Source: Spirochaetales bacterium (GTDB taxonomy: Bacteria > Spirochaetota > Spirochaetia > Sphaerochaetales > Sphaerochaetaceae). Taken from it: a stretch of 64,000 bases of DNA. Below are positions 1 to 64,000 of this stretch, one piece after another. The first letter of the stretch is position 1. Each line of letters starts with the position of its first letter. The DNA lies in NCBI GenBank assembly GCA_028722305.1, contig JAQYHB010000039.1, positions 1 to 64,000 of the forward strand, in the 5' to 3' direction. The notes beneath the pieces were generated by a model, which saw nothing but the letters and a program-made list of their open reading frames with translations, was not told where the DNA came from and searched no databases. The translations under genes were made by a program, and so were the position numbers.

Positions 1-264
1 GAAATCAACGCCAACTCATTCGCGATCAGACCGGGATCAGAGCCCAACTGCAGGGACCTGATGCGGTTGTGCAGGCAATATGATGTGCCGGTCTGCGTGG
101 ACAGCGACGCACACAACATGTGGGCTGTCGGCAATGTCAAGATCGCGCTGGACATCCTCGAGGACGAGCAGTTCCCGCCCGAATTGATTCTCAACGCCGA
201 TTTCAACCGGATTGATTCCTATATCGAACGAAGAAAGCGGGAAAAAGGAATCGACCGGAGATAA
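1..264 (+). CDS. PHP-domain phosphatase (YcdX-like), C-terminal part
   Basis: The reading frame is open from the first base, so only the last 87 residues are present. The visible part has the C-terminal signature of YcdX-type PHP phosphoesterases: 'NANSF', then 'PGSEPNC', then a metal-ligand 'DSDAH', and a tail resembling 'FPPERILN' (here FPPELILN). Family members are trinuclear-metal phosphatases with poorly defined substrates. A perfect 10-bp hairpin 20 bp downstream closes the transcript. It is the last intact gene before a run of decayed mobile DNA. Family assignment is fairly secure; the substrate is unknown. Confidence 0.75.
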   Translation, partial: EINANSFAIRPGSEPNCRDLMRLCRQYDVPVCVDSDAHNMWAVGNVKIALDILEDEQFPPELILNADFNRIDSYIERRKREKGIDRR

Positions 265-283
265 TGTTGGGTACATATCGAAA

Positions 284-318
284 AGGCACTTTCCCGATTG
301 AGTTCCGAGAAAGTGCCT
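284..318 (+). terminator. Terminator hairpin after PHP gene
   Basis: AGGCACTTTC (284-293) pairs perfectly with GAAAGTGCCT (309-318), leaving a 15-nt loop. It lies 20 bp after the PHP stop codon. The following T tract is weak, so this may be only a 3' stabilising stem. From here to about 505 I see no gene. Confidence 0.6.
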
Positions 319-505
319 CTTCATGTCGTTGCATTCGCCCTAGGACATCGGGATGGAGAGTGGAAGAACGGGCTGGAGTCTTCCCCCGATGTGTTTTTAC
401 CTTACCCTGAAATCCCCGAAGAAGCAAAGGGCAGGAGCGTGGAGAATGGTGAAGAAGGTTGCATGTCTGTGTGCGACGAGCCTGGCCCACGCCAAGCTCA
501 ATATT

Positions 506-740
506 CTGGCTCTATACAGATTTTTGTGGGATAGCCAGATTTGAGAGGGCTTGCGGGAGTTCTCGTAGATTCTGGAGAAGAAGTACTGGGTGTCCCTGAA
601 ACCGTAGGCGCATCTGCGTGTGGTCTTGATCATGTTGTTGGCGCCCTCGAGGTGCCTCTCGACGGTGTCGGCGAAGGCGAGCGCCTCGGAGACGCCGCTG
701 TGGCGGGCGAGGCACAGCCAGGCCTGGAAACTGCAGTTTG
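506..740 (-). pseudogene. ISL3-family transposase remnant (C-terminal fragment)
   Basis: On the minus strand, about 530-735 encodes pieces typical of the ISL3 transposase C-terminus: 'AWLCLARHSGVSEALAFADT', then 'EGANNMIKTTRRCAYGFRDT' and 'QYFFSRIYENSRK'. Between 'VERH' and 'LEGANN' the stretch usually present in the family is missing, which points to an internal deletion. The sequence at 506-535 (GGCTCTATACAGATTT...) resembles an ISL3 terminal inverted repeat and is read through because the stop codon is lost. All N-terminal domains are gone. It abuts the IS21 remnant, so one element probably landed in the other. It cannot encode an active transposase. Confidence 0.65.
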
Positions 741-887
741 ACAACATATACGGCCACCATGTTATCCGGCCAGCCGGGGCCATGGTGGCGGCCAACGAAT
801 GACGAATTAAACGGCCACCTAAAGGCCCCCGCCTATAATTGGATCCATGTCTCCTTGTGGAGATGGATTTCAAGTAGGAGATCCTTT

Positions 888-1702
888 ATGGACTACAAGA
901 AAGTATTGAGACTCCACTATGTGAATGGTCTCAGCAGCCGTACGATAGCGGAAAGCTGTGGGTGCGGGCAGTTGTCATATCCGCTTCCGGAAGATGTCAC
1001 CAACGAGCTCATTGACAGCCTTATTTACCGGAAAAACCAGGAGTTTCCTCCGAAGCGGGATTGTATGAGGAGGCCGCCTACAAGGCGCTCTCCCGCAAGG
1101 GGGTCACGCTCAAGAAGCTCTGGCAGAAGTACAACGCCATGGGAGCCGCCGACGGGCTCAGGCCGTTGAGCTACCGCCAGTATTGCCGCAGGTATGCCGC
1201 CTGGTGCCAATCACCGAAGATAACGTTCCACATCCATAGGTACCCTAGAATCAACCTGGAGCTTGATTTCGCGGGGAAGACGCTGCTTGTCCATGACAGG
1301 AGGGATTCCTGCCTCACGACGAAGGTCACGGTATTCGTCGCCGCCCTGTCATACAGCGACTACTTCTACTGCGAGGGCATGGCCGAATGCGACATCCGGA
1401 ACTGGATCCGGGTGTGCAACAACGCCCTGGATTAATTCGGAGGCGTGACCCAGATAGTCACCAGCGACAATTGCAAGGTCGCGGTCACGAGGGACAGGGA
1501 CTGGGTGGACCCGCTCCTGAACAGGGATTTCCAGGCCTGGGCAGAGCACAACCCCACCGTGCTCCAGCGGAAAGACCTGACCAAGTACACGAAGAAGGTC
1601 AGGTACTACTCGAAAATCCCGTTGCTGTTCATGGACGTCTTCGCGATCAACCGGTATCCGAAAGAAACAGACAACATCCTCTACCACCTAGTCACAAGAT
1701 GA
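888..1702 (+). pseudogene. istA: IS21 transposase IstA, broken
   Basis: A good start remains at 888 (GTAGGAG upstream), beginning 'MDYKKVLRLHYVNGLSSRT', the IstA helix-turn-helix. A small deletion follows at 'SCGCG|QLSYPLPEDV'. The frame shifts near 1045, continuing as 'EEAAYKALSRKGVTLKKLW' and 'LRPLSYRQYCRRY'. The integrase core begins ('INLELDFAGKTLLVHD'), an in-frame stop follows at 1433-1435, and the sequence resumes as 'QIVTSDNCKVAVTRDRDWVD', which carries a DDE-core Asp. The reading ends at 1702, where istB tail sequence begins. At least three lesions make this a pseudogene. Confidence 0.75.
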
Positions 1703-1860
1703 GGGCTGACTACGGCACATCGACGATGTTCAGTTGCCAGTACGCTCCTGACGAATGGGGCAGGCATATAGGCGACGACACTTCCTTTTATGGAAAGATT
1801 GATGGAATCAGGCGCAGGCTGACCAATGGGTACACGGTCCTGATTGAGAAATCAAAGTGA
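1699..1860 (+). pseudogene. istB: IstB ATPase, C-terminal fragment
   Basis: The frame at 1699-1860 reads 'YGTSTMFSCQYAPDEWGRHI', then a 'GDDTSFYGKIDGIRRRLTNG' segment ending 'IEKSK'. It matches the end of IS21 helper ATPases (pattern S/TxQ..P..W...IGD....AILDR..). Walker A and B regions are absent. The fragment is fused directly to istA remains, showing that one deletion removed the istA/istB junction. Confidence 0.65.
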
Positions 1861-1981
1861 TTCCGGCCGGCCTTTGGGCCGGTACTCTAACTGGCCGCCT
1901 GATATGGCACGCACTGTACGTTTAATGGCCAGCTGCAAAAACACATTGGAAGCAGAAATCATTTATTTGAACGCCTTGTCA

Positions 1982-2197
1982 TTACCACCCCATCTTTTTT
2001 GCATCATCCCACCATTTAATTGCCAGCATACAATCCTCTCCTGAAAGAACTGAAGCCATTTTACCCATGTCCATATTTACAACTTTCATTATTTTGTTGT
2101 ACTGACCATCTGTAAGTTCAGGGAACAGATTGCGGTTTGAACTCAAGAACTTAACAAGTTCCATCCAGCGCTTTCTGTATGGTGGTTTCAATCTCAT
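1982..2197 (-). CDS. Small hypothetical protein, 71 aa
   Basis: A 71-residue ORF starting 'MRLKPPYRKRWMELVKFL' and ending 'AIKWWDDAKKMGW'. It is rich in Lys, Met and Trp and has no motif I recognise. No convincing Shine-Dalgarno site precedes the ATG. It lies in AT-rich DNA downstream of the restriction-modification genes, consistent with foreign or phage-derived sequence, but it could be a chance ORF. Confidence 0.3.
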   Translation of the reverse strand: MRLKPPYRKRWMELVKFLSSNRNLFPELTDGQYNKIMKVVNMDMGKMASVLSGEDCMLAIKWWDDAKKMGW

Positions 2198-2214
2198 CCA
2201 AGTAGGAATATATC

Positions 2215-2260
2215 AAGAACCGCTGGAAGCCCATAAAATCAAGAGTTTTCGGCGGTTCTT
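2215..2260 (-). terminator. Hairpin downstream of HNH nuclease gene
   Basis: AAGAACCGC (2215-2223) pairs with GCGGTTCTT (2252-2260) over a 28-nt loop. It lies 75 bp past the minus-strand stop of the HNH nuclease gene. A tandem repeat TGTCGCTTA (2270-2278 and 2281-2289) flanks it. The arrangement could be a terminator, or part of an old attachment site of an integrated element. I cannot separate these from sequence alone. Confidence 0.4.
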
Positions 2261-2335
2261 TCTTTGACTTGTCGCTTATTTGTCGCTTAAATCTGCAAGA
2301 TGAGTTTAAATGATAATAAACGATTTTCCCAAACG

Positions 2336-3043
2336 TTATTTCATATACTTATGTATCAAAGCTTTTATTGTTTCCTGTGCGCTATGTTCTCCGGAAAGCG
2401 CTATAAGCTTGTTGTAGTCCTCAATTTCATTTCCAGTAAAAATCAAAGATATAACTTTTTCAGGCTTTCCTGCAACATGATCATAGTTTTCCGGGTGCGC
2501 CCAAAAACAACGCATACAAAAGCTAACATCTTTTTTATTCCAGTTCACACAATGCTCACACGTCCACGACTTTGCACGATTCGCCGACGGGCTTAATAAC
2601 ATATAATAGTCAATGTCACTTTCATCATGTTCACCGCCTATTTCATAAGGTACACGATGATCAACTTGTAGGACAGACGGGTCCATAGTTTCCAAATAAA
2701 TAAAACATTTTGGCCCATATTTATCAATAAGTGCCTGTTTTAAGGCCTGTGATAAAACGGTACGTCCGGCAGACTTTGCAATAGTATTAACGTCTTGAGG
2801 GTCGCCAAACTTATAGGCGGCTATTTTTCTCCCATCTTCACCCGTTACGCGATACGTAACTATTGGTATACCCAACTCCCTAACATCACGCACAGCACGT
2901 GGCGGATGATTATAACCATAGGTGTCCATCAATTCTTCTGACGTTATATAGCCGTGTTTTAAGATATGTTGTATAACCGTTTTGGGACGTTTAGCAGTGA
3001 CAGAATTTAATAAATCAAGAAATTCTTTTGGATATTCATTCAT
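2336..3043 (-). CDS. HNH endonuclease, probable type II restriction enzyme
   Basis: A 235-residue protein. The N-terminus (about 1-60) looks like a winged-helix module ('VIQHILKHGYITSEELMDTY'). A nuclease core around 125-160 contains 'LQVDHRVPYEIGGEHDESDI', an HNH-like DH followed by 'LSPSANRAKSW'. A four-Cys zinc ribbon follows ('CEHC...CMRC', about residues 161-179). Its start overlaps the end of the upstream methyltransferase gene by 4 bp, so the two are translationally coupled. The pairing with a D12 methyltransferase and an XRE regulator suggests the restriction half of a type II system. The recognition site is unknown. Confidence 0.75.
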   Translation of the reverse strand: MNEYPKEFLDLLNSVTAKRPKTVIQHILKHGYITSEELMDTYGYNHPPRAVRDVRELGIPIVTYRVTGEDGRKIAAYKFGDPQDVNTIAKSAGRTVLSQALKQALIDKYGPKCFIYLETMDPSVLQVDHRVPYEIGGEHDESDIDYYMLLSPSANRAKSWTCEHCVNWNKKDVSFCMRCFWAHPENYDHVAGKPEKVISLIFTGNEIEDYNKLIALSGEHSAQETIKALIHKYMK

Positions 3044-3951
3044 ATTGCTTCACCCCTAAACATTGTCATTTGTTCAGGCATTGGCCTAAAAAAGGGAATA
3101 AGTTCTTTGCTAATATAAAGTGCTTCAAATGTAGTTGATTTTTTTCCTAATAGTAAGGCCTGACTTGACAAGCCTGCATTAAGCATTACTTTCTTGCATC
3201 CTAAACTTTCAGGTAAATCTTCTCCGTATTCTTTGCCGCCACATTCTCCATCATAGCTGACAATATAATCTATTCCCTTATCATTTAGGATTTGTAAGGC
3301 ATCTGCAAATTCATCAAATGGTACTCCAGAAAAATATCTATTGTCCCTTACATTCGTAACACCTTGATATGGCGGATCCATGTATACTAAGTCACCGGGT
3401 TCAACTAATTCAAATACTTTTTTATAATCCAAAGCAGAAAATTCAGTTTTTCCTTTTAACAAACTCGAAATAGCATAAACATTCTTTTCAAGATTTTTTG
3501 GGTTCGTTCCATGCCTACGTTTATCAGGTGACTGATTAAATTTTCCGTCGATACCATAACGAACAGCGCCCTTTACACACCTTGCAATCAAATAAAGTAT
3601 GTTAGCAGGGGTTCTTTCACCTGCATTAAATCGTTCGCGCACTATATAAAAATGCTTTACGTGATCATCACTAAAATCAAATTGTTCGTTCCAAATTCTT
3701 GAATATTCTTCAATCAATTGTTGTGGATTGTTAATTGCTTCTTCAAGCATTTTTACAAGAGGTTCATTCAAGTCGTTTATGTAATATCTATCAGCTCTAT
3801 TTTCATACGCGACAGCAACAGAAATTGCAGCCATCCCGGAAAAAGGTTCCACAAGCCGTTTGATATGTTTAGGCATATATTGTAATATTTGCGGGGCTAA
3901 TTTTCGTTTTGACCCTTGATATTGTACGATAGTTGGTATCGTTCCGTTCAT
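3040..3951 (-). CDS. DNA adenine-N6 methyltransferase, D12 class
   Basis: 303 residues, full length for the Dam/D12 family. The AdoMet-binding motif is near the N-terminus ('YQGSKRKLAPQILQYMP', then 'EPFSGMAAISVA'), 'YINDLNEPL' follows, and the catalytic DPPY motif is at about residue 193 ('GDLVYMDPPYQGVTNVRDNR'). These features define alpha-class adenine-N6 methyltransferases. The gene overlaps the nuclease gene downstream and the XRE gene upstream by 4 bp each, forming a compact three-gene operon on the minus strand. It probably protects host DNA from the HNH enzyme. The DNA is clearly AT-richer than the flanking chromosome, suggesting transfer. Confidence 0.88.
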   Translation of the reverse strand: MNGTIPTIVQYQGSKRKLAPQILQYMPKHIKRLVEPFSGMAAISVAVAYENRADRYYINDLNEPLVKMLEEAINNPQQLIEEYSRIWNEQFDFSDDHVKHFYIVRERFNAGERTPANILYLIARCVKGAVRYGIDGKFNQSPDKRRHGTNPKNLEKNVYAISSLLKGKTEFSALDYKKVFELVEPGDLVYMDPPYQGVTNVRDNRYFSGVPFDEFADALQILNDKGIDYIVSYDGECGGKEYGEDLPESLGCKKVMLNAGLSSQALLLGKKSTTFEALYISKELIPFFRPMPEQMTMFRGEAI

Positions 3952-4175
3952 TTTACATCAACCTCACTTTTCTTAATAGGACTGATTTCCACTATATCAT
4001 CAAGCATACAGTCAAGCGCGACACAAATCTTTGCTAAACTGTCCATTGAAACAGGTTCGTTTTTTCCCATTTTGGCAAGAACATTCGTGCTGATTCCTGT
4101 CTGCTTGCGCATTTCTGTTTTCGTCATGCCTTTATCAATTAGCATCTTCCACAAACGATTATAATTATATTTCAT
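3948..4175 (-). CDS. XRE-family helix-turn-helix regulator of the RM operon
   Basis: 75 residues, nearly all one Cro/CI-type HTH domain: 'LIDKGMTKTEMRKQTGISTN' then 'MDSLAKICVALDCMLDDIVE'. It is first in the operon with the methyltransferase and nuclease genes and overlaps the next start by 4 bp. By position it could act as a controller protein that times nuclease expression, though small XRE proteins of this type are also common in phages. No clear operator palindrome is visible in the 130 bp upstream (4176-4305). Confidence 0.75.
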   Translation of the reverse strand: MKYNYNRLWKMLIDKGMTKTEMRKQTGISTNVLAKMGKNEPVSMDSLAKICVALDCMLDDIVEISPIKKSEVDVK

Positions 4176-4305
4176 GCGCTTGCCCCTTTTATTAAAAGAA
4201 ATCCATTGAACAGTATGGCATAATCAGGCAGAGAATGAAATAATATATCACGTTTTCGTGATAACAGGGCAGCCATTTCTCGCGCTTGTGAATTCGTTGT
4301 AATGC

Positions 4306-5120
4306 TCAATAGCTGTCAGGCAGCGCCGCAGTTCCGTCAATGCGCTGTTTCGAGCTTTGGTTCTTGACCAGAACAATATTTCCGTTGCGGTCCGTCTGAA
4401 CATCGGTATTCGTCAGACACCATTTCAGGACAGGGTTATTGTTATAAATGACACGGTGCGCTTGCAGGTCCGCGCCTAACATCTGCATAGGCAGGGAAAG
4501 CGTCTTTACGCCCTGAATACACCGCACCATGTTGAAACCTTCCATCTGCATTTTTTCCCCGAAATAGCGGGCGGAATAGCTGTTATAATAACCCCACGTC
4601 GGGAACAGGCTGTATTCCTGAACAAGCTCCTTGAACCATGCTGTCACATTGGAATAATTGATCGTGTTTCCGGTGCAAAGGCGCACAAGGCCACGTTCAA
4701 GCCATCGGTCATAGGGAATTTTGTCCTGCTTCACGCGCTCTTGCAGGCAGTCCGCGGGCAGCCAAAACATTTCAGTCAAATATTTTTTGCTGTCACCCGG
4801 TTTCATGAATAGCAGGCTTGCAGCTGTCAGGTCCGTTGTGATAGGCAGATCAACCCCGCCGATATAGTACGCACCTCGAAAATCATCAAGCGAAAAGACA
4901 GATTCATTGTTTATATCATCAAAGGATAACCACGCCGTTTTCATGGTTTCCCTGACGTTGAATTCCATGCAGAGTACACCCGGCAGTTCATTCCGGTTTG
5001 CTTTGCCCGTTCAACCTGCGCGTTCAGATTGTCGAATTTCTTGATTGTGTTCAGAGCCGGGTTTGCTTTCATCCACGCTGCCGGGTCTGTCCATTCCGCG
5101 CGGCTGTCCAGTTCGTACAG
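4306..5120 (-). pseudogene. Phage terminase large subunit, truncated and frameshifted
   Basis: The 3' part (4306-4968) encodes the RNase H-like nuclease domain of an HK97-type large terminase ('CMEFNVRETMKTAWLSFDDI', 'GGVDLPITTDLTAASLLF', 'GVKTLSLPMQMLGADLQ'). The upstream piece (to about 5120) is in another frame ('YELDSRAEWTDPAAWMKANP', 'ALNTIKKFDNLNAQVERAKQ'). A frameshift near 5000 separates them. The ATPase half is missing, replaced at about 5127 by an IS3-family element. It is a relic of a prophage; no other structural phage gene remains nearby. Confidence 0.8.
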
Positions 5121-5127
5121 AATGGGG

Positions 5128-5955
5128 GTGCAGACAAAAACTTGGACCAAATACTAGGTTCATGGGATTGCCATGTATTCAAAAACACAAATGCTCAAGG
5201 CTGTACAGCTTTACATACGATATGGATGCAGTGCAGCCGCCACCATCAGGGAGCTAGGTTATTCCGACAGACATCTGATCAGGAAATGGGAATACAAGGA
5301 GACGGACGCATCAAGGAGAGGGTCCGTCCGAGATTCAGTACCTCAAAGTACTCGATGGCGCAGATGGAAACCGCTGCCGATTTCTCTGTCCGCCACGGCA
5401 GGAACCTCAACAGGACCATAGAGGCCCTTGAATATCCTTCAAGACCGGAACCCCCTTTCATTGTGGGTGACAGCGCTTGCCCCGGGGAAGAAGCGCGTTT
5501 GCATGGCCGGCCAGGCAAGGATAGAATATCCCCCGCAAGTAAAGGAAGCGGCAGTAATTGGTTTCTACTCCAAGGCTGGTTCTGCCGAGGAGGTGGCCAG
5601 GCGGCATGGGGTGCTCCCTTTACTTCTGGAAGAATCAGATATCCGGAGAGGATTACGAGGTGCCGAAGGACCAGTATACGCAGAGGACATCGGTTCTCTG
5701 AGGCGTGAGGCAGATGAACTCCGAAGGAAAGTCAGACATCTGCGCCTGGAGAAGGAGGTCCTCGAGAAGGCCGCAGAAATAGTAAAAAAAGGAAAGGGCA
5801 TCAGTCCTGACACCCTGACAAACAGGGAAAAGGCAATGGTGACTGATGCCCTCTGAGGCAAACACCCGTTGAAGGATTTGCTTGCCGTCATGGACATGGC
5901 CCAGAGCAGCTACTGCTACCAGAGGCTTGCAATGAGGCATGACAAGTACTCCGAG
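5128..5955 (+). mobile_element. IS3-family element remnant (orfA and start of orfB)
   Basis: The left end begins near TGCAGACAAAAACTTGGAC, an IS3-like terminus, inserted in the terminase relic. OrfA starts at 5173 ('MYSKTQMLKAVQLYIRYGCS', 'AATIRELGYSDRHLIRKW') and is broken by frameshifts. It continues as 'SVRHGRNLNRTIEALEYPSR', then as 'IEYPPQVKEAAVIGFYSKAG' and a coiled 'LRREADELRRKVRHLRLEKE' leucine-zipper segment ending at 5856. A short orfB start follows ('KHPLKDLLAVMDMAQSSYCY'). The element stops abruptly at about 5955, where unrelated coding sequence begins, so the right end and the DDE domain are deleted. Confidence 0.75.
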
Positions 5956-6231
5956 AATCTCATTTTTCTCCCTCCTCTTCGGGTGCATAAAGAAGATATC
6001 CCGCTCCTGATAAAAGCCAAGATCAAGGGAAGCAAGCCAATCTCTCCACATTTTCTGCAGAGGCTTTACGATTATGATTGGCCGGGAAACGTTCGAGAAC
6101 TCGAAACGATCTTGAGGAAAGCAGAGCAATTTAGTCGGGAAAAGGACCTGTTGGATTTTCCGGATGGACCGCTCGACCCGAGAAAAGGATGCCCTTGGCC
6201 CATGCACAGGTTATACACATCTAACATATAA
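5956..6231 (+). pseudogene. Sigma-54 activator fragment fused to IS3 orfB remnant
   Basis: In frame with the orfB remnant, the sequence switches at about 5956 to 'NLIFLPPLRVHKEDIPLLIK', then 'KPISPHFLQRLYDYDWPGNV' and 'RELETILRKAEQF'. This is the sensor-II/GNVRELE end of the AAA+ domain of NtrC-type sigma-54 activators. The GAFTGA loop, Walker motifs and DNA-binding HTH are missing. The chimeric frame most likely arose when a deletion joined the IS3 remnant to the tail of a resident activator gene. It is not expected to be functional. Confidence 0.7.
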
Positions 6232-6569
6232 CCCCAAAACAATGTGAGAAGTCTCCGATAACCTCATAAAGGAACATTCCATCGAGAGTTACCATGTACA
6301 AAGTTCGTGCACAATCCGGTGGATAACTTGTGGATAACTTTCATGATCTAGGTCCTTTTCCATCGGTTTTCCCGAGGAAAAGGACATTTTCTTTACCCGA
6401 AAAACATCCTTTCCAACACCTGTTAAGTTGTTTTTCAACTTGTTATATAACAATGAATTAATAATGAATGCATTTTCATCCAAATTTGAGTTGGCAGCTT
6501 TCCAAAGGACGTGACTTCCTCTGTATCCACAACGATTTCACCAACCGGTGGATAACTTGTGGATAACTT
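6211..6569 (+). repeat. DnaA-box cluster with long direct repeat
   Basis: This intergenic DNA carries a perfect TTATACACA (6211-6219) and two copies of a 25-bp direct repeat (6316-6340 and 6545-6569). Each copy holds two minus-strand boxes: GGTGGATAA (6318-6326, 6547-6555) and perfect TGTGGATAA (6329-6337, 6558-6566). A near box GTATCCACA is at 6523-6531. An AT-rich stretch with A/T runs (6422-6490) lies between the repeats. The spacing of paired boxes and the AT-rich block resemble an origin or DnaA-titration locus. It lies about 22 kb from dnaA. No gene is visible between 6232 and 6618. Confidence 0.75.
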
Positions 6570-6618
6570 GCGTACAGGCTGGGTGTACGAGAAAAGGAAA
6601 TATACTTCTCGTCAATAG

Positions 6619-7908
6619 TTATGACTGAACGGTAATGTCGAGACCAAGGGCGAAAAGTTTCTGCTGAAAATGCTCGTAGCCACGTTCAATCTGATAGATA
6701 TTGTCGATGACAGTTGTTCCTTGGGCGCAAACCCCGGCAATCACCAGCGCCATGCCGGCGCGGACGTCAGGAGACGAGACATGCGCTCCCACCAGAGGAC
6801 TTGGACCGGAAACAACCGCTCGATGAGGATCACAGAGGATGATGTCGGCACCCATACGAATCAGCCAATCAATGAAATACATGCGAGATTCGAACATCTT
6901 CTCGTGGACCAGAATGACGCCATGCATCTGGGTCGCACAGACGGTGAGGACAGACAGGAGGTCTGCGGGGAATCCTGGCCATGGAGCGTCATCAATCTTC
7001 GCAGTGTGCCCGCCGACCTCTTTCTGCAAAATACGGGATTGGGTCCGTGGGACCAGAATCGAAGAAGGGCCGTCTTGTACGAAGTCGATGCCGATACGCT
7101 GGAAGCCAAGTCGGATCATCCTGAGTTTGGAAACATCCACCCGCTTCAGGAGAATCTCTCCTCCACTGGCACCGGCAAGGCCAATGAAGGAACCCGCTTC
7201 CATATAATCGAACCCAAGACGGAAATCAGTTCCATGCAATCGCTTTTGTCCCTCTACCGTGAGCACGTTGCTGCCGATACCGCTAATCTTGCAACCCATG
7301 CCACAAAGCATGGTACAAAGATCCTCGACATGTGGCTCGCTTGCCGCATTGCGGATGATTGTAGTTCCCTCGGCGAGACTGGCTGCCATGATGATATTCT
7401 CGGTACCGGTGACGGACGCCTCGTCGAGGAAAATGTCGTTTCCGACCAGATGCCCTTTCTTCGAGGAGAACTGGATGTTTCCGTCCATGGTAAACTCACA
7501 CTTGGCACCTAGCTCGCTGAAACCAAGGAAATGGGTATCCAGACGACGAAGGCCGATAACGTCACCGCCAGGAGGGGGAAGCACAGCCGACCCGTTCATG
7601 GCCAGCAGCGCGCCCGCAAACAGGATGGACCCCCTCACTTTCCCCACCAAGTCCGCGTCGAGCTTTCCTTCACGATTCCCGCTCTGGATTACGTAGACTC
7701 CAGCGCCTTCACGGATAATCGAGCTTCCCAGCGAAGCCAGTAGCTTCAGCATGACCTTCACATCCTCGATTTCCGGGACATTGGAAAGGCGTACCGCGTC
7801 ATCCGTCAGGAGGGTCGCGACGATACAGGGAAGCGCGGCGTTCTTGTTTCCACTGATTGCCACTTCCCCACAAGCAGGATGACCACCATTGATGATGTAG
7901 GAACCCAT
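6619..7908 (-). CDS. murA: UDP-N-acetylglucosamine 1-carboxyvinyltransferase
   Basis: 429 residues, the usual MurA length. It transfers enolpyruvate from PEP to UDP-GlcNAc, the first committed step of peptidoglycan synthesis. The start at 7908 is chosen because GGAGGG precedes it and the protein then begins 'MGSYIINGGHPACGEVAISG' with the family's 'NKNAALP' at 21-27; the longer frame overlaps the divergent gene. The active-site loop reads 'PPPGGDVIGLRRLDTH': the catalytic Cys (Cys115 in E. coli) is Asp116, codon 7561-7563. Natural Cys-to-Asp MurA enzymes are known to be fosfomycin-insensitive. It lies between the DnaA-box cluster and the divergent kinase gene. Confidence 0.93.
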   Translation of the reverse strand: MGSYIINGGHPACGEVAISGNKNAALPCIVATLLTDDAVRLSNVPEIEDVKVMLKLLASLGSSIIREGAGVYVIQSGNREGKLDADLVGKVRGSILFAGALLAMNGSAVLPPPGGDVIGLRRLDTHFLGFSELGAKCEFTMDGNIQFSSKKGHLVGNDIFLDEASVTGTENIIMAASLAEGTTIIRNAASEPHVEDLCTMLCGMGCKISGIGSNVLTVEGQKRLHGTDFRLGFDYMEAGSFIGLAGASGGEILLKRVDVSKLRMIRLGFQRIGIDFVQDGPSSILVPRTQSRILQKEVGGHTAKIDDAPWPGFPADLLSVLTVCATQMHGVILVHEKMFESRMYFIDWLIRMGADIILCDPHRAVVSGPSPLVGAHVSSPDVRAGMALVIAGVCAQGTTVIDNIYQIERGYEHFQQKLFALGLDITVQS

Positions 7909-7991
7909 GAGCCCTCCACCCCAAACTCTACCGCACCATCCCCTATCGGGCAAGAAGCGGACAATGCAGATTCCTCCCCCGCGCCAACTTG

Positions 7992-8020
7992 TTGCCCCTC
8001 TCACCGAAAGGGTGTAGGAT
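7992..8020 (+). promoter_or_regulatory. Promoter of adenosine-kinase-like gene (leaderless)
   Basis: -35 TTGCCC (7992-7997), 17-bp spacer, -10 TAGGAT (8015-8020). The GTG start at 8027 lies 6 nt after the -10 box, where transcription should begin, and no Shine-Dalgarno sequence is present. This predicts a leaderless mRNA. Confidence 0.5.
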
Positions 8021-8026
8021 ATCGCC

Positions 8027-9043
8027 GTGAAAAACGAAGCGAATCCTCGTGTATATGGTATTGGCAATCCTTTGATGGACATCATCGTCAGCGCGAAGGA
8101 CCAGGAACTCATCCAGCTTGGAGTCAACAAGGGCACCATGACGCTGACGGACGCCCATCGTCACGAGCAACTGTTGGAATTCGCTTCCAAGAGAAATCCC
8201 TCGTATTCGGCCGGTGGCTCGTGTCCCAACACGATCGCGACCTTGGCAGCCATGGGAATCGACGCGACCTTGGCGGGAAAAATCGGCTTTGACCAGCAGG
8301 GAGACATATACTCCACTCTGATGGAGCAGAAACGCGTGCGCAACGAATTGGTCCGCAGCATCGACCAACATACCGGCGCAAGTGTCATCCTTGTCACGGA
8401 GGATTCCGAGCGAAGCATGAACACTTACCTTGGAGCCAATCGGCAATACTCCCAGGAAGACGTCAACGACGAATCAGTCATCCAAGCGGATTTCTTCCAT
8501 TTCACCGGCTACATGTGGGACACGGAAAGCCAGAAGCAAGCCATCAAGCACACTCTCTCCTTAGCGAAAAAATCACATACCGCGGTTTCGTTCGACATCG
8601 CCGATCCGATGGCCGTAGAACGGTATCATGACGATTTTATCGAACTGATCCGCTCCAACTGTGACATCGTTTATGCAAACAGGGAAGAAGCACACATTCT
8701 TTTCGGGAATGAGGATCCCGTGGAAAATTGCAAGCAACTGGGCAAACTTTGTCCCACCGCTATCGTCAAGAACGGGAAAAAAGGGTCCTACATCTGCCAT
8801 AACGGACAACTGCTGATTATTCCGGTCAAGGGATCCGTCCATCCTGTGGACACCACGGGAGCGGGCGACACGTATGCCTCCGGTTATCTGTATGGCCTCT
8901 GTACCCATCACTCGATTGCCGAAAGCGGCATGATCGCGTCGTTCCTCGCAGGAGAAATCATCAGTCAGTGGGGAGCGCAATTCTCCCCAGAGCGCGCCCG
9001 CTTTTTGAGACACATGCTGGAAACAGGTTCCTGGAGTCTCTAA
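8027..9043 (+). CDS. PfkB-family kinase, adenosine-kinase-like
   Basis: 338 residues. N-terminal 'VYGIGNPLMDIIV' and 'YSAGGSCPNTIATLAAMG' form the PfkB substrate-binding region. The C-terminal signature 'VDTTGAGDTYASGYLYG' (about 278-294) carries the anion hole and catalytic Asp. The 'NxxMD' and 'SAGGSxxNT' forms fit the adenosine kinase branch better than sugar kinases, though substrate cannot be fixed by sequence alone. The GTG start is supported by the position of 'GIGNPLMD' 11 residues in. There is no ribosome-binding site; the promoter position suggests leaderless translation. The gene diverges from murA with about 118 bp between starts. Confidence 0.8.
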   Translation: MKNEANPRVYGIGNPLMDIIVSAKDQELIQLGVNKGTMTLTDAHRHEQLLEFASKRNPSYSAGGSCPNTIATLAAMGIDATLAGKIGFDQQGDIYSTLMEQKRVRNELVRSIDQHTGASVILVTEDSERSMNTYLGANRQYSQEDVNDESVIQADFFHFTGYMWDTESQKQAIKHTLSLAKKSHTAVSFDIADPMAVERYHDDFIELIRSNCDIVYANREEAHILFGNEDPVENCKQLGKLCPTAIVKNGKKGSYICHNGQLLIIPVKGSVHPVDTTGAGDTYASGYLYGLCTHHSIAESGMIASFLAGEIISQWGAQFSPERARFLRHMLETGSWSL

Positions 9044-9051
9044 AATCGGAA

Positions 9052-9080
9052 TTGCGTCGCCACCCTATTCTCTTTATCAT
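9052..9080 (+). promoter_or_regulatory. Promoter of DUF362 gene (leaderless)
   Basis: -35 TTGCGT (9052-9057), 17-bp spacer, -10 TATCAT (9075-9080), then exactly 6 nt to the ATG at 9087. The G-run touches the start codon and is too close to act as a Shine-Dalgarno site. Confidence 0.5.
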
Positions 9081-9086
9081 GGGGGC

Positions 9087-10181
9087 ATGCAGAAACCAGA
9101 AGATATCATCATCACTTACGGTATCGATCCAAGCTCGATGACCCGCAAGCTCATTGAAGCTGCCGAGTTGGACAAGCTCATCGGGAATCCCGACGCGAAC
9201 ATCGTGTTGAAACCGAACCTTGTCGTGGGTGTCACCCCAGAGGGAGGAGCCACGACCCACCCGGAGATTGCCGTCGCCATTATCAAGTACCTCCAAGAGA
9301 AAGGCTTCTCCCACATCACCATAGAGGAAGGATCCTGGGTCGGGGATAACACGGATCGAGGATTCCGCGCCAACGGGTATTATGATATCGGCCGCAAGTA
9401 CCATGTCGATATCGTCGATGGGCAAAAAGACCAGTACGAGACGATTGTCAGCGAGGGAATCTCCATGCAGATCTGCAAGACCGTCATGGACTGCGACTTT
9501 CTGATTTCCCTTCCCGTGCTGAAAGGCCATTGCCAGACTCTGATGACCTGCGCCCTCAAGAACATGAAAGGAGTCCTTTCCAATAAAACCAAACGAAGTT
9601 TCCACGCTCTCGGCCTGATGAAGCCGATTGCCGCGCTCAACGCCTACCGCCACGCCGATTTTGTCGTGGTCGATTCGTTGAACGGGGATATGGACTTCGA
9701 GGAGGGCGGCAACCCTGTCCAAACTAATCGCATGTTCACCGCCCGCGACAGCGTCCTCTGCGACGCCTTCGGAGCTAGCCTGATGGGCTTCAAGCTCAAG
9801 GACGTCGAGTACATCGGACTTGCCGAGGAGTACGGGGTTGGCAGCGCCGATCTCTCCAAGGCCAATATCATCGAGCTCAACAAGCCACAAAGCGTCATCG
9901 ACATCCATCCGACCGGCTATGCCCGAGACCTCGCCCGCAACACCCTTCCCAAAGACGCCTGCTCGGCCTGCTTCGGGAACCTGATCCACGCCCTGAAGCG
10001 CCTGGACGAAAATGGCGGACTTGATTCGCTTCCCCAACAAATCTGCATCGGCCAAGGATATCAAAAGGTGGAAGACCCTTCGCTGATCGGAGTCGGCAAT
10101 TGCACGCGTCATCTTGGCAGCAGCCTGAAAGGGTGTCCTCCAAGTGCGAGCGAGATGCTTACATACCTTGAGAATCTCTAA
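9087..10181 (+). CDS. DUF362 domain-containing protein
   Basis: 364 residues matching the DUF362 family: 'IVLKPNLVVGVTPEGGATTH' near the N-terminus, 'ITIEEGSWVGDNTDRGF', a central 'DFLISLPVLKGHCQTLMTCA' with 'LKNMKGVL', and 'VVDSLNGDMDFEEGGNPVQT'. Some DUF362 proteins carry a ferredoxin domain; this one does not, but two Cys pairs near the end ('DACSACFGN', and Cys in 'GNCTRHLG' and 'KGCPPS') could bind metal. The biochemical role is not established for the family. It is transcribed with the kinase gene or from its own promoter 43 bp downstream of it. A strong hairpin follows. Confidence 0.8.
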   Translation: MQKPEDIIITYGIDPSSMTRKLIEAAELDKLIGNPDANIVLKPNLVVGVTPEGGATTHPEIAVAIIKYLQEKGFSHITIEEGSWVGDNTDRGFRANGYYDIGRKYHVDIVDGQKDQYETIVSEGISMQICKTVMDCDFLISLPVLKGHCQTLMTCALKNMKGVLSNKTKRSFHALGLMKPIAALNAYRHADFVVVDSLNGDMDFEEGGNPVQTNRMFTARDSVLCDAFGASLMGFKLKDVEYIGLAEEYGVGSADLSKANIIELNKPQSVIDIHPTGYARDLARNTLPKDACSACFGNLIHALKRLDENGGLDSLPQQICIGQGYQKVEDPSLIGVGNCTRHLGSSLKGCPPSASEMLTYLENL

Positions 10182-10205
10182 AAAAGGAGCGCACCTAAAG
10201 GAAAA

Positions 10206-10224
10206 GGGACCGGAAACCGGTCCC
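10206..10224 (+). terminator. Bidirectional terminator hairpin
   Basis: GGGACCGG (10206-10213) pairs with CCGGTCCC (10217-10224) over an AAA loop. It sits between the converging DUF362 gene and the small minus-strand ORF. On the minus strand it is followed by TTTTCCTTTAGG. Confidence 0.7.
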
Positions 10225-10246
10225 CTTGCACTGCAAGCAACTCCCC

Positions 10247-10351
10247 CTAATTGCCATTCGTCAGGTCGGAGAACGCTCTCGCCACTTCCTCGAACAGACG
10301 ACGAAGGAAAGACTTGTGCTGAGCAGTTGAAGAAGTTTCTTTCTGTTTCAT
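10247..10351 (-). CDS. Small protein, 34 aa, unknown function
   Basis: A 34-codon ORF with a near-perfect ribosome-binding site (AAGGAGGG, 8 nt before ATG). The product starts 'MKQKETSSTAQHKSFLRRLF' and ends 'EEVARAFSDLTNGN'. It is predicted as a basic N-terminus followed by a short amphipathic helix (FLRRLFEEVARAFSDL). A bidirectional terminator lies 23 bp past its stop codon, and about 290 bp of AT-rich DNA lie upstream. Having its own RBS and terminator argues that it is real. No homologue is recognised. Confidence 0.55.
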   Translation of the reverse strand: MKQKETSSTAQHKSFLRRLFEEVARAFSDLTNGN

Positions 10352-10639
10352 GACAGTATCCCTCCTTGTGACGGTACAAAAAACCTATCATGTATTTTTT
10401 AAATATGCAATATCAAATGTGTTACAAATTTATATAACTTATATACAAACTTAGCATATGTTTAGTAGTTTAAGTTTCTGAAATTTTTTCTCAACTTTTT
10501 TTCCTCAAATGAATTATCTGATTACAAATGCAATAATGTCATGACAACAAAATTTAGTGAACTTTTTTTATTTCTCTTTCCTAACTTTTAGACACTTAAC
10601 GCGTTTTGTCCAGTTATTTGTTTGCCAGCAAGGGGTTAC
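10352..10639. other. AT-rich intergenic region between small ORF and metK
   Basis: No gene is visible on either strand. The DNA is strongly AT-rich with A/T runs, and presumably holds the minus-strand promoter of the 34-codon ORF. On the plus strand it ends at the metK promoter. Confidence 0.6.
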
Positions 10640-10668
10640 TTGCACCTTTACACGAGAGCGTGTACTAT
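10640..10668 (+). promoter_or_regulatory. metK promoter
   Basis: -35 TTGCAC (10640-10645), 17-bp spacer, -10 TACTAT (10663-10668). Predicted transcription starts near 10675, immediately before the riboswitch aptamer. A hairpin (TACACG-AGAG-CGTGTA, 10649-10664) overlaps the spacer and could be a DNA-level site. Confidence 0.6.
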
Positions 10669-10675
10669 ATCCGGT

Positions 10676-10736
10676 GCGACGCTGATTTGCCTCCCGGCTT
10701 GCGGGCGTCAATAAACAAGATGGCTAAAAGGGGAGA
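10676..10736 (+). ncRNA. SAM-II-type riboswitch controlling metK
   Basis: The sequence matches the SAM-II pattern. P1 is GACGC (10678-10682) pairing with GCGTC (10705-10709). The conserved CTGATTT (10682-10688) opens the loop, and ATAAA (10711-10715) and GCTAAAAGGGG (10723-10733) follow. The loop CTCCC (10691-10695) can pair with GGGAG (10731-10735) to form the H-type pseudoknot. The crystallised SAM-II RNA has the same order of elements (CGCUGAUUU, GCAAGCG, AUAAA, GCUAAAAAGGG). The aptamer begins at the predicted transcription start. Unusually, its 3' purine tail is about 50 nt before the metK start, which has its own AGGAAGGG, so sequestration of the ribosome site must be indirect or use another fold. 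Confidence 0.82.
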
Positions 10737-10782
10737 ACTGGTTCTGTATCTTCTATCCTCTTCTGCCTAAAGGAAGGGTTTC

Positions 10783-11931
10783 ATGCTTACAAAGGGACTT
10801 CATATCTTCACTTCCGAGTCGGTAAGCGAAGGACATCCCGACAAGGTTTGCGACCAGATTGCCGACGCGATTCTGGACGCGTGTCTCAAAGTCGACAAGA
10901 ATTCTCATGTCGCGTGCGAGGTCTTCGCTACAACCAATACGGTAGTCGTTGGTGGAGAAATCACGACAAAAGCGGTTCTTGACGTTGACTCCATTGTCCG
11001 TGGAGTTGTCGCCGGCATCGGCTATACCGAACCGCTGTGCGGTTTTGACGCCGCCAGCCTCACCATCATCAATCTGATCAAGAAACAGAGTCCGGACATC
11101 GCGCTCGGTGTCAACGCCGCTACCAGCAAGAGCGGGAAACAGGGCGCAGGAGACCAGGGAATGATGTTCGGATTCGCCTGTGATGAGACTCCCGAGTACA
11201 TGCCCGCTCCGGTAATGTACTCCCACGCGTTGCTCCGAAAAGCTACCGAGCTACGTAAAACAGGAAAGGCTCCGTTTCTTAGACCCGACTCGAAGAGCCA
11301 AGTTTCCGTCATCTACAAAGATGGCAGGCCCATCGCCATCGACAGTGTCGTCATCAGCCACCAGCATAAGCCAGAGGCTACCGAAGAGCAGATTCACGAC
11401 TTCTTGATGAACAAGGTGATCAAGCCTGTGCTTGAGCCAACTGGTATGCTGACCAAGGACACCAAGTACTACATCAACCCGACCGGTCGCTTTGTCATCG
11501 GAGGTCCCGCCGGCGATACTGGTGTGACTGGCAGGAAAATCATTGTGGATACCTATGGAGGCATGGGCCGTCATGGCGGCGGTGCTTTTAGTGGCAAGGA
11601 TCCATCGAAGGTAGACCGCAGTGCCGCCTACATGGCCCGCTACGTCGCCAAGAACCTGGTGGCCAACAAGCTCTGCTCAAAGTGCGAAATCCAGTTCAGC
11701 TATGCCATCGGCGTCCCCGACCCAATCTCCGTCTTCGTCGATTCCTTCGGCACCGGCGTGGTCAGCGACCAGGAGCTCGAGGATATCGTCCGGAAGAACT
11801 TCGACCTGACCCCTGGCGGAATCATCCAGGAACTTGACCTGCTGAGACCAATCTATCAGTCAAGCGACAACTATGGCCACTTCGGCAGGACCGACGTCCC
11901 CTGGGAGAGGATCATCACCCTGAAGAAATAA
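10783..11931 (+). CDS. metK: S-adenosylmethionine synthetase
   Basis: 382 residues, standard length. It makes S-adenosylmethionine from methionine and ATP. Signatures include '[20 protein letters not shown]' at the N-terminus, '[20 protein letters not shown]', and the P-loop-like '[20 protein letters not shown]'. The ATG at 10783 has AGGAAGGG 5 nt upstream. A SAM-II-type aptamer occupies the 5' leader, giving feedback control by the product. The gene stands alone between its promoter and a terminator shared with the converging TRAP operon. Confidence 0.97.
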
Positions 11932-11963
11932 CACTTCCTCCAGAAAGACCGAACAAGGGCTGC

Positions 11964-11981
11964 GACCAAGGAACTTTGGTC
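11964..11981 (+). terminator. Terminator between metK and dctM
   Basis: GACCAA (11964-11969) pairs with TTGGTC (11976-11981), followed by ACAGTCCTTTCTTTAT. It lies 33 bp after the metK stop and 45 bp before the converging dctM stop. Confidence 0.55.
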
Positions 11982-12026
11982 ACAGTCCTTTCTTTATGTT
12001 CGCCACCGATAAGGGCAACAGGCATC

Positions 12027-13343
12027 TTACAGATGGAAGGGAACGTATCCGGCAAGCTTCATCGGCAGGATCAGTGAAATCGCCGGTATATAGGATACCA
12101 TCAGCAGAGCGACAATCATGCAGAGATAGAACGGCAAGGTTGCTTTCACTACCTTCTCGATCGGGGTTTTCCCGACGGCGGAGCCGATGAAGAGCACTGC
12201 GCCAACCGGAGGAGTCAGCAGGCCGATACCGCAGTTGAGCACCATCATGATTCCGAATTGGATCGGGTCGAGGCCACAAACGTTCATGGCGACTGGAAGC
12301 AGGATTGGAGTGGCAATCAGAATGATTGGCGCCATATCCATGATGCAGCCAAGCAACAGCAGGATGATGTTGAGCAACATGATGACCACATATTTGTTGG
12401 TCGAAACGGAGGTAATCGCCTTCGCCGCCAGATCGGGAATGTGGAGCATCGTGAGGCAGTTCCCGAATACCGCGCTGGTCGCGATAAGGATCAGCACGAT
12501 GGAGAGGGTGCTCACGCAGTTGTCCAGTACCTTCCAGACCCCTTTCCAATCCAAACCCTTATAGATGAAGACCGAGACAATCAGCGAATAGATGACCGCG
12601 ATTGCAGCGGATTCAGTGGCCGTGAAGAAACCGGCGACGACTCCAATCACGACGATGATGACGGCAGCGAGAGCCCAGAAAGAGCGGAGAAACTGCTTGA
12701 AGAACGTCTTCAAGTTGAAGGGCTCTCCCTTCGGATACGAACGTTTCACCGAGATGATGTAGGCGCCGACCATCAGGGAAATGGCAAGCACGGCGCCGGG
12801 CAGATAGCCGGCAAGGAACAAGCTGCCGACCGAGACGCCTCCGGCGGTCGTCGCGTAGATGACCATGTTGTGGCTCGGAGGAACAAGCAGACCCTCGCAG
12901 GAACTGGTGATCGTGACCGCGGTGGAGAAGTCTGCGTCGTATCCCTGGTCCACCATCATCGGAATCAGAATCGAACCGAGCGAAGCCGTGTCTGCGGAAG
13001 CGGAACCGGAAATGCCGCCGAAGAAGTAGGAGGCGACGATGTTGACCATGGCAAGACCTCCCCTCATCCATCCGACGCAGGAATCGGAAAGGTCGATCAA
13101 TTTCTCGCTGATGCCTCCGGTCCCCATCAGCACGCCCATCGTGATGAAGAAGGGGACCGCCATCAAGCTGAAGGAGCTGATTCCCTTGACCATAAGACGA
13201 CACACGTCATTCAGGTTCGCACCTAGGTTAAGCATGCAAAGCACGGAGGAAATCCCGACAGCATACGCGATGGGAAAACGCAGGAAGACCATCGCGAAGA
13301 ATGATCCCAGCAGTATGATGATCGCAAGCGTATTGACTGGCAT
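12027..13343 (-). CDS. dctM: TRAP transporter large permease subunit DctM
   Basis: About 438 residues, strongly hydrophobic with some 12 membrane segments, the usual DctM size. Typical motifs include 'FFGGISGSASADTASLGSIL' and 'SSCEGLLVPPSHNMVIYATT'. It forms the sodium-driven channel subunit of a tripartite ATP-independent periplasmic importer. The ATG at 13343 is preferred over the GTG at 13352 because GAGAGG stands 8 nt upstream; it then begins 'MPVNTLAIIILLGSFFAMVF' directly after dctQ. It is the last gene of the kinase-regulator-dctPQM operon. The substrate is likely a carboxylate or sugar acid but is not predictable here. Confidence 0.92.
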   Translation of the reverse strand: MPVNTLAIIILLGSFFAMVFLRFPIAYAVGISSVLCMLNLGANLNDVCRLMVKGISSFSLMAVPFFITMGVLMGTGGISEKLIDLSDSCVGWMRGGLAMVNIVASYFFGGISGSASADTASLGSILIPMMVDQGYDADFSTAVTITSSCEGLLVPPSHNMVIYATTAGGVSVGSLFLAGYLPGAVLAISLMVGAYIISVKRSYPKGEPFNLKTFFKQFLRSFWALAAVIIVVIGVVAGFFTATESAAIAVIYSLIVSVFIYKGLDWKGVWKVLDNCVSTLSIVLILIATSAVFGNCLTMLHIPDLAAKAITSVSTNKYVVIMLLNIILLLLGCIMDMAPIILIATPILLPVAMNVCGLDPIQFGIMMVLNCGIGLLTPPVGAVLFIGSAVGKTPIEKVVKATLPFYLCMIVALLMVSYIPAISLILPMKLAGYVPFHL

Positions 13344-13344
13344 G

Positions 13345-13890
13345 TCACGCACCTCTCTTCGCGGTTTTCAGTTCGTACAACCGCTTGATATGGTTGAAGA
13401 TCGTCTCCAACTCAAAAATGATCATCGCCAGTCCCGCAAGGGGTACCGGGAAATACATCCAGAAGCGGGAAAGCCACGGCATGGAGACATAGAATCCGCG
13501 CCCTCCGAGCGTGGTCGCATAGCGCCAGCCGACAAACAGCATGACAAAGCCTAGGGCAATCACGCCGATATCGGCAATCAAGTCGAGAATCGCGATGGCC
13601 AGCGGGGAAAGGTTACGGTCGAACGCGGTCATGCGGATGTGGGCATTCTGTCTGATTGCGAGCGCTGCCGAGAGGACGGCCATGTAGGACATGCAAGTCA
13701 GTACGACTTCCTCGGACCAGGCGGGATCGGTCAGGAATGGAACATACTTGTTGAACAAACGCCCCGCTACCGCATACGAGGTGATCAGGATATCGGCAAT
13801 CAGGAGCAATTTGCATATAACGAGCACCACTTTGTAGGTAACATCATAGAAGGGTTTCGCCTTTTCCAGAGTGGTAAAGAATTTCGGCAT
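13345..13890 (-). CDS. dctQ: TRAP transporter small permease subunit DctQ
   Basis: 181 residues with four predicted membrane helices, as in DctQ proteins ('VVLICKLLLIADILITSYAV', 'WSEEVVLTCMSYMAVLSAAL', 'ILDLIADIGVIALGFVMLFV', and a last helix near 'LAGLAMIIFELETIF'). The WSEE-VV segment is typical of DctQ. The start at 13890 is chosen for GGAGGATGAT just upstream. It lies between dctP and dctM and would dock the membrane complex with the binding protein. Confidence 0.88.
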   Translation of the reverse strand: MPKFFTTLEKAKPFYDVTYKVVLVICKLLLIADILITSYAVAGRLFNKYVPFLTDPAWSEEVVLTCMSYMAVLSAALAIRQNAHIRMTAFDRNLSPLAIAILDLIADIGVIALGFVMLFVGWRYATTLGGRGFYVSMPWLSRFWMYFPVPLAGLAMIIFELETIFNHIKRLYELKTAKRGA

Positions 13891-13983
13891 ATCATCCTCC
13901 AAAACCGGCATGGAATCCATGCCGTCAGGATACAGACAGAGACGAAGGGAGATGGCATGGGCCACCTCCCCTCATAGCGAAGG

Positions 13984-15021
13984 TTACTTCAGGTTCTTGA
14001 TCTTCTGATACAAGGCTGCCTGGTCCTTGGTGTTCTCCTGAATGACGGAAGCGCAAGCCTTCTCCCACGGAGTCTTGTCGGAGACCTCGACAATCGTCAC
14101 ACCGCCCGCCTTCAGCTCGTCAAGCACCTTGTTCTCGGCGCTCTCGCTGATTTCAGCGTTGTAGGCCTGGGCCTTCTTTCCCGCTTCCAACAACGCCTGT
14201 TGCTGGGCAGCGGTCAGCTTTTTCCAAGCGTTGTCGCAGATGACGACCTGAATGGCGCCAAGCGTGTGCCCATCAAGAATCATGCAGGGAGCGACTTCGG
14301 GGAAAGCGTTGGACTTGTAGTTGGCAATCGGCTGCTCGGCACCGTCGACCACACCTGTCTGCAGAGCGGAATACAGCTCGCCGAAGGAAACGACAGTCGG
14401 AGAAGCGCCAAGTCCCTTGACCATTCCGTTCATGACCGGGTCGTTGGACACGCGAAGCTTCATTCCCTTCAGGTCGTTGATACCGGAAATCTTCTTGACG
14501 GTGAAGAAATGGCGGAAACCCTCCTCGCCATAGAAGATACCCCGCAACGGCAGACCCAGTTCCTGGGGCTCGTTGAGGAATTCGGGAGCAAGCTCGCTGT
14601 TGGCGAAAGCCCAGAAGTGCTTGCGGTTGGAGAAAGTGAACGGAATGGAGAGCAACTTGGACTTCTTCGCGCCATAACTGGTCAAAGCGAAGGCGGAAAT
14701 ACGGCTCATGTCTATGGTGGTACCTCCGCCAACCATGGAATCGAGGACATCGTTCTCACTGCCAAGGACACCGGAGGCCTGAATGTCGATGGTGATGGAA
14801 CCACCGGAAAGGGACTCGACCTGCTCCTTGAAGTAGGAAGCTGTCTTCCCGACAATCGTGTCGAGCGGGTTGACCTCCGCGTAGACGAGGGTCACGTGCG
14901 GGTCTTTGGTCACGTCACCAGTTCCAGCCTTTGCTGCGGGAGCGTTGGTTTCCTGCGTTCCACCAGCGAACAAAGGAAGGGACAGCGCGAGCGCCAATAC
15001 AGAAAGAATACGTTTTTTCAT
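13984..15021 (-). CDS. dctP: TRAP transporter substrate-binding protein DctP
   Basis: 345 residues. The start at 15021 has AAGGAGGAAAAGC upstream and gives a clear signal peptide, 'MKKRILSVLALALSLPLFAG', followed by GTQE. There is no lipobox Cys, so it is likely a soluble periplasmic protein. Body motifs fit DctP: 'VGGGTTIDMSRISAFALTSY', 'ISGINDLKGMKLRVSNDPVM', 'GELYSALQTGVVDGAEQPIA'; the Arg in 'LRVSN' normally binds the substrate carboxylate. It feeds the DctQM permease encoded downstream. Confidence 0.92.
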   Translation of the reverse strand: MKKRILSVLALALSLPLFAGGTQETNAPAAKAGTGDVTKDPHVTLVYAEVNPLDTIVGKTASYFKEQVESLSGGSITIDIQASGVLGSENDVLDSMVGGGTTIDMSRISAFALTSYGAKKSKLLSIPFTFSNRKHFWAFANSELAPEFLNEPQELGLPLRGIFYGEEGFRHFFTVKKISGINDLKGMKLRVSNDPVMNGMVKGLGASPTVVSFGELYSALQTGVVDGAEQPIANYKSNAFPEVAPCMILDGHTLGAIQVVICDNAWKKLTAAQQQALLEAGKKAQAYNAEISESAENKVLDELKAGGVTIVEVSDKTPWEKACASVIQENTKDQAALYQKIKNLK

Positions 15022-15147
15022 GCTTTTCCTCCTTACGAAAAGGGTCGTCCAATTCCGACCAAGCAATTGCACTATAGAAGGAAACAAGCTGAAATCACGG
15101 AAATACAAAAGATAGTACAATACATCCAAAAAGAGTGAAAATGTTGC

Positions 15148-16143
15148 TTATTGGCTCTGGATTTGTCTGATGATTTCGGCATCCTCTCCGGCAAACTGGT
15201 CGTAGATGCCCCGCATCGCCTCTCTCCACCGGGCGATTTCCGCCTGTTCCGGATAGGTAATAGTACAGCCGGATGCCTTGAGTTTCTCCTCGCACTCCAG
15301 TTCCGCCTTTCGCCAAAGTTCACGCTCATACAGGCTCGCCTCTTTCGCGCACTGCATGACCACCCCCACGAAGGAAGGTTCCACCATGGCGATCTTCCCT
15401 TTCGCCGCGAAGCTCATCAGCACCACCTCGGGAAGACGGAAGTGCTCGTCGAGGAACAGGTAGGGAGCAGCCTCATAGTGTCCGGTGAACTGATAACTGG
15501 GAATGTTGTTTTCCGCACCATCGATCTTGTGGGTCTGGAGCGCCGAATAGACTGAGCCGTAGGGAATCTGGACTGAACGGGCGCCAAGCAGACGAATCAT
15601 CTCGCTCATCAAATCGCTCTCCTGCACCCGAATCACCTTCCCTTGCAGGTCTTCCAGACGGTTGACTGGCTCGATGGTGTAGAAGCTCCTCGCTCCAGCA
15701 TCGAACCAACAAAGTCCTACTGCTCCATATCTCTGCATGCTTGCAAGGAATGCTTCCCCAATCGGGCCATCAAGCACCCGCCACATATGGGCCGAGTCCC
15801 TGTACAGATAAGGAAGCTGGAGCACTTTTGTCTGAGGCTGGAACTTGCTGAACGTTCCAAGCGAGAACCGGGAAAAGTCGACGCCGCCATAGGCAACCTG
15901 GTCCAACACCTCAAGTTCCTCTCCAAGTTCTCCCCCTCCGAACACGCGGATCTGGATCTTGCCTTCCGTCCTGTCGCTGACCAAGGCGGAGAAGTAGCGT
16001 GCCGCGGTGGTAGTCGGATAATCGATCGGCTGGTTGTCCGCATAGCGGAGGATCAATAAGGGCTTTTCTTCCTTTGCTAGAGAACGGGAACACCCAACGA
16101 GCAGAAAAAGCAGAAGCCCTGACAGGAAGGCCAACCGTCTCAT
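15148..16143 (-). CDS. DctP-like solute-binding lipoprotein, possible sensor partner
   Basis: 331 residues. The start at 16143 overlaps the regulator gene stop by 4 bp. The signal peptide ends in a lipobox 'LLFLLVGC' with Cys18, so it is membrane anchored. The body is a second DctP-family protein ('GELGEELEVLDQVAYGGVDF', 'LEDLQGKVIRVQESDLMSEM', 'GSVYSALQTHKIDGAENNIP'), with the ligand Arg in 'VIRVQES'. It is coded with the histidine kinase and regulator, not next to the permease genes. I infer it may present ligand to the kinase or act as an alternative binding protein. Confidence 0.82.
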   Translation of the reverse strand: MRRLAFLSGLLLFLLVGCSRSLAKEEKPLLILRYADNQPIDYPTTTAARYFSALVSDRTEGKIQIRVFGGGELGEELEVLDQVAYGGVDFSRFSLGTFSKFQPQTKVLQLPYLYRDSAHMWRVLDGPIGEAFLASMQRYGAVGLCWFDAGARSFYTIEPVNRLEDLQGKVIRVQESDLMSEMIRLLGARSVQIPYGSVYSALQTHKIDGAENNIPSYQFTGHYEAAPYLFLDEHFRLPEVVLMSFAAKGKIAMVEPSFVGVVMQCAKEASLYERELWRKAELECEEKLKASGCTITYPEQAEIARWREAMRGIYDQFAGEDAEIIRQIQSQ

Positions 16144-16925
16144 GCCATACCTCCCTCCTGCGGGCGCACCTTCCGATACTCGGTCGGTGTCATGCCGGTC
16201 CGTTTCTTGAACGCCCGGGTGAAGTAGCTGGCACTCTCGTAGCCGATCATGCTGGCGATTTCCGCCGTCGATCGAAGCGGATCGTCGAGCAGGACCTTCG
16301 CGGCGGAAATCCGCTGGTCGGTCACATAGTCGATGAAGTTCACGCCAGTGCATTTCTTGAACAGGGAGGAAAGGTAGGAGGCGTTCATTCCCAGAATGCT
16401 ACTGACCGAGTCAAGGGATAAAGTGTACAAGGCATAGTTGTGGCGGATATACTGCTGTATCTTTGCGACCAGTTGCGAAGCTTTGTCGGTTCCCTCGTCA
16501 TCGTCACTGGCCGGATTCGATCCCGCCGACGATCCTTCCAGTTGCCGCTGGAGCTCAATCTGCTTCGAGGCCTTCTCCACGGCGGTAATGACACCATCGG
16601 TATCGACAGGCTTGAGGATATAGTCGCTCGCACCCATGCGGACCGCCTCGTGGGCATAGGTAAAGAGCGGATAGGCTGTGATGAAAATGATGCGGGTCAG
16701 CGGATTTTTCCCTAGAATCCGCTTGGCTGCCTCGATGCCCTTCATTACCGGCATCTCGATGTCTAGCAACGCGATGTCGGCATTCCAGAGCAACGCGGTA
16801 TCCACAGCCTCCCGTCCGTTCTGCACGCACCTGATTTCCGCATTCCCCTGGAAATGACGGGCTACCATATCGTGCAGGAAACCAAGTTCGGGAAACTCGT
16901 CGTCAGCTATCAGGATTTTCAGCAT
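16140..16925 (-). CDS. Response regulator, CheY-AraC type (YesN-like)
   Basis: About 261 residues. The receiver domain (about 1-120) shows 'LIADDEFPEL' acidic residues, the phospho-acceptor Asp in 'DIALLDIEMPVMKGIEAAKR', a Thr in 'IIFITAYP' and Lys in 'DYILKPVDTDG'. A linker rich in Ser/Asp leads to a C-terminal AraC double HTH ('ILGMNASYLSSLFKKCTGVN', 'STAEIASMIGYESASYFTRA'). The ATG at 16925 is preferred because GGGAGG is 6 nt upstream. It overlaps the kinase gene end and probably activates the TRAP operon it belongs to. Confidence 0.9.
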   Translation of the reverse strand: MLKILIADDEFPELGFLHDMVARHFQGNAEIRCVQNGREAVDTALLWNADIALLDIEMPVMKGIEAAKRILGKNPLTRIIFITAYPLFTYAHEAVRMGASDYILKPVDTDGVITAVEKASKQIELQRQLEGSSAGSNPASDDDEGTDKASQLVAKIQQYIRHNYALYTLSLDSVSSILGMNASYLSSLFKKCTGVNFIDYVTDQRISAAKVLLDDPLRSTAEIASMIGYESASYFTRAFKKRTGMTPTEYRKVRPQEGGMA

Positions 16926-18423
16926 TCGCATCCTCCCGGTACGGAAACGTCATCACCACCTGCGTCCCTTGGTTTTTGATCGAGAACATCTCGAAACTAC
17001 TTCTCTTATCCAGCAATTTCAACCGTGCAGCGACATTGTAGATGCCGATATGCTCATCCGCCAAGTATTCCCGCCCCAGTTTTTCCCTGACCAGCTGCAA
17101 TTCGCTCTCGTCCATTCCCACCCCGTCGTCGCTCACGATGATGCGAAGCATGTCTTTATCTGGCTTTGTCTTGCTGATGGTGATGGAAACCGTTCCCCCT
17201 TCATCCTTTGGCGCGATTCCATGGCGGAAGGCGTTCTCAGCCAACGGCTGGAGAATGAAGGAGGGGACGAACACCTCGCTGACAACAATATTCTCGCCGG
17301 CTCTCCAAACCAAGGAGACCCGGTCCCCGAAACGTTCTTTGTAGAGGGAAAAAAGGGCCTGCACCACCTGCAGTTCTTGGGAAAGGGGAACCATCTGGGC
17401 GTTACTCCCCATCGCGTAGCTGTAGATCCGTCCCAAGGAAGAAAGCATCTTCGACGCCTTTTGAGCACCTTCATCCTCCGCGCTGATCTTGATGATGTTC
17501 AGTGTGTTGAAGAGGAAATGGGGATTGATTTGGCTCCGGAATTGCTGGAGCCTCGCCTGTTCCAGCATGTTTTGCAACCCGAGCGCTTCGTTCTCCTTGC
17601 GGTACAGGTTCCTTTCAATCCGGTTTTTTTCCTCAAGCAGTCGCACCTGCTGCTTCATCGAGTGCTTCATGGTGTTGAACACCGCAGAAAGTCCACTGAT
17701 CTCGTCGTCCCCAATCTGAGGTAGGTCGGCAATGGAGAAATCTCCCTTGCTGATTGAGCGGGATTGCAAAGAGAGGGTACGGAAAAACAAAAGCAGACGA
17801 ACAATCGAGACAACCATCAGGAATGCGAGCAAAAGGCAGAAGCAGAGCATCAAGTTCTGCAAGTTCTTTAGTTGGCTGTTCAGTGCCATCAGAGTGACAA
17901 ACTCATCCTGGTTGTCCGAAATTGCCCTCTCGAGCAACTGCTGGGTATATTTCCGGATATAGTTCCCGCAACTTACTATTTTTCCATAGTAGAGATTCGA
18001 TGCCGCGACAGTATTGTTGGCATGAATGTAGGTACAGAGCATCGTCTCGAACCGACAGAAGGTGGCAAAGGTTGTCCTCATCGCGTTTCCGTACAGATAT
18101 TGGGCTTCCCCCTGCCGGGAAAGATCAAGGTCGATGGCGTCGACAAGACGTTGCGCTTCCACTTGGTCCCTATCGATCGTCTCCGCAAGAATGGCGGCAT
18201 CTCCGTACTCCCATCGGAAATCAGCAAGATGAGACAGACTCTCCTCGAAGAAATCAAGAAACCGGCTGATTGCCTGGATATTCTGGATGCGCAGGTTTTC
18301 CGGCTGGATGACAAGGTTTTCCTGCATCCCACTGATCACTAGTTGGCCGCTGAACGCGAGAAAGAAGGCAAAGAGGAAAAAAATGATTTTTCCTAGCAGG
18401 CGGTTTCGAAATCGTTTTTCCAT
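16903..18423 (-). CDS. Sensor histidine kinase, YesM-like
   Basis: 506 residues. Start at 18423 has AAGGAGGTTTTG before ATG. It has TM1 at about 10-30, an extracytoplasmic sensor of about 165 residues, TM2 near 200-220, a HAMP segment ('SISKGDFSIADLPQIGDDEI'), a coiled linker, and a His_kinase domain with 'FRSQINPHFLFNTLNIIKIS' holding the phospho-acceptor His. The HATPase_c domain has 'LQPLAENAFRHGI' (N box) and 'IIVSDDGVGM' (G1 box). It pairs with the overlapping regulator gene. The sensed ligand is likely the TRAP substrate, possibly via the adjacent lipoprotein. Confidence 0.9.
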   Translation of the reverse strand: MEKRFRNRLLGKIIFFLFAFFLAFSGQLVISGMQENLVIQPENLRIQNIQAISRFLDFFEESLSHLADFRWEYGDAAILAETIDRDQVEAQRLVDAIDLDLSRQGEAQYLYGNAMRTTFATFCRFETMLCTYIHANNTVAASNLYYGKIVSCGNYIRKYTQQLLERAISDNQDEFVTLMALNSQLKNLQNLMLCFCLLLAFLMVVSIVRLLLFFRTLSLQSRSISKGDFSIADLPQIGDDEISGLSAVFNTMKHSMKQQVRLLEEKNRIERNLYRKENEALGLQNMLEQARLQQFRSQINPHFLFNTLNIIKISAEDEGAQKASKMLSSLGRIYSYAMGSNAQMVPLSQELQVVQALFSLYKERFGDRVSLVWRAGENIVVSEVFVPSFILQPLAENAFRHGIAPKDEGGTVSITISKTKPDKDMLRIIVSDDGVGMDESELQLVREKLGREYLADEHIGIYNVAARLKLLDKRSSFEMFSIKNQGTQVVMTFPYREDANAENPDS

Positions 18424-18496
18424 CAAAACCTCCTTGTATGCGGTTTTCTCCTCCATCATACCACAGACATTTTCCCACATAGGAGACGATGTTCGC

Positions 18497-20302
18497 TCAA
18501 ACCTTCTCCCACCCGGTCTGAAGCCGATATAGGTGTTCGTAACGTCCATGGAGCGCCATCAACTCCTCGTGCGTCCCCTGCTCCAGGATCCTTCCGTCCT
18601 CAAGATAGACAATCAGGTCGGAATCCCTGATGGTGGAAAGCCGATGGGCGATGATGAACGAGGTGCGGCCTCTGGTCATCTGGAGCATGGCCCTCCGGAT
18701 GTGCTGCTCGGTGACCGTGTCGACCGAACTGGTTGCCTCGTCCAAAATCAGGATCGGAGCGTTTGACAGCACTGCCCTGGCGATGGTGAGCAACTGCCGT
18801 TCCCCTTGGCTGAGTTCCATGCCTCCTTGGGTAAGCACGGTGTCGTATTTCTTCGGCAGGCGCGCGATGAAGGAGTCCGCCCCGGCTACCTTGGCCGCCT
18901 GTCCGATGGCGTCGGCTGTCACCTTGTCAACCCCGTAGGCGATATTGGCCTTCACCGTATCGGAAAAGAGCGCGGTATCCTGAAGCACCGTGCCATACAC
19001 AGAGCGAAGATCGTGCATCCGATAGTCCCTGATATCGTGTCCGTCGAGAAAAATCGCTCCGCTGTCCACATCGTAGAACCTGGAAAGCAAACTGATGATG
19101 GTGGTCTTTCCGCTACCGGTAGGACCGACGATGGCCACTCGGGTTCCCGATGGAACGTCCAGGGAAAAATCCTTCAGGACCGGTCGGTCCTTCCGATAGC
19201 CGAAGGAGACATGCTTGAATGAGATGTCCCCATTAGGAACAATAATGGAAAGCGCGCCGTTCCTATCCTCAGGTTCCGGTTTTTCATCTATGACTTCAAA
19301 GACCCGTTCAGCTCCGGCGACAGCAGTCTGGAAGGTGTTGTAGATGTTGGAAATCTGCACGAATGGTTTCGCCAATTGACGAGAATACAGAAGAAAAGTG
19401 GTAATCAGTCCGATGGTAATGATGTCCTGTACCGCCAGTAATCCGCTCGCCGTCGCCAACAACAGATAGCTGAGGTTGTTGATGACGCCGGTAAAGGGCA
19501 TCAGAAAACCCGACCAAATATTGGCGGTGATAGCGGTAAGGCAAAGCTGTTCGTTCCGCTCCGTGAAGGCCTTCACCATCTTCTCTTCCCTACCGAAAGC
19601 CTTGATCACCTGAAGACCGGAAACACTTTCCTCCACCTGCCCGTTGAGCGACCCAAGAATGTTCTGTTGCTCTTTGAACAGCTTTCCCGTACGTCGGGTG
19701 ATTATTCTCGTCACAAGCAACACCAAGAAGACTCCGACAAGGGCAATCAAGGTAAGCAAGGGACTCAGCGCGACCATACAGACAAGCACTCCGAGGATGG
19801 TGAACGAATAGGTCAAAAGCAAAGTCAGCGAGTCGCTGATGGTCTGGCTGATGGTATCCACGTCGTTGGTCAACCTGCTCATCAACTCACCATGCTGGTG
19901 ACAGTCAAAGAAAGCAATTGGAAGACGGTTCATCGCGTGAAAGAGGTTGGTACGAATTTGATTGATAATCTTTTGACCAGTCGAAGCCATAAAGAACTGC
20001 TGAAGGAAAGAAACCAGCCACTCTCCCACGTACAGTGCTACCAGTATGGACAGCACCCCCAACACAGGGGATGTTTGGTCTATCGCCGTTACCACCCACC
20101 CAATGACAAGGGGAGACACAATTGCCCCCGTCGAAGATAATGCCGAAAGAAACAGGATGATTCCCAATCTCTTGCGATGATTTCTGGTCATGGTCCAGAG
20201 ACGACGGAGCGTCCCCTTCATATCCTTTGGTTTTACCACCGGTGTCTTGCTCATGCCTGCGGGATTGGTCCTCTGTGGCATGACAATCCGAGTGTCAGCC
20301 AT
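18497..20302 (-). CDS. ABC exporter half-transporter (permease-ATPase), subunit 2
   Basis: About 601 residues. The start at 20302 has GGAGGAGG upstream. The N-terminal half has six membrane segments from about residue 45, with an NTD containing Walker A 'VGPTGSGKTT', signature 'LSQGERQLLTIARAVLSNAP', Walker B 'ILILDEATSSVD' and the H-loop in 'FIIAHRLSTI'. It overlaps the end of the partner gene by 8 bp. The two are a heterodimeric multidrug-type exporter in the LmrCD/BmrCD class. Here the signature is 'LSQGE' and Walker B is followed by Glu, so this subunit carries the intact catalytic Glu. Confidence 0.9.
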   Translation of the reverse strand: MADTRIVMPQRTNPAGMSKTPVVKPKDMKGTLRRLWTMTRNHRKRLGIILFLSALSSTGAIVSPLVIGWVVTAIDQTSPVLGVLSILVALYVGEWLVSFLQQFFMASTGQKIINQIRTNLFHAMNRLPIAFFDCHQHGELMSRLTNDVDTISQTISDSLTLLLTYSFTILGVLVCMVALSPLLTLIALVGVFLVLLVTRIITRRTGKLFKEQQNILGSLNGQVEESVSGLQVIKAFGREEKMVKAFTERNEQLCLTAITANIWSGFLMPFTGVINNLSYLLLATASGLLAVQDIITIGLITTFLLYSRQLAKPFVQISNIYNTFQTAVAGAERVFEVIDEKPEPEDRNGALSIIVPNGDISFKHVSFGYRKDRPVLKDFSLDVPSGTRVAIVGPTGSGKTTIISLLSRFYDVDSGAIFLDGHDIRDYRMHDLRSVYGTVLQDTALFSDTVKANIAYGVDKVTADAIGQAAKVAGADSFIARLPKKYDTVLTQGGMELSQGERQLLTIARAVLSNAPILILDEATSSVDTVTEQHIRRAMLQMTRGRTSFIIAHRLSTIRDSDLIVYLEDGRILEQGTHEELMALHGRYEHLYRLQTGWEKV

Positions 20303-22010
20303 GATATCCTCCTCCAATTTGTGACTTCCAGATTTCCTGATAGGTGGCGCATTCTCTCATAAGTTTCTCGTGGGTATCGAACCCCTTTACCTCGCCATTG
20401 TCTAACACCAGAATCTGGTCCGCCTTCATGGCAGTAGAGATCCTCTGGGTGACCAACAGCACAGTCGTCGAGGCAAAAGCCTCGTGCAGCCTCGCGAGGA
20501 CTGTGGCCTCGGTCTGGGCATCAAGGGCACTGGTCACGTCGTCCAGCACCAAAATCGATGGTTTCCGCAACAGCGCGCGGGCGATGGAAAGCCGCTGTTT
20601 CTGGCCGCCGGAAAGGTTGACTCCTCCCTGCCCCAGAAGCGTTCCATACCCATTTGCCATCGTGTCGATGAACTCGTCGGCACAGGCAATATGGCAGGCT
20701 TTTTCCACATCTTCATCGGTAGCGTCCTCATTGCCCCACAACAAGTTCTCCTTGATGGTTCCGGTAAAGAGCGTCGCCTTCTGCATGACGACGGAAACCT
20801 GCTGCCGGAGGGAGGTAATGTTCATTTTTCTCACATCCATTCCATCGACAGAAACCACCCCCTTGCTCGCGTCATAGAGACGAGGCACCAGATTGACAAG
20901 AGTGCTCTTTCCGCTTCCCGTTGGACCGATGATGCCAAGGGTCGTTCCTTTGGGAATAGAGAACGTGACATGGTTCAGAACCCGGTTGGAGGTTCCCGCA
21001 TAGGAGAACGAGACATCCTCGCACGCTAACGCGCCAGAAAGCATGAAGACCCTAGGATTTTCTTCCTCCTTCTGGATTGGTTGTGTCTCCAATACCTCCC
21101 GGATACGGGCGGCGCTTGTCAGCGCTCGTACCGTACGGTTCATGATATTGCTGACCATAGACAAGGCAAGCAGCACCTGTACCATGTAGTTGACCGACGC
21201 CATCAACAACCCGATATGGCCGTCCGGGGAGAAAGAACCCCTCCACAACAGAAATACAATCCCAAAATTGACCGACAGGTTGATCAGCGGGCCATAGATG
21301 GCATTGATCCTGTTTGCGCTCGTCCCCGCCACCGCGTACTCCTCCGATGCCGCATCAAACCGCGCTTCCTCCTTATCCTCGGCGCAAAACGCTTTCACCA
21401 CACGAATATTGGAAAGGAATTGGCGGCTCTTCGTATTGAGCGCGTCGAGTTTCTTCTGCAGGGTTCCAAACCTGGGATACCCCTGGATTGTGTTCAGTGC
21501 TATCCAGAGAAAGGCAAACGCGAGCACAACCAACATCATAGGAATCTGCTCGGGCGTCTCGATGACAATCAGGCAAATGGCGCCAATACAGGTGACCGGA
21601 GCCTTGAACATGATGCGCATGCAACCGGAGACGAATTCCTGGACCTTGGTCACGTCATTGGTGATCCGGGTAATCAAGCTGCCGGTGGAAAGCTGGTCGA
21701 TATTCTCCAAGGAAAGAGAGGCTATCTTACGGTAAAGGTCAAGCCGCATCTCTTTCGCCACTGTCTGGCTGACGATACAGGCGAAGATGTTCCGCATCGC
21801 CGCTCCACAGGCTCCTATCAAGGTGATCAATAACATCACCATGCCGTAATGGAGAATCAAGCCTGTATCCGCCTGCTTGACGCCCCTATCGACAATCAGA
21901 GCCATGTAGGAGGGGAGCAGGAGAGTCGCCACACATTCCAGACAAAGGAAACCCATCGAGACAAGAAACATCAGAAGATGTCTCTTCACGTAGGAAATGA
22001 TGAGTTTCAT
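20295..22010 (-). CDS. ABC exporter half-transporter (permease-ATPase), subunit 1
   Basis: 571 residues: six membrane segments, then an NTD with Walker A 'IGPTGSGKST', signature 'LSGGQKQRLSIARALL' and Walker B 'ILVLDDVTSALD'. The residue after Walker B is Asp rather than the catalytic Glu, and the H-loop region reads 'LLVTQRISTA' with Gln where His is expected. Such a degenerate site is a hallmark of one half of heterodimeric exporters, so the partner supplies the active site. The ATG at 22010 overlaps the MarR stop codon by 1 nt, so the operon is tightly coupled. Confidence 0.9.
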   Translation of the reverse strand: MKLIISYVKRHLLMFLVSMGFLCLECVATLLLPSYMALIVDRGVKQADTGLILHYGMVMLLITLIGACGAAMRNIFACIVSQTVAKEMRLDLYRKIASLSLENIDQLSTGSLITRITNDVTKVQEFVSGCMRIMFKAPVTCIGAICLIVIETPEQIPMMLVVLAFAFLWIALNTIQGYPRFGTLQKKLDALNTKSRQFLSNIRVVKAFCAEDKEEARFDAASEEYAVAGTSANRINAIYGPLINLSVNFGIVFLLWRGSFSPDGHIGLLMASVNYMVQVLLALSMVSNIMNRTVRALTSAARIREVLETQPIQKEEENPRVFMLSGALACEDVSFSYAGTSNRVLNHVTFSIPKGTTLGIIGPTGSGKSTLVNLVPRLYDASKGVVSVDGMDVRKMNITSLRQQVSVVMQKATLFTGTIKENLLWGNEDATDEDVEKACHIACADEFIDTMANGYGTLLGQGGVNLSGGQKQRLSIARALLRKPSILVLDDVTSALDAQTEATVLARLHEAFASTTVLLVTQRISTAMKADQILVLDNGEVKGFDTHEKLMRECATYQEIWKSQIGGGYHG

Positions 22011-22408
22011 CACATGTTCTCCCAGGAGTCCTCAAGCTTCAGGAGCAATCTGGCGAATGTATTTCGCTCTTCCTCTGTTAGTATGGAAAAATGGCTTTCA
22101 GCGATTCTTTTCCGTTCATTGTCTGCTACTTGTGCGACTTTCAAGCCATCATCTGTTAAAGAGACGTCAATGTTTCTTTTGTCATCGCTTCGCTTGACTC
22201 GTTTCACGTATCCAAGCTTTTCCATATCATCAAGCTGTACGCTGAGCGTCGCAGGACGCCGGTCAAGCAAATCGGCGAGCAAGCGTTGCGTCACGGTCCC
22301 CCGTTCTTTGAGGAGGGATAGGATCCTCATTTGTCCATGAAAAGGATTAGCCCTCCTGAGCAGATGGGTTCCTTTCCAGTAAAGGTTGAGCAAATCAAGA
22401 TTGGTCAT
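22010..22408 (-). CDS. MarR-family transcriptional regulator
   Basis: 132 residues. The start at 22408 has GGAG 6 nt upstream. A winged helix covers most of the protein ('GTVTQRLLADLLDRRPATLS', 'QLDDMEKLGYVKRVKRSDDK', then 'RNIDVSLTDDG' as the wing). It is first in an operon with two exporter genes, and palindromes lie just upstream of its start. This is the usual arrangement of an autoregulated repressor that is released by an exporter substrate. Confidence 0.88.
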   Translation of the reverse strand: MTNLDLLNLYWKGTHLLRRANPFHGQMRILSLLKERGTVTQRLLADLLDRRPATLSVQLDDMEKLGYVKRVKRSDDKRNIDVSLTDDGLKVAQVADNERKRIAESHFSILTEEERNTFARLLLKLEDSWENM

Positions 22409-22417
22409 CGGGTCTCC

Positions 22418-22453
22418 AATTGTTAGCACCCTAATATTAGATAGCTAACAATT
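22418..22453 (-). promoter_or_regulatory. MarR operator with nested palindromes
   Basis: Perfect 10-bp arms AATTGTTAGC (22418-22427) and GCTAACAATT (22444-22453). Within them are two TTAG-N4-CTAA units (TTAGCACCCTAA and TTAGATAGCTAA) and a central palindrome CTAATATTAG. It starts about 10 bp upstream of the MarR start codon. The layout suggests two regulator dimers binding side by side and autorepression. Confidence 0.65.
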
Positions 22454-22483
22454 AGTAGCATACCACATCCCCTGCCGAAAAGG

Positions 22484-22522
22484 GAAAAAAAGAAGCCTCC
22501 CTTTCGGAAAGCTTCCTTCTTT
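22484..22522 (-). terminator. Terminator of the yidC-jag operon
   Basis: On the minus strand a stem built from AAGAAG...CTTCTT and TTTC-CG-GAAA arms (about 22489-22520) is followed by a run of T (the A-run 22484-22490 on the plus strand). It lies about 15 bp after the jag stop. Confidence 0.7.
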
Positions 22523-22535
22523 CAGAGAGAAACAA

Positions 22536-23255
22536 TCAGTTGTCGCGTTTCAGCGTGATGCGGATCTGCTTGTACAGCCCTTCTCCCTCGCTCTTGGTGT
22601 CGACCCCATAATCGTTCAGCGCTGTGTGAATCAGACGGCGCTCGAAGGGGTTCATCGGCTCAAGGAGCACGCTTCTTCCGCTTCTCTTGACTTGGTCCGC
22701 GCTCCGAAGGGCCATGCGGATCAGCTGCTCCTCATGGCGCGTGCGATAGTTCTCGCTATCGACAATGACTTTCAGGTCATCATCCTTCTTGCCGGCGAAG
22801 ACGTTGGCCAACAGCTGGATGGCGTCCAGGTTCTTGCCTTTGCGTCCGATGATGATCGCGCTGGAATCGCTTTCGATGTTCAATCCAAGCTTGCGCTCCT
22901 TGCGGAAAGCGACCTTCACCGTAGCGACATATCCCATTTTCTCCAGCAGCCCGCTGACAAAGTCGATGATACTCTTCTCGAGTTCCGGATCAGCTGGCTC
23001 ATCAAGATCCGGACCATCATCCATCTGTCTTTCGGTGGCTTCACTCACCTTCCCCATCGGGGAAATGTTGGAGGGAAGAGGAGCATTGTTCTCCTCGCCA
23101 TAGTGGACAGCTATTTTCACACTTCCCTTTTTAAAGAGACCGCCTGGAGTCTTGGAGACGATTTCCACGTCGAAGTCTTCACGACCGATATGGAGGTCGG
23201 CGATTGCCTTGTCAATCGCTTCCTGCTCGGTTCTACCTTCAAAATCTTTCGTCAT
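22536..23255 (-). CDS. jag: Jag/KhpB RNA-binding protein
   Basis: 239 residues in three parts. The N-terminal Jag_N domain has 'EGRTEQEAIDKAIADLHIGR' and 'VEIVSKTPGGLFKKGSVKI'. A KH domain has 'IIIGRKGKNLDAIQLLANV', holding the GxxG loop. A C-terminal R3H domain has 'NPFERRLIHTALNDYGVDTK' with the R-x3-H pattern. KhpB proteins bind RNA and are linked to cell elongation control. It follows yidC with a 14-bp gap, the common order in origin regions. Confidence 0.93.
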   Translation of the reverse strand: MTKDFEGRTEQEAIDKAIADLHIGREDFDVEIVSKTPGGLFKKGSVKIAVHYGEENNAPLPSNISPMGKVSEATERQMDDGPDLDEPADPELEKSIIDFVSGLLEKMGYVATVKVAFRKERKLGLNIESDSSAIIIGRKGKNLDAIQLLANVFAGKKDDDLKVIVDSENYRTRHEEQLIRMALRSADQVKRSGRSVLLEPMNPFERRLIHTALNDYGVDTKSEGEGLYKQIRITLKRDN

Positions 23256-23269
23256 ATATGCTCAACCTC

Positions 23270-25054
23270 TTATTTTTTCTTCGTATTCTTGGTGACCGTG
23301 AACTTGGCGTTTTTCGCCTCGTTCTTCTTCACCGACTTGTTCATGAACTGTTGCTGGATAATGGAAACAACGTTCATGACCGACCAATAGACCATCAAAC
23401 CAGATGGGGAGTTATACAACCAGAAGAAGAAAATCAGAGGCATTCCATAGGTCATGAAAGCCATCATTCCCTTCTGGTCGGAACCCGTGTTCTGGTTCTG
23501 CGTGATTTTCATCGAGAAAATCATACTGATCGTGTAGAGGATTGGTAGCAGATGCAGCTGGTTTCCCAGGAACGGAATGTTGAACGGAAATGTAAAGATG
23601 GTATCCGGCTGTGAGAGGTCGGGAATCCATCCAGGAATGAACATGGCTCCACGAAGCTCGAAGTGCTTGTTCAACAGACCGAAATAGGCAATCAGTATCG
23701 GGAACTGGATCAGCAACGGAAGACATCCACCCATCGGGTTGATCTTTTCCTTGCGGTACAGCTCGCTCATCAGCATGTTCTGCTTCTGCGGGTCGTTCGG
23801 ATATCTCTCCCTGATCTCGTTCAGCTTCGGCTGCAACTCGCTCATCTTTGCGGTACTCGCCATGCTCTTCTTGGTCAAAGGATAGAGCAAAGCCTTGATG
23901 AGCAGAGTGGTGAGGATGATGCCGATACCGTAGTTCGGGATGACCTTGTAGAACAGGTTCAAAATCAACATCAACAGGTTTTCAAGCCAGCCGAGACCAG
24001 AAGAAGAGTCAAGGGCCGCCTGCAGGTTCAGGCCACTGGCGCCGAAGCTGTTGTCCTCCGGGCGGTCGTAAATCACCATGGCGCTCTTCAGCTGCGGTCC
24101 GATATAGACTTGGTAGGTATCGTTGATTGACGCACCTCGTGTCGCGGAACGGGAGAAATACATCTTGTCCTTGTAGGAAACGGCTGCGTTCTCGTCCGCA
24201 TATTGCGTCAGCTGGATATGATCGGTATGGATATCGGGAATGACGATGGTGGAGAAATACTTTCCAACCAACGCGACCCAGCTATAGGTACTGTCGGATT
24301 CCCATACGTTTCCATGCATGTTGACCTGTTTCTTTTTCTTCGATCCATCAGCCTTGGTATAGAAGCGACGATACGAGTATTGGTCTTGCTTCATCTCGGT
24401 GAACGCGGGGCCGATCTGAGGCTCGAAAGCCAGCGTATAGGCTTCGTTCTCGAAAGAAAGGGGCAGAACAGCATTGACGCTGTTCTGAATGTCCACGTTG
24501 ATGCTGAACAGGTACTCGTCAGGGCCAAAGGTATAGGTCTTCGTGATGGTGAACGGATCTTTTGAACCCTCAATGACGAAATCCTGGCTGAAAATCACCT
24601 TGTTGCCGTCGACCTTCGCGTTGAAAGTCGCGTCAATCGGGGTCGAAGTGTCTCTACCCGCGTACATCAAGAATGCGTTGCGGTCCCCTTCATTGAACAA
24701 CAGCTCGACGGGTTGCCCGTTGTCGAGATGCTTGTTCAGCTTTATAGAGGAAACGGAAGCGCCCACCGGATCGAAAGTGATGGTGAACACATTGGTAGAA
24801 TACACGAACTTGTCTTTGCTGACATTCGAATCGTTGACCGGTTTGAAAGAGCCAACGGCGCCGCTGTTGTAGGCCAGAGAACTACTTACCACCGTAGAGG
24901 GAGCCACGGTTGTGATAGTCTCATTCTGAGTCACTTCTTCCTTGGTGGTCTGAGTGGTGTTCGGCTGCGAGGGAAACAAAGTCGCCTGCACAGTCATGCC
25001 GACAGTGATGACAATGACGGACAGCACTACCGCGAGAATGGTATTTTTTTCCAT
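23270..25054 (-). CDS. yidC: Membrane protein insertase YidC
   Basis: 594 residues, the long Gram-negative form. TM1 is at about 6-26 ('ILAVVLSVIVITVGMTVQAT'). A large periplasmic beta-sandwich domain fills about 60-340. The conserved five-helix core follows ('ILNLFYKVIPNYGIGIILTT', 'GGCLPLLIQFPILIAYFGLL', 'FFWLYNSPSGLMVYWSVMNV') with a basic tail ending KKK. It inserts proteins into the inner membrane alone or with SecYEG. It lies between rnpA and jag. Confidence 0.96.
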   Translation of the reverse strand: MEKNTILAVVLSVIVITVGMTVQATLFPSQPNTTQTTKEEVTQNETITTVAPSTVVSSSLAYNSGAVGSFKPVNDSNVSKDKFVYSTNVFTITFDPVGASVSSIKLNKHLDNGQPVELLFNEGDRNAFLMYAGRDTSTPIDATFNAKVDGNKVIFSQDFVIEGSKDPFTITKTYTFGPDEYLFSINVDIQNSVNAVLPLSFENEAYTLAFEPQIGPAFTEMKQDQYSYRRFYTKADGSKKKKQVNMHGNVWESDSTYSWVALVGKYFSTIVIPDIHTDHIQLTQYADENAAVSYKDKMYFSRSATRGASINDTYQVYIGPQLKSAMVIYDRPEDNSFGASGLNLQAALDSSSGLGWLENLLMLILNLFYKVIPNYGIGIILTTLLIKALLYPLTKKSMASTAKMSELQPKLNEIRERYPNDPQKQNMLMSELYRKEKINPMGGCLPLLIQFPILIAYFGLLNKHFELRGAMFIPGWIPDLSQPDTIFTFPFNIPFLGNQLHLLPILYTISMIFSMKITQNQNTGSDQKGMMAFMTYGMPLIFFFWLYNSPSGLMVYWSVMNVVSIIQQQFMNKSVKKNEAKNAKFTVTKNTKKK

Positions 25055-25104
25055 ATATGTTCCTGTAATGGATTATCGATGAAGCATACAGGGAATGATA
25101 CAGA

Positions 25105-25473
25105 TCAATGCAGAACTGGGGAATCGGAATACAACAAAACCCCCGCTTTCTGACAGAGGGTTTGGAACAACTGCGTTAATTGAAAATGGTCGTACGCATT
25201 ACCTGGATACATCACAAAAGCAAAGTCATAGCCAGAGACCAACTGGTCTTTCGAACATCTCCAAATCTCTTTGATCCGGCGTCTCACCTTGTTACGCGCG
25301 ACAGCGGTACCATAATGCTTGACGGGAATCACGATAATACGGGAAAAATGAAGGTCGTTCTTCCGTACGATAAGCTTCATACCCTTTACGGATTGAGACT
25401 TACCATGCTTGAAAATCAAATCAATCTCTGGTTGGCTTCTGAGAATCTCTTGCTTAGTAAGGCTTTTTCTCAT
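25105..25473 (-). CDS. rnpA: Ribonuclease P protein component
   Basis: 122 residues, basic. The RNR motif is '[18 protein letters not shown]', as in bacterial RNase P proteins, which bind the catalytic RNA and pre-tRNA leader. Its start lies inside the end of rpmH, so the two coding regions overlap by 20 bp in different frames. The gene lies 50 bp upstream of yidC; the yidD gene often found here is absent. Confidence 0.95.
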
Positions 25474-25621
25474 CGCTCACGGTCAGCTTTTTTCTACCCT
25501 TCGCCCTCCTGCGAGCAAGCACAGCACGACCGCCCTTTGTAGCCATTCGAGCACGGAACCCAAACTTTCTGTTCCTTCTCATCTTACTCGGCTGATACGT
25601 TCTTACACCCTTGTAACTCAT
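25454..25621 (-). CDS. rpmH: Ribosomal protein L34
   Basis: A 55-residue basic protein starting '[20 protein letters not shown]' and continuing '[20 protein letters not shown]', with the usual L34 motif 'RARM.TKGGR.VLARRR.KGR'. The start is supported by GGAG 8 nt upstream. The C-terminal extension of about 11 residues beyond the L34 core (ending EKKPY) is encoded by the DNA that also starts rnpA in another frame. Confidence 0.95.
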
Positions 25622-25674
25622 GTCGCAACTCCAGTTTCATCGCATTTTCATGCGGACAGTTTTTACACAAAAAT

Positions 25675-25731
25675 AGGGATACCTATCCCTTGCGAGTTTC
25701 AAACTATATACAGCTACGTTAGTTGCGTCAA
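25675..25731 (-). promoter_or_regulatory. rpmH promoter and 5'-leader hairpin
   Basis: Minus-strand -35 TTGACG (25726-25731), 17-bp spacer, -10 TATAGT (25703-25708). Transcription should start near 25696. The first leader bases then form a tight hairpin, AGGGAT-ACCT-ATCCCT (25675-25690), followed by ATTTTTG. The hairpin could terminate transcripts from the DUF721 gene, act as an attenuator, or stabilise the rpmH 5' end. Confidence 0.6.
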
Positions 25732-25732
25732 G

Positions 25733-26056
25733 CTACTCGAAACGCAACACGTGAATTCTTTTCAGTCGAAGACTAGGATACGCCGCGTTCACCCGAGAGA
25801 TGATCTGTCGTTGCTGAAGCTGAAGCAATTGAGCCCAGACAGGATGGTCGGCCTTGACGAAAAGCACATCACCCCTGATATCAGACGGAACTGTGTGGCT
25901 CGCGCATTTTTCGCCCACCAAATCTTTCCATTTGCCTCCGAGCGTGAGCCGGGGATCGTTTAAATCCATATGAAAATCGTTGAGAAGCAGTTTCACCATC
26001 TCCTCGGCATCCATCGTCTGACCGGGTTTGCAATTAGCTCTCTCACGCTTCTTCAT
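25733..26056 (-). CDS. DUF721 (DciA-like) protein
   Basis: 107 residues. The conserved DUF721 core is visible: 'LGGKWKDLVGEKCASHTVPS', 'GDVLFVKADHPVWAQLLQLQ', 'QRQIISRVNAAYPSLRLKRI'. DUF721/DciA proteins lie next to recF or near dnaA in many bacteria, and DciA loads the replicative helicase where DnaC is absent. Its start overlaps recF by 14 bp. Confidence 0.85.
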   Translation of the reverse strand: MKKRERANCKPGQTMDAEEMVKLLLNDFHMDLNDPRLTLGGKWKDLVGEKCASHTVPSDIRGDVLFVKADHPVWAQLLQLQQRQIISRVNAAYPSLRLKRIHVLRFE

Positions 26057-27140
26057 GCGGCTTCAGTTCTCCTTCATTCACATCATACACCATCGCGTCA
26101 TGACCTTGCAGTGTGTCGAAATACTGCTCTTCCGGAAGGAATGTATAAAATGCCTGGTCGTAGTCATCGATGACTTTGAGAAAACGAGCCCTCTTCTCGT
26201 AATCCAGCTCCAAAAGAACGTCATCCAACAAAATCAGCGGTTTTCTGCCGGTCTTCTGTTTGAAAAAACGCATCTGGGCGACACGAAACAATAAAGATGC
26301 AAGTCTGATCTGACCCGTGGAACCTACATCCACCAACAGTTTTCCATCAACCTTCACGAGAAAACGATCACGATGCACGCCGCTTGTCGTGGTCTGCATG
26401 ATCTTGTCCCGTTCAAATCCAGACGCAAGATACTGGATTATCTGATTCTCACTCTCGCAATCTTTCCAGGAAGGAGCGTAGTTGATAGTCACGTTCCAGT
26501 CGCTTCCGCTTACTTGCTTGTAGAGAGATGGAAATATTTTGTTGAACTCGTCGACCGCATCTGATCGGGCTTTCTGAATCGACAACCCATATGCAGCCAG
26601 CTGCATATCATACAGGGAAAGCAAATCGTATTTTTCATCCTTGATAGCCTGATTGCGCTGTTTTACCAGCATTTTATATCTTCTTAGGTTATCCAAGAAC
26701 ATCGAATCATACATACTCATTGTCTGGTCGAAGAAACGTCTCCGGTCCTCGGGATCACCGTTGACAAAGGTAATATCGGCATGGCTGAAGACAATACAGG
26801 GAATGGTATAGATTAGTTGTTTTCGGTCTGTCAGGGTCTTTCCGTCAAGCTGGATGGTCCTCTTGCCTTGTCTGAACAGCAGGGAAATCTCATGGGAAAG
26901 GTTCTGCTCGTCGGTGAACATTCCCTTCAACTTGAAAGACGTCTCTCCGATACGTGCCAAATCATGGAAATCCTGGGTACGAAACGAGGATCCATAACAA
27001 AGGACGTAGAGCGCCTCGAGAAAATTGGTCTTTCCTTGTCCGTTTTCTCCAACAAGCAATACCTGCCGACATCCGACAGGTATTGTAGAGGTAGCTAGAT
27101 TTCTAAATTGAGAGGTCTGAATGGAAATGAATCGCATCAC
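26043..27140 (-). CDS. recF: DNA replication and repair protein RecF
   Basis: 365 residues, standard length. Walker A 'GENGQGKTNFLEALYVL' is at about 31-47, the signature-like region is 'DVGSTGQIRLASLLFRVAQM', and Walker B is 'PLILLDDVLLELD'. RecF helps load RecA at gapped DNA. The start overlaps the dnaN stop by 4 bp, continuing the dnaA-dnaN-recF-DUF721 order typical of origins. Confidence 0.95.
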   Translation of the reverse strand: MMRFISIQTSQFRNLATSTIPVGCRQVLLVGENGQGKTNFLEALYVLCYGSSFRTQDFHDLARIGETSFKLKGMFTDEQNLSHEISLLFRQGKRTIQLDGKTLTDRKQLIYTIPCIVFSHADITFVNGDPEDRRRFFDQTMSMYDSMFLDNLRRYKMLVKQRNQAIKDEKYDLLSLYDMQLAAYGLSIQKARSDAVDEFNKIFPSLYKQVSGSDWNVTINYAPSWKDCESENQIIQYLASGFERDKIMQTTTSGVHRDRFLVKVDGKLLVDVGSTGQIRLASLLFRVAQMRFFKQKTGRKPLILLDDVLLELDYEKRARFLKVIDDYDQAFYTFLPEEQYFDTLQGHDAMVYDVNEGELKPHEEA

Positions 27141-28249
27141 ACACCGGGTTGCATCGGCATGATGAGATGGAAGTAGTCATGCTCACCTTCCGGGCACAGC
27201 GTGACAGGATGGAGAGGATCAGTGAAATTGAACGTGAACGTTTCCCCCTCCATTACCTTCAGAGGACTTACCAGATAGTTGTAGTTGAGACAAATCGTGG
27301 TCGTCTCCCCATCATATTGGCAGTCCAGTGTCTCTTTCGCGTCTCCAATCTCGTTTCCCTCGCTGAACAGCGTCATCTGGTTGGGGGCGATTTCCAGATA
27401 GATTTTGCAGACCTTGCTGTCAATGGAGACGGCGACGCGTTTGATCGCGTCGATTGTCTCCTTGATTTTCAGGGTGCAATGATGGGTCTGCTGCTGGGGA
27501 ATGACCCGCCGATAATCAGGGAACGTGCTCTTGATCAACGTAGTGTAGAAGAACCTTTTCGCGACTTTCGCGAAGATGACATGGTCCTTGATGCAAAGAT
27601 CCATCACACCGTCGCCAGGAGCCAGTTTCTTCAGCTCGTTGAAGAACTTGACTGGGATAATGACCGGTTTGAAATCAGGAATATTCTCGGAAAACTTTCG
27701 TTCGACTAAGGAAAGTCTGCGGCTGTCGGTGGCGACCATGTTCATGCCGACAGAACTTTTTTCCAAATAGAGGCCGCAAAGGAATTGCCTGGTTTCGTCA
27801 GTGCCAACCGAGAAAGAGGTTTGGTCAGACATTGAGATGAAGGCTTTTTGACCAATTGTGAAGAATGAGTCGGCATCCGTACTTTCCAGTTCGGGAAAGT
27901 CGGAAGCATCCATTACCTTCAACGTCGAGTTGAATTTGACGGTTGAGTCTTCGGGAGTGATTTTCAGGACGTTCTCTTTCTGAGCGAAGAGAATCGTGGT
28001 GTTTGGAAGCAAGCGGAGCGTGTCGAGAAACTTCTCGCCGAAAACGATGGTGCATCCCTCCTCGACAGTCTGGACAGGAATCTGGGTGGTGAAGCCACTT
28101 GCTGTGTCGGTAGAACGGATGGTCAGGATGTCGTCTTTTGTCTCTAGGTAGATGTTGCTCAGGATGGAGAGGGAGTTTTTTTGTTGGGTAAAGTCCATCG
28201 CGTAGGAGATTTCATTTAGGATATCTTCCTGTTTGCAATAAAATTTCAT
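27137..28249 (-). CDS. dnaN: DNA polymerase III beta subunit (sliding clamp)
   Basis: 370 residues in three similar beta-clamp domains. It starts 'MKFYCKQEDILNEISYAMDF' after a GAGGA ribosome site and ends 'YFHLIMPMQPGV', a typical clamp C-terminus ('MPM'). It tethers the polymerase to DNA. The gene is separated from dnaA by 240 bp holding DnaA boxes, so it probably has its own promoter. Confidence 0.96.
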   Translation of the reverse strand: MKFYCKQEDILNEISYAMDFTQQKNSLSILSNIYLETKDDILTIRSTDTASGFTTQIPVQTVEEGCTIVFGEKFLDTLRLLPNTTILFAQKENVLKITPEDSTVKFNSTLKVMDASDFPELESTDADSFFTIGQKAFISMSDQTSFSVGTDETRQFLCGLYLEKSSVGMNMVATDSRRLSLVERKFSENIPDFKPVIIPVKFFNELKKLAPGDGVMDLCIKDHVIFAKVAKRFFYTTLIKSTFPDYRRVIPQQQTHHCTLKIKETIDAIKRVAVSIDSKVCKIYLEIAPNQMTLFSEGNEIGDAKETLDCQYDGETTTICLNYNYLVSPLKVMEGETFTFNFTDPLHPVTLCPEGEHDYFHLIMPMQPGV

Positions 28250-28489
28250 GGTCGTAATCCTCTTTTTTGTTTCTTCTTAATAAAGAATATATAGGTAAAT
28301 CTCTCGTAATCATAGTAATAGTAGCACAAAAAACGGTGGATAATTCATTAACTTGTTTCTAGAGCGTTGTTTGTGAAAGCGTAATCTGGTGGATTGTAGA
28401 GTGGATTTCCCATGGTTGTCCACAATTTGCGCACGGCTGAAACCAGTTATCCACCCGAATCCACCGGTTATCCAGAGGTTATCCACCTG
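28250..28489. other. oriC: Probable chromosomal origin (oriC), dnaN-dnaA spacer
   Basis: 240 bp with five DnaA-box-like 9-mers: GGTGGATAA (28335-28343), TTGTCCACA (28416-28424), TTATCCACC (28447-28455), TTATCCAGA (28468-28476) and TTATCCACC (28479-28487). An AT-rich stretch at 28256-28330 next to dnaN could be the unwinding element. Gene direction flips from minus to plus just beyond dnaA, as expected at an origin. The boxes here are mostly one base from the TTATCCACA consensus. Confidence 0.75.
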
Positions 28490-29878
28490 TTACGCGCTGG
28501 CCTGTATCTCCTTTTTCATTTTTTCTATGACCGCCTTGAGTTCCGGATCCACGCTGCAGGTGGAGGAGATGCGGTCGCACGCATGCATTACCGTGGTATG
28601 GTCCCGATTGCCGAACTCTGCCCCTATTTCGGTAAATGAGAAGTTGGTCAGTTGCTTTGCCAGGAACATGGCAATCTGTCTGGGTTGGGTAAGCGACTTG
28701 TTCTTTTTCTTACCTTTCAAGTCACTTACGTTGACATTGAAATAGTTGCAGACCACTTTGATGATCGTCTGGATGTTGAGCCCTGCTTCCTTTCCCTTCG
28801 ACTGCATGAAGGGCATGGGGGCGAGCAGGTCTCGGGCTTTATCCAAGGTAAGTTCCACATTGAGTAGCTCGCTGTAGGAAATCAATTTTGTAAGAGAAGC
28901 TTCCAAGTCACGAACGTTCGACTGTACGTTCTCCGCGACATATCGAATGATATCCTCACCGACCATTTTTCCCTGCAATCTGCACTTGTTTTGGAGAATA
29001 GCGACCCTCGTTTCATATGCGGGCGGTTGGAGATCAGCGTTCAATCCGCGCTCGAACCGGCTGGTGAGACGATCGAAGACACCTTTCAATTCATTGAGGG
29101 GTCTATCACAGGTAAATACCATCTGCTTCTTCGATTCGTACAGTTCATTGAAGGTATGGAAGAGTTCCTCTTGGGATTGGGTCTTGTTTTGGATGAACTG
29201 GATATCGTCCATGAGCAGGACATCGACCTTTCGGAACTTGTTCTTGAATTGTTGTTGTTTTTCGATGCCCATACCGATGGAGGAGATGAACTCGTTGGCA
29301 AAAGCCTCAGCGGTGATGTAGAGCACTTTCAACTCAGGCTGATGCGCCATGACGTAGTTTCCGATGGCGTTGATCAGATGGGTTTTGCCCAGACCGACGC
29401 CGCCGTAAATCAGACAAGGGTTATAGCTACGTCCCGGGTTCTTCGCGATTGCGAGCGAAGCGTTGAAGGCATAGGCGCTATTGTCGCCCATGATGAATTT
29501 ATCAAAGGTGTAGTCGGAATTGACGCCGGAGGCCTCGCGCTGGATTTCTCGGGACTTGGTATGGGAAATGTCTTGGACTGACTTGATCGCCGATGTCCGG
29601 GCCGATTCCCCGCCGGCGTTCGGGCTCATGTTCTTGTTGATGGCGATTTGAACATGCACCTCCGTCGTCGAGTATCTGCTGACGTAGCTCTCGATGGTGG
29701 GGATGAATTTCTTGACCTTGTCGAATACGAACTGGCTGGAAACCTCAAGATTGAGGATTCCTTCCTCCGAACTGACATATCCTATTTTACTCGCGAAAGG
29801 AGCGAACTCCCTGGTTTCTTCTCCGGAGCGAAGCTCTTCCTTGCATTGCTTCCAAATTTCTTGATAATCATGGTCCAT
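28490..29878 (-). CDS. dnaA: Chromosomal replication initiator DnaA
   Basis: 462 residues with the four usual domains. Domain I is at the N-terminus, followed by a variable linker to about 115. The AAA+ domain has Walker A 'GGVGLGKTHL' at 159-168 and Walker B 'VLLMDDIQFI'. The C-terminal DNA-binding domain has 'LKGKKKNKSLTQPRQIAMFL' and the signature 'FGNRDHTTVMHACDRI'. It opens the origin. It is transcribed away from gyrB toward dnaN. Confidence 0.98.
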   Translation of the reverse strand: MDHDYQEIWKQCKEELRSGEETREFAPFASKIGYVSSEEGILNLEVSSQFVFDKVKKFIPTIESYVSRYSTTEVHVQIAINKNMSPNAGGESARTSAIKSVQDISHTKSREIQREASGVNSDYTFDKFIMGDNSAYAFNASLAIAKNPGRSYNPCLIYGGVGLGKTHLINAIGNYVMAHQPELKVLYITAEAFANEFISSIGMGIEKQQQFKNKFRKVDVLLMDDIQFIQNKTQSQEELFHTFNELYESKKQMVFTCDRPLNELKGVFDRLTSRFERGLNADLQPPAYETRVAILQNKCRLQGKMVGEDIIRYVAENVQSNVRDLEASLTKLISYSELLNVELTLDKARDLLAPMPFMQSKGKEAGLNIQTIIKVVCNYFNVNVSDLKGKKKNKSLTQPRQIAMFLAKQLTNFSFTEIGAEFGNRDHTTVMHACDRISSTCSVDPELKAVIEKMKKEIQASA

Positions 29879-30183
29879 AGGTTCCCCATTTTATCCTTCT
29901 CTTCTATGAGTATGCAAGCAAATGCCTATTCTTGTAACCTTCTCCTTCCCGTACTGTTCTTGAAGTAGCCAGTCAAGGAATTTCTCTCCGAAAAAAGGGC
30001 CTTCCCGCCCTCTTTTCCCTCATGATTTTTTTGTTTCGGGAACAAGGAAAATAATTTCTCTTTAACTTTTTGTAGGATAAATACATAAAAAAGGCTTAAA
30101 CGCTTGAAAACAAAGCCAGTTTTTTGGTATGATTCTCGTGCATTTACACAACGCATTTTTTATGACTCTCAAGGAAATAAAAC
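29879..30183. other. dnaA-gyrB divergent intergenic region
   Basis: 305 bp with no supported gene. It contains the gyrB promoter (30104-30133) and, on the other strand, must hold the dnaA promoter, for which I see no strong match. No DnaA boxes are seen here. Confidence 0.6.
30104..30133 (+). promoter_or_regulatory. gyrB promoter
   Basis: -35 TTGAAA (30104-30109), 18-bp spacer, -10 TATGAT (30128-30133), giving a leader of about 45 nt before the gyrB ATG, which has AAGGAAAT upstream. Confidence 0.55.
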
Positions 30184-32277
30184 ATGAACGAACAGAATGA
30201 AAACGACGAGCAGTTTGCCCCGACAAACCAGCAGGACAAATCTGTCATCCAGAAGGCGGAAAGTGCGTACAATTCGGGAACGATCAAGGTTCTCAAAGGT
30301 CTTGAGGCGGTACGTCTGAGACCTGGCATGTACATCGGCTCTACCGGAATCTCCGGCCTGCATCAACTGGTGTACGAGGTCGTCGACAACTCCATCGACG
30401 AGGCCATGGCAGGTTTCTGTAACGACATTACGGTCTGTCTTGACCTGGACGAGCAGGGCCGCCAGCGTTGCACAGTGGAAGATAATGGTCGCGGCATTCC
30501 TGTCGACATGCATCCGACCGAGCACAAGAGCACGCTTGAGGTCGTTCTCTCCCAGCTGCACGCTGGAGGCAAGTTCGACAAGAACGCCTACAAGGTCTCA
30601 GGTGGACTGCATGGTGTTGGCGTATCCTGTGTCGTAGCCCTTTCCGATTGGTTCGAGGCGAGGGTATATCGTCTCGCCGGCGGGTATCCGACCGAGGATG
30701 CGAAGCACCCTGGCGGCGTTTTCTCCCAGCGCTACAGCAAGGGCATTCCTCTTGGTGATGTTGTGCGTGAAGGAGATTCCGACCGCTCCGGCACTGTCAT
30801 CAGCTTTGTTCCCGACTTCTCCATCATGGAGCCGAATGCGTTTGACTATAATGTGCTCTCCAGCCGTTTCCGCGAGCTCTCTTATCTGAACAAGGGCGTG
30901 CAGATCACCATCATCGACCGCCGTTCTTCACTGGAGAAAAAAGAGGTGTTCAAGAGCGAGGGGGGAATCCCTGAGTTCGTCAGCCACCTGAACCAGTATC
31001 AAGAGCCTTTGTTCGACACCCCGATTTCCATCGAGGGAGAGAAAGAAGGCACGAAGGTTGAGATTTCCCTGCAATACAACAAGAAGTACGACGTGAAAAT
31101 CCTTTCCTTCGTCAACAACATCAACACCCATGAGGGTGGTACTCACCTCACCGGCTTCCATATGGGCCTTACCCGTGTCGTCAACAACCAGATGAGCAAG
31201 AACGACAAGCTGATGAAGAAGTACGATATCTCCAAGGAAGAGAACAAGTTCGAAGCCAGCGATATCGACGAGGGCCTGACAGCGGTCGTTTCCGTGAAGG
31301 TTCCGAATCCTCAGTTCGAGGGCCAGACGAAGATGAAACTGGGAAACAGCTATGTCACCGGGCTGGTCAGCAGCCTGGTCTACGAGAAGCTGAACAATTA
31401 CCTCGACGAGTTCCCCGATATCTCCAACGCGATCCTGATGAAAATCATCGGGGCCGCTCTCGGACGTGTCGCCGCCCGCAAGGCGCGTGAGCGTATCCGC
31501 AGCGAGAACGGTGGTGGCGGACTTCCTGGCAAACTGGCCGATTGTTCCGAGAAAGATCCGGCAAAATGCGAGATTTTCATCGTCGAGGGCGATTCCGCTG
31601 GTGGATCCGCCAAACAGGGGCGCGACCGCCATTTCCAGGCGATTCTTCCGCTCTGGGGAAAGATGCTGAACGTCGAGAAGGCACCCGAGTTCAGGGTCCT
31701 TGGCAACGACAAGCTGCAGCCGGTCATCTCTTCCATCGGAGCTGGCCTTACCCGTTACAACAACACGACGAGCGATTTCGGCGACAACCTGAAGGACGCC
31801 AGCCACAACTTCGATATCTCCAAGTGCCGGTACCACAAGATCATCATCATGGCGGATGCCGATGTCGATGGAAGCCACATCAGAACCCTGCTGTTGACCT
31901 TCTTCTTCAGGTACATGAGACCGTTGATTGAGGCGGGGTATGTCTATTTCGCCATGCCTCCTCTCTACAAGATCACAATCGGCAAGCGGATTGAATACGC
32001 CTATGACGAGGATGCCCGTACCGCAATCCTGAACAAGTATGGGGTGACTGATTCTAGCAAGGTCGAGATCCAGCGTTACAAAGGTCTTGGCGAGATGAAC
32101 CCCGAGCAGCTTTGGGAGACCACCATGAACCCGGAAACCCGTCGTATGGGACAGGTCAGCCTGACGGACGCCGAGGAAGCCGATCGCAACTTCTCCATGC
32201 TGATGGGTGAGGAAGTCGAGCCGAGACGCGAATTCATCGAGCAGAACGCCGAATACGTGACCAACTTGGATGCATAA
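30184..32277 (+). CDS. gyrB: DNA gyrase subunit B
   Basis: 697 residues. The GHKL ATPase motifs are present: 'YEVVDNSIDEAMAGF', 'VEDNGRGIPV', 'VSGGLHGVGVS'. The TOPRIM domain shows 'EGDSAGGSAKQGRDRHFQ' and 'MADADVDGSHIRTLLLTFF'. The C-terminal 'RYKGLGEMNPEQLWETTMNP' is typical. There is an N-terminal extension of about 30 acidic/polar residues before the ATPase core. gyrA follows 13 bp downstream, so the two subunits are co-expressed. Confidence 0.97.
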   Translation: MNEQNENDEQFAPTNQQDKSVIQKAESAYNSGTIKVLKGLEAVRLRPGMYIGSTGISGLHQLVYEVVDNSIDEAMAGFCNDITVCLDLDEQGRQRCTVEDNGRGIPVDMHPTEHKSTLEVVLSQLHAGGKFDKNAYKVSGGLHGVGVSCVVALSDWFEARVYRLAGGYPTEDAKHPGGVFSQRYSKGIPLGDVVREGDSDRSGTVISFVPDFSIMEPNAFDYNVLSSRFRELSYLNKGVQITIIDRRSSLEKKEVFKSEGGIPEFVSHLNQYQEPLFDTPISIEGEKEGTKVEISLQYNKKYDVKILSFVNNINTHEGGTHLTGFHMGLTRVVNNQMSKNDKLMKKYDISKEENKFEASDIDEGLTAVVSVKVPNPQFEGQTKMKLGNSYVTGLVSSLVYEKLNNYLDEFPDISNAILMKIIGAALGRVAARKARERIRSENGGGGLPGKLADCSEKDPAKCEIFIVEGDSAGGSAKQGRDRHFQAILPLWGKMLNVEKAPEFRVLGNDKLQPVISSIGAGLTRYNNTTSDFGDNLKDASHNFDISKCRYHKIIIMADADVDGSHIRTLLLTFFFRYMRPLIEAGYVYFAMPPLYKITIGKRIEYAYDEDARTAILNKYGVTDSSKVEIQRYKGLGEMNPEQLWETTMNPETRRMGQVSLTDAEEADRNFSMLMGEEVEPRREFIEQNAEYVTNLDA

Positions 32278-32290
32278 GGACGATTGAGAA

Positions 32291-34900
32291 ATGGACGAAC
32301 AAGAGGAAAAGAAAGAACAAATCATTGTTACGGATATCTCCAAGGAAATCCGTACCGCGTATCTGAACTACGCGATGAGTGTCATCGTGAGTCGTGCGCT
32401 TCCCGATGTCCGAGACGGACTGAAACCTGTCCATCGCAGAATCCTGTATGGCATGTACGAGATGGGTCTGCGTGCCACCGGCCAGAACAAGAAAAGCGCT
32501 CGTATCGTCGGAGATGTGCTTGGTAAGTACCATCCGCATGGCGATGCGTCCGTCTACGACGCTTTGGTGCGTCTGGGACAGGAGTTCTCTCTCCGCTATC
32601 CGATGGTCACTCCGCAGGGTAACTTCGGCTCCATTGATGGCGACTCGGCTGCCGCCATGCGTTACACTGAGGCGCGGTTCAGCAAGATCGGCGAGTCCAT
32701 GCTGGACGACATCCAGAAAGATACCGTCGATTTTGTTCCGAACTATGACGAGTCCATGAAAGAACCGACCGTGCTTCCGGCTGCTTTCCCCTTCCTGCTG
32801 GCGAACGGGTCCAACGGTATCGCCGTCGGTATGGCGACCAACATGGCTCCCCATAACCTGCAAGAGATTTGCGACGCCATCTGCGCCCAGATCAAAAACC
32901 CGGATATCACCTTGGATGAGCTGATGCAGTACATCAAGGGTCCCGACTTCCCCACCGGAGGCATCATTTGCGGTATCCAGGGCATCAAGGACGCCTTCAC
33001 TACCGGCAAGGGCCGCGTGGTCATCCGCAGCCGCTACGAGATCGAGAGCCATGAGAAGCACGATGATATCGTCTTCACCGAGATTCCGTACGCCGTAAAC
33101 AAGGCCGACATGGTCAAGCGCATCGACGACATGCGCAAGGATGGGCTCTTCCCTGGAATTTCCGCCATTCGCGACGAGTCGGACCGCAAGGGTATCCGTG
33201 TCGTGGTCGAGCTGAAACCGGAAGCGGCGACCAACGTCGTCCTGAACCAGTTGTTCAGGGATACACCGCTACAGAGCAACTTCAGCATCAACAACCTGGC
33301 CTTGGTCGATGGCCGGCCGGAGACCCTGACCTTGAAGAAGATGCTGGCCTGCTATATCAAGCATCGCCAGGAGGTCGTGACGAGGAGGACTCGTTTCGAT
33401 TTGAAGAAAGCTCAGGAGCGCGCCCACATCCTCGAAGGCCTAAAGAAGGGCCTCGACAACATCGATGAGGTGGTCCGGATCATCAAGGAGTCCCAGGATG
33501 ACGAAACGTCCTGTAACAACCTGATGGCTGCCCTCAACATCGACCTTGTTCAGGCTCAGGCCATCATTGATATGAAGCTGGGCCGACTTTCCCACCTAGA
33601 GACCGAGAAAATCCTGCAGGAGCTGGCCGACTTGGAAGGAAAGATCGTCTACTACAAGGACCTGCTCAGCGACGAGTCGAAAATCCTTGGGGTGGTTTCC
33701 AGCGAAACCGCGGCCCTCCCCGCGCAGCTCGCCCCGAAGGACAGACGGCGCACCGCCATCGTCCTGCAGGAGCTGGGCGACAGCAAGGATGAGGACTTCA
33801 TCAAGCGTGAGGATGTCGTCATCTTGGTCAGCGACAAGGGCTTCGCCAAGAGAATCCCGGTCGCCGAGTACAAGGTGCAGGCCCGCGGTGGCAAGGGAAT
33901 CAGGACCGCGCGGCTGATTGAGAAGGACAACATCAACCACATGTTGACCTGCCACAGCCACGACTACGTGCTGTATGTCACCAACTACGGCAAGGCCTAC
34001 TTCACTAGGGCCTTCGATATCCCTGAGGCATCGAAGACCGCGAAGGGAACCAGCATCAAGAACTTCCTTGAGATCGAGGGTGGTGAGGCAATCACCAATA
34101 TCATCAGCTTCCATGACTTCGAGGAAGATGGGGGCAAGTACCTGTTCATGATCACCAAGCGAGGTGTTGCCAAGAAGGTGGTGCTCGACCAGTTCAAGAA
34201 TTCCAAGACCCACGGCGTCAAGGCCATCATCCTTGACGAGGGTGACGAACTTCTCGCTACCGAGCTGATCCAGGACGGGGACGAGGTGATGGCGATCACC
34301 AAGAACGGCAGAGGCCTTCGTTTCAACGCCGATGAGGTCAGGGCCATGGGCAGAGCGACGCACGGTGTGCGTGGCATGAATTTGGCAAGTGATGATGAGA
34401 TTGCGGGACTTCTCAAGGTTGATGGAGAGCGCCAGATCCTGATGGTGACCTCGAATGGCAAGGGCAAGCGTGTCCGCTACAGCGATTTCATGGCGCATAG
34501 CCGTGGAACGATGGGTCAGAAAATTTATCGTCTGGATGATGACAACATCATCATCGGGGCGCAGAGCGTCAACGATGAGAACGACGTGGTCTGCGTCACC
34601 AGCAAGGCACAGACGATCCGCGTCCACGTGAAGGACATCTCCCTCCAGGGAAGAAATGCCGCAGGTGTCTATGTCGTCAAGATGAAGACAGCCTCCGACA
34701 AGGTGATCGCCATGGCGCTCACCGATTTTGACGACGGCGAGGATGAGGAAGTGGAAGGAAATACCTTGAATCAGGACGCTCAGTTGCAAAACTACGATGT
34801 GATTGAGCCCGGATCCACGGAAAACCAGATCCTTCAGCAGGAACAAGAAGGATTGGGGACTTCTTCCGAAGGAGATGATTCTCCTGAGGATGCAAGCTGA
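32291..34900 (+). CDS. gyrA: DNA gyrase subunit A
   Basis: 869 residues. The catalytic Tyr is Tyr125 in '[10 protein letters not shown]'. The quinolone-resistance-determining region reads '[15 protein letters not shown]': the position equal to E. coli Ser83 is Ala86, while Asp87 is kept (Asp90). Several beta-pinwheel repeats fill the C-terminal third, followed by an acidic tail rich in Glu, Gln and Ser. The gene is co-transcribed with gyrB and followed by a terminator hairpin. Confidence 0.97.
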
Positions 34901-34919
34901 TTCCTGTCAGTTCGCACAA

Positions 34920-34946
34920 GGGGTTATCGGTACATCCGGTAACCCC
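34920..34946 (+). terminator. gyrBA terminator
   Basis: GGGGTTATCGG (34920-34930) pairs with CCGGTAACCCC (34936-34946), 11 bp with one wobble pair, followed by ATTTGTTTTTCTG. It lies 20 bp after the gyrA stop. Confidence 0.8.
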
Positions 34947-35559
34947 ATTTGTTTTTCTGCTTCACCTCTCTGCCGTTTTTGTTGGTTCCTATGTGTTGGC
35001 GTGTACCAAAGCAGACGGCAATGATTCTTTCTTCTCTTTTCCCATCAAAGGATGTCCTGCAGAGACCTATGAATTGAGAAATAATAGTAATTACTTATAT
35101 AATAACAAGTTAGAATTTTCAGTAAATTCCATAGCTACTCGGTTTGCCTTAAAACGAGACCGCTTTACCAGAAGCTGTTGTTCTTCACAAAAGAGAAACG
35201 AAAGAAAAAGAATCCCCACACGAATCTGTCCTTATATATAGTAACAAAAGGGTAAAAACCTGCAACTAACGTAAAATTTTGCGGATTTTTCGGATGAGGA
35301 ATAATCCCAAAAATCGAACCAACCATTTCAGCAAAAGTGCAAACGAAAGTGTTTTTTGGCTCTCTATAGATTTGAGGGATCATCGGGAACACAGGGGTCC
35401 TGGATATGGTTAATGGGTGTCGCCGTCCGTGGTACCTTTGCATGAGCTGGAGCGATGACAGGATCTACGGACCGACAGACTCCAGAGTAACGACACATCC
35501 TGGAATCTCAGGAAGCTTTTCTTCTCCAAGTTTCCTCTGATAAATTCCAATTCTGTTTT

Positions 35560-35603
35560 GAACCATTTTAAGAAAGTAATGCAGCATATGGTTAAAATGG
35601 TTC
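35560..35603. repeat. 12-bp perfect inverted repeat
   Basis: GAACCATTTTAA (35560-35571) and TTAAAATGGTTC (35592-35603) with a 20-bp spacer. It lies 57 bp from parS site 1. It is not followed by a T-run on either strand, so a terminator role is doubtful. A protein-binding site is possible. Confidence 0.55.
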
Positions 35604-35659
35604 TTGATATGCAAGATTTTGTACGTGAAAGGTTGGTTTCTTGATCTTGGACATCGGCA

Positions 35660-35675
35660 TGTTTCACGTGAAACA
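35660..35675. other. parS: parS site 1
   Basis: TGTTTCACGTGAAACA, a perfect 16-bp palindrome identical to the canonical bacterial parS consensus. It is the ParB nucleation site and lies 435 bp upstream of parA. Confidence 0.93.
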
Positions 35676-35744
35676 TCCACAGCAACAAGGTTTGAGGCTT
35701 GTGTGCTCTTATTTTGATTGATGGAAAGGAAGGAATAAAAAAGA

Positions 35745-35772
35745 GCGTTTCACGTGAAACACAGTGAAACGC
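35745..35772 (-). terminator. parS: nfu terminator containing parS site 2
   Basis: The 16-mer CGTTTCACGTGAAACA (35746-35761) holds the perfect parS core GTTTCACGTGAAAC. On the minus strand the arms GCGTTTCAC (35764-35772) and GTGAAACGC (35745-35753) make a 9-bp stem followed by TCTTTTTTATT, a good intrinsic terminator 14 bp after the nfu stop. One DNA segment therefore serves both as a ParB site and as a terminator arm. Confidence 0.85.
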
Positions 35773-35785
35773 CCAAAGTCATGGA

Positions 35786-36010
35786 TTAGTCGACGGTGTT
35801 CTCGACAGTAATGGATGGGTCGACAACCTTTTTAAGGTATCTCTCCACACCAGACTTCAAGGTCATCTGGCTCATGGGGCAACCTGCGCATGCACCAACA
35901 AGGCGAACGTTGACCTTTGTGCCTTCCATAGAAATGAATTCGATATCTCCGCCATCGTTCTGCAAGGACGGTCTGATATTTTCAATAGCCTGTTTGACTT
36001 TGTCTTCCAT
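35786..36010 (-). CDS. NifU C-terminal-domain (Nfu) iron-sulfur carrier
   Basis: 74 residues, a stand-alone Nfu domain. It starts 'MEDKVKQAIENIRPSLQNDG', continues 'GDIEFISMEGTKVNVRLVGA', and has the Cys motif 'CAGCPMSQMTLKSGVE'. Nfu proteins carry [4Fe-4S] clusters to target enzymes. It diverges from parA with 99 bp between starts. A ribosome site (AAGGAGT) precedes the ATG. Confidence 0.9.
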   Translation of the reverse strand: MEDKVKQAIENIRPSLQNDGGDIEFISMEGTKVNVRLVGACAGCPMSQMTLKSGVERYLKKVVDPSITVENTVD

Positions 36011-36074
36011 AGGGACTCCTTGACATAAAGATACTCAACCTTCTTGCAGCGGTCAACAATTGCGGGAATACTGA

Positions 36075-36103
36075 GTGACTTTTCCATATATTTCTTTTAT
36101 ATT
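36075..36103 (+). promoter_or_regulatory. parA promoter (leaderless)
   Basis: Weak -35 GTGACT (36075-36080), 17-bp spacer, -10 TATATT (36098-36103), then 6 nt to the ATG at 36110. No Shine-Dalgarno sequence lies before the ATG. Confidence 0.5.
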
Positions 36104-36109
36104 GAAAAC

Positions 36110-36880
36110 ATGAGCGCGCAAAAAGTCATTTTCCTTAATCAGAAGGGTGGTGTAGGAAAGACAACGACAGCAGTGAACTTGGGCGCCGCGCTGGCAATCA
36201 AGGGCAGGAAAGTCCTGCTGGTTGACCTGGATGCCCAGGGCAACCTCACGAGTTCTGTCTCCGTGGATCCACGTTTGCCAGGAACGTATGAAATCCTGGT
36301 TGGAGATGCTCAGGCTATAGACTGCTGTCAACCTACCCACATCAACAACCTATCCGCTATCGCGAGCAACATCAACATGGCTGGTTTGAATGTCGAGTTG
36401 GTTAATCAAGAGGAAAGGGAATTCTTCATGAAGAAAACCTTTGCTTCCGTTGAAGAAGCATTTGACTATATCTTTGTTGATTGTCCTCCTTCCCTTGGGC
36501 TTGTGACTGTCAACGCGATGGTATGGGCTGATTACGTAATCATCCCTATGCAGTGCGAATACTTTGCCATGGAAGGCTTGAATCTGCTAATGCGGACGAT
36601 TTCCAACATGAAGAAATCCCTTAATCCAAATCTCAAGATTTTGGGCATCGTGTTTACCATGTACAATAAGCGTCAAAAGCTCGCGAATGACGTAGTGGAG
36701 GATGTGACCTCGTATTTCAGGGATCTTGTCTTCAAGACAATCATCCCTAGAAACGTGCGTCTGTCGGAGGCCCCATCGCATGGGCTTCCTATCTTTGCGT
36801 ACGATATCAGCAGCAAAGGCGCTAAAGCATACGCGAACCTTGGAGAGGAGGTGATGAACCGTGTCGCTCAAGCAGATTAA
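36110..36880 (+). CDS. parA: Chromosome-partitioning ATPase ParA/Soj
   Basis: 256 residues. It begins 'MSAQKVIFLNQKGGVGKTTT', the deviant Walker A of ParA proteins. Walker B is 'YIFVDCPPSLGLVTVNAM'. Other conserved stretches are 'QCEYFAMEGLNLLMRTI' and 'IIPRNVRLSEAPSHGLPIFA'. The start at 36110 is fixed by the short distance to Walker A. It moves ParB-parS complexes for origin segregation. parB overlaps its end by 20 bp. Confidence 0.96.
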   Translation: MSAQKVIFLNQKGGVGKTTTAVNLGAALAIKGRKVLLVDLDAQGNLTSSVSVDPRLPGTYEILVGDAQAIDCCQPTHINNLSAIASNINMAGLNVELVNQEEREFFMKKTFASVEEAFDYIFVDCPPSLGLVTVNAMVWADYVIIPMQCEYFAMEGLNLLMRTISNMKKSLNPNLKILGIVFTMYNKRQKLANDVVEDVTSYFRDLVFKTIIPRNVRLSEAPSHGLPIFAYDISSKGAKAYANLGEEVMNRVAQAD

Positions 36881-37805
36881 TGGACGCAAGCATGGGCTTG
36901 GAAAAGGTATCGAGAGCTTATTGGATGATTATGCCGTTGACTCGAAGTTGTTGGGGTTTTCCGACGTTGTGAAGCAACCGGATTCCCAGCAAGAGCAAAG
37001 GGTGGTGGAGATTCCTGTCTCTCAAATCGTTCCCAACCCAAACCAGCCCCGTAAGACCTTCGATCAGACGGCGCTTGATGAACTTGCCGAATCGGTGAAA
37101 AACCAGGGAGTTCTCCAGCCAATCCTCGTTCAGAAGATTTCGGATAATACGTATTCGATTATCGCTGGTGAACGTCGCTATCGCGCAGCGAAACAGGCCG
37201 GATTGGAAAAGGTGCCAGCGCTGATCAGACAGTTTACTGATTCACAACGCTTGGAAGTAGCTTTGATTGAGAACATCCAGCGCGAAAACCTAAACGCCAT
37301 TGAAGAGGCTAAAGCCTATGCCTACCTTATCGACGAATCTGGCATGACCCAGGATGAGCTCGCGAAAAAAGTAGGGAAAAATCGCTCGACGGTTGCCAAC
37401 AGCCTTCGTCTTCTCGCTCTTTCTCCGGAGATGCAGGCGGACTTGCTCGCGGGAAAAATCAATGCTGGTCAAGCGAGGGCACTCCTTTCCGTTGTCAACC
37501 CTGCCGATCGGCTGAAGTTGTACGAGCATTTGAAAGAAAAAGAACTCTCTGTTCGCGCGACAGAGCGGCTTGCTTCTGCCTACAATGAAGGAAAGAGGGT
37601 CGCTTTCCAGAAAAAGAAACGGAAGGTGAAGGATCTTGAGGATTCTCCGGAAGTGACTGTCGTCAAGGAGAAGCTGTTTCAGGCGCTTGGAAAACCTGTT
37701 GAGATCAAAGGGACTATTGATTCCGGTAAACTGGTCATTCCTTATGACTCTGCCGATGAATTGGATCAAATCTGCGACTTGCTCGCACATGAAGAAGAGG
37801 AATAA
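36861..37805 (+). CDS. parB: Chromosome-partitioning protein ParB/Spo0J
   Basis: 314 residues with a GTG start (GGAGGTGATG 6-14 nt upstream). The N-terminal CTPase fold has '[15 protein letters not shown]' and the '[13 protein letters not shown]' box. The central HTH domain has '[20 protein letters not shown]' and '[20 protein letters not shown]'. The C-terminal dimerisation domain follows a lysine-rich linker. Three sites matching its known target lie within 1.6 kb. It is translated in overlap with parA. Confidence 0.96.
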
Positions 37806-37807
37806 CT

Positions 37808-38758
37808 ATGGACGTGAACAAACTGAGTGACGGTCTCTATGCCGTCCTGCATACCGAGAAGGGGGATATCCTCCTTTCTCTTGCATATAAAAAGGTGCCG
37901 CTTACCGTTGCCAACTTTGTTGGCCTTGCTGAAGGGGCTCTCAACCTGCAGAAACCGGGGACACCGTTCTATGATGGCCTTGTGTTCCATCGAGTGGTGC
38001 CTAATTTCATGATTCAGGGAGGTGATCCAAAGGGCAACGGCACCGGTGGACCGGGATATATGTTCCCTGATGAATTTGATGAGAGTCTCCGTTTTGATGG
38101 TCCTGGAGTTCTTGCTATGGCGAACGCCGGTCCGAAAACCAATGGAAGTCAGTTCTTCATTACCCATGTCCAGACTCCGTGGCTCAACGACCATCACTCC
38201 ATCTTCGGCCGCGTGGTCGAGGGACAGGATGTGGTGGATGCGGTACAGCAGGGCGACCATATCACCAAACTGGAGATTGTCCGCGTCGGAGACGAGGCCA
38301 AACAGTTTACTGTTTCACGTGAAACATTCGCCGAACTGTTGAACGCGGCGATTCGGAAAGAAACCGAAAAGGAAGCTGAGGCGAAGAAAGCGTTGGACAA
38401 TGAAATCCGGAACCGCTATCCAAACTACAAAGAGACCAAAAGCGGCCTGAAGTATGTGGTTGTGAAAGAGGGCGATGGAAAGAAGTTTCCGAAATATGGA
38501 CAGGAAGTCACGGTGCACTATGAGGGTTTCTTGATGGATGGAACGAAGTTTGATAGTTCCATCAACCGTGGAACGCCTGCCACCTTTCGCCTTGGTGAAG
38601 TGATTGAGGGCTGGAACGAAGGATTGCAGATGATGAGCAAGGGAGCCAAGTATACCTTCATTATCCCGCCGGAACTCGGCTATGGGACCATGGGGTATCC
38701 TGGTGTCATTCCTCCAGACAGCACGCTCATCTTCAATGTTGAGCTCATTAGATTTTAA
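37808..38758 (+). CDS. Dual-family immunophilin: cyclophilin-FKBP peptidyl-prolyl isomerase
   Basis: 316 residues holding two unrelated prolyl-isomerase domains. Residues about 5-160 are a cyclophilin ('[20 protein letters not shown]', '[20 protein letters not shown]'). A charged alpha-helical linker fills about 170-205. Residues about 215-315 are an FKBP ('[20 protein letters not shown]', '[20 protein letters not shown]', '[20 protein letters not shown]'). No signal peptide is seen, so it is cytoplasmic. Dual-family immunophilins are known from a few protists and bacteria, including treponemes. The start follows parB by 2 bp. A perfect parS lies in the linker codons. Confidence 0.92.
38311..38326. 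other. parS: parS site 3, inside the cyclophilin-FKBP gene
   Basis: TGTTTCACGTGAAACA, a perfect consensus parS, encodes 'VSRET' between the cyclophilin domain and the linker. It lies 2.65 kb from site 1 and 0.5 kb after parB. Confidence 0.92.
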
Positions 38759-38778
38759 CTTATCAAAATATAAGTAAT

Positions 38779-40131
38779 ATGGGTAAGGAAAGGGAGATTC
38801 AATATGTCTGCTCGCAATGCGGGCATATTGAGAAGAAATGGCTGGGAAGGTGTCCCGAGTGTGGAAGCTGGAACACCTTCGAGGAAGAGGTAATCAAGCC
38901 TCAAGCCGACACGACCAAAGTGGCTGTGATGAGCTCAGGGGTTGCCCCTGTGGCTCTTTGCGAAGTGCAGGTCGATCCCGGTTACCGTTTCTTTACCGGT
39001 ATTTCGGAACTTGACCGAGTGCTTGGCGGCGGGGTAATGAAGGGTTCGGCCACGTTGATTGGCGGCGAGCCTGGAATTGGGAAATCGACGCTGATGTTGC
39101 AGATGGCCGCGCTGTGCGGCCAGCATGCGAGCGTGCTCTATATCTCTGGAGAGGAGTCTCCCGGACAGGTGAAGCTGAGGGCGGAGCGCCTGCGCCTGGA
39201 TATGGAGCATATTTCTATCTTCTGCGATACAAGGCTGGAGGTCCTGCAGCCAATCTTGGAGAAGGCCAGGCCCCAGATTGTCATCATCGACTCCCTCCAG
39301 ACCCTGCTTTCCAGCGAGATTCCCTCTCCCGCGGGATCGGTCAACCAGATTCGCGCCTGCTCGACCGCTTTGGTCGGACTTTCCAAACAGTTGGGCATCT
39401 CCCTGTTCCTAGTCGGCCATATCACCAAGGAAGGGGTCCTGGCGGGTCCGAAGGTCATCGAGCATCTCGTGGATACCGTGCTCTCCTTCGAAGAGACAGG
39501 AAGCGGAATCCGCATGCTGAGGGCGTTGAAGAACCGGTTTGGTTCGGTGGACGAGCTTGGCATCTTCCTGATGGGGGAGCGCGGACTGGAGGCGGTTGAG
39601 GAACCATCCTCGTTCTTTATCAGCCAGCGAGCAGGCAAGGTGACCCCTCCCGGCATCGCATATACGGCAGTGACCGAAGGGAGCCGTACTTTTGTCGTGG
39701 AGATCCAGGCACTTACCGTCTCGGCGAAGAGCGGATACAGCAGGGTCTACTCCGACAGGATTGATACGGCGCGTGTCACGCGGGTCAGCGCCATCTTGGA
39801 AAAGCACGCGGGCTTGGCGCTCGGGCAGACGGATATCTACGTGAATGTTGGAGGAGGAATCAAGTTGGGTGAGGTTTCCATCGAGCTGCCTCTGGCTCTC
39901 GCGCTCTGGTCCGCCTATCGAGGCGTAAGCCTTCCTTCCAAATTGGTTTCCTTTGGAGAGCTCTCGCTTGCCGGCGAGATTCGGCCTGTAGGCTTTGCCC
40001 AAAAGCGTGTCAAAGCCGCCATTGAAATGGGTTTTGAGCAGATGCTCGTGCCGAAAGGGACAAAGTTGGGAAAGATAACCAACTGCCAGGTTGCCGCAAC
40101 CATACAAGAAGCGATTCAGGGATTGTCCTAA
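38779..40131 (+). CDS. radA: DNA repair protein RadA
   Basis: 450 residues. The N-terminal zinc finger is 'CSQCGHIEKKWLGRCPECGS'. The RecA-like ATPase has Walker A 'GGEPGIGKSTLMLQ'. The RadA-specific 'KNRFG' motif appears in 'LRALKNRFGSVDELGIF'. A C-terminal Lon-protease-like domain follows ('YVNVGGGIKLGEVSIELPLA'). It promotes branch migration in recombination. No ribosome site precedes the ATG; it starts 20 bp after the previous gene. Confidence 0.96.
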   Translation: MGKEREIQYVCSQCGHIEKKWLGRCPECGSWNTFEEEVIKPQADTTKVAVMSSGVAPVALCEVQVDPGYRFFTGISELDRVLGGGVMKGSATLIGGEPGIGKSTLMLQMAALCGQHASVLYISGEESPGQVKLRAERLRLDMEHISIFCDTRLEVLQPILEKARPQIVIIDSLQTLLSSEIPSPAGSVNQIRACSTALVGLSKQLGISLFLVGHITKEGVLAGPKVIEHLVDTVLSFEETGSGIRMLRALKNRFGSVDELGIFLMGERGLEAVEEPSSFFISQRAGKVTPPGIAYTAVTEGSRTFVVEIQALTVSAKSGYSRVYSDRIDTARVTRVSAILEKHAGLALGQTDIYVNVGGGIKLGEVSIELPLALALWSAYRGVSLPSKLVSFGELSLAGEIRPVGFAQKRVKAAIEMGFEQMLVPKGTKLGKITNCQVAATIQEAIQGLS

Positions 40132-40203
40132 CAACTGGTTTCAGTTCAAATAGATACAAAAGTTAGGAATCACAACATATTTGGAAGGACGGTTCCATAC
40201 GCC

Positions 40204-40232
40204 TTGTCCGAAACGGTAAAATGACGTAGCGT
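40204..40232 (+). promoter_or_regulatory. buk promoter (leaderless)
   Basis: -35 TTGTCC (40204-40209), 17-bp spacer, -10 TAGCGT (40227-40232), then 6 nt to the ATG at 40239. TAAAAT (40217-40222) is an alternative -10. No Shine-Dalgarno sequence is present. Confidence 0.4.
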
Positions 40233-40238
40233 GTAGCC

Positions 40239-41351
40239 ATGTCCACCTATCGAATGCTTGTCATCAACCCCGGTTCCACTTCGACCAAGATCAGTGTGTT
40301 CGATGATCGTAAGGAATGCTTCTCAACAAGCGTATTCCATGACGCGCCGCTCTTGCTCTCATTTCCCACCGTCAACGACCAGATGGAAATGCGTATGCAG
40401 GTGGTTTCCGATACGCTGGAAGCTCATGCCATTCCCATGGAGTCGATCGACATCTTTATTGGCCGTGGTGGCTGCGCCTATGCCCAAGAAGAAGGGGTCA
40501 TGCCAATCGACAAACGGCTCAGGGATGACACGGCGGCCGACGTGGGTGGTAGCGACCATCCGGCGAAGCTGGGAGTCATGATGGCATACGAACTGGGATG
40601 CAAGTACCACAAGCCGATGTACACGGTAGACCCCACCAACGTGGACGAGCTGGACGACGTGGCGCGTCTGACCGGTATCCAGGGTTTGTACCGAAGAGCG
40701 CAGACCCATGTGCTGAACCAGAAGGGCGTTGCCAGACGGTACGCGGAGAAAATCGGGCGGAGCTATGAAACCTGTAATTTCATCGTCTGCCACATCGATG
40801 GAGGGATTACCATCACCGCACACAGGCATGGGCGTATGGTGGACAGCACGGAAGGTGCGGGAGGCGATGGTCCATTCTCTCCCACTAGGCTTGGCTCCGT
40901 TCCCGTCATCGAGTTGCTTGCCTACCTCGAGCACCACTCGCTGGACGAAATGAGAGCCATGTGTTCACGCTCCGGCGGTCTGGTCAGCTATTTCGGTACC
41001 TCCAATGCGGACACGGTCCACAAGATGGTGGAACAGGGAGACGCGAAAGCGACGATGGTGTGGTCTGCCATGACCTACCAGGTTTGCAAGTCAATCGGCG
41101 CCATGGCCGCGGTTCTGTCAGGCAAAGTGGATGCGATCATCCTGACCGGAGGGCTGGTCCGTTTTCCCGATATCGTCTCGAACACCAAGGAAAGGTGCGG
41201 GTGGATCGCTCCCGTCGTGAGCTTTCCGGGCGAGGTCGAGCAGCAGGCTATGGCCTATGCCGTGCTCGACGTACTCACCGGTACACGTGAGGCACATCCT
41301 TACACGGGGAAGCCGGTTTTCCAAGGGTTTGATTGGGACAGACCGAACTGA
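40239..41351 (+). CDS. buk: Butyrate kinase family enzyme
   Basis: 370 residues, the ASKHA acetate/butyrate kinase fold. N-terminal 'LVINPGSTSTKISVFDD' is the phosphate-binding loop, and 'ICHIDGG'-like 'VCHIDGGITITAHRHGRMVD', 'GDGPFSPTRLGSVP' and 'DAIILTGGLVRFPDIVS' follow. The enzyme makes butyrate and ATP from butyryl phosphate, or acts on branched acyl phosphates. The phosphotransbutyrylase gene usually beside it is not in this window. The start fits the family's N-terminus. Confidence 0.93.
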   Translation: MSTYRMLVINPGSTSTKISVFDDRKECFSTSVFHDAPLLLSFPTVNDQMEMRMQVVSDTLEAHAIPMESIDIFIGRGGCAYAQEEGVMPIDKRLRDDTAADVGGSDHPAKLGVMMAYELGCKYHKPMYTVDPTNVDELDDVARLTGIQGLYRRAQTHVLNQKGVARRYAEKIGRSYETCNFIVCHIDGGITITAHRHGRMVDSTEGAGGDGPFSPTRLGSVPVIELLAYLEHHSLDEMRAMCSRSGGLVSYFGTSNADTVHKMVEQGDAKATMVWSAMTYQVCKSIGAMAAVLSGKVDAIILTGGLVRFPDIVSNTKERCGWIAPVVSFPGEVEQQAMAYAVLDVLTGTREAHPYTGKPVFQGFDWDRPN

Positions 41352-41353
41352 GT

Positions 41354-42547
41354 TCAGCCAAGCAACTTGAGCAGGACAGGAAAGGCGATGATGGTGCCGA
41401 TCGAGCTTCCGACCGAACAGGTCAGGAAGACGAGCAGGGCGTGCAGGATCCGGTTCTTGTACCAGGCGGAGACATGGGTGGCGTCCTCGGCCAAGTCCTC
41501 GAAGTCGCGCACCTTCGGTTTGCGGAGTGTCGCCTCGACTAGGCCGCTTACGATACCGACGCCGATGGTGGGGTTCAGGCTGGTGAAGGGGCTGGCCAAG
41601 GCGCTGATGGCGATGTTCAGCGGGTGGGCGAGACCGACAACACCGCCAATAGCGGTGAAGATTGCGTTGACCGTGATCCAGTAGCCGAACATCTTCGCTC
41701 CCTGTTGCCAGCCGGCGTGGGCGAAGCCCCAGGCTATGATGGCGATGATTGCGGCTGGAATCAGGAAGCCGACCACTTTGCTTGCCTTCGATGCCGGAGG
41801 CACCTCGCTGATGCGCTTCAGGTCTGCAGTCGGGAGGCCCTTCTCATAGACAAGGAACTGTTTGACGATGCCATTCTGATGACCGGCACCGATGATGGCG
41901 ACGATGTTGTTGCCGGGGGCGTTCCAGATGCTGGTCGCCAGATACTGGTCACGTTCGTCGATGAGCACCTGCTTGACGGTCGGCAGTTCCTTCGCGAGAT
42001 CGTTCAGCATGGACTGCATGGTGGCGTTGTTCTTCAGCTGTTCCAGCTCCTCGGGGGTGACTTCCTCCTTGCTGAAAACTGCCTCGACCAGCTCTCCGAG
42101 CAACTTCATCTTGTTCCAGAAAGAGGACTTTCTCCATGCACGTTTCAAAGTGATCTGGATTTCCCTGTCACAAAGGGAGAAAGGAATATGCTTTTCCTCG
42201 GCGATACGGCCGGCGGAGATGATTTCTTCACCGGGCGCGGAACCGGTCTGGTCGCCCATACGTTTCTGATAGCCGGCGAGGGCCATGTTGGCGATCATGA
42301 GGAAGGCCTTGTTGTTCTTGAAGACTTTGCGGATATCCTGGTTCTCCCAGTCCTGGGCTTGGGTCTTGCTTTGCCATCTTCCAGGATCAAGCTCGAGGCA
42401 GATGTGATCCGGCTTGACCTCGTCGATGACACTCTTGACCTCGTCGACGCTCTTTTGGGAGACATGTGCCGTTCCGACCAGGGTGATTGTCTTTCCATTC
42501 TTGAAGACCAGTTGTTTTGTATGTTCGCCGAGCTTGTGTGAAATCAT
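41354..42547 (-). CDS. TraB/PrgY-family membrane protein
   Basis: 397 residues. The N-terminal TraB domain shows 'ITLVGTAHVSQKSVDEVKSV', 'PDHICLELDPGRWQ', and 'GNNIVAIIGAGHQNGI', with His and Glu residues thought to bind metal. The C-terminal third has about four membrane helices ('VVGFLIPAAIIAIIAWGFAH', 'GGVVGLAHPLNIAISALASP'). PrgY of Enterococcus degrades a pheromone; here the role is unknown. It converges on buk with a 2-bp gap. A possible promoter TTGCCC-N18-TATCAT ends 10 nt before the start, with no ribosome site. Confidence 0.82.
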   Translation of the reverse strand: MISHKLGEHTKQLVFKNGKTITLVGTAHVSQKSVDEVKSVIDEVKPDHICLELDPGRWQSKTQAQDWENQDIRKVFKNNKAFLMIANMALAGYQKRMGDQTGSAPGEEIISAGRIAEEKHIPFSLCDREIQITLKRAWRKSSFWNKMKLLGELVEAVFSKEEVTPEELEQLKNNATMQSMLNDLAKELPTVKQVLIDERDQYLATSIWNAPGNNIVAIIGAGHQNGIVKQFLVYEKGLPTADLKRISEVPPASKASKVVGFLIPAAIIAIIAWGFAHAGWQQGAKMFGYWITVNAIFTAIGGVVGLAHPLNIAISALASPFTSLNPTIGVGIVSGLVEATLRKPKVRDFEDLAEDATHVSAWYKNRILHALLVFLTCSVGSSIGTIIAFPVLLKLLG

Positions 42548-42569
42548 GGTGAGGTCAATGATACTCCCA

Positions 42570-42995
42570 TCATCCCTCGCAGGGCAACCAAAGAAGCTGT
42601 ACGACAATCTCCAGCGCGTTTTCCTTGATGACCCGGATATACAACGGTCCACCGCTTCGCTCCGCCACGTAGGGATTCAGTTCCCTTCTGATTTCGTTTT
42701 GGTCGGGAAGGTATTCCAGTTGCTCGAAGCGCCAGCGTCCCGGCTCGATGGCGAAGTCGTGGGGTTTCCGCTTGTCGGCGATTCCTTCTTCAATCCGGTT
42801 CTTGTCCTCTTCGTTCGGCGCGTCAGCCCATCCGTACCTGGCGACCGACAAATCCGGACGCGTCTCGAGGCAGAGCTCGCACCCTGTCTCCATCGTGTCC
42901 GCCTTCTCCAAGGTGGATTGCCAGCAGGCCTCCAGGCTGTCGCTTGGAAGGGGTAGCTGTTTGTATGGAATTTGTTGGAACAAATGGAGTATCAT
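42570..42995 (-). CDS. Hypothetical protein, about 141 aa
   Basis: Only the last 141 codons of a longer open frame look like a real protein. They start 'MILHLFQQIPYKQLPLPSDS' and run through 'RPDLSVARYGWADAPNEEDK' to 'PLYIRVIKENALEIVVQLLW', ending 'LPCEG'. Composition is protein-like and the region has no other gene. The rest of the open frame is the antisense of the metallopeptidase gene. It ends 22 bp before the TraB-family gene and diverges from the metallopeptidase. The start is uncertain; no clear ribosome site. No domain recognised. Confidence 0.6.
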   Translation of the reverse strand: MILHLFQQIPYKQLPLPSDSLEACWQSTLEKADTMETGCELCLETRPDLSVARYGWADAPNEEDKNRIEEGIADKRKPHDFAIEPGRWRFEQLEYLPDQNEIRRELNPYVAERSGGPLYIRVIKENALEIVVQLLWLPCEG

Positions 42996-43007
42996 GCCCA
43001 AAAGATA

Positions 43008-43685
43008 ATGAAAACAACCGGCAAAGTACAGCAATACGACTACACGCTTATCTATCGTCGTGGAGCCCGCAGGATCGTGCTCCGCTACGATGTACACGGA
43101 GCCCTGCACGCCAGCGCTCCCTACTATACCCCGAAGCATGAGGTGGAGAGGTTCATCCTCCTGTCGATTCCAAAGCTTGAGAAGATGCGGAAACCTGAAG
43201 CGAGCTGGCAACCCGGCATGGAACTCACCCTTTCTGGCGAACGTATCACGCTGGCTTTTGACGAACATGCGGGAAAGCCTTGCTTGCGTGAAGGAAAACT
43301 CTTCGTGATGCCAGGTTCCCGGGAAGAGGTGTCCGGACGGGTCAAACGCTATTACCACGATGCCACCAAGAAACGGGTCGTCCCGCTTGTCGACAGGTGG
43401 TGCCGGAAACTGGGACTGACCATCGGGCGGATTTCCATCCGGGACAGCCATCGGGTCTGGGCGAGTTGCTCGCGGAAGGGCAATCTCAATTTCTCCCTGC
43501 GTTGCGCCGGCTTGGGGGACGAGGACCTCTCCTATCTGGTCCTGCACGAGCTGGACCATCGGGTCAACTTCAATCATGGTCCCCTGTTTCACGCCTTTCT
43601 GGACCTGCACATGCCTGACTGGCGTCTGCGGGAAAGGCACCTGTCGGCCATGCAGCCTAGGTGCGACGTGTTTGGAGGAAGATGA
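43008..43685 (+). CDS. YgjP-like M48-related metallopeptidase
   Basis: 225 residues from the ATG at 43008; an ATG at 42984 is also possible. The DUF45/YgjP domain shows 'VSGRVKRYYHDATKKRVVPL', 'ISIRDSHRVWASCSRKGNLN', and the zinc motif 'LVLHELDHRVNFNHGPLFHA'. HELDH carries the two zinc His and the catalytic Glu, and the downstream His is a likely third ligand. The family is widespread and poorly characterised. It overlaps the next gene start by 4 bp. Confidence 0.82.
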   Translation: MKTTGKVQQYDYTLIYRRGARRIVLRYDVHGALHASAPYYTPKHEVERFILLSIPKLEKMRKPEASWQPGMELTLSGERITLAFDEHAGKPCLREGKLFVMPGSREEVSGRVKRYYHDATKKRVVPLVDRWCRKLGLTIGRISIRDSHRVWASCSRKGNLNFSLRCAGLGDEDLSYLVLHELDHRVNFNHGPLFHAFLDLHMPDWRLRERHLSAMQPRCDVFGGR

Positions 43686-45955
43686 TGAGAGTGCTAATCA
43701 TGCGGCTTTCCCCGTTCCGCGATGTGGTGAAGTCCACCCCCCACCAGTTCCTGTACGGCGAGTGCGCCCGGGTGCTTCCCGACGGGGATATCGATTTTGT
43801 CTTCCTGCCAAACGCTGCCGAGCGTGAGCGCCTTTCCACGCTCCGTGGATCGCGTACCGGGTTGGAGGCATCCAAATTTGACCTGATTCTGGTCTCGAAC
43901 AGCTATGCGGTCGAGCTCATCAACCTTCCCAGCATGCTGCGCTACGCCCGTATCCCCTACCGGCACAGCCAGCGGGTACAGGATCCTGCCTCTCCGCTGA
44001 TTGTCATGGGCGGTTCCAACGCCATGGCCAGCCAAGGAGTGCTGTACAGTGCCGACGACGCCTTTGTTGACGCGCTCTATTTCGGAGAGGGGGAAGGCAA
44101 CACCACGCGCCTGATATCCGAGCTTCTCAAGGCTCCCAGAGACCAATGGCGCCAGACGCTTTCCTCCTTGGAGGGAAAGATTACTGGGCTAATGGTGGTG
44201 GGAAACAACCATGCCTCCGTCAAGAAGGCGATTCTCCAGGATACAAGCCATGACTGGCTTTCCACTGCGAAACAGTATCTGTTCGACAGTCCCGAGGCGA
44301 CCACCTCTCGTCTGCAGATCAGCTATGGATGCCCCTATTTCTGCACGTTCTGTTTCGAGGGGTGGGAACGCAAGCCATACCGGGAAGTTCCTTACGTGGA
44401 GCTGGAAAAGGCCGCCCGAGGGCTGAAAAGGGAGACCGGAAGCGACACCTTGGAAATCACCAGTTTCAATTTCAACACCCACCACGACGTGGTCAGGCTG
44501 ATGAGCGGGCTGAACAAGATCTTCTTCCGGGTCAATTTCATGAGCCAGCGGGCCGATATCCTCGCAGCTCATCCCGAGTTGCTCCCCTTCGAGGTTGCCA
44601 GCGACAAGCGCCAGTTCACCATCGGCGTCGAGGGCATCAGCGAACGGATGCGGGCTTACTTCCACAAGAACCTGGACCGCCAGACCTTCCTGAAGGTGTT
44701 GGATCAGATGCTCTCGCAAAACATCCGCGAGGTGAAGCTCTTTTTCATCCTTTCCGGTCTGGAGGAAGACGAGGATATCGCTGATTTCCAGCGATTGCTG
44801 GAAAGTATCAAGAAGGTCCGCGAGAAACGGAACCGTGGCATACGCATCCTCTGTTCGTTCGGACTTTTGGTCCGCATGCCCTTCACCCCGCTGCGCTACG
44901 CCCCGTTGCTGATGAGGGAGGAGTTGTGGGAACCGGTTGTGGAGAAGGTCAAGCGGGCTACCGAGCAGGGTGGCTACGAATTCAGGCTTACCTATCCCTA
45001 CAAGGAATACTTCCTTTCCCAGGCCTTGGTCATGACCAACCAACATGTCGCCCCTGCGCTCGAGGCGATGGCGGAGGTGGCTCTGGTTTACGACGGCAGC
45101 CTCCCTGAAGGAACTTGGGAACTGTTCGAGAAGCTGTTTCCCATGACGGAAGACCTGACCCGGGAAAAGCCTGAGGATTGGTCTTTCGCCTACGGCTTTA
45201 TCGACTGTGGAATCCCATCGAAAGTGCTCTTCAACCGGTATGTGGACGCGAAGGAGGGAAGGCAACATCCCACCTGCATGGGCGGAAACTGCCAGGGGTG
45301 CGGGGCATGCGACCAGCGCCAGCGCGAAACGTTAGCCAACCACACGATTCCCATGCCGGGAATGATGGACGGGCGGGAGCTGGAGGCGCTGATGAAAGCC
45401 AAGGCACAGGCGAAACCGTTTTTTGTGAAAATGGAAATTCCCGAGCAGTACACCACTGCGTACAAGGAAACGAAGGCCGCATACGTCATGAGAACGCTGA
45501 TGATGGCAATCGACAAGGGCGAAGAGGCTATCATGACAGTCCGTGACGCAGGCTTCGACAGTTTGGAAATGATGCGATGGTGGGGGGACAACTGGTACGC
45601 GGTCTACCCGTTTTCCAATGACAAGCGGGGCGAGGTCGTCCGGGCCCTCGGCAAGGCGGGAATCGTCGCCCAGGAGACCGCTCCCGTCCAGAACACCTTA
45701 CGTGTGGAGATTACAGGGGAACGGGAACAGCTGGACAAGGCGGCGCGTCGGTTGCTGGATGGCATGCATATTCCCTATGTCCTTGGTAAGAGTGAAGGGA
45801 AGAACTTGTATGGCATCCCGCCGAAATTCCAGAAAAAGCATATCGTGGAATCCTGTATAGTTCAGGGAAATGTGCTAAGGTTGGAAGGAACGAGCAAAAT
45901 ACAGTTTTCTCCGCTTGCGCGTAGCGGCCTTGTGGCCCACATCAAGCAGGCGTGA
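43682..45955 (+). CDS. B12-binding-type radical SAM protein
   Basis: 757 residues. The N-terminal part (about 1-180) resembles a cobalamin-binding Rossmann fold ('FDLILVSNSYAVELINLPSM', 'ASPLIVMGGSNAMASQGVLY'). The radical SAM core has the cluster motif 'CPYFCTFCFEGWER', a C-x3-C-x2-C pattern. A second Cys group, 'CMGGNCQGCGACDQ', near residue 535 may bind another cluster. A C-terminal domain of about 180 residues follows. The start is chosen for GGAGGAAG just upstream. The reaction is unknown. It overlaps neighbours on both sides. Confidence 0.85.
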   Translation: MMRVLIMRLSPFRDVVKSTPHQFLYGECARVLPDGDIDFVFLPNAAERERLSTLRGSRTGLEASKFDLILVSNSYAVELINLPSMLRYARIPYRHSQRVQDPASPLIVMGGSNAMASQGVLYSADDAFVDALYFGEGEGNTTRLISELLKAPRDQWRQTLSSLEGKITGLMVVGNNHASVKKAILQDTSHDWLSTAKQYLFDSPEATTSRLQISYGCPYFCTFCFEGWERKPYREVPYVELEKAARGLKRETGSDTLEITSFNFNTHHDVVRLMSGLNKIFFRVNFMSQRADILAAHPELLPFEVASDKRQFTIGVEGISERMRAYFHKNLDRQTFLKVLDQMLSQNIREVKLFFILSGLEEDEDIADFQRLLESIKKVREKRNRGIRILCSFGLLVRMPFTPLRYAPLLMREELWEPVVEKVKRATEQGGYEFRLTYPYKEYFLSQALVMTNQHVAPALEAMAEVALVYDGSLPEGTWELFEKLFPMTEDLTREKPEDWSFAYGFIDCGIPSKVLFNRYVDAKEGRQHPTCMGGNCQGCGACDQRQRETLANHTIPMPGMMDGRELEALMKAKAQAKPFFVKMEIPEQYTTAYKETKAAYVMRTLMMAIDKGEEAIMTVRDAGFDSLEMMRWWGDNWYAVYPFSNDKRGEVVRALGKAGIVAQETAPVQNTLRVEITGEREQLDKAARRLLDGMHIPYVLGKSEGKNLYGIPPKFQKKHIVESCIVQGNVLRLEGTSKIQFSPLARSGLVAHIKQA

Positions 45956-45972
45956 GGGAGAAGGAGCGAGAG

Positions 45973-47193
45973 ATGCAGAAGCCAGACGAGCTTGCGCAAA
46001 ATGTATATCGAGTTTCAGCCAAAATCGGAAGCAGGGACCTGTTCGAGGGAATCTGGCCGATTCCCCAGGGGGTCATGCTTAACGCCTATGTGCTCAAGGG
46101 CGGGAAAAAGAACGTGCTGATCGACTTGGTCAAGGACTGGGATGGCGCGTGTGATGCCATAGAGAGCCAGATGCAGCAACTGGGGCTGAAAGTTTCCGAT
46201 ATCGACGTGCTGGTAATCAACCACATGGAACCCGACCACACCGGAGCCCTCGCGTCGTTGGTCGCCAAGAATCCGAACGTGGAGATCTATGCCACCGACA
46301 AGTCGGTTCCGTTGCTGAAGGCCTTCTACGGAGTGACGACCAACATCCATCCGGTCAAGGACGGGGAGACACTGGATATCGGCGGCCGTACCCTGCAGTT
46401 CTTCGTGACTCCGAATGTCCACTGGCCGGAGACGATGATGACCTATGATATCGAGGACCAGATCCTGTTCAGCTGTGACGCCTTCGGAGCCTACGGCCGA
46501 TACGACCACTGCTTCCATGACGAGCTGGACAGGGAAGAGCTGGAATTGCTGTCCACCGAGACGGAACGCTACTATGCCAACATCGTCGCTGCCTTCAGCC
46601 CATTCGTCACCCGCGCCATCAAGAAGCTGACCGACGCCAAAGTGGGGCTCAAGGTGGTCGCACCGAGCCATGGCGTGGTCTGGAGGAAAAACCCGCTTGA
46701 AGTCGTTGGCTGGTACGCGAGACTGGCAAGCTATGCTACCGGACCGCGCGAGAAGGAAATCACCTTGGTCTGGTCCAGCATGTATGGCAACACCGAGTGC
46801 ATGGTCGAGACAATCCGTAAGGCAGTCAGCGATGCGGGGGTGGTGCTCCACGAAATCCGCATTCCCCAAACCCATGTCTCCTACGTGCTGGAGAAGGCCT
46901 GGCGGTCCAGTGGTGTCATCTTCGGAATGCCGACCTACACGTACAAGATGTTCCCGCCGATGTATGACGTGATGGACGAGATGGAGCGAAGTCGTTTCAC
47001 CGGGCGCAAGACGATGCGTTTCGGGTCCTTCGGCTGGTCTGGAGGAGCCCAGAAACAGTTTGACGAATTCATCGAGTCGATGAAGTTCGAGCACGAGGGC
47101 AATGTCGAGTTCCAGGGCCATCCGACGGAAGAGGACAAGAAGAAGGCCTATGACATGGCTTTCAAGCTTGCCACTGAAATCAAGAACGGTTGA
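45973..47193 (+). CDS. FprA-family flavodiiron protein
   Basis: 406 residues. A metallo-beta-lactamase-like domain carries the diiron ligands ('INHMEPDHTGALASLV', 'VTPNVHWPETMMTY', 'LFSCDAFGAYG', 'VVAPSHGVVWR'). A flavodoxin domain follows ('LVWSSMYGNTECMVETIRKA', 'GVIFGMPTYTYKMFPPMYDV', 'FGSFGWSGGAQK'). These enzymes reduce O2 or NO in anaerobes. AAGGAGCGAGAG precedes the ATG at 45973. It follows the radical SAM gene by 17 bp and ends at a GAAA-capped hairpin. Confidence 0.93.
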   Translation: MQKPDELAQNVYRVSAKIGSRDLFEGIWPIPQGVMLNAYVLKGGKKNVLIDLVKDWDGACDAIESQMQQLGLKVSDIDVLVINHMEPDHTGALASLVAKNPNVEIYATDKSVPLLKAFYGVTTNIHPVKDGETLDIGGRTLQFFVTPNVHWPETMMTYDIEDQILFSCDAFGAYGRYDHCFHDELDREELELLSTETERYYANIVAAFSPFVTRAIKKLTDAKVGLKVVAPSHGVVWRKNPLEVVGWYARLASYATGPREKEITLVWSSMYGNTECMVETIRKAVSDAGVVLHEIRIPQTHVSYVLEKAWRSSGVIFGMPTYTYKMFPPMYDVMDEMERSRFTGRKTMRFGSFGWSGGAQKQFDEFIESMKFEHEGNVEFQGHPTEEDKKKAYDMAFKLATEIKNG

Positions 47194-47220
47194 GTTCTAG
47201 ACGACAGAAATGGAAAAGAA

Positions 47221-47242
47221 CGTGGCGGGGAAACCCGCCACG
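47221..47242 (+). terminator. Bidirectional terminator hairpin with GAAA tetraloop
   Basis: CGTGGCGGG (47221-47229), GAAA loop, CCCGCCACG (47234-47242), between the converging flavodiiron and exported-protein genes. It is followed on the plus strand by CTTGCTTTC. Confidence 0.7.
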
Positions 47243-47249
47243 CTTGCTT

Positions 47250-48392
47250 TCAAGAGTCGCCGGTGATGATGTCGACGTAGACCGTATCCCGGTAGTTTCC
47301 TGCAGGAAGGTTGAGGTTGTCAGTATTGACGAACGATGCGTTGACCAATTTCCTGATCGGGATGGCCTCTCCCTTGGGTACAGACAGGGTGATGGTCTGG
47401 TTCGGGTCGTTCAACGTCTGCTGGCCTGAAACGTCAAGCCTGACCAGAAAGGCGTTGTGGTTGTTTTTGTCGTCATCCAGATGCAGGTAGTAGAGGCTGT
47501 GTCCCGTACCAACCGGATCGTTGTCGTACATGGCGATCTTCAGGTTGTAGTCTTTGCTGGGAGCCTTGTTGTTGTTCGTGGTGATTTCCAGTTTCGCGAC
47601 CGGCTGTTTCACCCCAGACTTGCCGGAGTCAATCATCTCCGTGTTTTCCACCACGGACAGCGCGAGGGTCTGCTTCTCGGGTTTTACCGCGTCATTGCGA
47701 TAGGTTTCCTCGGTGGAAGGAACCTTCGCCCCTCCCCAATAGTCGAACTCGTCCGTACCGTTGTCCAGGATAAGATCCTTCCGGTTGTTGTACAGGTCGT
47801 AACAGTATTGGACAGAGGCCATCTGCAGGTTGACGTCCTGGAAATAAATCGGAGAGTCTTTTGCGTAGGATTCCAAGCCCCACGTCGTGTAGAGGTAGAA
47901 TTCCACCTCGATACGGGTATCCTGCTTGATCTCGGTGTGTGTCTCGGGACCACTGATCTGTAGCCAATTTCCCCAGGAGTCTACGTTGAGGGCGAGGACC
48001 TGAGGGGCCAGCACGACATTGTTCTTCTTGATGCCGATGGCAAGCTGGACTTGGGAGACATGGGTTTGTCCTGCCACCTCCCAGGTGGCGGTAGACCTGA
48101 TGCTGTTGGTCGTGTAGGGCGAGCTTAAGACGATATAGTAGACTGGAGGATTTCCGTCCGGCTTGATGTCGATGGTGAGCTTGCCAAGATGGTAGAAGAG
48201 CGCATTCTGTCTATTGCCGATCCTGTAGTTGTTGTAATAGGCCTGGATGTCGGGGGAAAGATCGCTCCACAAATGCCAGATTCCGCGTTCCGCGGTTGCA
48301 GGCACATAGGCGCCGGTGATGTTCAAGGCCGTTATCGGCAGAAGGAAGAGAAGCGATATGCAAAATATGAAAAGAAATCTTTTCAGCTTCAT
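47250..48392 (-). CDS. Exported protein of unknown function
   Basis: 380 residues. Start at 48392 has AGGAAAACCA upstream. The signal peptide is 'MKLKRFLFIFCISLLFLLPI', probably cleaved after TALN. The mature protein is rich in Asn, Tyr, Thr and short beta-strand patterns, with few charged helices ('WGNWLQISGPETHTEIKQDT', 'RIEVEFYLYTTWGLESYAKD'). It looks like an extracellular or periplasmic beta-rich protein. I recognise no domain. It is a single gene between a terminator and about 280 bp without a gene (48393-48668). Confidence 0.7.
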   Translation of the reverse strand: MKLKRFLFIFCISLLFLLPITALNITGAYVPATAERGIWHLWSDLSPDIQAYYNNYRIGNRQNALFYHLGKLTIDIKPDGNPPVYYIVLSSPYTTNSIRSTATWEVAGQTHVSQVQLAIGIKKNNVVLAPQVLALNVDSWGNWLQISGPETHTEIKQDTRIEVEFYLYTTWGLESYAKDSPIYFQDVNLQMASVQYCYDLYNNRKDLILDNGTDEFDYWGGAKVPSTEETYRNDAVKPEKQTLALSVVENTEMIDSGKSGVKQPVAKLEITTNNNKAPSKDYNLKIAMYDNDPVGTGHSLYYLHLDDDKNNHNAFLVRLDVSGQQTLNDPNQTITLSVPKGEAIPIRKLVNASFVNTDNLNLPAGNYRDTVYVDIITGDS

Positions 48393-48668
48393 TGGTTTTC
48401 CTGATTTGCAAAATAGTAACAATATGCTTGGCTCGTCAAGTCTTCTCGGCGCAACATGCTGCAAGAAAAAGATATCAAAATGGAGGCATCTTGTTCCGCT
48501 TTTGAATATCCGTGTATAGCAAAAAAGGATTTCTGTACATGCACCGACCGGGAGCTTGGCAGGAAGGCAGTCCGTTTGCCATCAAAGACCCGTAGGAAAA
48601 GCGGATTCCAGAAAAGGCGCTGGTCGCCGGAGCCTTGGTCGGGGTTCCGGCAATCAGGATGCGCGCCC

Positions 48669-50108
48669 TCATTCAAGAACGGAAAGCAGGTGCTTCACGT
48701 AGTCTGCCGCACGTTCGCTCGAGGAGATGGACAGATGCTCGTCCACCGAATGAATGCCACGCATCTGTGGCCCGAAGGAAACGCTGTCCATCCCTTTGAC
48801 CTTGCTGTTGATGATTCCACACTCCAATCCCGCGTGGATGGCAGTGACCACCATATCCTTGCCGGTATATTCCTTGTAGACCTTGGCGGCGGTGGCGGCC
48901 AGTTTGCTCTTGGTGTCTGGCTCCCATGATGGATAGGCGGCGTCGACGACGACCTGCATGCCGGCACCCCGCATGACCTCCCCTATCAGGTCGCTGACCA
49001 GATACTTGCGACTCTCGACCGAGGACCTCTGGCTTGTGGTGGCGAAGAACTTTCCTTCCTTCATCGACACGATGGCGAGATTGCTGGAAGTCTCGACAAG
49101 GCCTTGCAACGTCTGGCTCATCGCGTAGACGCCATGGAAGGTGAGGAACAGCATCCTGACGAAGGAGGCGCTCTGGCTCTGGTCCGCAGCCTCTTTGGCT
49201 GCCGGAGTCTTGGTCAGGGTTACGGCAAGCTGCGGGTCGCTGACCCGATACTCGTTCTTGATCGTCTCGGCCGTCTCCTGGATGCGTCGCTCAAAGGCCT
49301 TGGACTCCTCATCTGGAATCTGGAAAGAGACCTTGCAGGAGGAGGGGATGACATTCATTCTCGTGCCGCCATCGAAGGAACTCAGCATGATTCGCTCCTG
49401 GCCGTGGAGCAGTCGCGCCGCTACCTTGATGGCGTTTGCCCGCTCCTTGTGGATTTCGTCCCCGGAGTGGCCGCCACGCAACCCGCCCACCGTGAGGGTA
49501 TAGCCCTTCCAGCCGGAAGGAACCTTTGCCGCCTTGTATTCCATGGATCCCGTGGTGTGCAGTCCGCCGGCGCAGCCGATGAAGAGGACTCCCTCGTTCT
49601 CGCTATCCAGGTTGAGCAGCAGTCTGCTCCGCACATCCCTGCCATCGAGACCGTTGGCTCCATCCATGCCGGTTTCCTCGCTGACCGTGTAGATCAGCTC
49701 GAGCGGGCCATGCTTGCAGGCCGGGTCGGTCAGCACGTCAAGGCCGATGGCGATGGCGATGCCATCGTCACCACCCAGGCTGGTATCCTTCGCTGCCAGC
49801 CAGTCGCCGTCCACCTCCACGTCGATCGGATCTTTGGTGAAATCATGGCCGCTACCCTCGCGCTTGACGCAGACCATGTCCATGTGGCCTTGGAGCGCCA
49901 CAGGGGTGTGGTTTTCATATCCTGGCGTCGCGTTGGCGCGGATGAAGACATTGCCGATCTTGTCACTGAAGGCTTCGAAACCGTGCTCCTTGGCCCAGCC
50001 GAGCAACCAGGAACGGACTCCTGCCTCATTACCGCTCTCGCGGGGGATGGTCTCCAGTTTCAAGAAATATTTCCACAGGTTTTTCTTTTCTAAATCCGTA
50101 ATCGTCAC
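48669..50108 (-). CDS. pepD: Aminoacyl-histidine dipeptidase (PepD family)
   Basis: 479 residues with a GTG start. M20 metallopeptidase motifs are in order: 'PVALQGHMDMVCVKR' (metal His/Asp), 'SLGGDDGIAIAIGLD', 'IYTVSEETGMDGANGLDG' (catalytic Glu-Glu), 'LLNLDSENEGVLFIGCAGG', 'GLRGGHSGDEIHKERANAIK', and near the C-terminus 'VTAIHAGLECGIINSKVKGM'. PepD cleaves Xaa-His dipeptides such as carnosine. It follows nagA by 15 bp on the same strand. Confidence 0.93.
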   Translation of the reverse strand: MTITDLEKKNLWKYFLKLETIPRESGNEAGVRSWLLGWAKEHGFEAFSDKIGNVFIRANATPGYENHTPVALQGHMDMVCVKREGSGHDFTKDPIDVEVDGDWLAAKDTSLGGDDGIAIAIGLDVLTDPACKHGPLELIYTVSEETGMDGANGLDGRDVRSRLLLNLDSENEGVLFIGCAGGLHTTGSMEYKAAKVPSGWKGYTLTVGGLRGGHSGDEIHKERANAIKVAARLLHGQERIMLSSFDGGTRMNVIPSSCKVSFQIPDEESKAFERRIQETAETIKNEYRVSDPQLAVTLTKTPAAKEAADQSQSASFVRMLFLTFHGVYAMSQTLQGLVETSSNLAIVSMKEGKFFATTSQRSSVESRKYLVSDLIGEVMRGAGMQVVVDAAYPSWEPDTKSKLAATAAKVYKEYTGKDMVVTAIHAGLECGIINSKVKGMDSVSFGPQMRGIHSVDEHLSISSSERAADYVKHLLSVLE

Positions 50109-50123
50109 TGTTTTCTTCGCTCC

Positions 50124-51308
50124 TCAATCAAGTCTATCTCGGATGAGCTTCCCGCCGACGAACAACCCCTTGAACTGCAGTTCCTTGTCCAGGATGGTCA
50201 GGTCAGCGCGGTAATCCGGAATCAGCATTCCTTGGTTCCTGAACCCGTAGATTCTCGCCGGGTTGGTGCTGGTCATTTGTACCACGTCCTGCATGGACAC
50301 TCCCCACGAGACCACGTTTTTCAGAGCTTTGAGCAGGGTGAGCGCGCTTCCAAGCAAAAGGTCGGGGTTCTTCGCGCTGACCCACGCTCCCTGCGGGCTC
50401 ATCGTCGCCTCAATGCCGTTGGCTTCCAGTTTCCCGCTGGTCTGCTTGGTCGGTTTCAACGCGTCGGTGATCATCACCACGTGGCTGACCGGTTTCTCCC
50501 TGAGCAGCAGTTTGACCAGTTCTGGGTGGACATGGACTCCGTCACAGATGATTTCACAGTCCATGTTCTGCTCGATTAGAACGGCTCCGACGGCACCCGG
50601 GTTGCGGTGGTGCAACGGGCTCATGGCGTTGAACATATGGGTGGCGTGCAGGATGCCGCACTGGATACCCTCGACCATGTTCTCGTAGGTGGCGTTGGTA
50701 TGCCCTGCCAAGAGAACGATGTTCTCACGACGGGCAAGCAGGGCAAGTTCACGCATGCCTTTCAGCTCTGGGGCTACCGTCATGCAAATGACATGTCCCT
50801 CGCCAGCCTTGACCAACCGCTCGAACAGCTCGCAGTTGACCGGCTGGACTCCCTCGGGATTCTGGGCGTTGATCTTTTCAGGAGAGATGAAGGGTCCTTC
50901 GAGATTGATGCCCATGATCCGGGCTCCCTTCTCCTTACCCATGGCTCCGATGATCGCTTTCTCGGCGCGGACCATGTCCTCGGGGAGGTTGGTATAGATG
51001 GTGGGCATGAATGATGAGACACCGTAGTCGGCGAGCCTCTCGCTCATGCCCAGGATAGAATCGACGCTGCAGTCCTCGGTGCCATAGCCACCGAAGCCGT
51101 GAATATGGGAATCGAAGAGCCCGGGGATGATGTAATCACCCTGCAGGTCAATGCGGATCGTGTTGGAAGGGAAACTTTTCTGTTCCAACCGGTTCATGTT
51201 GAAAATGTCGCTGATAAGTCCGTTCTCGTCGATGGCGAGCGCACAGTTCTCAAGCTGTGCGAAACCGGTGATGATGGTGCTGTTGGTAAGTACAATTGGA
51301 GTGTTCAT
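50124..51308 (-). CDS. nagA: N-acetylglucosamine-6-phosphate deacetylase
   Basis: 394 residues, standard for NagA. Motifs include 'IIPGLFDSHIHGFGGYGTED' (the HxH position reads HIH), 'GINLEGPFISPEKINAQNPE', 'LLAGHTNATYENMVEGIQCG', 'ATHMFNAMSPLHHRNPGAVG' and 'MITDALKPTK'. It deacetylates GlcNAc-6-P during amino-sugar recycling. nagB is not in the window. It is probably in an operon with pepD. Confidence 0.93.
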   Translation of the reverse strand: MNTPIVLTNSTIITGFAQLENCALAIDENGLISDIFNMNRLEQKSFPSNTIRIDLQGDYIIPGLFDSHIHGFGGYGTEDCSVDSILGMSERLADYGVSSFMPTIYTNLPEDMVRAEKAIIGAMGKEKGARIMGINLEGPFISPEKINAQNPEGVQPVNCELFERLVKAGEGHVICMTVAPELKGMRELALLARRENIVLLAGHTNATYENMVEGIQCGILHATHMFNAMSPLHHRNPGAVGAVLIEQNMDCEIICDGVHVHPELVKLLLREKPVSHVVMITDALKPTKQTSGKLEANGIEATMSPQGAWVSAKNPDLLLGSALTLLKALKNVVSWGVSMQDVVQMTSTNPARIYGFRNQGMLIPDYRADLTILDKELQFKGLFVGGKLIRDRLD

Positions 51309-51360
51309 GTTCGCGCCTCTCGCCTCCTACCGTACCACGAAAACCGCAAACATGAAAACC

Positions 51361-52893
51361 TCACCGTCCGCCGTCGGTCAGCTTCTTCAGCCATTTTCCA
51401 CTTTTGAGACGGAAAAGACCGATGGTTGCCTCGCCCACCTCCTCCAGATGGACCAACGCGCAGACTTGCCAGAGAGGCAGGTGCAGGATGCATGCCCCTA
51501 GGAAGGCCATGGGTACGCCGACCAGCCAGACACAGCCGAGCTCGCAGCACATCGAGAACCTGGTGTCCCCTCCAGCCCGGAGCAGGCCGGTGAGCAGGGT
51601 GTAGTCGAAGGAACGCAACGGCATGATCAGGGCGGTGACCCAGAGACAGGAAAGAGCTGTCCGCGAGAGCTCTCCTTTCAGGTGGAATGCAATCACCAAA
51701 AGCGGGCTGGCGACAAAAAGCAGAAGCCCCATCACCGTCCCTATGGCGAGGGAGATGAGGGTAAAGCGCCTGCAATACCTGTGGGCCTCGCCGATTTCCC
51801 CAGCCCCGATTTTCTGGCCCATCATGATCAGGCATGTGTTGCTGACCGCAAGGATGGCGGTCAGGAAAAGGTTGGAAACCGATTCGTTGACGTTGATTGC
51901 GGCGATTGCTTCCACCCCTTCCTTGGCGAAAGCCACCTTGTACAGCGCCATGCCGATTGCCCAGAGGAGCTCGTTGCAGACCACCGGCAGGCAGATGGGG
52001 AGCACGAAGCGGATGAACGAGCGGGGGACGGCCAGGTCCCGGATTCCGATTGCGCAGGGACTCTTCAGACGGTGCACGGCGACTACGATGATGACCGCCT
52101 CGATGAGACGGCTGGTTGTTGTGGCCAAGGCCGCTCCCGCTTCGCCCATGGCAGAAAATCCCAAGTGTCCAAAAATCATGGCCCAGTTCAGGCAGATGTT
52201 GGCCACCATCGAGATGACGGAGGCCAGCAAGGGAATGAACGCCTTGCCGGTCGCACGTAACCCGACTCCGTAGATTTGGGAGAAAGCAAGGAAGAAGAAG
52301 CCGAAACCAAGCGCCTCGAGATAGCTTTTCCCGCTTGCGATGACCTCCTGGTCATTGGTGAAAAAGCGCATGACTGTGTCCGGAAACACAGTGGAAAGCA
52401 TACAGAACACCAAGGCCCCGGCAAGGGCCGCTTCAAGGGCGAATGCGGTAATCCGCTTGATTCCCTTCCGGTTCCTCGCCCCGTAGAACTGGGCGAGGAA
52501 GATCGAGCATGCGGTGGAAATCCCGAAAAAGAGCAGATTCAGCAGGAAGTTGGTCTGCCCCGCCAAGCCGACCGCCGCGATTGCGGTGGGACCAAGACGT
52601 GAGATCATCAGGGTGTCGACGAAATTCAGACTGTTCTGCAATATCTGTTGGAGCAGGACGGGAATGGCAATCGAGAAGAACTTGCCAAGAAAGGCATTTT
52701 TCTTCTTCATTGCCCTCCGGTTCGGGAACTGGAGTACCGTCCCTGGCGGGGCAAGCAGGCTATCCTCGTCCCCCTTCGGGTCAGCCAATGCCTGGCTCAT
52801 CAGGAATCTCGGAGACCGGCGCCGGGTTGTAATGACGACCACCATAAGAACCAACGGGAAAAGCAACACCATCGGGTGCGAGATGAAAAACAT
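51361..52893 (-). CDS. MATE-family multidrug exporter with N-terminal extension
   Basis: 510 residues. The start at 52893 has a strong GAGGAGGTATGT upstream. The MATE core (about 66-510, 12 helices) starts 'MKKKNAFLGKFFSIAIPVLL' and has 'LNFVDTLMISRLGPTAIAAV'. Before it is an unusual 65-residue extension with one more hydrophobic segment ('MVLLFPLVLMVVVI') and a basic stretch. The downstream paralogue lacks this. The two share long identical DNA blocks (for example around 51508-51550 and 53176-53220), so they come from a tandem duplication. Its promoter carries several palindromes. Confidence 0.88.
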   Translation of the reverse strand: MFFISHPMVLLFPLVLMVVVITTRRRSPRFLMSQALADPKGDEDSLLAPPGTVLQFPNRRAMKKKNAFLGKFFSIAIPVLLQQILQNSLNFVDTLMISRLGPTAIAAVGLAGQTNFLLNLLFFGISTACSIFLAQFYGARNRKGIKRITAFALEAALAGALVFCMLSTVFPDTVMRFFTNDQEVIASGKSYLEALGFGFFFLAFSQIYGVGLRATGKAFIPLLASVISMVANICLNWAMIFGHLGFSAMGEAGAALATTTSRLIEAVIIVVAVHRLKSPCAIGIRDLAVPRSFIRFVLPICLPVVCNELLWAIGMALYKVAFAKEGVEAIAAINVNESVSNLFLTAILAVSNTCLIMMGQKIGAGEIGEAHRYCRRFTLISLAIGTVMGLLLFVASPLLVIAFHLKGELSRTALSCLWVTALIMPLRSFDYTLLTGLLRAGGDTRFSMCCELGCVWLVGVPMAFLGACILHLPLWQVCALVHLEEVGEATIGLFRLKSGKWLKKLTDGGR

Positions 52894-52926
52894 ACATACC
52901 TCCTCTAGAAATACAACAACACGAAC

Positions 52927-53011
52927 ACACGCGGTATATCCGCGTGTATGTTGAGACCCCAACTGAATATTGGATGCCAATATTGTAATTTATTACGATT
53001 TCAGTTGTCAA
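52927..53011 (-). promoter_or_regulatory. MATE1 promoter with stacked palindromes
   Basis: Minus-strand -35 TTGACA (53006-53011), 18-bp spacer, -10 TACAAT (52982-52987). Palindrome A AATATTGG-ATG-CCAATATT (52966-52984) overlaps the -10 box and start point. Near-palindrome B ATTGTAATTTATTACGAT (52982-52999) fills the spacer. Hairpin C ACACGCGG-TATAT-CCGCGTGT (52927-52947) lies in the leader. A and B look like repressor operators; the regulator is not encoded next to it. Confidence 0.65.
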
Positions 53012-53035
53012 CCTGAGCCAAACGCTGAAAAATGT

Positions 53036-54382
53036 TCAGGATGTTGTAGAAAGGTTGTGCAACCACTTTCCGCTTCTGATGCGCGCCAGGCCGAAAATTG
53101 CCTTGGCTACTTCTTCCAGGTACACCATCAGGTAGACCTGCCACATGGGCAAATGGAGAACTGCGCTGCCAAGGAAGGCCATGGGTACGCCGACCAGCCA
53201 GACACAGCCGAGCTCGCAGAACATCGAGAACCTGGTGTCTCCTCCCGCCCGGAGAATCCCGGTGACCAGCGTGTAGTCAAACGACCGTAACGGCAGGATC
53301 AGGGCTGTAACCCACATGCATCGCAAGGCAATGCGGGAGATTTCTCCCTCCAGCCGGAATGCCCGCGCCATCAAAGGGCTCATCACGAAGAAGAGCAGCC
53401 CCATAAGGGCGCCTATGCCGAAGGAAAGGCCTACGAAGCGGCGGCAGTAGCGGTGCACCTCGTCCAGCATTCCCTCGCCAATCTTCTGCCCGATCATCAC
53501 CAGCGTCGTGCTGCTGACGGCGAAGATTGCCGTGGTGAAAAGGTTCGAGACGGATTCATTGACGTTGACCGCCGCGATGGCGGCCACGCCTTGGCGTGCG
53601 TAGGCCACTTTGTACAACGCCATGCCAAGGGCCCAGAAGAACTCGTTGCAGACCACCGGCAGGCAGGTAGGGAGGACGGAACGGATGAACGAAACAGGGA
53701 CTGCCAGGTCACGAAGCCCGATCTTGCAGGGGCTTTTCAGGCGATGGACGGCGACCACGACAATGACCGCCTCGACCAGACGGCTCAGCGAGGTGGCTAG
53801 AGCGGCTCTCCCCTCGCGCATGGCCGGACATCCCAGGTGTCCAAAGATCATGACCCAGTCCAAGAAGATATTGGTCACCATGGAGACAATCGAGGCGGCC
53901 ATCGGAATCACCGCCCTGTCGGTTGCCCGGAGACCCACTCCGTAAATCTGGGTGAAAGCGAGGAAGAAGAAGCCAAAGCCCAGCGTGCGCATGTATTCCA
54001 CGCCACTTTGGATTACCGCTTCGTCCTTGGTGAAGATGCCCATGACCCGCTCCGGGGCGAATGTGGCGGATAGGAAAAAGATAGTTGCTCCGACAAAGGC
54101 GACGTTGAAGGCAAACGCGGTAATCTTTCTGATTCCCTCCTGGTTCCCCGCCCCATAGAACTGGGCGAGGAAGATCGAGCAGGCGGTGGAGACGCCGAAG
54201 AAAAGCAGGATGATCAGGAAGTTGACCTGTCCCGCCAACCCGACCGCCGCGATTGCCGTCTCCCCCAGCTGGGCGACCATCAGCGAGTCGACGAAGTTCA
54301 GGCTGTTCTGCAGGATTTGCTGGAGCAGGACCGGAATGGCAATGGACAGAAACTTACGGAGAAACGAGTCATGCTTGGTCAT
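53036..54382 (-). CDS. MATE-family multidrug exporter, paralogue
   Basis: 448 residues, standard MATE size with 12 helices. It starts 'MTKHDSFLRKFLSIAIPVLL' and includes 'LNFVDSLMVAQLGETAIAAV', 'FLAQFYGAGNQEGIRKITAF' and 'CELGCVWLVGVPMAFLGSAV'. It overlaps the YgiQ gene end by 4 bp, so it is transcribed with that gene. The neighbouring MATE gene is about two-thirds identical by eye in protein, with stretches of near-identical DNA that suggest recent duplication or gene conversion. Confidence 0.92.
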   Translation of the reverse strand: MTKHDSFLRKFLSIAIPVLLQQILQNSLNFVDSLMVAQLGETAIAAVGLAGQVNFLIILLFFGVSTACSIFLAQFYGAGNQEGIRKITAFAFNVAFVGATIFFLSATFAPERVMGIFTKDEAVIQSGVEYMRTLGFGFFFLAFTQIYGVGLRATDRAVIPMAASIVSMVTNIFLDWVMIFGHLGCPAMREGRAALATSLSRLVEAVIVVVAVHRLKSPCKIGLRDLAVPVSFIRSVLPTCLPVVCNEFFWALGMALYKVAYARQGVAAIAAVNVNESVSNLFTTAIFAVSSTTLVMIGQKIGEGMLDEVHRYCRRFVGLSFGIGALMGLLFFVMSPLMARAFRLEGEISRIALRCMWVTALILPLRSFDYTLVTGILRAGGDTRFSMFCELGCVWLVGVPMAFLGSAVLHLPMWQVYLMVYLEEVAKAIFGLARIRSGKWLHNLSTTS

Positions 54383-56259
54383 GGTTTCTCCTTGTTTTGT
54401 CTGTAATGATGGCTTGGTTCAAGCAAAATCCTTGCGATTTTCATCATTCCTGTCTCTTTGAGAGCATCAATTACCAGTTTCCGGTTCTGCGGTTTGTCGT
54501 ACTGGAGGAGTGCCCTCTGCATGGATCGTTCCCTGCCCTTGGGGACATAGATCGGGCGGAAGTCCATACCCGGTCTCGGATCGAGGCCTGTGTAGTACAT
54601 GGTGGTGCTGACCGTGCCTGGAGTCGGGTAGAACTCCTGTACCTGGTCGGGGACAAAGTGGTGGTCATGCATGTACAGGGCGAGGGTGATCGCTTCCTTC
54701 AGCGTGCTTCCTGGGTGGGCGGCGATGAAATAGGGAATCAGGTACTGTCGCTTGCCTTGGCGGCGGTTCTCCTTGGCGTATGCATCACAGAACTGCTCGT
54801 ACAGCTCTACCCTCGGCTTGCCCATGGCGTCGAGAACTTCGGGGCTGATGTGCTCCGGAGCAATCTTCAGCTGACCGGAGATGTTGCTGGCCACGATATG
54901 GGAAAGGAACTTCTTGCGGATCTCCTCGTCGCAGACTGCCATCAGCTGGTCGAAGCGGATGCCGCTGCGGATGAACACCTTCTTCACCCCAGGAATCTTC
55001 TCGATTGCCTCGAGGATGCCGAGATAACGCTTGTGCCAGTCCCGCAGGTTGGGACACGGCTTTGGCCAGAGGCATTCCTTCGCGGGACAAGGACCGAATT
55101 TCTCCTGCTTCGCGCAGGCGACTCCCTGAAAGTTGGCGGTTGGTCCTCCAACGTCGTGGATGTACCCCTTGAAGCCGGGTAGCTGGACCATGCGCTTCGC
55201 CTCACGGACTAGGCTTTCCTGGCTGCGGGTCTGGATGATGCGTCCCTGATGGCTGCTGATCGCGCAGAAGGAACAGGCCCCATAACAGCCGCGGTTGCTG
55301 GTCAGGGAGAACTGTACCTCGGTCAGAGCAGGAATGCCGCCAAATTTGTCATAATCCGGATGGGAGGCAAAGGTGAAAGGGAGTTCGTAGAGGTGGTCGA
55401 ATTGCTCTTGGGAAAGGGGCAGCTGGGGAGGGTTCTGGATGACGGTCCGATCCAGGTGGTCCTGTAGCAGACATTCCGGTTTCATCGCGTTCTCGTGCAA
55501 CATCTTGAGCTGGAACGCTTCGGCGTAGAGCCTCTTCCCCCGTTCGGTCGGAATGTTGGATTTCTTGTCCCGCTCGGAGACTTCCTCGTAGGAGGGAAGC
55601 CGGACGAATGGGAAGCGACAGGCTGTTTCCGCCTCGTCCTTCCTGACGGCAAGGACCGTCCCCCTGATGTCCCGCATCTCCTTGATGGACTCCCCTTTGG
55701 CAAGGCGGGTGGCGATCTCCACGACGGTGATTTCTCCCATGCCGTAGCTGATCATGTCGGCCTTGGCGTCAATCAGGATGCTTTTTCTGACCAAGTCAGA
55801 CCAGAAGTCATAATGGGCGAGACGTCGGAGCGAGGCCTCGATTCCCCCGACGATGATCGGGCAATCCTTTCCATAGGCGTGGCGCGCCAATGAGGTGTAG
55901 ACGATTGTCGGCCGGTCGGGGCGACGCCCGCTCTTGCCACCCGGGCTATATTCGTCCTCGCTACGGATTTTCCCGTTGGCCGTGTAGTGGAGTACCATGC
56001 TGTCGATATTGCCGCCACTGATCATGGCGCAGAGACGGGGCTTGCCCATCTTCAGGAAATCCCGGTCGCTCTTCCAGTCGGGCTGGGCGATCAGGCCGAC
56101 ACGAAACCCTGCGTCCTCCAGCACGCGGCCAATCAGGGCGTTGGCGAAGGAGGGGTGGTCGACATAGGCATCAGCGCTGATGAGGGCGATGTCAATCGAA
56201 TCCCATCCTCGGGAGTCCAAATCGGACTGACATACGGGTAGAAACAAGCGACGGTCCAT
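54379..56259 (-). CDS. YgiQ-family radical SAM protein
   Basis: About 626 residues from the ATG at 56259 ('MDRRLFLPVCQSDLDSRGWD'). The N-terminal YgiQ domain has 'IALISADAYVDHPSFANALI'. The radical SAM motif is 'CYGACSFCAI' (C-x3-C-x2-C) in 'RGCYGACSFCAISSHQGRII'. A DUF3362-type C-terminal region has 'DQVQEFYPTPGTVSTTMYYT' and 'GLDPRPGMDF'. The function of YgiQ is not known. A promoter TTGCCA-N18-TATCAT ends 9 nt before the start, and no good ribosome site is seen. The upstream in-frame extension is AT-rich and unlikely coding. Confidence 0.88.
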   Translation of the reverse strand: MDRRLFLPVCQSDLDSRGWDSIDIALISADAYVDHPSFANALIGRVLEDAGFRVGLIAQPDWKSDRDFLKMGKPRLCAMISGGNIDSMVLHYTANGKIRSEDEYSPGGKSGRRPDRPTIVYTSLARHAYGKDCPIIVGGIEASLRRLAHYDFWSDLVRKSILIDAKADMISYGMGEITVVEIATRLAKGESIKEMRDIRGTVLAVRKDEAETACRFPFVRLPSYEEVSERDKKSNIPTERGKRLYAEAFQLKMLHENAMKPECLLQDHLDRTVIQNPPQLPLSQEQFDHLYELPFTFASHPDYDKFGGIPALTEVQFSLTSNRGCYGACSFCAISSHQGRIIQTRSQESLVREAKRMVQLPGFKGYIHDVGGPTANFQGVACAKQEKFGPCPAKECLWPKPCPNLRDWHKRYLGILEAIEKIPGVKKVFIRSGIRFDQLMAVCDEEIRKKFLSHIVASNISGQLKIAPEHISPEVLDAMGKPRVELYEQFCDAYAKENRRQGKRQYLIPYFIAAHPGSTLKEAITLALYMHDHHFVPDQVQEFYPTPGTVSTTMYYTGLDPRPGMDFRPIYVPKGRERSMQRALLQYDKPQNRKLVIDALKETGMMKIARILLEPSHHYRQNKEKP

Positions 56260-56411
56260 ATTCTCGTCATGATACTCGACAACAGCTATAGTTGGCAATG
56301 GTGAGGCGTTGGGATTTCTCTCAATTCTTGAGAAAATAATTACTTTATATAAAATGAAATAAAAAATTTTAATTGTGGTTTTCGTAAAGTGTGTTATCAT
56401 GGGTCCGCAAA

Positions 56412-56440
56412 TTGACTTTGGACTGGTGCGGGTGTATTTT
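56412..56440 (+). promoter_or_regulatory. Promoter of trehalase-like glycosidase gene
   Basis: -35 TTGACT (56412-56417), 17-bp spacer, -10 TATTTT (56435-56440), about 50 nt before the TTG start. Confidence 0.5.
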
Positions 56441-56495
56441 AGAAAATGTGCTAAGTATCGGCCGATGAGATTTCGCTCGTCACAAGGAGCTTGCT

Positions 56496-57920
56496 TTGAT
56501 TAAGGATTTGGTGCCGTTTGTCCATTTTTATGACCAGGATTTTGTCGACATGTACGATCGTTCCTGGGTCTGGATTGATGAACTCTGGAAATCGGGAACG
56601 AAGGAGAATGGGTTCGAGGGGGAATATCTTTCCTATCCGGGCCAGACTACCTTCAACCAATTCGCGAGTTGCTTCAGCACGCTTTTCCTTGTGTACAGCA
56701 ACCAGAACAATTCCCCGTTCCCTTCTTTGGACTACTTCTACAAGAAGCAGGAGGATAACGGCGCGATCAGGGGTGAGTACTCCGTAGAGAACGGCAAGCC
56801 GGTGCTGGTAGCCGACAATCCCGAGGGTGTCTTCCCACCTCTTTTCTCCTACATGGAATTCCAGTTCTATCACAAGGTGGGGAACAAGAAGCGCCTGAAG
56901 GAGATCATGCCGGTCTTAGAAAAGCATTACGCCTGGCTCGTCCAGAAGTTCCAGAAGCCGAACGGCCTGTTCAGCGTTCCTGTCTCCGCCTGCCAGACGG
57001 GCAACATCAAGCGCGAAGGGGCGGTCTATCCGGTGGACTTCAATGCTATCGTCGCTCTGCATGTCCTCTACCTGTCCGCCATCGGAGATATCCTGAACGA
57101 CAAGGAGATCTCCTTCAAGTACAAACGCATCTACTTTGGCTTAAAGACCCGCATCAACAGCATGATGTGGGACCCGGAGAGCAAGTTCTACTATGACCTT
57201 GACGCCAACGAGAAGCGCTTGGATGTCAAGCATATCGGTGCCTTCTGGGTATTGCTTGCCGAGGTACCCAACGAGGAGCGGGCTGACAACCTGATCGCCA
57301 CGCTGAAGGATCCGAATGAGTTCGGGACCGAGAACCCGTTCCCCGGCGTGCCCGTTTCTTCCCCCGATTTCCGTGAGGATGGCGATGGACTGAACGGCGG
57401 CGTCTCCACGATCTTCACCTACATGGTGGTCAAAGGGCTGGAGAAGTACCACGAGTTCGTCTTCGCGCGCGAATGCGCGATCCGACATATGTACTTCCTG
57501 CTCGACACCCTGCATCCCGACGCGGAGACAATGGGTGACGTCTGGGAGGTCTACCTGCCCAACAAGGAAGGGTATTCGACCAGCAAGGATTTTCCCGGTT
57601 TCCCGAAGCGCCGCTTCATGCCTTCTACCGGCTTGGTGTCGATCACCATGATGATCGAGGACATCATCGGTCTGGATATTTCTCTGCCCCGCAAGACGGT
57701 CAATTGGGTGATGCCGAGCCTTGAGGCGATGGGAATCGAGCGCCTTTCCCTGAAGCGGAACATGATCACGATTCTCTCCAACAAGACCGACCGTGGCTGG
57801 GAGATTCGCTTGGAGAGCGAGAAACTCTACTATTTCACCATCGAGATCCTTGACGAGCAGAAGAAAAAGACCCTCCCCATTCCGTCGGGCAAGTGCTCCA
57901 TGCTGATTGACAAACTGTGA
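56496..57920 (+). CDS. Trehalase-like (alpha,alpha)6-barrel glycosidase
   Basis: 474 residues. The start is a TTG codon with AAGGAG 9 nt upstream, giving 'MIKDLVPFVHFYDQDFVDMY'. Features of the six-hairpin glycosidase clan GH37/GH63 include 'SYPGQTTFNQFASCFSTLFL', 'MEFQFYHKVGNKKRLKEIMP', 'YPVDFNAIVALHVLYLSAIG', 'FWVLLAEVPNEERADNLIA' and 'LNGGVSTIFTYMVVKGLEKY'. No signal peptide is seen, so it acts in the cytoplasm. Possible substrates are trehalose, mannosylglycerate or glucosylglycerate; I cannot choose. Confidence 0.78.
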   Translation: MIKDLVPFVHFYDQDFVDMYDRSWVWIDELWKSGTKENGFEGEYLSYPGQTTFNQFASCFSTLFLVYSNQNNSPFPSLDYFYKKQEDNGAIRGEYSVENGKPVLVADNPEGVFPPLFSYMEFQFYHKVGNKKRLKEIMPVLEKHYAWLVQKFQKPNGLFSVPVSACQTGNIKREGAVYPVDFNAIVALHVLYLSAIGDILNDKEISFKYKRIYFGLKTRINSMMWDPESKFYYDLDANEKRLDVKHIGAFWVLLAEVPNEERADNLIATLKDPNEFGTENPFPGVPVSSPDFREDGDGLNGGVSTIFTYMVVKGLEKYHEFVFARECAIRHMYFLLDTLHPDAETMGDVWEVYLPNKEGYSTSKDFPGFPKRRFMPSTGLVSITMMIEDIIGLDISLPRKTVNWVMPSLEAMGIERLSLKRNMITILSNKTDRGWEIRLESEKLYYFTIEILDEQKKKTLPIPSGKCSMLIDKL

Positions 57921-58047
57921 GGTTGCCCGGATGAGATGGCTTAGCCCTTTTTCCAGCTGGATTACAAGGGCTTTTCCCTGGTTGGCTTTCCGCATTGCTT
58001 CCCATTGTGCGACCTGACCGCGGTTCGCTATACAGGAGATGATATCT

Positions 58048-60084
58048 ATGGATACCACGCCATCCGGATGCTACATGATCGACGAGCACTACACGGTTAT
58101 CAGCGTGAACCGTGTAGCAAGAGAGATGTATCCCCAGCTGAGAGAGGGAGACAAATGCTACCGTTGCCTTGGTGGAGTTGATGCTCCTTGCGAGCGGTGT
58201 CCGGTTCATGGCGGTCTCCATGGCGCGCGCACATACTATGACCCTGTCAGAGGAATTGCGGAGATTGTCGATGCCGTGGAAGTTCCTCTTGAAGGCCACG
58301 GACTGTGCCATATCCTGGTGTTTCAAACTGCCGGGGAGCAAGCGGAACTCGCGTCGACGCTTCCCGTGTCGTCGGACGGCTTGAAGGAGCTGGCCTTTAT
58401 CAAGGCCCTGACAGCCGATTACCGTCATGTGGTTTCTGTCGACATGAAAACCCGCAAGGGATATGTATACCGGAAAGATGGCGTGCAGATTGAATCCTTG
58501 GAAGTGTTCCAGCATCCAATAGACTACGAGAAAGTCGTCCGGCAATGCATCGAGCGGCATGTCTATGCCGACGACCAGGATATGCTCTTGAAGGGATGCG
58601 ACCTGAATTTTCTCGCAGGATATCTCCGGACAAATGAGTCGCTCCTTCTCCATTACCGTGTCAGGGAAGGACGGGAGACGCACTATAATTATGTCAAGTT
58701 CGTGCGGATTGGCGAAGCGGAGACATTCGGGCATGTGCTTGTCGGAATCGCATGCGAGGATGGAAGCGTGCTGGTTGCCAAGAAAACCGAGGAGCTGGAA
58801 AGGAACCTTTCCCTTGTAGAGGTGGATTCCCTTACCGGCCTGTACACGAAAGAGGCGTTTCTCCTCTACAGTGAGAAACTCCGTCAGGAGCATCCGGACA
58901 AGGACTTCGATTTCTGCGTGCTGCAGGTGGGTGATCTGAAGGCATTGAACCGCCGATACGGAAAAGGGAAGGTCGACCGGTTGCTGCGTTTGGTCGGTCG
59001 GACACTTACGGAATACAAGGATGCCATGACCTGTCTCATGTATATGGGCTCCGGCATGTTCGCATGCTATCACGGTACGATGGAAGGAACCTTGTGCAAG
59101 AGCAAATGCGAGGCTTTTTCCCAGCAAGTCAGGCAGAAGAGCTCGATGAAGGATGTGTCGTTGAAGTGGTCGGTGTATGTCGCCCCACGCCATGACCTGC
59201 ATGCGGAAGAGATCCTGGAAAAAACCCAGTATGCCTTGTCCACCATCCGTACCGACACCAACGAGAATTATGTGGAATTCGACCAGTCCATGGTGGACCG
59301 CATGGAATGGGAGAAATCGATTGAAGCCAACTTCGAACAGGCGCTTGCAGACCACGAGATTTCCGTCTGGTATCAGCCGAAATACCTGGTCGGCACCGGA
59401 AAGATCGTGGGAGCCGAGGCCTTGGCCAGGTGGATCCGTCCGGATGGCAGCAGCATCTCTCCAGCGCAGTTCATTCCGATTCTCGAACGGAGCGGGAACA
59501 TCCGGCAACTGGACGAGCATGTCTTCCGGACAGTCTGCCGGATGGAGAGGCGGCTGATGGAAAGGGGATATCGCTTTTTGCCTGTTTCGGTGAACTTGTC
59601 CCGCGCAAGCGCGTATGACGGGGATACCGCGAGCCGGTACAAGGCAATCGCCTCGGAATACGCGGTCCCCTTTGGCAATCTTCCTATCGAGATTACCGAA
59701 AGCGCGGCGGTCAACGGCAAGGAGATCAATATTCTTGCCGGAACCCTGACCGAAAAGGGCTTTCCTTTGCATATGGACGACTTCGGTACAGGGTTCTCCT
59801 CGTTGGCGTCCCTGGAGACCATTCCCTTCGAAAGCATCAAACTGGACAAGTCCCTGATTGATTTCATAGGCAGGAAAGCAAGCGAGAGCCTGTTGACGCA
59901 TATCATTTCCTACGCCAAGGAAACCGGGAAGGTTGTGGTCGCCGAGGGAGTGGAGACGGCGGACCAGTACGAGTTCCTGAAACGAGCCGGTTGCGACATG
60001 GTGCAGGGCTTCCTCTTCAGCAAGCCTCTGGATGAGGAAGCGTTCTGGCGTCTGCTGGAAACAAAGCCAGACAAAATGCCATGA
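58048..60084 (+). CDS. PAS-GGDEF(degenerate)-EAL c-di-GMP phosphodiesterase
   Basis: 678 residues from the ATG at 58048 (GGAG upstream). The N-terminal PAS-like domain holds a Cys cluster '[15 protein letters not shown]' that might bind a metal or cluster. A second PAS-like region spans about 120-250. The GGDEF domain (about 265-420) is degenerate: the signature is '[10 protein letters not shown]'. The EAL domain (about 430-670) keeps 'GAEALARW', 'LPIEITES', '[11 protein letters not shown]', 'IKLDKSLI' and '[11 protein letters not shown]', so it should cleave c-di-GMP. No membrane segment. It stands 118 bp after the glycosidase gene. Confidence 0.87.
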
Positions 60085-60109
60085 AAATTGAAACGTGATT
60101 CCGAATTCA

Positions 60110-60138
60110 TTGCATCATTGCGGAATGAATGGTACACT
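60110..60138 (+). promoter_or_regulatory. Promoter of SDR dehydrogenase gene
   Basis: -35 TTGCAT (60110-60115), 17-bp spacer, -10 TACACT (60133-60138), with a leader of about 25 nt and TAAGGAG before the ATG at 60170. Confidence 0.6.
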
Positions 60139-60169
60139 GAACGTACATTTCGTTAAGGAGTCTGTCAGA

Positions 60170-60973
60170 ATGGATTTCACTCAGAACTTTTCACTGAAGG
60201 GGAAGGTCGCTTGGGTTACCGGCGCCTCCTACGGTATTGGTTTTGGAATCGCGACCGCGTTTTCCCAGGCTGGTGCCACCATTGTGTTCAATGATCTCAC
60301 CCAGGAGAAGGTCGACAAGGGTCTTGCCTCATACAAGGCCGAGGGAATCGAGGCCCACGGATATGTCTGTAACGTCTGCGATGAGGAGGCCGTGAAGGCG
60401 ACCATCGAGCAGATCCACAAGGACGTTGGACTGATCGATATCCTGGTCAACAACGCCGGCATCATCAAGAGAATCCCGATGCTGGAAATGAAGGTAGAGG
60501 ATTTCCGCGCCGTCGTCGATGTCGACCTGAACGCCCCGTTCATCGTCAGCAAGAACGTGATTCCCGACATGATCAAGAAAGGTCATGGCAAGATCATCAA
60601 CATCTGCTCCATGATGAGCGAGCTCGGCCGTGAGACCGTCAGCGCCTACGCCGCCGCCAAGGGTGGCCTGAAGATGCTGACCAGAAACATCTGCTCCGAG
60701 TACGGCAAGTACAACATCCAGTGCAACGGCATCGGACCCGGCTACATCGCCACTCCGCAGACCGCTCCCCTCAGAGAGAGACAGCCTGACGGTTCCCGCC
60801 ATCCGTTCGATTCCTTCATCGTCTCCAAGACTCCTGCCGAGAGATGGGGGGATCCGAAGGACCTGCAGGGTCCGGCAGTCTTCCTGGCTTCCGACGCCTC
60901 CAACTTCGTCAACGGGCACATCCTGTACGTCGATGGTGGTATCCTGGCCTACATCGGTCGCCAGCCCCAGTAA
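60170..60973 (+). CDS. SDR oxidoreductase, gluconate 5-dehydrogenase type
   Basis: 267 residues. It starts 'MDFTQNFSLKGKVAWVTGAS' with the NAD(P)-binding 'TGASYGIGFGIA' motif. 'LVNNAGIIKR' and the catalytic Ser/Tyr-x3-Lys ('ICSMMSELGRETVSAYAAAK') are intact. The C-terminal 'SDASNFVNGHILYVDGGILA' is typical of SDRs. Similarity is closest to gluconate 5-dehydrogenase and 2-deoxy-gluconate dehydrogenases, which interconvert gluconate and 5-ketogluconate. The start is fixed by TAAGGAG. It is a single gene with its own promoter and terminator. Confidence 0.88.
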   Translation: MDFTQNFSLKGKVAWVTGASYGIGFGIATAFSQAGATIVFNDLTQEKVDKGLASYKAEGIEAHGYVCNVCDEEAVKATIEQIHKDVGLIDILVNNAGIIKRIPMLEMKVEDFRAVVDVDLNAPFIVSKNVIPDMIKKGHGKIINICSMMSELGRETVSAYAAAKGGLKMLTRNICSEYGKYNIQCNGIGPGYIATPQTAPLRERQPDGSRHPFDSFIVSKTPAERWGDPKDLQGPAVFLASDASNFVNGHILYVDGGILAYIGRQPQ

Positions 60974-60998
60974 GCAAAGAGTTTCTGTCGGTAAAAAG

Positions 60999-61034
60999 GA
61001 GCTGTCTCAAAGTCGTGGAGCTTTGAGGCAGCTC
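60999..61034 (+). terminator. Terminator after SDR gene
   Basis: GAGCTGTCTCAAAG (60999-61012) pairs with CTTTGAGGCAGCTC (61021-61034), 14 bp with one wobble pair, followed by TTCTTGTTTCT. It lies 26 bp past the stop codon. Confidence 0.85.
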
Positions 61035-61435
61035 TTCTTGTTTCTGGAGGCGATCCTACTTTTCAGGCAAAGTGAGATACAATAAGCAACGTCTTTCACA
61101 CAGTTTTTGATGTGCGTTATATGTTCACTAACAAACAAGTGAAAAGATTTTTTCCCGCACTTGGCAGTTGCTTTCTCTTTCATAAATCGGCCTTTTAATT
61201 TTTCTCTTTGACTGGTGCAACAAAAACGCCTTTTTGTGTTTTTTGAATACTGTGGGAAATTTGAGCCCTTTTATCTTTCTCTGGCTGATTTTGGTGGCAG
61301 GTTCTTCAGCTTTTTCCCCGAAAAGAACGAAAAAAATGAAAAATCTGTTTGCAACAAATTTATATATTTCTGCAACATCTGAATCTGTTCATCCTAGGAA
61401 ATTGGTTTAACGTGAAATCAATACTGAGGGATAAC
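61035..61435. other. AT-rich intergenic region before ABC importer
   Basis: About 400 bp without a gene. It is AT-rich with many T-runs. No strong promoter match is seen. Two TGCAACA-type motifs (around 61350 and 61370) flank TTTATATATT and could be part of an operator. The RNA start for the permease gene is unknown. Confidence 0.5.
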
Positions 61436-63292
61436 ATGGAGAGTTCGGTACTAAGAACACGGAAAGAGAAAATGACGGTACTCATGAAGAAGACGAAAAA
61501 CTCGTTTGTTGGATGGGTGACAAATCCTTACAACCTGTTAGTCCTTGCGTCCATCATTCTCATGGTATTCTTTGTTATCATGCCACTTTTCGACATGATT
61601 ACCACTTCAATTCGTGTCGATGCGAAAGACGCGATGAGAATAAAATCCCCGGCAGGGAGCTGGACTCTCTATTACTGGAAGAGACTTCTATGTAGTGTGA
61701 TTTCCCGTAATATGCTCTATCGTCCGTTGCTTCATTCTCTTATCATTGCCCTTTGCGTATCAGTTTCTAGTATTGTTGTCGGGGGAGCTATCGCTTGGCT
61801 TCTAATCCGGAGCGACGTTTGTTCAAAACGGTTCTTCTCACTGAGTGTCATCATTCCTTATATGATTCCATCTTGGTGTCAGGCTATGGCATGGATTTCG
61901 GTTTTCAAAACACCAAACCTCGGTGGAACACCAGGTTTTCTTTCTGCCTTAGGCCTTGTTCCCCCAGACTGGTTTGCCTTTGGCCCGGTTGCTATTATCT
62001 GTGTCCTGACGATTCATTACTATCCTTATGCCTATATTCTGGTCTCAGCTGCTCTAAGGTCTATCAACTCGGAACTGGAAGAAATGGGAGAAATGCTTGG
62101 CGCTTCCAAACCAATGATTCTTCGGAAAATTACATTTCCACTCGTCATGCCGGCCATCCTTTCATCATTCATCCTTGTTTTTTCCAAAGCACTGGGTACA
62201 TTTGGCGTTCCTGCGTACCTTGGTTTGAAAGTCAGTTATTACACAATCTCAACAATGCTCTACTCCGCAATCAAGCAGCAACAGACGGCCATCGCCTATG
62301 CCATTTCTCTCATCTTGATTTCAATTGCTGCCGTTGTCATATACATCAATCAGGTCATTATCGGCCAGCGGAAGTCCTATGCGACAATCGGAGGCAAAGG
62401 GTCGCGTAGCAATCTGATTCCTCTGGGCAGGGCACGGATACCAATGGCGGTCGTGATGTATGCTTTTACATTCATTTTCGTCTTGTTTCCGATTTTTATT
62501 CTCGTCCTCGAAAGTATCGTCCTGAAACTTGGTGATTACAGCCTGCACAATCTTTCTCTTCATTATTGGATTGGCAAAGGTGATCCAAATATTTATTACA
62601 ACGCTCCGGGTATCCTGAGGAATCCTGTGTTCTATAATGCACTTTGGAATTCTCTCAAACTCGTGGTTGTCTCTTCTGTCATAGCAACGCTTATCGGCCA
62701 ACTTGTCGGCTATGTGATTTCTCGTGGACGGAAACTGAGGAGTGGTCGGCTTGTCGAACAGTTGGCGTTCATTCCGTATTTGATTCCATCCATCGCTTTC
62801 GGTGCTATGTTCCTTTCTTTCTTTTCCGTAGAACGGTCGATAACCCTATTCGGACATAAAATGGTGTTGGTTCCTGTTCTCTACGGGAGTTTCGCGCTAC
62901 TTGTACTCGTCACAATCGTGAAAAACCTTCCGTTTTCCAGTAGAGCAGGTTCTTCGAACATGATGCAGATTGGTACGGAACTGGAAGAAGCTGGAAAGAT
63001 TGAGGGGGCAGGATTTGTCATGCGGATGCGTCGTATCGTCTTTCCGCTTTCAAAGAACGGGTTCATGAGTGGGTTCTTACTCATTTTTATTGCCGTGTTC
63101 AAAGAGCTGGACCTCATTGTTCTCCTTGTTTCGCCAAAAACGGAGACGATTCCATATCTGACCTACTATTACATGTCAGGAGGGATGGAACAGCATGCGA
63201 ACGCATCGGCAGTGCTCATGTTCATGGTTGTTTTCTTCGTTTACTGGCTAAGCAACAAGCTGCTGAAGGCTGATATTTCCTCAAGTCTTTAA
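61436..63292 (+). CDS. Fused ABC importer permease (two permease domains)
   Basis: 618 residues. The ATG at 61436 has GAGGG 5 nt upstream. Two homologous permease halves, each with about six helices, are joined in one chain. Each has an EAA loop: 'ELEEMGEMLGASKPMILRKI' and 'ELEEAGKIEGAGFVMRMRRI', where the ATPase docks. This FbpB/ThiP-like form is typical of importers for ferric iron, thiamine or phosphonates. The following gene encodes the ATPase. DNA is AT-richer than most of the window. The binding-protein gene is not in view. Confidence 0.88.
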   Translation: MESSVLRTRKEKMTVLMKKTKNSFVGWVTNPYNLLVLASIILMVFFVIMPLFDMITTSIRVDAKDAMRIKSPAGSWTLYYWKRLLCSVISRNMLYRPLLHSLIIALCVSVSSIVVGGAIAWLLIRSDVCSKRFFSLSVIIPYMIPSWCQAMAWISVFKTPNLGGTPGFLSALGLVPPDWFAFGPVAIICVLTIHYYPYAYILVSAALRSINSELEEMGEMLGASKPMILRKITFPLVMPAILSSFILVFSKALGTFGVPAYLGLKVSYYTISTMLYSAIKQQQTAIAYAISLILISIAAVVIYINQVIIGQRKSYATIGGKGSRSNLIPLGRARIPMAVVMYAFTFIFVLFPIFILVLESIVLKLGDYSLHNLSLHYWIGKGDPNIYYNAPGILRNPVFYNALWNSLKLVVVSSVIATLIGQLVGYVISRGRKLRSGRLVEQLAFIPYLIPSIAFGAMFLSFFSVERSITLFGHKMVLVPVLYGSFALLVLVTIVKNLPFSSRAGSSNMMQIGTELEEAGKIEGAGFVMRMRRIVFPLSKNGFMSGFLLIFIAVFKELDLIVLLVSPKTETIPYLTYYYMSGGMEQHANASAVLMFMVVFFVYWLSNKLLKADISSSL

Positions 63293-63310
63293 TTGAATCG
63301 GAGATTTCAT

Positions 63311-64000
63311 ATGGGAAGAATAGAGCTTAAGAATATCAACAAGTATTACGGGAAGAACCATGTTCTCAAGGACATCAACCTTATTGCTGAGGAAGGCGAC
63401 TTTCTGACACTTCTCGGCCCTTCCGGATGTGGAAAAACTACAACACTCCGGGTTATCGCTGGATTGGAGAAGCCACAAACTGGAGAGATATTTCTTGATG
63501 GCAAACAGATTGTCAATGCAGGTGAACAGTTCTATGTTGATCCAGGAAAAAGGGGAATGGACTTAGTATTCCAATCCTATGCGCTCTGGCCTCATATGAC
63601 GGTGTTTGACAACGTTGCTTTTGGCCTTGTGGTAAAAAAGATGCCCTCCGTTGTCATCAAACAGAAAGTCATGGCGGCGCTTGATCGGATGCGGATTGGC
63701 TCATATTCACAACGATATCCTTCCGAACTTTCTGGGGGACAACAGCAAAGAGTCGCCATTGCCCGCGCAATTGTTTCAGGCGCAAAGGTATTGCTTCTGG
63801 ACGAGCCATTATCCAATCTCGATGCAAAACTCCGAGTGGAGATGCGCTCTGAGCTCAAACGGTTGCACCACGATCTCGGAACGACCATTGTGTATGTTAC
63901 GCATGACCAGGTTGAGGCGTTGACTATGTCGACAAAGATTGCGATTTTCTTCGAGGGTGTTCTTGAACAAGTCGCATCTCCGATGGAACTTTACCAGAAC
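63311..64000 (+). CDS. ABC importer ATPase, truncated by window end
   Basis: 230 residues visible; the frame runs past the last base. It starts 'MGRIELKNINKYYGKNHVLK' after GGAG. Walker A is 'GPSGCGKTTTLRVIAGLE', the Q-loop is 'VFQSYALWPHMTV', the signature is 'LSGGQQQRVAIARAIV', Walker B is 'VLLLDEPLSNLDAKLR' and the H-loop is 'VYVTHDQVEALTMS'. This is the CUT1/iron-type (MalK/FbpC) class. It follows the permease gene by 18 bp and should energise it. Confidence 0.93.
   Translation, partial: MGRIELKNINKYYGKNHVLKDINLIAEEGDFLTLLGPSGCGKTTTLRVIAGLEKPQTGEIFLDGKQIVNAGEQFYVDPGKRGMDLVFQSYALWPHMTVFDNVAFGLVVKKMPSVVIKQKVMAALDRMRIGSYSQRYPSELSGGQQQRVAIARAIVSGAKVLLLDEPLSNLDAKLRVEMRSELKRLHHDLGTTIVYVTHDQVEALTMSTKIAIFFEGVLEQVASPMELYQN

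Follow-up and report, generated by a model that had tools for sequence, protein, structure and literature searches.

What is a cluster of DnaA boxes doing beside murA, 22 kb from dnaA, and is it an origin, a part of one, or a site that acts on DnaA? The window, meaning the whole stretch of DNA analysed, runs from the start of an 88-kb contig to position 64 kb, in a draft genome of 2.71 Mb whose MurA and DnaA relatives assign it to the Spirochaetia, beside Sphaerochaeta-type bacteria. The cluster holds the perfect DnaA box TTATNCACA at 6211-6219 (+), 6329-6337 (-), and 6558-6566 (-), together with boxes carrying one mismatch at 6318-6326 (-), 6547-6555 (-), and 6523-6531 (+), the last of which reads GTATCCACA. 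A 25-bp repeat (CCGGTGGATAACTTGTGGATAACTT) is found exactly at 6316-6340 and 6545-6569, with an offset of 229 bp, and the GC content between the copies falls to 29% at 6400-6499, so that the box content, the repeats, and the AT-rich DNA between them are as originally predicted. The repeats contain the minus-strand box pair TTATCCACAAGTTATCCACC, whose boxes start 11 bp apart, as a murA-proximal pair (6547..6566) and a distal pair 229 bp from it (6318..6337). About 100 bp past the distal pair lies a single inverted box, TTATACACA (6211..6219, +), which has a counterpart, equally placed and oriented, in other members of the genus and in genera of the Sphaerochaeta type.

Chance cannot explain the cluster. 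The exact box TTATNCACA occurs 19 times in the 2.71-Mb genome, and 3 of these 19 occurrences fall within 359 bp here, where 0.0025 would be expected, corresponding to a Poisson P of ~2.7e-9 for a given 359-bp stretch and of roughly 2e-5 once every stretch of that length is taken into account. The tandem pair TTATCCACAAGTTATCCAC is exact at just two genome sites, both in the cluster, and the next-best match in the genome, with 1 mismatch, is the dnaA-dnaN spacer. The 64-kb window as a whole shows no excess of boxes (27 seen versus 32 expected with at most one mismatch), and the signal is the clustering of the boxes, not their number across the window.

The cluster lies between two convergent gene ends. 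On one side, the 3' end of murA (6619..8139, minus strand; TIGR01072, E=5e-137, supported by relatives) faces the boxes, which places them downstream of murA and not upstream, as the original prediction had it. On the other side is the 3' fragment of a sigma-54 activator (5869..6231, plus strand; AAA_lid_14 and NtrC/NifA-type matches), which is truncated by a mobile island and whose open reading frame (ORF) overlaps the inverted box. The island (2336-5856) adjoins the cluster and carries a Dam-family adenine methylase gene (3040-3951) and apparent transposase remnants. The true start of murA is probably near codon 76, since relatives have earlier stops and the ORF is overlapped there by a divergent gene; the ~75 codons before it (7915-8139) are probably noncoding and resemble part of that gene. 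Further along the window are dnaN (27137-28249, minus), dnaA (28490-29878, minus), and gyrB (30184-32277, plus). Neither a promoter nor a terminator was found within the window's module, as we call the arrangement of boxes described below, and an RNA gene between the boxes was considered and rejected, there being no Rfam match within it.

In relatives whose MurA is 53 to 95% identical, the boxes occur again shortly downstream of murA, at almost constant distances from it; the rest of the intergenic sequence around them can scarcely be aligned. We defined a twin module as two same-strand box pairs, with starts 11 bp apart within each pair and 170 to 260 bp between the pairs. Such a module is found downstream of murA in 20 of 47 genomes, against 0.02 expected from shuffled sequences, and upstream of dnaA in 11 of 58 genomes, against 0.01 expected, these representing 11 other families; within-pair spacings other than 11 bp give far fewer twin matches. 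Across 79 named loci, the module lies 0 to 5 kb downstream of murA in 46 (327 kb scanned), with one orientation in 43 of the 46, whereas the remaining 911 kb of these loci contain 3 matches.

A profile built from 46 sequences, the window copy among them (profile R1), matches the whole module on the murA strand at 6310..6574 (minus, E=1.6e-26 in the window), which is the single strong match in this genome (E=7e-25). Loci held out of the profile score too, down to E = 2e-33, and most relatives are matched in the genome search. Weak or no profile matches were obtained for genomes G044, G047, G048, and G054, and no twin was found in Brucepastera (locus L049) or at several Treponema loci. Conservation in relatives, which the original prediction had proposed as its own test, is strong. 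The same layout is common to much of the class Spirochaetia, at murA and sometimes at the origin.

The conserved module consists of a box pair with 11-bp spacing, an AT-rich palindrome of ~25 bp, and a second box pair, arranged in spacing steps of ~10.5 bp. The palindrome is visible in the alignment of 46 modules (consensus TAAnTnnTTnTAnTAnAAnnAATTA) and reads CAACTTGTTATATAACAATGAATTA on the plus strand at 6436..6460 of the window, where it was located by the alignment, a motif table, and a genome scan with 2 mismatches. A weight matrix derived from murA-side modules recovers it in 11 of 11 dnaA-upstream modules, none of which was used in building the matrix (Stouffer z = 13.4). The distances from the first pair to the palindrome cluster at ~58, 67, 76, 88, and 98 bp, and those from the palindrome to the second pair at ~93, 104, 115, 124, and 134 bp, with few between, in a test that controlled relatedness only in part, its weak redundancy filter having kept 60 of 62 modules. 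These clusters follow the helical repeat, suggesting that the sites would lie on the same face of the DNA. The central palindrome, the phased spacing, and the second location upstream of dnaA were all absent from the original prediction.

A central integration host factor (IHF) site was considered and rejected, since the palindrome TAAnTnnTTnTAnTAnAAnnAATTA, compared by eye, does not fit the IHF consensus WATCARNNNNTTR; one HU/IHF-family gene is present. The palindrome pattern is 5- to 14-fold commoner than its reversed control, itself an imperfect control, in the window's family (this genome, G004, G023, G024, and G033), and shows no such enrichment in G058. Several of the sites are inside ORFs, and no pattern of neighbours indicating a palindrome regulon was seen. 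Within the window, a lone palindrome-like site with 2 mismatches and without DnaA boxes (30063..30087) is found in the dnaA-gyrB gap, which is where the whole module sits in other families. Another palindrome like the central one, with 1 mismatch, is found in the gap after gyrA (35088-35112), among the least stable stretches of the window.

The genes around the module vary, which indicates that it is the element, and not its surroundings, that has been conserved. Gene content was annotated in three loci (L053, L059, and L101), and there the module lies 2.5 to 4 kb from murA; in L059, lptF/lptG-type genes are found between murA and the module, and a small winged helix-turn-helix (wHTH) gene followed by pspA is found beyond it. 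In L043 the module is adjoined by a wHTH gene and a sigma-54 activator gene, the latter lying intact beyond the module, and in G024 it is adjoined by a GGDEF gene. A full MurA match is missing in G007, G008, G009, G011, G013, G014, G017, G020, G025, G026, G028, G030, G032, and G035; these are small-genome members of the same family and may have lost murein synthesis. In genomes without a full MurA match the module is still found 7 to 48 kb from dnaA, on the dnaA strand (6.9 kb in G009, 10.7 kb in G032, 11.5 kb in G025, and 48 kb in G014), with weaker matches in G017 and G035. The distance to dnaA amounts to ~1 to 4% of the genome, being 22 kb of 2.7 Mb in this genome, 95 kb of 5 Mb in G041, 146 kb of 4.65 Mb in G060, and 48 kb of 1.2 Mb in G014. 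At least five genomes (G040, G041, G045, G053, and G060) carry both a dnaA-upstream and a murA-side copy, the latter lying 2.5 to 4 kb further on, behind lptF/G-type genes. A relocation with mutual exclusion, in which the module would be found at murA or at dnaA and never at both, was rejected on the strength of these genomes. In G023 a further copy lies next to a parS site in the gap after gyrA (L289), the counterpart of the gap that holds the one-mismatch palindrome in the window.

The position of the origin bears directly on the function of the cluster. Computed on genome stretches of 88 to 400 kb, the minimum of the cumulative GC skew is at dnaA-recF in six of six genomes checked, lying 2 to 6 kb downstream of the dnaA start in G000, G001, G023, and G024 and at dnaA in G060 and G043. 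The modules are found at +16 to +146 kb from dnaA on the rising skew curve, and no skew change was seen at the module in G060, G023, G024, G001, or G000. The dnaA-dnaN spacer (28250..28489, minus), the presumed oriC core with the skew minimum nearby, contains five one-mismatch boxes and no perfect one, in line with the imperfect boxes noted there originally. A DnaA-trio-like run, TACTATTACTATGATTAC (28306..28323, minus), follows the box TTATCCACC (28335-28343) after 11 bp, and nearly all genomes have DnaA-trios in this spacer, in runs of 4 to 7 and mostly 10 to 13 bp after a box. The module contains no DnaA-trio; the longest TAN run is 2 in the window copy and at most 3 in 44 of 46 modules. 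The skew minima at dnaA-recF and the trios in the dnaA-dnaN spacer place unwinding elsewhere than at the module, and a true oriC at murA was rejected on both grounds.

This genus uses boxes ending in TTATCCACC at the cluster and at the spacer alike, and the dnaA-dnaN spacer of several relatives includes perfect boxes, so that the observation of better boxes here than at oriC is true of this genome, not in general, and is a local quirk. The densest array seen is in the dnaA-dnaN spacer of Pleomorphochaeta (L042:1685-1969), with 15 DnaA-like boxes, 5 of them perfect. Two parS-like palindromes, at 35660-35675 (TGTTTCACGTGAAACA) and 35746-35761 (CGTTTCACGTGAAACA), are found ~6 kb past dnaA on the gyrA side of the window, as is expected for an origin region.

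The cluster is probably a control site for the time of chromosome copying rather than an origin. The explanation we favour, and to which we would give an even chance, is that it represents a non-oriC copy of a conserved Spirochaetia DnaA-assembly module, which would function as a sink or switch for DnaA in the manner of datA or of the DnaA-box clusters (DBCs) of Bacillus subtilis. What the sequences show is the architecture, its conservation and phasing, its single occurrence in this genome, its independence of adjacent genes, and a position away from the skew-defined origin; DnaA binding, a protein at the centre, looping, and the sign of the effect are inferred. DnaA would load on both box pairs, and a bending or dimeric protein at the palindrome would fold the DNA and join the pairs into one DnaA complex, a folded complex being suggested by the same-face box pairs that flank a symmetric site. 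At a distance from oriC of no more than a few per cent of the chromosome, the module would be doubled soon after initiation, and the doubled module would then titrate or inactivate DnaA, stopping re-initiation. The datA- or DBC-like role is favoured because the module is origin-proximal and survives the loss of murA and the exchange of neighbours, and because no Hda was found above the family cut-off, so that another check on DnaA would be needed. Counting against it, the identical layout upstream of dnaA in other families would suit a part of the origin just as well, the palindrome departs from the IHF consensus, and some relatives have no twin or give weak or no profile matches.

The original prediction had also considered a part of a bipartite origin, and we keep this reading as the main rival because the same module is found upstream of dnaA in other families. 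It is possible, rather than probable, that the cluster is an upstream half of a bipartite oriC that has become detached and loops from 7 to 48 kb away to the DnaA-trio site between dnaA and dnaN. The module and its palindrome upstream of dnaA in 11 other families, which together with the dnaA-dnaN spacer look like a bipartite origin there, are consistent with this, as are the lack of a dnaA-upstream twin in all 20 genomes with a murA-adjacent module, the empty dnaA-gyrB gap in the window's family, and the retention of the module on the dnaA strand in that family even without murA. However, the genomes with both copies indicate that the murA-side copy is more than an origin half that has changed place, and the halves of known bipartite origins are just ~1 to 2 kb apart. 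A wider form of this idea has a class-wide phase-locked module located both at oriC and at another fixed site; in one family it would be missing from dnaA and act on the origin over 7 to 48 kb, giving a split bipartite origin whose halves communicate through a palindrome-binding protein. This form seems to us somewhat doubtful.

A second, independent origin, the remaining origin reading of the original prediction, is very improbable. The DnaA boxes do flank an AT-rich, easily melted stretch, at the 99.75th percentile of duplex instability in the window, but equally unstable stretches are found elsewhere in the window, and the module offers neither the skew minimum nor the order of box then DnaA-trios that such an origin would have. 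The module might instead recharge ADP-DnaA to ATP-DnaA, since it is conserved, intergenic, and rich in DnaA boxes and may, like DARS2, have a site for a bending protein; this is unlikely, as the module is origin-proximal wherever this could be measured and no DARS core layout was seen in it. The frequent presence of a psp-type regulator or a wHTH gene next to the module would fit a DnaA-controlled transcription site for a neighbour such as the sigma-54/psp locus, murA, or the GGDEF gene, which we consider quite unlikely, since the module is usually found at gene 3' ends, is flanked by different genes from genus to genus, persists where murA has been lost, and showed no promoter-like site.

Control loci for DnaA outside the origin are known from Escherichia coli, B. 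subtilis, and Streptomyces, with a layout that differs from one to the next, and the cluster belongs to a kind of locus that is already known. What is new, as far as the sequences indicate, is the fixed architecture across many families, in which a palindrome occupies the centre and the spacings follow the helix, and the occurrence of a twin at dnaA in other families; in the papers searched, which do not cover all the literature, no description of such an element in spirochaetes was found. One layout is kept across many families, has an architecture in common with the dnaA-upstream region of others, and survives the loss or exchange of its neighbours. It provides a sequence definition and a candidate partner protein, the palindrome binder, and genomes with one, two, or no copies offer natural comparisons for DnaA titration outside the model bacteria.

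Compared with known systems, the module resembles DARS1 and DARS2 of E. coli in being a noncoding DnaA-box locus, DARS2 also using bending proteins, and differs from them in box number, layout, and chromosomal position, DARS1 and DARS2 being located at 17.5 and 64 min, far from oriC. The upstream half of a bipartite origin (incA/incB of B. subtilis, oriC1 of Helicobacter pylori) is resembled by the module upstream of dnaA in 11 families, which is likewise without the trio-bearing unwinding site found in dnaA-dnaN. In B. subtilis and H. pylori, both halves are needed in vivo but only one is unwound in vitro (PMC6669920). In contrast, there are no DnaA boxes upstream of dnaA in this genome, the window's family has no module at dnaA and a copy 22 kb away, and several other genomes have both. 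The extra-origin clusters of B. subtilis are described as holding back initiation, which is advanced by their joint removal (Okumura 2012, as cited in PMC5295017). The module is similarly an intergenic box cluster outside and near oriC, but B. subtilis has at least six such clusters, whereas here each genome has a single strong copy, whose internal architecture is fixed. At datA, function depends on the presence of boxes 2 and 3 and the IHF site and on the spacings between them (PMC4585315). The module differs from datA in consisting of two tandem 11-bp pairs ~170 to 248 bp apart around an AT palindrome, in having between its boxes a palindrome (TAAnTnnTTnTAnTAnAAnnAATTA) that does not match the IHF consensus where datA has an IHF site, and in being found also at dnaA in other families. 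It resembles datA in being a noncoding, intergenic, origin-proximal DnaA-box locus, near oriC and outside it (22 kb from dnaA here and 7 to 48 kb in the family), with boxes that flank a central protein site, predicted in the case of the module, and with a spacing that at datA is known to matter (PMC4585315, PMC10950094).

Follow-up and report, generated by a model that had tools for sequence, protein, structure and literature searches.

Most SAM-II riboswitches have been described as transcriptional switches, and a minority hide the SD sequence in the pseudoknot helix, P2a (PMC6061858); the class also occurs in tandem systems with terminators (PMC9481103), and the SAM-II of S. meliloti metA controls a start at a distance of 74 nt (PMC9373788). 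Structures of SAM-II and SAM-V assign ligand-site roles to UUU, UUG and CUAAA (PMC6061858), and SAM-II long loops (RF01726) is a SAM-II variant with larger loops (PMC2864571). The literature consulted speaks of SAM-II in proteobacteria, Bacteroidota and marine samples, whereas the case presented here comes from a spirochaete family: a SAM-II aptamer at the head of metK in the window, by which we mean the whole 64,000-nucleotide stretch analysed, from a Spirochaetales bacterium (contig JAQYHB010000039.1). The sensor is of a known type; what seems new is a lineage-specific SAM-II with a distal platform that sequesters the SD.

A preliminary description of this DNA, made from its letters, had proposed a SAM-II-type riboswitch in front of metK, with P1, CTGATTT, ATAAA and a CTCCC/GGGAG pseudoknot as its fixed blocks. 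All of these are readable in the window (Table 1): the P1 core, GACGC (10678-10682) with GCGTC (10705-10709), is lengthened by one T-G pair, and ATAAA lies 3' of P1. The covariance-model search that it had called for gives a significant match: in a permissive Rfam scan of 231 nt, RF00521 is the only riboswitch family matched and the match spans model positions 1-79 of 79, while in a search of the whole genome the same match has an E-value of 1.3e-4, the runner-up scoring 12.7 bits. The score nevertheless falls below the RF00521 gathering score of 36 bits, a threshold set by the curators rather than a biochemical feature, and an Rfam scan of the window at default gathering thresholds reports nothing. 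Relatives score 31.9 (G082, of the same genus) and up to 41.2 bits. Neither SAM-V nor SAM-II long loops was matched up to E 10 in the permissive scan; the window loop is short, and most relatives have an insert of only 4 nt there. A minus-strand match to leuA-Halobacteria (14.8 bits against a cut-off of 47.9, E 0.72) was set aside as chance. With model R1, a covariance model of metK-type aptamers built from the window aptamer and its relatives, the core at 10677-10736 scores 74 bits. The element thus has the P1 and H-type pseudoknot of RF00521 (SAM_alpha), its UGAUUU, CUUGC and GCUAAA blocks, and a sulfur/SAM gene downstream; we file it as a SAM-II riboswitch and predict that it binds SAM.

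Table 1. Features of the metK leader and gene, in window coordinates.
Feature	Position	Strand	Remarks
Putative promoter TTGCAC-N17-TACTAT	10640..10668	+	similar motif upstream of related metK aptamers
SAM-II (RF00521) covariance-model match	10669..10748	+	29.2 bits, E 4.6e-5
P1 5' strand GACGCT	10678..10683	+	partner GGCGTC 10704-10709; two-sided changes in relatives
CTGATTTG block	10682-10689	+	read directly in sequence
Pseudoknot (P2a) 5' strand CTCCC	10691..10695	+	pseudoknot cells 95% paired in 20 distinct metK aptamers
P1 3' strand GGCGTC	10704..10709	+	partner GACGCT 10678-10683; two-sided changes in relatives
Conserved GCTAAAAGGGGAG	10723..10735	+	contains the ligand-site strand; GGGAG (10731-10735) is the pseudoknot 3' strand
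Anti-SD strand CTCTTCT	10758..10764	+	pairs with SD GGAAGGG, 7 bp including 2 G-U
metK SD GGAAGGG in distal hairpin	10772..10778	+	4 nt before ATG
metK, methionine adenosyltransferase, 382 aa	10783..11931	+	TIGR01034, 569.6 bits, 2.8e-171

The aptamer is well conserved. An alignment of twenty distinct metK aptamers is nearly gap-free, and P1 and the pseudoknot are paired in 97.7% and 95% of cells respectively (96.5% together), against 37-57% in controls with slid partners. Compensatory change among relatives, which had been set as a test, is found in both elements: three P1/pseudoknot pairs change on both sides, and none of 500 shuffles did as well. The bases that form the ligand site in SAM-II and SAM-V, namely the UUU third strand, the UUG of CUUGC and CUAAA, are invariant in all twenty, the window included. 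Downstream, the identity of metK is secure, its TIGR01034 score far exceeding the cut-off of 309.4; among named genomes the protein has only distant homologues, the best at 62% identity, and the presence of Treponema and Spirochaetes entries among the best matches agrees, indirectly, with the earlier reading of the genome as spirochaete-like.

Relatives of the aptamer fall into three groups. In group A (GACGUGAUUUA..GCUAAAAGGAG) an AUG follows at 5-8 nt and the pseudoknot strand is itself the SD. Most group A aptamers stand before a short protein that begins MQYTP and has no assigned function; at L008, L009, L010, L011, L013 and L017 a SAM-II with proximal SD precedes a protein of 124-138 aa with this or a similar start. 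A scan of one member, that of L008, gave nothing in PHROGs and in Pfam only a weak hit under the cut-off. From its position, the MQYTP-type gene appears to be a SAM-regulated gene of uncharacterised product. Group C has a proximal SD before other small, uncharacterised proteins; in L125, L130, L134, L136, L137 and L141 (GACGUGGAUUU..) it lies 5-6 nt before the start, and the three proteins scanned (L125, L130, L137) gave no family match above cut-off. Group B, the metK group to which the window belongs, combines CUCCC/GGGAG with a start that comes some 45 to 75 nt later. At one locus with a group B aptamer, L129, metK starts 9 nt past GGGAG, as is usual in translational SAM-II leaders, and metK is therefore found with either layout. 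Short reading frames also start at the pseudoknot SD in L133, L020, L025, L115 and L123, the main gene lying farther on, and in the last four of these a hairpin of GCCTCC/GGAGGC type contains the next SD.

In the window the metK ATG begins 35 nt past the end of the RF00521 match and 47 nt past the end of the GGGAG strand, close to the 50 nt given in the preliminary description, which had suspected from this distance that control might differ from that of leaders whose tail is the ribosome site. A distal hairpin that sequesters the SD lies between, and accounts for the distance. The first base of the SD is 37 nt past the pseudoknot strand, and in each of the 22 distinct distal-start leaders of group B the metK SD (GGAAGG) forms the 3' arm of a hairpin of 6-7 bp, with CYCTTCY or some variant of that motif as the 5' arm. 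Platform pairs were counted with a motif-anchored script, and changes in this hairpin among the 22, including U-A for C-G, are compatible with pairing. Mean SD pairing was 0.94 in these SAM-II metK leaders and 0.43 in 24 metK leaders of the family that lack SAM-II, a set from which SAM-I leaders were left out; the difference (Mann-Whitney p 4e-8) is indicative only, related sequences not being independent. The hairpin is a conserved companion of the aptamer.

The two may also be connected through base pairing. In all 22 leaders the pseudoknot 3' strand is able to pair with the anti-SD strand, with an overlap of 3-7 nt; in the window its partner is TCCTCTT (10756-10762). This pairing dominates in folds of transcripts ending before the SD. 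When the aptamer was held closed, with the pseudoknot imposed as a folding constraint rather than computed, the SD became more paired in every one of the 22 leaders (0.99 versus 0.69 on average), the window leader going from 0.48 to 0.97.

We consider it likely that pseudoknot closure by SAM sets the anti-SD strand free and so shuts off metK translation. The 5' end of the metK mRNA would then be a SAM-II aptamer sensing the product of the enzyme encoded behind it. At low SAM the pseudoknot would fail to form and AAGGGGA (about 10728-10734) would pair with UCCUCUU; with the anti-SD strand occupied, the metK SD would be open and MetK made. At high SAM the CUCCC/GGGAG pseudoknot would be locked and CUCUUCU released to pair with GGAAGGG, turning translation off: a negative feedback on SAM synthesis. 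We infer the formation of the alternative helix in the cell, and likewise the SAM-off direction of control. Against shuffled linkers, selection on the alternative helix was not evident (mean z only -1.0, window +0.8), so pyrimidine-rich composition could yield such a helix; and in several leaders the equilibrium fold retains the SD hairpin even without ligand, so that switching there would have to be kinetic.

Two other ways in which the aptamer might act on metK seem to us improbable, about equally so. In the first, the SAM-bound aptamer would end transcription at the hairpin before metK. This would agree with the transcriptional action described for most SAM-II, a majority that the 5-bp, C-G-rich P2a of the window resembles, and some relatives (L018, L032, L034) do have 4-5 T after the hairpin. 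The window leader, however, contains no intrinsic terminator as judged by a terminator scan, where TTTC and then the start codon come after the hairpin; moreover the SD itself makes up the 3' arm of the hairpin, with 4-7 nt between it and the start codon. In the second, the GGGAG strand would serve, by analogy, as a docking or standby site for ribosomes that initiate at the distal AUG. The precedent is S. meliloti metA, where the riboswitch SD is required in spite of the 74 nt to the start (PMC9373788), and at L133 a short reading frame begins 7 nt past GGGAGG with metK 185 nt on. Against it, the window metK has a good SD of its own next to its ATG, and GGGAG is followed by no ATG, GTG or TTG at a distance that would suit a ribosome. 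That the SD hairpin is a constitutive damper independent of the aptamer, which would then act on mRNA stability or be non-functional, we regard as very unlikely: the ligand-free persistence of the hairpin in several relatives and an alternative helix no stronger than with shuffled linkers speak for it, but hairpin and aptamer co-occur in several genera, and metK leaders without SAM-II lack the hairpin.

Closure of the distal hairpin by SAM, the reading we prefer, would set the window apart from the described systems. It resembles S. meliloti metA in that a SAM-II would act on a start well downstream of the pseudoknot strand, but in the S. meliloti leader a terminator intervenes and the SD of the riboswitch is needed, whereas the window metK has an SD of its own, held in a hairpin, and no terminator was found. 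With SAM-V it would have in common the pseudoknot core and translational control, but P2a is 2 bp in SAM-V (PMC6061858) and 5 bp in the window, whose SD lies outside P2a. From SAM-II at large it differs in using a hairpin that sequesters a distal SD, not a terminator or an overlap of P2a with the SD. Whether this amounts to a third SAM-II output in the lineage, in which the pseudoknot strand competes with the SD for an anti-SD strand some 25 nt away and SAM binding closes the distal metK hairpin, we judge to be evenly balanced. We found no report of such a platform, most subscription journals being outside our search. If it is real, a shift from proximal to distal control of one aptamer class would be visible within one bacterial family, because the proximal layout persists in relatives, at metK or at small uncharacterised genes; the distal layout offers a system for seeing a small pseudoknot aptamer gain a new expression platform.

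Within the GTDB family, which in the genome collection used is the whole order, RF00521 matches (E <= 0.01) occur in 46 of 139 genomes, eight of them above the gathering score; across the phylum, sampled evenly at 393 genomes (E <= 0.001), 11 have matches, six of these from the same family. With R1, 34 copies score above 60 bits, spread over five genera (g1, g12, g13, g16, g17), and weaker copies occur elsewhere; metK lies downstream of every strong copy in the subset whose gene was read. The aptamer is present in each of the three genomes that represent the window's genus. Since the window scores below cut-off, default annotation misses the riboswitch, and SAM-II is under-counted in the family. 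A search of the literature, again with most subscription journals outside it, found no report linking a riboswitch to Sphaerochaeta or SAM-II to Sphaerochaeta-type bacteria. SAM-I (RF00162) is present in 22 of the 139 family genomes; covariance-model search finds it neither in the window genome nor in the other two genomes of that genus. In sister genera SAM-I stands directly before metK (G033:C148, G023:C144, G028:C175), and the occurrence of SAM-I and SAM-II before metK in sister genera makes sensor replacement at one gene testable. In a different family within the class, a SAM-II-like RNA (30 bits; L144, about 1501-1650) is separated by a short GTG-start reading frame from the probable S-adenosylhomocysteine hydrolase gene that it precedes.

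The metK RNA probably starts near the first base of P1, as had been predicted from the putative promoter. Both hexamers, TTGCAC (10640-10645) and TACTAT (10663-10668), are present with the 17-nt spacing, and P1 begins 9 nt past the -10. Agreement with the sigma-70 consensus is weak (7/12), and a consensus promoter scan of the window leader did not list the pair. The start is placed at the aptamer because CTTGYAC-N17-TANTAT is kept about 8-9 nt upstream of P1 in many related group B leaders.

Two genomes (G122, G123) have three metK homologues each, about 64%, 50% and 48% identical to the window metK. Downstream of metK in the window, on the minus strand at 12027-18549, the translations read as TRAP transporter genes, with two substrate-binding proteins among them, followed by genes for a response regulator and for a histidine kinase.
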